From: a virus
Length of the DNA: 20,369 bases
IMG/VR virus record: IMGVR_UViG_3300027985_001514
Coordinates: 1 to 20,369 of that record
Strand: one strand, 5' to 3'
This document shows positions 1-20,369 of the stretch, one piece after another. Every line of letters starts with the position of its first letter. Position 1 is the stretch's first letter. The notes under the pieces are model-generated. The model ran no database searches. It worked only from the letters and a program-made list of their open reading frames with translations, and was not told the origin of the DNA. A program made the translations under genes and the position numbers.

Positions 1-401
1 CAAAAGTTAGAGGAAAAATACTAATCCTTGATGAAGCAAACAAACTTTCTGGTGGAAGCTTAGAATGGTTAAGAAGTTTACATGATAAATCAAATATGGC
101 GATGGTTTGGGCTGGAACATATGAAGATATAAATGATGTACTTTATAAACAACCTGAATTGAATAGAAGATGTAGAAAAGTTTATATGCGAAATTTAGAT
201 GATAGAGAGCTTCTAACACTTGTAACTTCATATGAGTTTGAAAATACACAACTTTTTACAGATATCTTAAAACAACATTTTAAAGGTCAATTGGGACTTT
301 GTGTAGAAGTTTTAAATGAGATGAAAGATTTAGTTGATAACAATGGTGTTCAAATGGACAATGAAGAGATATTTAGAGAAATCGTACAAATGATTGAGTA
401 A
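1..401 (+). CDS. MuB-like transposition ATPase, C-terminal part
   Basis: The reading frame is open from base 3 and cut off by the window edge. The visible part begins just before a Walker B segment (ILILDEANKL) typical of AAA+ ATPases. It continues with a sensor-like stretch (MVWAGTYED) and a helical C-terminal domain, ending at 401. In Mu, MuB is an ATP-dependent DNA-binding protein that delivers target DNA to the MuA transposase and stimulates strand transfer. The family call rests on the AAA+ motifs plus the downstream DUF3164, GemA and Mor genes, which is the Mu early order. An ATG at 96 lies inside the ATPase fold and is not the real start. Walker A and the transposase must lie upstream of the window. 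The alternative is another Tn7/IS21-type AAA+ ATPase. Confidence 0.8.
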   Translation, partial: KVRGKILILDEANKLSGGSLEWLRSLHDKSNMAMVWAGTYEDINDVLYKQPELNRRCRKVYMRNLDDRELLTLVTSYEFENTQLFTDILKQHFKGQLGLCVEVLNEMKDLVDNNGVQMDNEEIFREIVQMIE

Positions 402-411
402 AGGAGTTAGG

Positions 412-552
412 ATGTATTTAGATAGTTTTTTTGTTGTGATTGCAGCAATGGTTTTTATGGTTTTAGGTGTTGCTTTAAATGAGTTTGCAAGGTGGGTTGT
501 GAAAAGGGGTGATGATACAAAATATGAATTTGATGAAAGGTTGAGAGGATGA
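412..552 (+). CDS. 46-aa single-span membrane protein
   Basis: This short ORF has a good AAGGAG ribosome site 6-7 nt before its ATG and ends in an ATGA overlap with the next start at 549. Residues about 4-24 form one hydrophobic helix (SFFVVIAAMVFMVLGVAL), followed by a positively charged and then acidic tail, so the C-terminus is probably cytoplasmic. The position just after MuB and the translational coupling support a real early gene. Function is unknown. Small early membrane peptides in phages can act in superinfection exclusion or host takeover, but nothing here shows which. Confidence 0.6.
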   Translation: MYLDSFFVVIAAMVFMVLGVALNEFARWVVKRGDDTKYEFDERLRG

Positions 553-791
553 GTAAGGCAATTATGGCAGTAGATAAAGGGCAAGAGGATGGTGATGTAG
601 CTGGATTTACTATCTTAAAAGGTGGTCAGTATGTTTATTTGACAAAAGAGGAAGCTAAAAGATTCTGTAAGGATATGGCAAAGCAATTAGAACTGGAAGT
701 TATAGAACAACATAGGTTGAAAGTTTTTGATGATGAAGTTATGAAACCAAATGCTAAATATTTAGGAAGTTTTACTAAAGAGCATTCATAG
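549..791 (+). CDS. hypothetical 80-aa early protein
   Basis: This 80-residue protein starts at an ATG overlapping the stop of the membrane ORF (ATGA), so it is probably translationally coupled. It is soluble and mixed in charge. A region around residues 15-50 has the look of a small alpha/beta domain (FTILKGGQYVYLTKEEAKRF). No family is recognised. It ends with a TAG at 789-791 that runs directly into an intercistronic hairpin. The same stop-plus-hairpin arrangement follows the gene ending at 3993, and both genes end in a Ser codon followed by TAG and the same bases. Confidence 0.65.
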   Translation: MSKAIMAVDKGQEDGDVAGFTILKGGQYVYLTKEEAKRFCKDMAKQLELEVIEQHRLKVFDDEVMKPNAKYLGSFTKEHS

Positions 792-813
792 AGCAGCTTA
801 TTTTAAAGCTGCT
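792..813 (+). other. intercistronic hairpin, AGCAGCTT / AAGCTGCT
   Basis: An 8-bp perfect stem (792-799 with 806-813) encloses the loop ATTTTA and begins 1 nt after the stop codon of the preceding gene. It is followed by TTTATTGAG, not by a long T run. It could be a weak terminator, an RNA-processing or stability element, or a translational insulator. A near copy lies at 3994-4011, and a hairpin with unrelated stem bases but the same 3' neighbour lies at 3045-3069. Confidence 0.6.
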
Positions 814-849
814 TTATTGAGTACTCAAAATTTATTACAAGGAGATTAT

Positions 850-1467
850 ATGGCAAATAAAGAAGGAAACTTTTGGATTAACAAAAAAGGTGAAACGGTG
901 CATCAAAACAATGTTCCAGCTTCAGATAAATTAAAAGATAGTTTGGTTGAAGATTTAATTCAAAGTGCAGGTGCAGTTAGTGAGACTATTTTCTCTTTTA
1001 GACAAACATCTATGCAGAGAGTTGAAGAGTATTTTCAAAAACTTTTGGAAGAGTACAAGATAGACGCTAAAGAGCGGTCTAAAAAAGGGAATATTTCTTT
1101 AGAAAATTATTCAGGAACTGCAAAGGTAGAGATAAGTGTAGCTGATAGAATTGCTTTTGATGAAAAACTTCAAATTGCAAAAGCAAAACTTGATGAATGT
1201 TTACATGAGTTGACAAAGCATAGTCCAGCTGCAATCAAAACTTTAATTACAAAGGCTTTTGATGTGGATAAGAAAGGGGATGTTAGTCCTAAAAAGATTT
1301 TACAGCTTAAGACTTACGACATAGATCATCCTAAATGGATAGAAGCTATGAAGATTATTGATGATGCAACGGAGATTGTTTCTAGTAAATCTTATATTAG
1401 ATTTTACACTAGAAAAAGTATTGAAGATGCATGGAATATTGTTCCTTTAAATATCGCTGGAGCTTGA
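850..1467 (+). CDS. DUF3164 family Mu-like early protein
   Basis: The 205-residue product matches DUF3164, a family common just downstream of MuB in Mu-like prophages. Recognisable blocks are the N-terminal FWINKKGETVHQNNV, the central DRIAFDEKLQIAKAKLDEC, LITKAFDVDKKGDVS, and the C-terminal IIDDATEIVSSKSYIRFYTR. The ATG at 850 is chosen because AAGGAG lies 5-6 nt upstream; a TTG 33 bases earlier sits inside the hairpin tail and lacks a ribosome site. The biochemical role of the family is not established, and some members are annotated as sulfate transporters without good reason. This one is soluble with helical central segments. It belongs to the early operon. Confidence 0.88.
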   Translation: MANKEGNFWINKKGETVHQNNVPASDKLKDSLVEDLIQSAGAVSETIFSFRQTSMQRVEEYFQKLLEEYKIDAKERSKKGNISLENYSGTAKVEISVADRIAFDEKLQIAKAKLDECLHELTKHSPAAIKTLITKAFDVDKKGDVSPKKILQLKTYDIDHPKWIEAMKIIDDATEIVSSKSYIRFYTRKSIEDAWNIVPLNIAGA

Positions 1468-1468
1468 G

Positions 1469-1573
1469 ATGAGTAAAAACAGAGAAGAATTTGATAAAGG
1501 TTTAACTCCTGATGAGTTTATAACTATTTTAAAAAATAAAGTAAAAGATTTGGAGGAGATGACAAATGGGTAA
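1469..1573 (+). CDS. 34-aa small ORF linking DUF3164 and amidase genes
   Basis: The ATG lies one base after the TGA of the DUF3164 gene, and the ORF ends inside the first codons of the amidase gene (overlap 1566-1573). The peptide is charged and helical (DEFITILKNKVKDLEEM). The tight stop-start coupling on both sides suggests it is translated, perhaps mainly to couple the two neighbours. The amidase ribosome site (GGAGGAG) lies within it. No family is recognised. Confidence 0.5.
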   Translation: MSKNREEFDKGLTPDEFITILKNKVKDLEEMTNG

Positions 1574-2039
1574 AAAAATAAAAGGATTAGTGTTTCATTG
1601 TAGCGATAGCAGTTTTGGTAGTGCCACTCTTATTAAAGGGTGGCACGTAAATGAAAGAGGATGGTCGGATATAGGCTATACAATGGTTATTTGTAATGGA
1701 CAAGTTGAAAATGATACTTATATGTCTTTTATGGATGGTGCTATTGAATGGGGACGAGACATTGATAAAGAAGCAGCAGCACAAAGAGGTTTTAATGACC
1801 TAGAAGCTGTATGTTGGATTGGAAAAAGTGGAACATTTACTATAAGTCAGCTAGAAGCTGGTCGTAGAGTAATCCTTTATCTTATAGAACATCATGGGCT
1901 TATACCAGACAAGATTTACGCACATGCGGATTTGAGTAAAGAAAAACCACATTGCCCAGGTATTGATATAAAAAGATATGTTCAAAAATGTATTAATCTT
2001 GAACCTTTAGATGAGTTTGTGGGGTTAGTATGGAATTAA
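1566..2039 (+). CDS. N-acetylmuramoyl-L-alanine amidase (Amidase_2, T7-lysozyme-like)
   Basis: This 157-residue single-domain zinc amidase should cleave the bond between MurNAc and L-Ala in peptidoglycan. The T7-lysozyme signature is complete: H11 in FHCSD, Y38 in DIGYTM, H120 in YAHAD and C130 in PHCPG, with a catalytic-type Lys at K127. There is no signal peptide or membrane span, so export would need a holin, or the protein stays cytoplasmic. A strong GGAGGAG site precedes the ATG at 1566. It sits in the early operon, far from the late genes where an endolysin is usually placed. T7 lysozyme also inhibits phage RNA polymerase, so a second role is conceivable but not shown. Confidence 0.92.
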   Translation: MGKKIKGLVFHCSDSSFGSATLIKGWHVNERGWSDIGYTMVICNGQVENDTYMSFMDGAIEWGRDIDKEAAAQRGFNDLEAVCWIGKSGTFTISQLEAGRRVILYLIEHHGLIPDKIYAHADLSKEKPHCPGIDIKRYVQKCINLEPLDEFVGLVWN

Positions 2040-2470
2040 TTTTAAGAGTAGAAAAGCTTGGTAGTGGTCAGTTTATGGATGCAGATAGTGGTAAGGATAT
2101 AACTGTAACTGGAAAAGTTTTGAGTCTACATTTTCAAGATGGTGCAGTTCAAGAGGCTATAAATAAGGCTCAAAAGTATGATGAGCTTCCTGAAGTTGAA
2201 ATAATGGATTCAAATAAAAAAGAGGCTTCTGATTTGATGATGCCTAACTTTTGTCCTTATTGTGGTTCTGAAGATTTGCGTGAACCACATCCCTTAGATG
2301 ATCCTTATTGTGATGGATGTGGAGCTAATATCAAAAGAGTTTTAAGACAAGAGTATTACTTGAATGCTGATGTTAGTTTGACTCAAGAGATGATTCAAGA
2401 TGGAATATCTGAAGGTTTTCAAGACTATGCAGGGGGTAGCAATGCTCGAACAACTATTAAAGATTCTTGA
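2030..2470 (+). CDS. zinc-ribbon protein, 146 aa, unknown role
   Basis: The start overlaps the end of the amidase gene by 10 bases (ATGGAATTAA). The N-terminal 60 residues look like a beta-rich domain, and a four-cysteine zinc ribbon follows: C75 and C78 (CPYCG) with C94 and C97 (CDGCG). The C-terminus is acidic and helical. The CPYCG...CDGCG pattern is that of general zinc ribbons that bind nucleic acid or proteins; no named family is recognised. It is the first of several small Cys-pair proteins in this operon. The next start lies inside its 3' end. Confidence 0.72.
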   Translation: MELILRVEKLGSGQFMDADSGKDITVTGKVLSLHFQDGAVQEAINKAQKYDELPEVEIMDSNKKEASDLMMPNFCPYCGSEDLREPHPLDDPYCDGCGANIKRVLRQEYYLNADVSLTQEMIQDGISEGFQDYAGGSNARTTIKDS

Positions 2471-2624
2471 GGCTGATTGTAAGAATTTTGATTTGCAGTT
2501 TAAGAAAGGTCAATATCGACTTGTCTTAGATGGAGACAAAGATTTTACAGGAACTGATATTGATAAGGTTTTGAATGATGCAGTTGATTGGTTAGATAGT
2601 CAGGATTATGTAGAAGGGAGCTAA
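2442..2624 (+). CDS. hypothetical 60-aa protein
   Basis: The ATG at 2442 is preferred because AGGGGG lies 6-11 nt upstream. An earlier in-frame ATG at 2400 would extend it 14 residues with no ribosome site. It overlaps the end of the zinc-ribbon gene by 29 bases in another frame. The product is a small, mostly acidic alpha/beta protein (FDLQFKKGQYRLVLDG, then a helix ending DWLDSQDYVEG). No family is recognised. Tight packing with both neighbours supports it as an early-operon gene. Confidence 0.62.
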   Translation: MLEQLLKILEADCKNFDLQFKKGQYRLVLDGDKDFTGTDIDKVLNDAVDWLDSQDYVEGS

Positions 2625-2625
2625 T

Positions 2626-2709
2626 ATGGAGACTGGAACAAAGGTAAAACTAAAAAAAGGTTTTGAACATGGGATTATCACTTTCGAGGCAGTATTTTTA
2701 AAATCATGA
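2626..2709 (+). CDS. possible 27-aa small ORF
   Basis: The ATG lies 1 nt after the preceding TAA, with GGGAG 6-10 nt upstream. The peptide begins METGTKVKLKKGFEHG and ends FEAVFLKS, which looks like a small beta hairpin. It could be a real micro-protein or the remnant of a larger gene, since the next 95 bases carry no convincing gene. Evidence is only the start context and frame. Confidence 0.35.
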   Translation: METGTKVKLKKGFEHGIITFEAVFLKS

Positions 2710-2762
2710 AAGGACAATAAACATGGTAACGATTAATTTAATAAGGTGGTGGCTTTAGAGCT

Positions 2763-2797
2763 AATGAATAATGAATAGTGAAAAATGAACAATGAGG
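2763..2797 (+). repeat. five-unit 7-bp tandem repeat (AATGAAT type)
   Basis: Five head-to-tail 7-mers are visible: AATGAAT, AATGAAT, AGTGAAA, AATGAAC, AATGAGG. The last unit supplies the GAGGAGA ribosome site of the gene at 2805. It is a degenerate heptad repeat that may have arisen by slippage. It could also expose several decoy starts and stops ahead of the true start. Confidence 0.7.
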
Positions 2798-2804
2798 AGA
2801 CTTT

Positions 2805-3044
2805 ATGAACAAATACTGCGATTGTGGAAGTGATAAGTTTATTACAGCAGACAGTATTCTTTTAATGTTACAACCTGATAGTGAACCTTATGAAAATGGG
2901 GTTAAAGAAGATTTAACAGATGAAGATGCAGATTATTTAGATCAATCTGATGTAGAGCTAAATATAAGTATCTGTCGAAAGTGTAAGAAGCATTTTTATT
3001 TCTTTGATGGAGAGGAGTATATAAAGAAAAAAAATAGTTTTTGA
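2805..3044 (+). CDS. small Cys-pair (zinc-binding) protein, 79 aa
   Basis: The gene starts 7 nt after GAGGAGA. The product has an N-terminal CDCG (C5, C7), an acidic middle, and a C-terminal CRKC (C57, C60) followed by aromatic residues (HFYFF). Together these could form one zinc site with the halves brought together by the fold. No family is recognised. The TGA at 3042-3044 abuts a strong intercistronic hairpin. Confidence 0.68.
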   Translation: MNKYCDCGSDKFITADSILLMLQPDSEPYENGVKEDLTDEDADYLDQSDVELNISICRKCKKHFYFFDGEEYIKKKNSF

Positions 3045-3087
3045 GAGTCCTACTTATCTAAGTAGGCTCTATTGAGATTATTTGAAA
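3045..3087 (+). repeat. hairpin plus 18-nt repeated leader element, copy 1
   Basis: Bases 3045-3069 form a 10-bp stem with one bulged T (GAG + CCTACTT pairing with AAGTAGG + CTC, loop ATCT). Immediately after it, 3070-3087 is TATTGAGATTATTTGAAA, identical over 18 nt to 4013-4030. Both copies sit between a hairpin and the ribosome site of the next gene. This looks like a reused intercistronic module made of a hairpin and a common leader. Confidence 0.7.
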
Positions 3088-3096
3088 GGAGATTGA

Positions 3097-3750
3097 ATGG
3101 GTGGTGATATACCAAAAGGTGCGATGTTAAAAGGTCTTGAAAATCAGATGTATCAAGATTATAAAGTTTCAGAATATGCAGCAGGTAGAACTCCTGCACT
3201 TTTTGAAGATTGGAAAAAAACTCTTGAGCATAGTAGACCAGTAATACCAAGAAATGAAAGTAATATCGAATATGGTTTTCCTGAAAAAAGAAGGAAGAGG
3301 GATTCAAAAGCAGTTAATGAAAAATTAAATGAGATATGGGGAGAGGCAAATATGGAGAATAAAAATACTTTTGTATGTACAAAATGTAATAAGGAAAAGA
3401 GTGTTGTAGATTTTTATAAAAATAAAAGTGAAAGAGGACATGAGGCTTGGTGTAAAGATTGTAAAAAAGAAAATCAAAAGAAGAGGCAACAGAATCAAAC
3501 TAAAAGTAGACCAAAAAAAGTAATTAAAAAAACTGAAAAAGTAGAACAAAAAAAAGTGGTACCAAAAGAGGTTAAAAAAGATATTGTTCCAGGATCAACT
3601 ACACAAAATGAAACTTATACTTTGACTAGAGAAGAGTTACTTGAGTTTGGTAGAGCTGCTTTTGAAAAAGGTAGGAACTATACTCAAACTTTATCAAAAG
3701 ATACTAAAGAAAGCTTACTTGATGAGATTTGTTGTGAGAAGGCAAGTTAG
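3097..3750 (+). CDS. zinc-finger protein with basic linker, 217 aa
   Basis: The start follows AAAGGAG (3085-3091). Residues 1-70 are a polar domain rich in charged residues (FEDWKKTLEHSRPVIPR). A four-cysteine finger follows, C94/C97 and C119/C122 (FVCTKCNKE...WCKDCKK), of the type often found beside HNH or other DNA-binding modules. Residues 125-165 are very Lys/Arg rich and probably disordered. The end is helical. A second in-frame ATG at 3352 (residue 86) has GGGAGAGG just upstream, so a 132-residue product holding only the finger and tail may also be made. It probably binds nucleic acid. No HNH catalytic motif is present. Confidence 0.72.
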   Translation: MGGDIPKGAMLKGLENQMYQDYKVSEYAAGRTPALFEDWKKTLEHSRPVIPRNESNIEYGFPEKRRKRDSKAVNEKLNEIWGEANMENKNTFVCTKCNKEKSVVDFYKNKSERGHEAWCKDCKKENQKKRQQNQTKSRPKKVIKKTEKVEQKKVVPKEVKKDIVPGSTTQNETYTLTREELLEFGRAAFEKGRNYTQTLSKDTKESLLDEICCEKAS

Positions 3751-3993
3751 ATGAAAACACATAAAGTAGTAATTGAGGTTTATAAAGATTGTGGTACCTG
3801 CATTCATACTTCATTTGATGATGTTGGTATTGATGAACCCACTATTGCAAGATGTTCTTTTGATAATAAAATTGTAACAAAGCCAAATCAAAAACTAGGT
3901 ATCGAATATATAGATATAGATTGTGATAAATATAAATTTGATGAAAAGCTACTTGATGATTCTGGTTTTTGTATAGATAAAGTGGTTTCATAG
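3751..3993 (+). CDS. Cys-rich 80-aa protein
   Basis: The ATG directly follows the TAG of the zinc-finger gene. There are five cysteines: CGTC (C14, C17), C35, C58 and C74. The spacing CxxC...C...C suggests a metal site or a rubredoxin-like knuckle; the HTSFDD...ARC pattern resembles small zinc-binding phage proteins, but no family is named with confidence. It ends in TAG followed at once by a hairpin whose bases match the one at 792-813. Confidence 0.66.
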   Translation: MKTHKVVIEVYKDCGTCIHTSFDDVGIDEPTIARCSFDNKIVTKPNQKLGIEYIDIDCDKYKFDEKLLDDSGFCIDKVVS

Positions 3994-4030
3994 AGCAGCT
4001 GTTTAGCTGCTTTATTGAGATTATTTGAAA
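3994..4030 (+). repeat. hairpin plus 18-nt repeated leader element, copy 2
   Basis: AGCAGCT (3994-4000) pairs with AGCTGCT (4005-4011) around a GTTT loop. The string TATTGAGATTATTTGAAA at 4013-4030 is identical to 3070-3087. The hairpin shares its bases with the one at 792-813, while the 3' element is shared with the one at 3045-3087, so this copy links all three. It lies 7 nt ahead of the next ATG. Confidence 0.72.
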
Positions 4031-4036
4031 AGGTAA

Positions 4037-4240
4037 ATGATGTTTGAAGATACAACAAAAGAAGATATAGAAGCGATGGATAGATACATAGCTGATAATT
4101 GTGAACGAGTTGATAGAAGAGAGGCAAAAAATATTGAAAGATATAAAAAGCTTGATAGACAATGTGAATGTGGAAAAGAAGGCAAGACTAAACTATATGG
4201 CAAGTGGTGGTGTCAAAGATGTTTAAGAGAGGTGCTTTAA
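4037..4240 (+). CDS. zinc-ribbon protein with coiled-coil N-terminus, 67 aa
   Basis: Two adjacent ATGs (4037, 4040) follow AAAAGG; either may be used. Residues 1-40 are highly charged and helical. The C-terminal half carries CECG (C43, C45) and CQRC (C59, C62) around KLYGKWW, a compact zinc-ribbon. The TAA at 4238-4240 overlaps the next ATG (TAATG). No named family is recognised. Size and fold match other small zinc proteins in this operon. Confidence 0.7.
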   Translation: MMFEDTTKEDIEAMDRYIADNCERVDRREAKNIERYKKLDRQCECGKEGKTKLYGKWWCQRCLREVL

Positions 4241-4449
4241 TGGAAAGAATACAAAGAGCTTTAATAATGCTAGAGCATATGAAAAAAGATGCCAATAAAG
4301 GGATAGAAGAGCATAAAAAAAAGCTTGAGAGAATAGAAAGGCATAAAAAGAGATTGCAAAATCTTTGCAAACATGATTTTGAGTTAGAAAGTTACTATGC
4401 AGGTGCTGTGCATAAGTGTAAAGTTTGTGGAACTGTGGAGGGTGGATGA
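4240..4449 (+). CDS. coiled-coil plus Cys-pair protein, 69 aa
   Basis: The start at 4240 is chosen for the TAATG coupling and the AGAGAGG site. In-frame ATGs at 4204 and 4219 would overlap the previous gene more. Residues 5-42 form a very basic amphipathic helix (KKKLERIERHKKRLQ). A possible zinc knuckle follows, made of C43, H45, C60 and C63 (CKHDF...CKVCG). No family is recognised. Confidence 0.68.
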   Translation: MERIQRALIMLEHMKKDANKGIEEHKKKLERIERHKKRLQNLCKHDFELESYYAGAVHKCKVCGTVEGG

Positions 4450-4683
4450 ATGAATAAATTTGAATTTAATGTATATAAAAGAAAACATGAAATAGTTAAA
4501 TATGGTGCGAGGTATGGTTATTGGTGGAAAAAACATAAAGAAATATATCGAAGATTAAAGCATTTTAGTTTCTATATTGATTATACCCATGATTTAGAAT
4601 TTAGACTTGATAAACCTATCTCTGGAAAGCATATTAAGAGATGGTTAAGATGTGATATTGATAAAGATATTGTATTTATTTGA
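4450..4683 (+). CDS. hypothetical basic 77-aa protein
   Basis: The ATG directly follows the previous stop. The product is basic and rich in Tyr, Trp and His (YGARYGYWWKKHKEIYRR) and lacks the Cys pairs of its neighbours. The alternating aromatic and basic residues suggest nucleic-acid binding, but no family is recognised. It ends 19 nt before the next gene's start, with an AAAAGGA ribosome site in between. Confidence 0.62.
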   Translation: MNKFEFNVYKRKHEIVKYGARYGYWWKKHKEIYRRLKHFSFYIDYTHDLEFRLDKPISGKHIKRWLRCDIDKDIVFI

Positions 4684-4702
4684 AAATTATAAAAGGAATA
4701 AA

Positions 4703-5014
4703 ATGTTAACCCCACAAACAGGTGACAATAAAATGGATGAAGCTTATCAAAAAATGGTGGTTCATGTAAGGCATTTTAATGAATTTCAGCAGTTTTATGA
4801 CTACTTCTTAAAGCAAGTTACAACAGAGGATAAAGATAAGCTAAATAAATGGCTTTTAAAGGTCTTATTTGTTCAGCTTAAGAGTAAACATCCCTTTGAT
4901 GAGATGATAGAGATATTAGAGAAAAAAGAGCCTGAAAAGGCACAGAATTTAAAACAGTGGTTAGATAATAGTTTATATGAAACTAAAGCTACTTATGGAG
5001 GAGTAAGTAAATGA
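4703..5014 (+). CDS. hypothetical helical protein, 103 aa
   Basis: The start at 4703 has AAAAGGA 6-8 nt upstream; a start at 4652 would lie within the previous gene. The protein is almost wholly helical and charged (FQQFYDYFLKQVTTEDKDKL, LKSKHPFDEMIEILEKKEPE). Its stop overlaps the start of the ATPase gene (ATGA at 5011-5014), so the two are translationally coupled. A partner or loader role for the ATPase is possible, but this is inference from position only. Confidence 0.66.
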   Translation: MLTPQTGDNKMDEAYQKMVVHVRHFNEFQQFYDYFLKQVTTEDKDKLNKWLLKVLFVQLKSKHPFDEMIEILEKKEPEKAQNLKQWLDNSLYETKATYGGVSK

Positions 5015-5925
5015 GTTTTAATTTTTTAAAAGGGGTTGTTTTATCTCCTGATGATTTTAACATGGATGAAAATGTAGCATTTATAGAAGATTTTTTATAT
5101 TCTAATTCTGTTACATTGATTTATTCTCCACCTAAACAGGGTAAGACTTGGCTTGGTTATGGATTGGCTACTCTTATTGCAAAACATGAATCTGTAAAAG
5201 AAGTAATCTATCTTGATATGGATAATTCTTTAAATACTTTAAAAGATAGAGCTGTAAATCAAACACTTATAACTCATCCAAAAATTGAATATGTTAGTAA
5301 TTCGAAGCTTAGATGTACACCAATGGAACATTTAAGAGAGATATCTAAAGAGGCTACAGTAGGAAACTTTGAGGGGATAGTATTTTTCCTTGAGACTACA
5401 AAGGATTATGTGGATACAGATAGTAAGAGTCAATCTGAAGAGTTTATGAAGATAGTTATGAAGATGAGAGATGCAGGAGCTACTGTAATCATCATGCATC
5501 ATGCTACAAAATCTGGTTCTACTATATCAGGGGTTCAAGTATTTATAAACTCTCCTGATAATGTATATGAGCTTACTCAAAAAGCTAGAGATGAAAACAA
5601 TCTTCATTTTATGCTCACTGTAACCCATGCAAGGAGTTTAGTAAAAGATATTGGTTTGTCTGTCAATACAAAATCACTGATACTTCAAAAACTAGATGAA
5701 GTATATTCTACTATGTCTACTTATGAGGAAGAGTTTGTAAGAAAAGCAAAATCAGCTCTTAAGGATTCAAAAGAGGGAATAAGTCAAACAGAATTATTAA
5801 AAGCTACTGGACACGAAAAAACAGATAAAACTGCACGTGATACACTTGAAAAATATGTGGATAAGTTTTGGACTAAAAACCAAGAGAAAAGAGGTAGACC
5901 TATCACTTATCAATTAATCACTTGA
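5011..5925 (+). CDS. RecA-fold P-loop ATPase (AAA_25/RepA-like) with C-terminal winged-helix-like domain
   Basis: Residues 30-230 form a RecA-like ATPase. Walker A is SPPKQGKT (39-46), a strand reading VIYLDMDN (65-72) follows, then a Walker B-like IVFFLE (123-128) and a sensor strand VIIMHHATKSG (159-169). This pattern matches the AAA_25/RepA helicase group found in plasmids and phages. The C-terminal 60 residues (SQTELLKATGHEKTDKTARD to the end) resemble a winged-helix DNA-binding domain. Mu itself replicates with host helicase loading through PriA and related proteins, so a phage-borne helicase-like ATPase is notable. It may act as a helicase, a helicase loader, or in a plasmid-like replication step. 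It is followed by repeats that could be its binding sites. Confidence 0.78.
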   Translation: MSFNFLKGVVLSPDDFNMDENVAFIEDFLYSNSVTLIYSPPKQGKTWLGYGLATLIAKHESVKEVIYLDMDNSLNTLKDRAVNQTLITHPKIEYVSNSKLRCTPMEHLREISKEATVGNFEGIVFFLETTKDYVDTDSKSQSEEFMKIVMKMRDAGATVIIMHHATKSGSTISGVQVFINSPDNVYELTQKARDENNLHFMLTVTHARSLVKDIGLSVNTKSLILQKLDEVYSTMSTYEEEFVRKAKSALKDSKEGISQTELLKATGHEKTDKTARDTLEKYVDKFWTKNQEKRGRPITYQLIT

Positions 5926-5996
5926 AACCACTACAACCACTACAACAACCATAAATAAAGCCCTAAAGGTTGGGAGTTGTAAGAGTTGTAAGGGTT
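5926..5996 (+). repeat. paired 9-bp direct repeats in inverted orientation (iteron-like)
   Basis: Starting at the ATPase stop codon, the left arm (5926-5946) contains two tandem copies of ACCACTACA plus a partial third. The right arm (5976-5996) contains two tandem copies of AGTTGTAAG. The arms are imperfect inverted repeats, 16 of 21 positions pairing, with a 29-nt loop. There is no T run after it, so it is a poor terminator. The arrangement suggests a protein-binding site or a large RNA hairpin. The rest of the gap to 6138 is AT-rich with no recognised feature except the AGGGGGG ribosome site of the next gene. Confidence 0.65.
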
Positions 5997-6138
5997 ACAT
6001 AGAATTAATCATTGTACAACTTCAATAGCTCAATGAGTAGTAAAACTAATTTTTTTAAATCTTTAAAGTTCATATGGTCTCCTTGTTTATTTGGGATTTT
6101 ATATAAAAAAAATAGTTAATTAAAGGGGGGATAATTGA

Positions 6139-6543
6139 ATGACACAAGCAGAATATAAAAAGCAGCTTATCAAACTAATACAGATAAACAAAGGCAATGT
6201 ATTTAATGATGATGAAGAGAGACGGGAGTTTATGAACTCTAGGTTTGGAGTTGATAGTACAAAGAAGTTATCAATAGATCGGTTAAAACTTTTGTTAGAT
6301 TTTTGTAAAAGAAATGTTAGTGATATTCCTATGCTAAAACGTGATAAAGATAGAGTAACTTTAATAACTGATGCACAAAAAAGGAAAATAAGAGTTTTAT
6401 GGAAGGAAAAAGCTAGAGATGAAAGTGAAGAGGCTTTGATGAAACTAGCTTGTAAAATAGCTGGATATGAAGCTTCTAGGATAGATGATTTTAAAATAGA
6501 TGAAGCTCAAAGTATTATTTTGGCTTTAGAATATATGAGATAG
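6139..6543 (+). CDS. gemA: GemA-like regulatory protein (DUF1018, Mu gp16)
   Basis: This 134-residue protein matches the DUF1018/GemA family of Mu-like phages. Recognisable blocks are the N-terminal helical region with YKKQLIKLIQINKG, then FGVDSTKKLSIDRLKLLLDF, and the C-terminal ITDAQKRKIRVLWKEKA and AQSIILALEYM. In Mu, Gem proteins modulate host gene expression, supercoiling and DNA replication functions during lytic growth. A strong AAAGGGGGG site lies 8-15 nt upstream. It precedes the small hypothetical gene and the Mor activator, matching the end of the Mu early region. Confidence 0.88.
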   Translation: MTQAEYKKQLIKLIQINKGNVFNDDEERREFMNSRFGVDSTKKLSIDRLKLLLDFCKRNVSDIPMLKRDKDRVTLITDAQKRKIRVLWKEKARDESEEALMKLACKIAGYEASRIDDFKIDEAQSIILALEYMR

Positions 6544-6563
6544 AATTAACAAAAGGATATATT

Positions 6564-6824
6564 ATGGATGTAAAGGTTAATTATCTTATAAATGGGGAAG
6601 TTCAAGGACAAACTGTTGATTTAGATTATTTATTAGCAGGATATCTAAAAGTACCAACTACTAAAAAAGTAAAGCTTTCTATACCTACTAAAAAAGAGTG
6701 TTTAAATCCTCCTAAAACTAATTATGAGCATAAAAGTCTTAGAGAAATATATAAGCTTTCCATAGATCATTATATAGCAGGTTCTACTATTGATGAGATC
6801 TGTGAATGTTTGGAAAAACTTTAA
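6564..6824 (+). CDS. hypothetical 86-aa protein
   Basis: The gene lies 20 nt after gemA with an AAAAGGA site. The product has a beta-type N-terminus (VKVNYLINGEVQGQTVDLDYLL), a basic Pro/Lys-rich linker, and a helical C-terminal part (LREIYKLSIDHYIAGSTIDEICECL) that resembles small helical DNA-binding segments. No family is recognised. It is the last gene before the intergenic region holding the Mor promoter, so it probably closes the early operon. Confidence 0.62.
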   Translation: MDVKVNYLINGEVQGQTVDLDYLLAGYLKVPTTKKVKLSIPTKKECLNPPKTNYEHKSLREIYKLSIDHYIAGSTIDEICECLEKL

Positions 6825-6884
6825 TAACAATATGCAATAAAATATAAAATAAACATTTAATAGCAATACTATTTATACTATATC

Positions 6885-6913
6885 TTGCAATATGTAAACT
6901 AATCTGTTATAAT
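6885..6913 (+). promoter_or_regulatory. sigma70-type promoter for the Mor/C-like gene
   Basis: TTGCAA (6885-6890) and TATAAT (6908-6913) are spaced by exactly 17 nt, in an AT-rich 118-bp gap. The predicted start is near 6920, and AGGGGGA follows before the ATG at 6943. It lacks the 12-bp motif seen at the two late promoters, so it is probably a host-polymerase promoter. Confidence 0.75.
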
Positions 6914-6942
6914 TTCAAGAAAATTTATATAAAGGGGGATTG

Positions 6943-7185
6943 ATGTTTACTATTGAAGATATAGCTAAAGAGGTAAATAGTGGTACTCCATTGGAGCAGT
7001 TATATAAAAAGTTTGGAGGTTTTTCTATATACATCCCTAAAGTTATGCCTAATTATGAAAAGAAGGTGATAGCTGAGTTTAATGGATACAATCACGCAGC
7101 TCTAGCTACAAAATACAATGTAAGCATGAATACTATCTATAGAATCATAAGAGACTCAAAACCTAAACAAGCAAAGCTTTTTTAA
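6943..7185 (+). CDS. Mor/C-family transcription activator
   Basis: This 80-residue protein carries the Mor/C signature: FGG then IYIPK (about 25-33), FNGYN (46-50), and a C-terminal helix-turn-helix (HAALATKYNVSMNTIYRIIRDS, about 51-72). In Mu, Mor and C dimers activate the middle and late promoters. The protein is shorter than Mu Mor (about 129 aa) and keeps mainly the strand plus HTH core. The ATG at 6943 with GGGGG just upstream is preferred to an in-frame TTG at 6940. The stop overlaps the stop of the convergent G-like gene. Its probable targets are the two divergent promoters at 12775-12881. Confidence 0.86.
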   Translation: MFTIEDIAKEVNSGTPLEQLYKKFGGFSIYIPKVMPNYEKKVIAEFNGYNHAALATKYNVSMNTIYRIIRDSKPKQAKLF

Positions 7186-7664
7186 TCATCTATTATAAAA
7201 TTCCCTATATCTTCTAAAATCTCATTTGTTGTTTTAGTATCTAAATCCAACTCATCTGTAAATGGCATATATCTTCTTTGTTTTATATTTCTTTTATCAT
7301 CTCCAAAGAAGTGAGTTGCTGCATACTCTTTAGCTGCTACAATCTCTGTACTATCTTTTGTAGCTGTATAATCAATAGAACTTTGTAAATCCCCTGTATC
7401 TCTAAGTATTCTTTTATCTGCTACTCTTTGCTTACCTTTTTTTGTTTTAGCTCTTTTTTTGCCTCCAGCTTGAGTTAGAGTTGTATCAGAACTAACAGGA
7501 GACCAAGGTATTCCACTTATAGGGTCTCTTTCTTTTTCAAATGCCTCCATACTTTTAGATGTAACCTTTTCTCCAATAGTATGCATTATAGGTTTCATGT
7601 TATTTGTTCTATCAATTATACTTTCTAAAAAGTTTCCTACCTCTTGAATATTTGTAGTATTCAT
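7182..7664 (-). CDS. virion morphogenesis / tail completion protein (Mu gpG-like)
   Basis: This 160-residue protein matches the phage virion morphogenesis family (PF05069; Mu gpG, P2 gpS). Visible features are DPISGIPWSPVSS with a following Thr (the P-x-x-W pattern), a basic linker, ILRDTGDLQSSIDY, YAATHFFGDD, and RRYMPFTDE near the end. The family acts in head or tail completion. It is the last gene of the leftward late block. AAGGA lies 8 nt before the ATG, and the plus-strand promoter of the tRNA-like RNA is embedded in this same start region. The 3' end meets the Mor gene tail to tail with a 4-base overlap and no room for a separate terminator. Confidence 0.85.
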   Translation of the reverse strand: MNTTNIQEVGNFLESIIDRTNNMKPIMHTIGEKVTSKSMEAFEKERDPISGIPWSPVSSDTTLTQAGGKKRAKTKKGKQRVADKRILRDTGDLQSSIDYTATKDSTEIVAAKEYAATHFFGDDKRNIKQRRYMPFTDELDLDTKTTNEILEDIGNFIIDD

Positions 7665-7672
7665 GTTATAAT
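7644..7672 (+). promoter_or_regulatory. extended -10 promoter driving the tRNA-like RNA
   Basis: TTGAAT (7644-7649), a 17-nt spacer, and TATAAT (7667-7672) preceded by TG one base upstream (TGTTATAAT). A start 7-10 nt after the -10 falls at 7679-7682, exactly the 5' end of the folded RNA at 7683. It overlaps the start codon of the minus-strand G-like gene. It lacks the late motif, so it should not need the Mor-like activator. Confidence 0.7.
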
Positions 7673-7682
7673 TCCTTAAAAG

Positions 7683-7758
7683 GGCAGATGTAAGTCTCAG
7701 TAGTAGAGCGGATGACTCTTGTCATCGTGTCGTATGGTTGCAAAGCCTACCATCTGCC
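7683..7758 (+). ncRNA. 76-nt tRNA-like RNA (non-canonical)
   Basis: The sequence folds as a cloverleaf. The acceptor stem is 8 perfect pairs (7683-7690 with 7751-7758). The D arm is GCTC-like with one bulged T (7694, 7696-7698 with 7706-7709) and contains CAGTAGTAGAGC, close to the tRNA D-arm consensus. The anticodon arm is GATGAC/GTCATC (7711-7716 with 7721-7726) and leaves only TCTT, or a 6-nt loop CTCTTG if five pairs form. The T arm is GTA-GG/CCTAC with one bulged T (7735) and an 8-nt loop. No CCA is encoded. If read as a tRNA the anticodon would be CTT (Lys), but the short anticodon loop and bulges make normal decoding unlikely. It lies in the gap between the G-like and F-like genes, opposite in strand and directly beside the nuclease-like C-terminus. 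It could be a decoy, an immunity RNA, an antisense RNA, or a decayed tRNA gene. Confidence 0.65.
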
Positions 7759-8997
7759 TTATTTAATCTTTTCATAGTTTCCACTATCTAAATCTTTTTT
7801 TATATCTATTTCATTTACTTTTGTAGCTGTTGTTATAAGATTGTATGTATCTTTTTTATAAGTATAATTTACTCTTACAACTATTTTATTTACTTTATCA
7901 TCTTGGTTATAGATATATAAAACTGCTGGATCATTATTGTCATAAAGTATTTGATCAGGCTTTTGTAAAAAGTTTGGAATCTCTTTTATCTCTTCTAGGC
8001 TTAGAGGTGATTTTTTAGTATCCCTTAACATATGTGTTAAATCTTTTTTTCTCATGTGTATATGAGCCTTTTGTGGTTCTATACCTTTATCTTTTAAAAA
8101 CTCAAATACTGCATAGTCTATAGCTCCAGCTGTTATAATATTTTTATAGTAGGTTTTATCCTCTTTGATTTTGTCAATGTAGTTTTTAAAATCATCTTTT
8201 TTATCTATAGAAAATATATATTCAATAGCATTTTTAACTATTTTTTTACTAGAGCTACAGCTAGTGTCTTTTGCATTTGTTTCTTTGCAGTTCTTGGCAA
8301 GATTGATTGCTTTGTTATAGTAAGTATTTTCTAAAGCCTCTTTATCTAAAAATCTTAGATCATATAAAAAGTCACTATCTGCAAAGTTATAAGTTTTTGT
8401 ATCTACTTTTAAACCTAATCTCTCAAGGTCTTTTTTTGATAAAGATTTTACATAACATCTACAGCCCCAGCCATTTGGTGGAAAGTGCTTTTCCCAAAAG
8501 ATATCGTTTCTATGTTTTACTATACCATTTAAACTTGCATGGTCTGGCCTAGTTCTACTATCTAGGATGGCTGAGTATTGTATATATTCATTTGTACTGT
8601 TATAGATATTGTTAGCTCGTCCTACTGCATGAGCTGTTCTCATGTTTGTCTCAAATATAGTTCTTAATCTTCTTGAACCTATATATGTGGTTTTAACTTC
8701 ACCTGTATCAGGATTTAAAACCTCTTTCTCTCCATACCAACCTTTTTTTTGCAAGGTCGGTTTTATCTCTTTTTTCCATTTTTTAAAGCTTGTTCCCTCT
8801 TTCATAGCTTTAAGAAGTGAGTCTTGGATATCTGCTAAAACATCAAGCTGCATTATCTTAGCTACTGTAAAAGCTTTTTGGTGAGCCTCTTTTTGTAGGT
8901 CTTTATAATCAAAAGATAGGCTAAGACCTTTTTCTTGTAAAAAAGCTATGTTTTTATCTGGAGCTTTTTTAAAGTCAAGCTTTATTGGGGCACTCAT
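7759..8997 (-). CDS. Mu gpF-like minor head protein with C-terminal BECR-type nuclease-like domain
   Basis: Residues about 1-190 are the F/SPP1 gp7-like head morphogenesis domain (PF04233): NMRTAHAVGR (118-127), DSRTRPDHASLNG (146-158) and FPPNGWGCRC (172-181). A low-complexity linker around 235-260 follows. The last 130 residues do not belong to gpF. They contain HIHMRKKDLTHML (from 312), IPNFLQKPDQILYD, a YIYNQDDKVNKIVVRVN hairpin and LITTATKV, which resembles the phage barnase-EndoU-colicin E5/D-RelE-like (PBECR) nuclease group. This matches MuF-type polymorphic toxins, where a head protein carries a toxin into the recipient. Candidate catalytic residues are H312, H314, H322 and the Thr-Thr of LITTATKV; activity is not proven. 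The ATG overlaps the stop of the 52-aa ORF, and the stop abuts the tRNA-like RNA. Confidence 0.85.
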   Translation of the reverse strand: MSAPIKLDFKKAPDKNIAFLQEKGLSLSFDYKDLQKEAHQKAFTVAKIMQLDVLADIQDSLLKAMKEGTSFKKWKKEIKPTLQKKGWYGEKEVLNPDTGEVKTTYIGSRRLRTIFETNMRTAHAVGRANNIYNSTNEYIQYSAILDSRTRPDHASLNGIVKHRNDIFWEKHFPPNGWGCRCYVKSLSKKDLERLGLKVDTKTYNFADSDFLYDLRFLDKEALENTYYNKAINLAKNCKETNAKDTSCSSSKKIVKNAIEYIFSIDKKDDFKNYIDKIKEDKTYYKNIITAGAIDYAVFEFLKDKGIEPQKAHIHMRKKDLTHMLRDTKKSPLSLEEIKEIPNFLQKPDQILYDNNDPAVLYIYNQDDKVNKIVVRVNYTYKKDTYNLITTATKVNEIDIKKDLDSGNYEKIK

Positions 8998-9152
8998 TTT
9001 TTACCTTTAACTAATTTTGCAGTTCTTTTATCTATGTGATTTTTTTTATTTCTATCTAAAAACCCTTTGCCTAAAGGTTCTTGTTTTGATAAAAGAAGCA
9101 ATGTATTTCTTTTTAAAGTATTATTTCCTAATCTTACAATTGGGTCATTCAT
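8994..9152 (-). CDS. 52-aa basic protein between portal and F-like genes
   Basis: This ORF starts within the last codons of the portal gene (8-base overlap) and ends in an ATGA overlap with the F-like start, so translation of all three is coupled. The peptide is strongly basic (many Lys, Arg) with a short hydrophobic segment NTLLLLSKQ. No family is recognised, and Mu has no equivalent at this spot. It could be an assembly factor or simply a coupling ORF. It is basic, so it does not look like a typical acidic protein antitoxin. Confidence 0.62.
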   Translation of the reverse strand: MNDPIVRLGNNTLKRNTLLLLSKQEPLGKGFLDRNKKNHIDKRTAKLVKGKK

Positions 9153-10518
9153 CTATATTGCCTTGTATTGTTGCATTTGCTATATATTTACTAATGGTTG
9201 AGTTTAGCTCTTCTAGAGGGATATTATCATATTGCTCAGCTAAGATAGTAATAGCTTCTTGGTAACTGTCAGCTTCAGCTATAATCTGCTCAATCTCTTT
9301 TAAAGTTTCCTCTTCAATATCTTTTGTATCTAAGTTGTTTAACTGTACATCAATATGATCTAATGGTTTTTTAGCGTTGTATTCTTTATGTTTTGCTAAT
9401 GAAATGTTAGTGGTTCTTTTATTTTCTTCTTTAGAACTTGAGGTGTTTGAAGAGATATCTTGAAGATAAAACTTTGGATATTTTTTAAGGTCTGAAAAGT
9501 TAAGGTCACATATTTTTTTGATTAGATCATTTACTGTTTCAGATATAAGATTCATATCTGCTTTATGATAGGCTTCTTTTATCTCATTGTGAGTTTTATC
9601 TCTTGCATAACTTCCTGAGCTACTATCAGAGCTTGACATAGTTCCACCTAATATAACATGAGAGATAGCATTATCAGCGTATTTGATAAACTTCATAAAC
9701 ATATCGCCATTTGCTTTACCCTCAACTAATGAAACCTTATCTTCTTTTCCAAATACTCCAGCACTTCCTGATCTAAGTTCTAAGACCTGTTCAAACATTT
9801 GTAAGATAGTATCTTTGTCTGTTGCTGTTGAGTTTACAACTATAGGCGGTACTCCAAGTATCTCACAGTAGTTCATACTTTGACCTACAATAAAATGTTT
9901 GATAGCAAATATCCAAATAAGTTTTGATAGTGTTGAATAATCTAAGATATCTCCTGCATCTAGTTTATGAGTATGAAAAAGAAGCTTATATGGGTTTTTT
10001 GTTAGAAAGTGTTTTGTAAGCTTATCATCTTGGATAAATATTCCTTCTTTGTCATCTTTTTGGATAAGCACTTGATTTATAAAGTTAAATTTTGTAGGTA
10101 AAAAGTAAGTGCTGCCATTTATACTCTTTGATTCCCAGATTAAATCTATAATAGAATATCCAAAATCAATCCCTGAGTTAATATCACTTAGAAGTGAAGT
10201 TACTTTGATATCTTGAAAATAGCTGTTTATCAAGTCAAGGGCTTTTTTATCTCCACCTTTAATCTCATAGTTTGAAGCTAATATTCTTATCTTTCTTTCT
10301 TGTAAATCTCCACTTATTTGCCAATCTCTTTTTAGCATAGTTCTGTAAAGCTTCATAGTTTGCGTGAAGTTTTGAGTGTTTAGGATATGTTTTATAAGTG
10401 ATATATTTACATCATTGTAAATTGTAGCTTTAGAACTAAATCCAGCTCCTTTAATAACTATTTTCTCTTTTAGTGTTGTTCTCATGCTTTTTATAGCATT
10501 TGTGATTTTTCCTAACAT
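9145..10518 (-). CDS. portal protein (DUF935, Mu gp29-like)
   Basis: This 457-residue protein fits the DUF935 portal family of Mu-like phages. Typical blocks are MKLYRTMLKRDWQISGDLQERK, SGIDFGYSIIDLIWE, and a segment around GVPPIVVNSTATDKD with a following helix. The portal forms the dodecameric ring at the capsid vertex for DNA packaging and ejection. The C-terminal 110 residues are acidic and helical. It starts 3 nt after the terminase gene ends and precedes the F-like gene, the same terminase-portal-F order as Mu but on the minus strand. Confidence 0.9.
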   Translation of the reverse strand: MLGKITNAIKSMRTTLKEKIVIKGAGFSSKATIYNDVNISLIKHILNTQNFTQTMKLYRTMLKRDWQISGDLQERKIRILASNYEIKGGDKKALDLINSYFQDIKVTSLLSDINSGIDFGYSIIDLIWESKSINGSTYFLPTKFNFINQVLIQKDDKEGIFIQDDKLTKHFLTKNPYKLLFHTHKLDAGDILDYSTLSKLIWIFAIKHFIVGQSMNYCEILGVPPIVVNSTATDKDTILQMFEQVLELRSGSAGVFGKEDKVSLVEGKANGDMFMKFIKYADNAISHVILGGTMSSSDSSSGSYARDKTHNEIKEAYHKADMNLISETVNDLIKKICDLNFSDLKKYPKFYLQDISSNTSSSKEENKRTTNISLAKHKEYNAKKPLDHIDVQLNNLDTKDIEEETLKEIEQIIAEADSYQEAITILAEQYDNIPLEELNSTISKYIANATIQGNIDE

Positions 10519-10521
10519 TTT

Positions 10522-12123
10522 TTAATACCTCTTTTTTAAATAATTGAATTTGTTTTTCATAGCCTTTTGTACAGCTTGTACCTCTTTGAAGTTTGCAGTT
10601 TTGAATCTTGCTACTCTGTAAGACATCTCTGTTGCATCTGGTGCATCGTCATGCCCTTTTGGATATCTTGTAAATTGTTCGTTAAAGGCTCTCATATTTG
10701 GATTTAATAAAATAGTTCCATTGTTTATAGGTGGTGCTATTGATTCTATTCTTAAAGCTTTTCCAGCTTCAGTATTTGTAAGTGGTGTTACAGGGAAATG
10801 TATTCCTTGATCTATTGCTTCATCTTGAACTGTATCTTTGTAATACTCTTGGAACTGTACTGTTTCAAATCCGATATTTTGCAAGTAATAAGTTTCAGCA
10901 TAATCAAACATTCTTTGTGCAACTTCATCTGGATGAATCTTAGCTATAAATCCATCTACAATAAAATATTTTCTAACAGATGGAGAATATCCTAAGATAC
11001 AAATAGCTGCAAAGTCACCTTTACTTTTTCCTAAAGCTGAGTCAACACCCATGTAATAAACTAAATCAGATGGAAGGTGCTGCCAATATTGAGGTTTAAA
11101 GATTTGACCTGCAATATCAGTTGAATCCATTTGTATCTCTTCCCCAAATGCTTTTGGATCTTCAAAGTAATCTAGCATAAGTGAAAAGATAACAGGGTAA
11201 TCCATATCTTCTTGATGAACTAACCAGCTGGAATCATCTGTTAATAAACCTTCGTGTAATTCTTCTTTGTTTTCTAAATAAAAATCATAGGCATTATCTA
11301 AATCGCCATCTGCTTTGGCTATACCATAGAGTTTTTCCCATAAATCTATCTTTTTAGGAAACGAGATAATTCCTGCATATATATGGGTTCTTACATCTAC
11401 TCTTTGACTTAGTCTCATAAGAGGAGAATCAAAGTGTAGTACCGTACCAAAAAACCAGATATTATAAGGCTTATTTCTATTTGGTAGTTTGAATAAAACT
11501 TTTGTAATCCATTTATAAAGTTTTGTTCTTTGGTCAGGGTTTTCTATATTTACATCATTTTCCAAATCATCGCAATAAATATCATCTGGTCTTGTACCCA
11601 TAAAGTTTTTACCTCTGATTCTAGTTCCTGAACCAAAGGCTTGGTACTTGATATAATGATCTTCAATATTTACAATATAAACTTTATCTTTCCAAACCCA
11701 ACCTTTACTAATGGCAAAGTCTGCTTTTAATCTTTTGTTCTCTTCAAACTCTAACTTTATAGCTTCTAGGTTTTCTGTTGCTAATTCAGCACCATCTGAA
11801 ACATGAATAGGATACTTATGAGCTTTTTTAATACTTCTCCATAGACACATAGCACGTGAGCCAATAGTTGTTTTTGCTGAACCTCTATATGCAAAGTAGA
11901 GATTTATCTTATTTTTTTTAGCAATAGCATCTGCTTCTTTGTAAAAAGTTTTTCTAAATCTTGAGGTCTCTTTTTTATTTTCATCTAAATAGTGAGGTAA
12001 ATAGTTCTCAACAAAAAATCTAAAATCACTTAAAGCTCTTTTTCTTCTTTGATTTTTTCCTGAGTCATTTTGTGCTTGAAGATTGGATAATCTCTTTTTT
12101 AGTTCTTCATATTCTAAAGTCAA
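10522..12123 (-). CDS. terminase large subunit (Mu gp28-like)
   Basis: The ATPase half shows a Walker A-like FAYRGSAKTT (about 77-86) and Walker B IYCDDLEND (182-190). The nuclease half starts at YYMGVDSALGKSKGD (D361), with a conserved late acidic block PKGHDDAPDATE. It is the motor and nuclease that packages DNA into the prohead; Mu-type packaging starts from integrated copies and is headful. The only start that fits is TTG at 12123, with AAGGA 8 nt upstream, because no in-frame ATG lies near the N-terminus. It is coupled to the 37-aa ORF, whose TAA lies 1 nt upstream. Confidence 0.92.
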   Translation of the reverse strand: MTLEYEELKKRLSNLQAQNDSGKNQRRKRALSDFRFFVENYLPHYLDENKKETSRFRKTFYKEADAIAKKNKINLYFAYRGSAKTTIGSRAMCLWRSIKKAHKYPIHVSDGAELATENLEAIKLEFEENKRLKADFAISKGWVWKDKVYIVNIEDHYIKYQAFGSGTRIRGKNFMGTRPDDIYCDDLENDVNIENPDQRTKLYKWITKVLFKLPNRNKPYNIWFFGTVLHFDSPLMRLSQRVDVRTHIYAGIISFPKKIDLWEKLYGIAKADGDLDNAYDFYLENKEELHEGLLTDDSSWLVHQEDMDYPVIFSLMLDYFEDPKAFGEEIQMDSTDIAGQIFKPQYWQHLPSDLVYYMGVDSALGKSKGDFAAICILGYSPSVRKYFIVDGFIAKIHPDEVAQRMFDYAETYYLQNIGFETVQFQEYYKDTVQDEAIDQGIHFPVTPLTNTEAGKALRIESIAPPINNGTILLNPNMRAFNEQFTRYPKGHDDAPDATEMSYRVARFKTANFKEVQAVQKAMKNKFNYLKKRY

Positions 12124-12124
12124 T

Positions 12125-12238
12125 TTAAAATCCTTTTATAAAGGTGTTTAAAACCTGTTTAAAAACGTTTATTTTGTTTTTGTCGTATGATTTATCGTTT
12201 TGCATATAAAAAGGCTTTATTTTTAAAGTATAGGTCAT
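12125..12238 (-). CDS. 37-aa small ORF between the terminase subunits
   Basis: The ATG overlaps the TGA of the small terminase gene (ATGA), and the TAA lies 1 nt before the TTG start of the large terminase. The peptide is basic and contains DKSYDKNKINVFKQVLNTF. No family is recognised. The perfect fit between two coupled genes indicates that ribosomes pass through it, and it may serve to deliver them to the weak TTG start. Confidence 0.5.
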   Translation of the reverse strand: MTYTLKIKPFYMQNDKSYDKNKINVFKQVLNTFIKGF

Positions 12239-12750
12239 TTGTGTTTTTTCACTTTTTCTACAGTTTGAGCAACAATATCTTCAAAGTAGTCTGATAAAAA
12301 ATCAATCACATCATTTTTATTGTGTTGTTCACTAAAATCTATGATTGTTTCAAGGGCTAATCTTGAAGCTTTATCAGCTACACCTTTACAGTCATTTACA
12401 CTAGGTCTTTTTAATTTATAATAGTTATTTGCAAAGGCATTTAGTTTTGTAAGTCTTTCAGCTGGGTCTTCAATCTTTTCTATATTTTCTTTTTCTTTTT
12501 CAAAGGCATTAAATAAAGTAGTTAAAAATTGTTGTTGGTCTTTTTCAAAGTTTTCAGAGGAAGTTAGGTTGTTATATTTTTTTGATGCTCTAATCTCATC
12601 CCAATCAATACCAGCTTCTTTATCTTTCTTTTTATGATAGCTTACTGTCCCTCTTGAGATATTAAGTCTTGTTGCAATCTCACTATCACCTAATCCTTTG
12701 TCTATATATAACTTTTTTATAACTGCTTTATTGCTTTTTTGTTTTGTCAT
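12235..12750 (-). CDS. small terminase subunit (DUF1804, Mu gp27-like)
   Basis: This 171-residue protein has an N-terminal helix-turn-helix (about 18-42, LGDSEIATRLNISRGTVSYHK), then the GIDWDEIRASKK block characteristic of DUF1804, and a helical oligomerisation region. In Mu-like phages this is the DNA-recognition subunit that directs the large terminase to the packaging site. It is first in the leftward block, with the -10 of its promoter about 25 nt upstream of the ATG. Confidence 0.85.
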   Translation of the reverse strand: MTKQKSNKAVIKKLYIDKGLGDSEIATRLNISRGTVSYHKKKDKEAGIDWDEIRASKKYNNLTSSENFEKDQQQFLTTLFNAFEKEKENIEKIEDPAERLTKLNAFANNYYKLKRPSVNDCKGVADKASRLALETIIDFSEQHNKNDVIDFLSDYFEDIVAQTVEKVKKHK

Positions 12751-12774
12751 TTTTAAAATGCCTTTTTTGTTTAA

Positions 12775-12810
12775 ATTATAAAACTAATTGAGATTTGAAT
12801 TTATCAACAA
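12775..12810 (-). promoter_or_regulatory. leftward late promoter with upstream activator motif
   Basis: On the minus strand, TTGTTGATAAAT (12810-12799) is followed by 18 nt and TATAAT (12780-12775). No good -35 lies at normal spacing, as expected for an activator-dependent promoter. The motif falls at about -42 to -31. The predicted start near 12768 lies just upstream of the small terminase gene. The mirror copy at 12846-12881 has identical spacing. Confidence 0.68.
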
Positions 12811-12845
12811 AGTTTGCAATATTTTTTGTACCTATTTTCCTAAAA

Positions 12846-12881
12846 TTGTTAATAAATGGCGTTTTTTAGGTGTGCCATAAT
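12846..12881 (+). promoter_or_regulatory. rightward late promoter with upstream activator motif
   Basis: TTGTTAATAAAT (12846-12857), 18 nt, then CATAAT (12876-12881) preceded by TG one base upstream. The motif matches the leftward copy at 11 of 12 positions with the same spacing. The predicted start near 12888 leads into AAGGAAG and the ATG at 12909. The likely activator is the Mor/C-like protein. Confidence 0.68.
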
Positions 12882-12908
12882 GCTTCCATTGAAATTTAAG
12901 GAAGTAAA

Positions 12909-13817
12909 ATGAAGAAAGGACTAGCAAGTATATCAACTGCAGTAGCTGTAGTTGGTGGACACTATATTGAGTTTAACTCAAAAGAAAACAGTGCTCGCCT
13001 TCAAAATCTTGTGGAACTAAACTTTAAACAAGGTGAGAAAGTTCTTATTTCTCCTGTAGGTGATGTTGTAGGGTTTGATGGAAGGGTATTTAAGATTGAT
13101 GGTGAAGCAGTTATTGCAAATACTAAAGAAAATGGGGTTGATTTAGTATTTGAGGTAAATCATGGATGGGATTCACTTTATGGTGGAAAAGCTGCTGGGT
13201 GGATTGGTTTTGATACTTTAGAGCTTAGAGCTGATGGAATCTATGGTTTGCTTGAACTAAATGGATTGGGAACTGAGCTTGTAGATGGTAAGTTTTACAG
13301 ATATGTTAGTCCAGCTTTTATTATGGATAGAAATAAAGAAGATAGATCAGTATTATCTTTGGATAGTGTTGGTTTAGTAAATACTCCAAACTTAGTAAAC
13401 AAAGCTTTAAATGCTAAAGATAATGAAATTGTCAAAGAGTTAAATTCTAAAATTGAAAACTTAGAAATTGAAAAAAATCAAGCAGTAGATACTGCTGAAG
13501 CTACTGCAAAAGAGTTAGAAGAAACTAACACTAAATTAACTGAAGCTGAAGAGAACCATAAAAAAACTCAAGATGAACTTAAAAAGCAAAAAGAGCTTAA
13601 TAGATCATACAAAATTGATCTAGCCGTAGAACAAAACAAAATCTTACCTAAGGATAGAGAGTTTTGTAAGACATTAAATGATGAGCAACTTGATAGTTAT
13701 ATCCAAAACAATGCAGGAAGTTCCCTTGCAAAAGAGTTGGGACTTAACATCAAAGCAAAAGAGCAAAATAAAACAAATACTGTTGAGATAGCTGCAAAAG
13801 CTGGATCAAGAAAATAA
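12909..13817 (+). CDS. prohead protease and scaffold (Mu gpI-like)
   Basis: This 302-residue protein matches the Mu-like I protein family. It has LVFEVNHGWD (H85), GKAAGWIGFDTLELRADGI, FYRYVSPAF (S134) and LDSVGLVNTPNL. H85 and S134 fit the catalytic His and Ser of this herpesvirus-protease-like fold. Residues 175-240 are a long coiled coil (Glu/Lys rich), the usual scaffold part, followed by a short C-terminal tail. It processes and shapes the prohead and is probably cleaved itself. No separate internal start for a scaffold-only product was obvious. It is the first gene of the rightward block. Confidence 0.87.
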   Translation: MKKGLASISTAVAVVGGHYIEFNSKENSARLQNLVELNFKQGEKVLISPVGDVVGFDGRVFKIDGEAVIANTKENGVDLVFEVNHGWDSLYGGKAAGWIGFDTLELRADGIYGLLELNGLGTELVDGKFYRYVSPAFIMDRNKEDRSVLSLDSVGLVNTPNLVNKALNAKDNEIVKELNSKIENLEIEKNQAVDTAEATAKELEETNTKLTEAEENHKKTQDELKKQKELNRSYKIDLAVEQNKILPKDREFCKTLNDEQLDSYIQNNAGSSLAKELGLNIKAKEQNKTNTVEIAAKAGSRK

Positions 13818-13829
13818 AGGAGATAAATC

Positions 13830-14309
13830 ATGCAAAAAAATGACGTATACAATACATTAAATACGAGAGGCAAAACTCAAGATGATATTTTTCTAAATAT
13901 TAACAAATCAGTTTCTGCAACTGTAACAGTTCCTGCTGGAACTAAAGTTAAACCAGCTGAACCTTTAGTAAGTACAGATGGTGGAGTTACTTTTACACCA
14001 GCATTTTTAAAAGAATATGATGAAACTGCTGTTTATGCTGTAGGAGCAAAAGTAGTTGAGGGTGGATTAATTCAAACTTGTTCAACTGCTGTTGAGAATG
14101 CTGAAGCTTTTGATTCTAATAAATGGACTGAGGGTGAAGCTTATGTAGTAAATGGTGCTGCAATGATTACTTTTGAAAGAGAAGCTGGAGAGAGTGATGA
14201 AAGTTTTAAATGTGCAGTTGCCATTGATTGTGAAATATCAGCTCACAGTATGAATGATTTTAATGAGTCAACAAGAGTTGCTGGTTTTCCAAATATTTTA
14301 ATGAGATAA
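13830..14309 (+). CDS. capsid decoration-like protein with carbohydrate-binding-like insert
   Basis: This 159-residue protein lies between protease and major capsid, where lambda gpD-type decoration proteins are found. The N- and C-terminal parts are beta-rich (ATVTVPAGTKVKPAEPLVST; MITFEREAGE). Residues about 62-101 (YDETAVYAVGAKVVEGG... NKWTEG) resemble a CBM5/12-like chitin-binding repeat: the Tyr-x-x-Gly, Val and final Trp are at the expected points. Such inserts on decoration proteins may bind surface sugars. The decoration call is from position and style; the domain call needs a profile search. AAGGAG precedes the ATG. Confidence 0.66.
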   Translation: MQKNDVYNTLNTRGKTQDDIFLNINKSVSATVTVPAGTKVKPAEPLVSTDGGVTFTPAFLKEYDETAVYAVGAKVVEGGLIQTCSTAVENAEAFDSNKWTEGEAYVVNGAAMITFEREAGESDESFKCAVAIDCEISAHSMNDFNESTRVAGFPNILMR

Positions 14310-14319
14310 GGATAGATAG

Positions 14320-15306
14320 ATGAAAGAATTATTATTAGCTTTACTTGCAGAGTGGGGTATCATCGAATCGTGTGAGATGATGAATCAAATTGTTACACCA
14401 AATGAATATTTTGGTAATAAGTTTTTTACAGATAGAGAGGGTAAATACTCTGAGAATCTTTCTATTCCAATTATGAGGGGTGATACTATTATCATGGAAG
14501 CAATTCCAAGTGGTGGTCCTAGACCTTCAAATGTTGATGAGTCAATTCATAAGTTAGCTGTTGAGTTAGCAAGATTTGCAGATACTAAAAATATCTCTGT
14601 AGTGGATATCAAACACTTAATGAGTTTTGATGATCCTGAAAAACAAAAGATTGCATTTGCAAAAATTATTGGACAAAAAGCTGGTTTAACTAAAAACAAA
14701 TTTACTGCTACTAAAGAGTATATGAGACTTGGTGCTATGGCTGGAATTGTTAGAGATGGTGCAGGTAAAGAGTTGTTTAAATTTAAACCAGATGATCATG
14801 CTGCATTTAGTTTAAGTTCAGCAATCAACCCAGCTTCAAAATTTGAAGAGTATGAGGATGATCTTGTAAGTGAATTTGGTTATGTACCTGAGTATGAAAT
14901 GATGTGTGACAGAGTTGCATACAATGGTATCTGGGATTATGCAGTTGCAAATAAACTTACTGGAACTAATGGTTCTGTTAAAAAAACAAAGGTTGATGGT
15001 AGAACTTGTATTGATTTTGATGGAACAATTGTAAAACCTATCACAAATGCTTATCCAGATAAATTTGGAAACACTAGAAAATTCTTTGAAAATGGAAAAG
15101 GTATTTTAGTGCCAATTGGAACTGATGCATTCCAAGAGTTTTACACTTATGCAGAACATGAAGATGCTTTGGCTGGTGAACCTCAAGAGTACTTTACAAA
15201 AGTTAAATCTAAAGATGATGGTTCTGGAGTTGAATTAATATCAGAATCAATTGCTATTCCTGTAAACACTAGACCTTATGCAGTAAGAGAAGTGCAATGG
15301 AGCTAA
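14320..15306 (+). CDS. major capsid protein (lambda gpE-like family)
   Basis: This 328-residue protein fits the Phage_cap_E-type HK97-fold capsids by its features: the N-terminal PNEYFGNKFF segment, the central IIGQKAGLTKNKFTATKEYMRLGAMAGIV block, and the C-terminal VPIGTDAFQEFYTYAEHED with a final NTRPYAVREVQW. Its place after protease and decoration genes agrees. The ribosome site (AAGGA) is 9 nt upstream. It overlaps the next gene by 10 bases. No other candidate for the abundant shell protein is seen in the window. Confidence 0.85.
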   Translation: MKELLLALLAEWGIIESCEMMNQIVTPNEYFGNKFFTDREGKYSENLSIPIMRGDTIIMEAIPSGGPRPSNVDESIHKLAVELARFADTKNISVVDIKHLMSFDDPEKQKIAFAKIIGQKAGLTKNKFTATKEYMRLGAMAGIVRDGAGKELFKFKPDDHAAFSLSSAINPASKFEEYEDDLVSEFGYVPEYEMMCDRVAYNGIWDYAVANKLTGTNGSVKKTKVDGRTCIDFDGTIVKPITNAYPDKFGNTRKFFENGKGILVPIGTDAFQEFYTYAEHEDALAGEPQEYFTKVKSKDDGSGVELISESIAIPVNTRPYAVREVQWS

Positions 15307-15623
15307 TCGATAGATTAGAAAGTAGAGCTAAGGCAGGGTTATCTAATCCTGCTGAAGTTACTCCTGAACTTTTAGCAGCTGCTTTAGTTGAAGCTGATGA
15401 GATAGTTGGGAATAAAGATGTAGGTGATACTGTGAGGTTAGATATCGCTAACTTTAGATTAATGCTTATGATTAAGAAAAATGGTGTAGATGATGAAGAT
15501 TTAGAGCTTTATAAAGAGGCTTTAAAAAGTGTAAAGAGTGCATCTACAGTTCAAGATGATTATGGAGATGTTACTCCAGCTCAATTTATAAAAGTGGGGC
15601 AAAGGAAAAATCAATGGCAATAG
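15297..15623 (+). CDS. head-tail connector candidate, 108 aa
   Basis: The ATG overlaps the end of the capsid gene (ATGGAGCTAA). The product is helical: residues 1-35 (IDRLESRAKAGLSNPAEVTPELLAAALVE) and 45-90, with an extended C-terminus. Size, helicity and position after the capsid gene fit a gp6/gp36-like adaptor that joins the portal to the tail. No clear motif identifies the family, so this is a positional call. It overlaps the next gene by 10 bases. Confidence 0.6.
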   Translation: MELIDRLESRAKAGLSNPAEVTPELLAAALVEADEIVGNKDVGDTVRLDIANFRLMLMIKKNGVDDEDLELYKEALKSVKSASTVQDDYGDVTPAQFIKVGQRKNQWQ

Positions 15624-15958
15624 CAAATGCAAAAGAAAAGATAAAAAGTCTTATATCAGTTGGGTTGATTGATATTGAAGGTTCTATAAATAGTAAGGGT
15701 AATTATATCCACTTAAATGGGACATCTGTAAATGATCATCCTCTTTACACAAACTATAACTTTACAATTACTATTGCTGGATTTAGTTTATCTGGGAGTG
15801 ATGATTCAATAGAAGCAATACTAGAAAAAGTTTTGAATGATATTTATGAATATGAGATTTCAAACGCTAGGAGACTTGAATCAAGTTCTAAAGTAGTAAA
15901 AATTGGTGAGCTTTTAGCTTATGAAGTAAAAGTATCTATTGCAGATTTAACAGATTAG
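15614..15958 (+). CDS. tail terminator / neck protein candidate, 114 aa
   Basis: The protein is alpha/beta: an N-terminal helix (AKEKIKSLISVGL), strands around NYIHLNG and YNFTITIAGFS, then helix DSIEAILEKVLNDIYEYEIS, and two final strands (KVVKIGELLAYEVKVSIADL). This layout agrees with gpU-like or Mu gp37-like tail terminator proteins that cap the tail tube at the head side. No motif proves it. Coupled to the previous gene by a 10-base overlap. Confidence 0.58.
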   Translation: MAIANAKEKIKSLISVGLIDIEGSINSKGNYIHLNGTSVNDHPLYTNYNFTITIAGFSLSGSDDSIEAILEKVLNDIYEYEISNARRLESSSKVVKIGELLAYEVKVSIADLTD

Positions 15959-15966
15959 GGAAAAAG

Positions 15967-16395
15967 ATGAAATTACCTTTGTACGCACCTAAAGAGTGGT
16001 GGGAAAATAGAGAGAAAGCTATTAAAGAGGATTGTAATGGTTGTGGAAGTGAACTTGATCTTAGTGGTAAGTTAGTTCCTAACACTATTTATGGTCTTGA
16101 TATCTCTAAAGAGTGTTGTTGTCCACATGATTGGATGTATAAGTATGGGAAAACTTGGCTTGATAAGATTTTTGCTGATGTAATGTTTCTTTATAACATG
16201 ACAGCAGTAATTTTAAATGCAGCTCTTGATAAGAGTTGGTATTCAAAAGATAGTCTTTTAGTTGTACCTAGACTTTTAAGAGGAACTAAATATTTTGTAG
16301 CTGTTGTAAAAGCTGGAGATAATTCTTTTGCTGATAATGGCAATAAGATTGTTTCAGATGAAAAATATATATCTTTTAAAGGAGAGTTTAGATGA
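15967..16395 (+). CDS. HDWMY protein with phospholipase A2-like motif, 142 aa
   Basis: The centre reads CCCPHDWMYKYGKT (50-63), matching the CCxxHDxxY catalytic helix of secreted phospholipase A2 (H54, D55, Y58). Upstream lies a Cys/Gly-rich stretch CNGCGSELDLSG at the place of the calcium loop, and downstream D71 could complete the His-Asp pair. Similar HDWMY proteins of about 130-150 residues occur in many phages and are usually unannotated. A lipase would attack membrane phospholipids, so lysis or entry roles are possible. It lies between head and tail genes, next to a lipoprotein and a membrane protein, which suggests a membrane-active cassette. Activity is not shown. Confidence 0.62.
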   Translation: MKLPLYAPKEWWENREKAIKEDCNGCGSELDLSGKLVPNTIYGLDISKECCCPHDWMYKYGKTWLDKIFADVMFLYNMTAVILNAALDKSWYSKDSLLVVPRLLRGTKYFVAVVKAGDNSFADNGNKIVSDEKYISFKGEFR

Positions 16396-16709
16396 AAAAA
16401 TTAGTTTTAATGTTTGCTGCTGGTTTAGCAGCTTGTTTTATGTTAAGTGGTTGTGATGCTGAAGATCAAGAGAAAGTTGAGAACAGTTGGAACAAAGCTG
16501 AAGCTGCTCACACGATTGCTGAAGCTATTGGTAAAACTGCTATTGAAGCAGGTGTTGTTGATGAGGAAACAGCTTTAAAGTTAAAAGCTGCAAATAGTGC
16601 TGTTAAGACAGTTGGTGGTGCGGTTAAGGAAACTTACACTGTAGTAAAAGAGTCTGAAAAAAAGCAAGTTGTAAATACAGTATCGGTCGAACAAAAAACG
16701 AACGAATGA
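16392..16709 (+). CDS. small lipoprotein, 105 aa
   Basis: A Sec/Lgt/LspA lipoprotein signal is clear: KK, a hydrophobic stretch (LVLMFAAGLAACFM), then lipobox LSGC with the acylated Cys at 21. Aspartate at 22 (CDAED) would favour inner-membrane retention under the E. coli rule. The mature part is a helical, charged coiled coil. Possible roles are an o-spanin for outer membrane disruption, or superinfection exclusion. The start overlaps the previous gene (ATGA), so the two are coupled. Confidence 0.78.
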   Translation: MKKLVLMFAAGLAACFMLSGCDAEDQEKVENSWNKAEAAHTIAEAIGKTAIEAGVVDEETALKLKAANSAVKTVGGAVKETYTVVKESEKKQVVNTVSVEQKTNE

Positions 16710-16742
16710 TATATATAAAATGTTGGTTTTAAAGGTTTAGAA

Positions 16743-17012
16743 ATGGAAGTATCTTTAGTAATCTCTTTGTGGCAGCTAATAACTGCTCTTGTAACAATCA
16801 GTGGAATGTTTGCAGTTAATACTTATATGACTAAAAAAAACACAAAAGAGATTGAAAACATAAAAGAGAAAGATTTAGTTACATGGGGAGAGGCTAGAAA
16901 TACTTTCGTTTCTAAAGAGCTATATCAAAACCAAATGAATCATATAGATACAACTCTAGGTGAAATCAAAAACCAAAATGAAAAGATTTTGGGATATTTA
17001 GCAAATAAATAA
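16743..17012 (+). CDS. membrane-anchored coiled-coil protein (holin or i-spanin candidate)
   Basis: This 89-residue product has an N-terminal transmembrane helix (about 4-26, SLVISLWQLITALVTISGMF) followed by a long charged helix to the end (KKNTKEIENIKEK... NQNEKILGYL). One membrane span plus coiled coil fits an inner-membrane spanin or a small holin. Its neighbour is a lipoprotein, the usual o-spanin partner, although the order i-spanin/o-spanin is reversed here. Only the topology supports the call. Confidence 0.66.
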   Translation: MEVSLVISLWQLITALVTISGMFAVNTYMTKKNTKEIENIKEKDLVTWGEARNTFVSKELYQNQMNHIDTTLGEIKNQNEKILGYLANK

Positions 17013-17024
17013 GGAGATAAAAAA

Positions 17025-17231
17025 ATGTCAGATAAAAAATGGGTAAAAGTTAAGGCTTTAAAACAACCTTTAAAAAAATCAGAAAATTGTAAGAAGAGTA
17101 TTCCAGCTGGAGAGACTGGAGAGATGGAAGAGATAACTGCTAAAGCTTTAGAAGCAAAAAGTTTGCTTGTAATCTTAAAAGATGATGCAACACCTTCAAA
17201 ACCAAAATCAAACACAGGAGATAACAAATGA
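17025..17231 (+). CDS. hypothetical 68-aa protein (DUF2635-like position)
   Basis: A small basic protein with WVKVKALKQPLKKSENC at the start and ITAKALEAKSLLVIL in the middle, which resembles the short beta-barrel-like proteins that precede tail tube genes in Mu-like phages (DUF2635 or gpFI-like). The match is weak. AAGGAG lies 8 nt upstream of the ATG. It overlaps the tail tube gene by 4 bases (ATGA). Confidence 0.58.
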   Translation: MSDKKWVKVKALKQPLKKSENCKKSIPAGETGEMEEITAKALEAKSLLVILKDDATPSKPKSNTGDNK

Positions 17232-17779
17232 GACAAGGTAATAGAGTAATCGGGGCTGGTAAGTTTTATTGGAAACCTCTTGGAGGTACTGATTGGGTTG
17301 AGATTGGTGAGACTCAAGGTGGAAGTATAAATACAACTGTTGAAAAAAAAGAAGCACATGATAAATCATCTGTTTTAAACAAAGTTGTTGCAGTTGTTGC
17401 TACAGCTGTAAGTGCAACTATCAAGTTTGATACAAATATCCATTCAAAAGAGAATCTTGAACTTTATATGCTTGGAACTTCTGAAGATATCACTTATGAG
17501 ATTGGTGATGAACTTCCAGATGGTTCTACTGCAACTGCTCAAATTGTGATTCCAAAAATATCAGCTGGTACTGATCCAATTAAAAAAGGATCAATAAGAT
17601 TTGTGGGTGATGCAGATGGTGATGAGCAGCCTATAACAATTTGTAATGATGTTGTTGTAATGCCTACAGGTGATAGAGAGCTTATCGGTAATGATTTTAC
17701 TGCTCTATCTTTCGAAGGTGTTGTTTTAAAAGATTCAAATGGTCTTTTATATGAAGAGCATACAATCCCATTAGCATAA
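17228..17779 (+). CDS. major tail tube protein (siphophage type)
   Basis: This 183-residue beta-rich protein fits tail tube proteins of long-tailed phages. Features are FYWKPLGGTDWVEIGETQGGSIN, then a repeated small-residue segment VVAVVATAVSATIKFDTN, a glycine-rich loop, and FTALSFEGVVLKD near the end, the usual last strand. It is followed directly by chaperone genes with a frameshift and by the tape measure, the standard siphovirus order. No contractile-sheath gene lies between. This argues that the virion is a non-contractile long-tailed particle. Confidence 0.8.
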   Translation: MRQGNRVIGAGKFYWKPLGGTDWVEIGETQGGSINTTVEKKEAHDKSSVLNKVVAVVATAVSATIKFDTNIHSKENLELYMLGTSEDITYEIGDELPDGSTATAQIVIPKISAGTDPIKKGSIRFVGDADGDEQPITICNDVVVMPTGDRELIGNDFTALSFEGVVLKDSNGLLYEEHTIPLA

Positions 17780-17788
17780 GGATAGTAA

Positions 17789-18310
17789 ATGTTACAAACT
17801 AGATATGAAGTAAAGTTTCCTATTGATAGCAAAGAATTTACAGTTTTTTTTGCTCCTTTAAATTCAACACAACTTGAAGAGATAAATGAGTTATATAAAA
17901 AATCTACTGAAAAGTTCAAAAAAAGTGATAAATTAAAAGTTGATTCGAGATTTAAAAAAGAGCTTTTTAATATAAACAATGAAAGTTTAAGAACTCTTGA
18001 TGAAGCATTAAAAAATGCAAATGACAAAGAGAAAACAGCACTTTTAAAAGAGAAAACTCTTTTATTAAAAGAACAAAAAGATCTTGTAAAGGAGATAGGA
18101 GTTCTAAAAGCAGGTATCACTGAAGAGATTGAAAAGATTGGAACTGCTGATGAGGATGCTGTAAATATTGAAGAGAAACAGTTTGATATGTGTATAAGTG
18201 GGGATGACAAAGAAAAGGTTAGAGCTATAATTGAAAAGTCAAGTTTAACTTATGCACAAGTATTAAATACTATCTCAAATGTAGCTGCTAAGGAATCTGA
18301 AAAAAAGTAA
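17789..18310 (+). CDS. tail assembly chaperone, upstream frame (gpG-type)
   Basis: This 173-residue protein lies between tail tube and tape measure. It starts with a beta hairpin (RYEVKFPIDSKEFTVFFAPL) and continues as a long charged coiled coil, ending with SLTYAQVLNTISNVAAKES. The normal stop is TAA at 18308-18310, directly after a slippery A-AAA-AAG. A fraction of ribosomes should shift to the -1 frame to make a longer fusion of about 258 residues, as with lambda gpG/gpGT. These chaperones bind the tape measure and recruit tube subunits during tail assembly. Confidence 0.8.
   Translation: MLQTRYEVKFPIDSKEFTVFFAPLNSTQLEEINELYKKSTEKFKKSDKLKVDSRFKKELFNINNESLRTLDEALKNANDKEKTALLKEKTLLLKEQKDLVKEIGVLKAGITEEIEKIGTADEDAVNIEEKQFDMCISGDDKEKVRAIIEKSSLTYAQVLNTISNVAAKESEKK
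18301..18307 (+). other. -1 programmed frameshift slippery site A-AAA-AAG
   Basis: The heptamer is A AAA AAG in the zero frame, the strongest slippery type known in bacteria (as in dnaX). It sits just before the zero-frame TAA (18308-18310). The -1 frame has a TGA at 18298-18300 and is open from 18301 on, so the shift can happen only here. Downstream structure is weak: CCAT at 18324-18327 could pair with ATGG at 18350-18353. Confidence 0.85.
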
Positions 18311-18564
18311 ATAAAGTAATAAACCATATCAAATCCAAATTTAACAAAGATGGCAATGGAAGCGTATGGAAATTTACTTTGAGAGATCCTGCTCAAAAAC
18401 AATTAGTAAGACTCTTCTTTTTATCAAAAAAAGGAGGGTTTGAGTCAGGGATAGACTTAAATGTTGTAGAGCTTTTTTGCAACAAATATAAAAATCTAAA
18501 TTGGGATACATTTGATACTTTTGAGCTTCTCAAAGGTATTTATAATAAAGTAATGGAGAAGTAA
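18304..18564 (+). CDS. tail assembly chaperone, -1 frame extension (gpT-type)
   Basis: The -1 frame is open from 18301 to the TAA at 18562-18564 and adds about 85 residues after the shift. It has no ATG near its beginning and no ribosome site; a TTG at 18379 is not preceded by one. It contains KFTLRDPAQKQLVRLFFLSKKGGFE and then helical segments, typical of the T domain. It is therefore expressed only as a fusion to the upstream chaperone. The tape measure starts 1 nt after it. Confidence 0.8.
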   Translation, partial: KVNKVINHIKSKFNKDGNGSVWKFTLRDPAQKQLVRLFFLSKKGGFESGIDLNVVELFCNKYKNLNWDTFDTFELLKGIYNKVMEK

Positions 18565-18565
18565 G

Positions 18566-20369
18566 GTGAGAAATGAAGAGATAAAAATAAAGATTAAAGT
18601 TGGTTCCGAATATAAAGAAGCAACTTTGCTTAAAAAAGAGATAGATAATATCTCTAGCTCTTTGAATTCTGCCGAAACTTCTACGGAAACATTTTATAGA
18701 AGATTGGGAAATACAGCAGGAGTGATTGCTGGGCTAGTTGCTATAAAAGAAACTTTAGGGGATGCTGCTTTTGTAGGTTTTGAATATAATAAGACCATTG
18801 AGCAACTTACAAACTCTCTTACTACTTTATACACTATTACATCATCAAATGAAACTACTACAGGAAGGTTAATAACTTTAGAAGAGAAGCATAATCTAGC
18901 TAGAAAAGAAGCTATAAAAACTATAGCAGAATTACAAGAGCTAAATGAAAGAACCCCACATGTTTTAGAGCAGACAGTTGCTATATATAATACTATGTTA
19001 CCTTCTATGAGAAAACTTGGTGCATCAAATGAAGATTTATTTAAAATTGTAGAAAAACTATCTATTGCAGCTAAATCTGGGAATATTGAATTCCAACAAC
19101 TTTTAGCTGGAGTAGATGGTTTAGCAACAGGTACAGTTCTGGCAAATTCAGAACTTGGGAGATTTTTACAACCTCTAGGGCTTACAAATGAAGCCTTAAA
19201 AAAGACAGATAATGTTGTAGGATTGGTTCTCGATAAATTAAAAGATGTACAAGCAATAGAGGATTTTGATACAAAAGTCTCAAACCTTTCAAACTCTTTT
19301 AATCAATTAACTGGAGCTATGACTAAAGATGCCTTTGAAAATTCAAAAGGGTATATACAAGATGCGACTGATTTATTAAATAATCTAAATGAAAATATAG
19401 ATGTAATAAAAGATGTAACTGGAGAGATTACTCATCTAGCTTTATCAGCTGGCGGAGTATATACAGCATATAGAACATGGAATGGTGCAATAAGAATTTA
19501 TAATTCTTTAGTTGGAGTAAGTGTAACAAGAACTAATTTTTTAGGTCAAAAAATCACTACAACTACTAGAAAAATAAACTTATCTACTGTTGCAATTAAA
19601 GGAATGAGTGCTGCACTTAGAGTAACACCTTTTGCAATTGCAACAGGAGCTGTTTATTTACTATCTAATGCATTTTTAGATAATGCTGATAAAGCTGATA
19701 CTTTAGAAGAAAGTTATGAAGATTTACAAAAAAGGATTAGAGGTTTATCTCAAGATCAACTAGTATTAGCTGAAATTGAAAATAATAAGTCAATTTTAAA
19801 GCAAAAAGATGAGATTGAAGAACTTACTGAAAGATATGATAATCTTAAAATGGCAGTTGAATTTGCTAAAAAAAGAGGTCATGATTATGATGATACAGCT
19901 TTAAAAGAAGCTGGTGCAAAATTAAATATCGCTGAAGAGAAATTAAGTGATTTAACTAAGGCTGCTGAAGAGATTGATAGAATTCAATATACTATGACAA
20001 ATTTTCCTAGTGAAAAAGTATCTGAAGGTTTAAAAAGTCATACTGAAATTTTAAGAGACAATTTAGAAGTTCAAAAGCTTATAGGGAATGAGAGAGAAAA
20101 GTTCAATATTCAGCTTGAAGAACAAATTAAAAAAGCAAAAGAAGCTGGTGCAACAGAGAAAGAGATTGCAGAGTTTAGAGCTAGAGAAATTAAAAAGTTT
20201 AATGATACTTTTAATAAAACTCTTCTAAAAAAAGTTAAAGATGAAACTGAAGCTTCAGATAAAATCTATAACTATCAAAGAGATTTACAACAAGATATCT
20301 TTGAAAGTAAACTAGAACTAGAAGAGGCTTGGGCTATTGAGAGAGAAAAACTAGAAGAGGAGATGTTTG
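18566..20369 (+). CDS. tail tape measure protein, N-terminal part
   Basis: The frame is open from a GTG at 18566 (with GGAG 7-10 nt upstream) to the window end, over 601 residues. It starts with KIKIKVGSEYKEATLLKKEI, then a long helical region. The block LRVTPFAIATGAVYLLSNAF, about 350 residues in, is a hydrophobic helix of the kind tape measure proteins use to cross the membrane during DNA ejection. The rest is coiled coil (EEKLSDLTKAAEEI, EKFNIQLEEQI). Its length sets the tail length; the end lies beyond the window. An ATG at 18573 is out of frame. Confidence 0.87.
   Translation, partial: MRNEEIKIKIKVGSEYKEATLLKKEIDNISSSLNSAETSTETFYRRLGNTAGVIAGLVAIKETLGDAAFVGFEYNKTIEQLTNSLTTLYTITSSNETTTGRLITLEEKHNLARKEAIKTIAELQELNERTPHVLEQTVAIYNTMLPSMRKLGASNEDLFKIVEKLSIAAKSGNIEFQQLLAGVDGLATGTVLANSELGRFLQPLGLTNEALKKTDNVVGLVLDKLKDVQAIEDFDTKVSNLSNSFNQLTGAMTKDAFENSKGYIQDATDLLNNLNENIDVIKDVTGEITHLALSAGGVYTAYRTWNGAIRIYNSLVGVSVTRTNFLGQKITTTTRKINLSTVAIKGMSAALRVTPFAIATGAVYLLSNAFLDNADKADTLEESYEDLQKRIRGLSQDQLVLAEIENNKSILKQKDEIEELTERYDNLKMAVEFAKKRGHDYDDTALKEAGAKLNIAEEKLSDLTKAAEEIDRIQYTMTNFPSEKVSEGLKSHTEILRDNLEVQKLIGNEREKFNIQLEEQIKKAKEAGATEKEIAEFRAREIKKFNDTFNKTLLKKVKDETEASDKIYNYQRDLQQDIFESKLELEEAWAIEREKLEEEMF

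What the first reader, a model, noticed from the sequence alone, without database searches (positions are those of the whole stretch)
7644..7758. Self-promoted tRNA-like RNA placed antisense in the head gene block
Seen in sequence: a 17-nt-spaced promoter with extended TGnTATAAT has its predicted start 1-4 nt before an exact 76-nt cloverleaf. All 8 acceptor pairs are Watson-Crick, and the D, anticodon and T stems each pair with at most one bulge. The D arm (CAGTAGTAGAGC) is tRNA-like. It departs from a working tRNA by bulged T7695 and T7735, an 8-nt T loop, a 4-6 nt anticodon loop and no CCA. Stems survive despite indels, which suggests selection for the fold rather than decay. The motif that marks late promoters is absent, so it could be expressed in the lysogen. 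I know of no described Mu-like phage RNA of this kind.
Basis: partly seen in the sequence, partly recalled or inferred. Interest (0 to 1): 0.92.

Follow-up and report, generated by a model that had tools for sequence, protein, structure and literature searches.

The report
tRNA-mimic RNA paired with phage toxin
Next to a phage head protein that ends in a predicted RNA-cutting toxin, this prophage encodes on the opposite strand a small tRNA-shaped RNA; comparison of over a hundred related phages suggests the RNA is that toxin's matched antidote, a kind of immunity so far known only from proteins.

Summary
An extended -10 promoter and a 76-nt cloverleaf lie antisense in the 94-bp gap between the Mu F-like and G-like genes of an Arcobacter-family Mu-like prophage. 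It is not a one-off. In Mu-like prophages of Campylobacterota, Enterobacteria (E. coli) and Pasteurella the same place holds a structured antisense RNA whose 3' end abuts the F stop codon. NCBI annotates E. coli copies as 'tRNA-OTHER'. The RNA tracks the C-terminal domain of F, a predicted RNase toxin (MuF_C/PBECR, BECR fold). Domains of the tRNA-paired type with the catalytic-type His: 38 of 38 have the gap. Where it is replaced (phage Mu and five others), and in nine F proteins without the domain, F and G overlap or nearly so. RNA similarity follows the toxin domain more than the rest of F; toxin swaps come with RNA swaps; extra distal RNAs match other toxin classes; toxin proteins outside the F-G context also carry an antisense RNA. 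Stems show strong compensatory change. Best reading: a specific RNA antidote (immunity RNA) mimicking tRNA, the likely substrate. The RNA-toxin partnership is strongly supported; neutralisation, tRNase activity and expression are inferred. I found no earlier description.

The parts
7667..7672 (+). -10 element TATAAT, with TG extension at 7664-7665 (overlaps the start codon of the G-like gene)
   Evidence: conserved antisense -10 in homologous gaps
7644..7649 (+). possible -35 TTGAAT, not conserved (ATATGT in L002)
7683..7758 (+). tRNA-like RNA (76-nt cloverleaf); predicted transcription start about 7678-7681; proposed immunity RNA for the F C-terminal toxin domain
   Evidence: (model hit 7682-7759, 43 bits)
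7683..7690 (+). acceptor stem, 5' arm (GGCAGATG), pairs with 7751-7758
7694..7709 (+). D-arm-like hairpin, bulged T7695 (bulge also in L002 and L022)
7732..7750 (+). T-arm-like hairpin, bulged T7735, 8-nt loop
7759..8997 (-). Mu F-like minor head protein (DNA pilot) with MuF domain (residues 56-183) and C-terminal toxin domain
   Evidence: Pfam Phage_Mu_F E 4.9e-22
7762..8196 (-). C-terminal predicted RNase toxin domain (residues 268-412), MuF_C/PBECR3-like, BECR fold; catalytic-type His322 at 8032-8034
   Evidence: homology to a PBECR3 protein, 35% identity, E 2e-16; AlphaFold2 pLDDT 92; structural neighbours BrnT, HigB and CDI toxins
7182..7664 (-). Mu G-like virion morphogenesis protein; its start flanks the other side of the gap

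Best explanation
The element is the RNA half of a toxin-immunity module. The F-like head protein, which in Mu is the DNA pilot, carries at its C-terminus a BECR-fold RNase domain (MuF_C/PBECR3 type), probably one that attacks tRNA. The opposite strand encodes, from its own promoter and ending at the toxin's stop codon, a small RNA folded like a tRNA. In a lysogen, and in a cell making phage, this RNA would bind the toxin domain as a non-productive substrate mimic and block it; cells without the prophage, or with a phage that has a different toxin, would be unprotected. The anticodon arm is variable or missing while acceptor stem, D arm and T arm are kept, so recognition would be through the top half and elbow of tRNA. 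Other toxin subfamilies have their own RNA folds (pseudoknot and others). Shown: RNA conserved, structured, antisense, promoter-linked, tied to the toxin domain by presence, class and position. Inferred: RNase/tRNase activity, binding, neutralisation, expression in the lysogen.
For: (1) Presence: 38 of 38 MuF_C-type domains with the catalytic-type His have a gap of at least 82 nt; the six with D, Q, R or T there (Mu, L067, L095, L099, L131, L144) have at most 8 nt (Fisher 1.4e-7, or 3.3e-5 if the N and G variants are counted as His-less). Nine F proteins without a C-terminal domain have F/G overlap. On a tree of the MuF domain the gap state changes 9 times, at least 6 forced; independent pairs agree 5 to 0, one undecided, sign test p 0.06. 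(2) Class: RNA similarity follows toxin similarity when the rest of F is controlled for, partial r 0.34, p 0.002. L169/L165 share 0.97 of the F N-terminal score but differ in toxin (0.21) and RNA (0.15, within background); L056/L062: 0.92, 0.06, 0.07. (3) Extra distal RNAs in L186 and L172 match RNAs of other toxin classes, the toxin-proximal ones their own class. (4) The same toxin domain in proteins outside the F-G context (L019, L214; L023 is a solo 173-aa ORF) is also followed by an antisense -10 and structured RNA. (5) Fold: both-side changes in 10 of 13, 14 of 19 and, for the pseudoknot class, 9 of 25 pairs, 0 of 500 shuffles reaching the covariation score. Acceptor (A3) and acceptor plus T-stem (A2) mismatches are G-U rather than A-C (7:0 and 2:0), so the antisense strand is the folded one. 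(6) Model hits end -6 to +9 nt from the toxin stop in nearly all loci. (7) Toxin fold. Characterised BECR CDI toxins are nearly all tRNases, several acting at the acceptor stem (PMC9086364). Mu gp30's own PBECR was called inactive and orthologues active (PMC5512222).
Against: No experiment: neither transcription, toxicity nor neutralisation is shown. The window's own domain does not reach Pfam thresholds; it is placed through relatives. Structural matches are modest (best Z 6.0; no Foldseek hit under 0.001). Single-sequence folding energy is close to shuffles on average (mean z -0.5), which is expected for tRNA-like and pseudoknotted RNAs but gives no support. The RNA overlaps the G leader, so an antisense effect on the late mRNA cannot be excluded. 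The catalytic-residue test rests on few independent losses. RNA similarity also correlates, more weakly, with the F N-terminus (partial r 0.20). L093 is an exception (no domain, 117-nt gap, no -10 seen).
Confidence: 0.74

Rival explanations
1. A cis-antisense regulator: the RNA pairs with the F-G junction of the late mRNA and blocks translation of G (or triggers RNase III) in the lysogen.
For: It is fully complementary to the F-G leader, its promoter overlaps the G start codon, and it would be made when late genes must be silent.
Against: Does not explain a cloverleaf kept by compensatory change, dependence on the toxin's catalytic residue, RNA swaps that follow toxin swaps, distal RNAs matching other toxin classes, or the same arrangement after toxin proteins found outside the F-G context.
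Confidence: 0.1
2. The RNA is a cofactor, scaffold or packaged cargo of the toxin domain (needed for folding, activity or loading into the head) rather than an inhibitor.
For: The same co-occurrence with an intact domain and the same class matching would be expected.
Against: Distal extra RNAs of other classes and an RNA behind a toxin fragment (L014) look like retained immunity, the pattern known from protein immunity genes of polymorphic toxins; own promoter and antisense placement give expression without the head genes.
Confidence: 0.08
3. A general tRNA decoy against host anticodon nucleases or other tRNA-cutting defences, unrelated to F.
For: tRNA-like RNA with a degenerate or missing anticodon arm; phages are known to carry tRNAs that counter tRNA cleavage (abstract of PMC12409363).
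Against: Presence and class follow the F toxin domain more than the rest of the phage protein; its position at the toxin stop is fixed.
Confidence: 0.04
4. An ordinary or decaying phage tRNA gene, or a sense-strand mRNA element.
For: D-arm and T-arm consensus; NCBI calls E. coli relatives tRNA-OTHER.
Against: No usable anticodon loop, no CCA, anticodon arm absent in L080 and L184, ARAGORN negative in the window and most relatives. Compensatory change argues against decay. G-U versus A-C counts and the antisense -10 argue against the sense strand.
Confidence: 0.04

Closest known systems
Type III toxin-antitoxin systems (ToxIN, CptIN, TenpIN)
   Same: An endoribonuclease toxin paired with a structured RNA that would neutralise it by direct binding; the PBECR2-linked RNA is a pseudoknot, as ToxI is.
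   Different: Here the RNA is antisense and downstream of the toxin with its own promoter, single copy as a rule rather than a tandem-repeat array; the toxin is a BECR domain of a phage head protein, not a MazF-like stand-alone protein; the RNA of the window's class is tRNA-like (PMC5086642).
MuF polymorphic toxins of temperate phages (Jamet 2017, PMC5576092) and PBECR domains (Iyer 2017, PMC5512222)
   Same: The protein half: MuF head protein with a variable C-terminal toxin; PBECR domains predicted as RNases, Mu's own copy as inactive.
   Different: The passages of these papers that I read mention no RNA partner; known antidotes of polymorphic toxins are proteins. Targets were guessed to be mRNA or crRNA; the tRNA-like partner points to tRNA.
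CDI BECR tRNase toxins with CdiI immunity (e.g. CdiA-CT Kp342, 6CP9)
   Same: Same broad fold, tRNA as substrate, toxin/immunity module swapping and orphan immunity genes.
   Different: Immunity by protein, not RNA; delivery by CdiA rather than a virion.
Phage-encoded tRNAs
   Same: tRNA-shaped product in a phage genome.
   Different: No usable anticodon or CCA; tied to a neighbouring toxin.

Membership tests
Functional tRNA gene | 7-nt anticodon loop with a readable anticodon | tested here: not met
   4-nt loop in the window; arm missing in L080/L184; ARAGORN negative
Functional tRNA gene | covariance-model score at Rfam's tRNA threshold | tested here: not met
   window no hit; relative L014 does pass
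tRNA-like fold | acceptor, D and T stems supported by compensatory change | tested here: met
   (D stem only weakly: one pair with both sides changed)
Type III toxin-antitoxin | RNA antitoxin that neutralises an endoribonuclease | not testable with these tools
   partnership shown by comparison only
Type III toxin-antitoxin | antitoxin precedes the toxin on the same strand as tandem repeats, with a terminator between | tested here: not met
   RNA is antisense, downstream, usually single; definition from PMC5086642
Type III toxin-antitoxin | ToxN/CptN/TenpN toxin fold related to MazF/Kid | tested here: inconclusive
   Pfam puts relatives in PBECR/MuF_C; structure neighbours are BrnT/HigB/CDI toxins at modest Z
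MuF polymorphic toxin | MuF head domain with a variable C-terminal toxin domain | tested here: met
   Phage_Mu_F E 4.9e-22; C-termini swap independently of the N-terminus
MuF polymorphic toxin | toxic activity of the C-terminal domain | not testable with these tools
PBECR/MuF_C BECR-fold RNase | N-terminal helix with catalytic His followed by a 4-stranded meander | tested here: met
   helix 50-57 with His322 (model residue 55), strands 82-86, 91-98, 101-113, 116-127 (predicted model); His column
PBECR/MuF_C BECR-fold RNase | Pfam profile above its curated cut-off | tested here: inconclusive
   window none; L002 24.9 against cut-off 30; relatives L023 and L085 above cut-off

The most novel reading that the evidence does not exclude
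A previously unrecognised class of immunity: toxins injected with phage DNA are matched by antisense-encoded immunity RNAs, in the largest class tRNA mimics lacking a normal anticodon arm, with polymorphic-toxin style module swapping and orphan immunity RNAs, across Campylobacterota, Enterobacteria and Pasteurellaceae.
Probability: 0.68. Interest if true: 0.95.

Novelty: new variant of a known kind. Interest (0 to 1): 0.89.

Why it matters
Antidotes of polymorphic toxins have been described as proteins; an RNA antidote that copies the toxin's likely substrate would add a new mode of toxin neutralisation. It would also explain the long-unclear C-terminal domain of Mu-type F proteins (inactive in Mu itself), predict tRNA as their target, and explain 'tRNA-OTHER' genes in Mu-like prophages of E. 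coli. The central claim is a simple two-plasmid test in a laboratory strain.

Tried and rejected
DNA search of the window gap against phage records and family genomes: only L002/G001 is close enough. Rfam at gathering score: nothing in the window. MFE z-scores over 81 gaps: weak and not strand-specific, so not used as support. Foldseek with the full-length F model: no useful matches, low-confidence N-terminus; repeated with the C-terminal domain alone. Profile search of PDB sequences with the domain: nothing. First reading of the promoter as a by-product of the G ribosome site: dropped, because in L012 and others the -10 lies outside the ribosome site. First reading that all good covariance-model hits lie in gaps: corrected, two hits in L186 are genuine host tRNA genes. 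Published C. jejuni transcriptome (PMC3656092): many start sites in the prophages are reported, but the tables are in supplements I could not open. EHEC RNA-seq paper (PMC5331693): no mention. A packaging RNA like phi29 pRNA was considered and dropped, since the RNA tracks the toxin domain.

Full report
What is there. The window is contig C76 of an Arcobacter-family genome and holds a Mu-like prophage: early genes rightward to 7185, then portal (9145-10518), F-like (7759-8997) and G-like (7182-7664) genes leftward. The 94-bp F-G gap carries, on the + strand, TGTTATAAT at 7664-7672 and a 76-nt cloverleaf at 7683-7758. Alone, the fold is only modestly better than shuffled sequence (z -2.5), and ARAGORN and Rfam do not call it.

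Relatives. The nearest relative (L002, Arcobacter sp. BM102) has the same element at 77% identity with the same bulge in the D stem and the 8-nt T loop. More distant Mu-like prophages of Campylobacterota, including Campylobacter phage CAM-P21 and Helicobacter prophages, and Pasteurella phage Pmp9, also have a structured antisense sequence in this gap. I then collected 172 loci from viral contigs and genomes and located F, G and the gap with profile searches (G was found in 116 of the 154 distinct loci).

The protein next door. Mu F-like proteins end in domains that Pfam calls PBECR2, PBECR3 or MuF_C, i.e. phage versions of the barnase-EndoU-colicin-RelE fold. Iyer et al. (PMC5512222) predicted these to be RNases, injected with the DNA, and noted that the copy in Mu gp30 itself is inactive. 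The window's domain is 35% identical to a PBECR3 protein and is predicted with high confidence (pLDDT 92, pTM 0.87) as a helix bearing His322 followed by a four-stranded meander. The closest solved structures by VIA-align are BrnT (Z 6.0), a Salmonella toxin (5.1), two CDI toxins (4.4, 4.2) and HigB toxins; the Z values are modest, but the list is consistent.

Presence follows the toxin. Aligning the MuF_C-type domains and reading the catalytic column: 38 of 38 with His have a gap of 82 nt or more; six with another residue (Mu, L067, L095, L099, L131, L144) have 8 nt or less; three Asn variants of a distinct subfamily and two Gly variants (with a shifted His) have gaps. F proteins that stop after the MuF domain overlap G by a few bases in nine cases, as does L136, whose PBECR2-type domain looks degenerate by eye. 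The close relatives L116 and L095 differ in just this way. On the MuF-domain tree the state changes nine times and independent pairs agree five to nil with one undecided; the counts are small, so the p-value there is only 0.06, and the Fisher values ignore relatedness.

Class follows the toxin. MuF_C/PBECR3 domains go with tRNA-like RNAs; PBECR2 domains of the 'FIDK' type with an RNA that has an outer stem and an H-type pseudoknot; other subfamilies with further folds that I did not resolve. RNA similarity correlates with toxin similarity after controlling for the F N-terminus (partial r 0.34, p 0.002), and there are clear swaps both ways. L186 and L172 have two tRNA-like RNAs, each with its own -10: the one beside the toxin matches RNAs of the same toxin class, the outer one RNAs of another class. 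L014's tRNA-like RNA follows an extra fragment of a MuF_C-type toxin rather than its full F. L023 has a toxin remnant between two RNAs. This is the orphan-immunity pattern known from protein-based polymorphic toxins.

Not a property of the F-G gap. Three proteins found only through the toxin domain (L019, a different MuF-type head protein; L023, a solo 173-aa ORF; L214, a remnant beside a CRISPR array) also have an antisense -10 and a structured RNA at their stop codon; L019, L214 and the distal RNA of L023 share a motif and have covarying stems visible in the alignment.

The RNA is real and antisense. In 11 Campylobacter-type RNAs acceptor and T stems pair in 100% of cells with both-side changes in 10 of 13 pairs; in 12 RNAs including the window 90% and 14 of 19; no shuffle reached the covariation score. 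The pseudoknot class has both-side changes in both crossing stems. G-U pairs occur where the sense strand would need A-C. A covariance model built from 12 RNAs and run over 0.6 Mb found, among its 26 best hits, 24 antisense at a toxin's end (13 of them training rows or their near copy, 11 not used for training); the other two are genuine tRNA genes. The 3' end lies within -6 to +9 nt of the toxin stop in nearly all. In Campylobacterota the -10 is conserved on the antisense strand only; the -35 is not, as is usual in this group (my knowledge).

E. coli. The element is in up to 209 of 5426 complete E. coli genomes by an F-G query at 80% coverage; the 15 records listed all carry a 'tRNA-OTHER' feature between the two head genes, and the one opened has it antisense. 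I did not count how many of the rest carry that annotation.

Mechanism. Characterised BECR toxins of CDI systems are nearly all tRNases and several act at the acceptor stem (PMC9086364). An RNA that keeps acceptor, D and T arms but has a variable or missing anticodon arm looks like a substrate mimic that cannot be used for translation. I therefore propose inhibition by binding. That step, the tRNase activity and expression in the lysogen are inference. Main rivals are cis-antisense control of the late mRNA and a cofactor role; both fail to explain the orphan RNAs and class matching as simply.

Known or new. Type III toxin-antitoxins are the nearest in working principle but differ in layout, RNA form and toxin type; the element fails their layout criterion and is not filed there. 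MuF toxins and PBECR domains are known; an RNA partner was not mentioned in the passages I read or found in the searches I ran. The paper library holds open-licence papers only, so an earlier report elsewhere cannot be excluded.

Noticed in passing
L021:442-527 and L012:269-355: A second, separate tRNA-like gene with a long variable arm and a terminator sits just after the 3' end of G in some Arcobacter-family Mu-like prophages (ARAGORN: tRNA-Ile gat, tRNA-Phe gaa); the long arm does not fit those isotypes.
   Followed up: partly
L059 F-G gap (462 nt): Helicobacter pullorum prophage with three tandem structured elements, at least two with their own -10, of the class that goes with the 'THTHH' toxin family.
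   Followed up: no
L058, L062, L007, L061, L009, L015, L078, L122: Further RNA folds linked to other toxin subfamilies (recurrent GCTAA..GTAACGGCGTAAGG, and GGTCGAGATTCC types) left unresolved; possible new RNA families.
   Followed up: no
L066:3728-3826 (phage B3 ORF34) and L057:4754-4846 (CAM-P21 31-aa CDS): Tiny hypothetical proteins annotated in the F-G gap are probably the RNA element misread as ORFs.
   Followed up: no
L060 (also L142, L164), end of F: The F reading frame runs on into the gap, so toxin end and RNA may overlap or F may be damaged there.
   Followed up: no
L093 F-G gap (117 nt): Exception: F without C-terminal domain but with a well-folding gap (z -5.8), no -10 or tRNA-like features seen.
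   Followed up: partly
L214 downstream of the toxin: The toxin remnant and its RNA lie beside a CRISPR array (repeat ATTCCACCGAAACAACAGTTGTATTGAAAC).
   Followed up: no
L186:1797-2046: Host tRNA cluster (Val, Asp, Lys) close to a Mu-like prophage.
   Followed up: no
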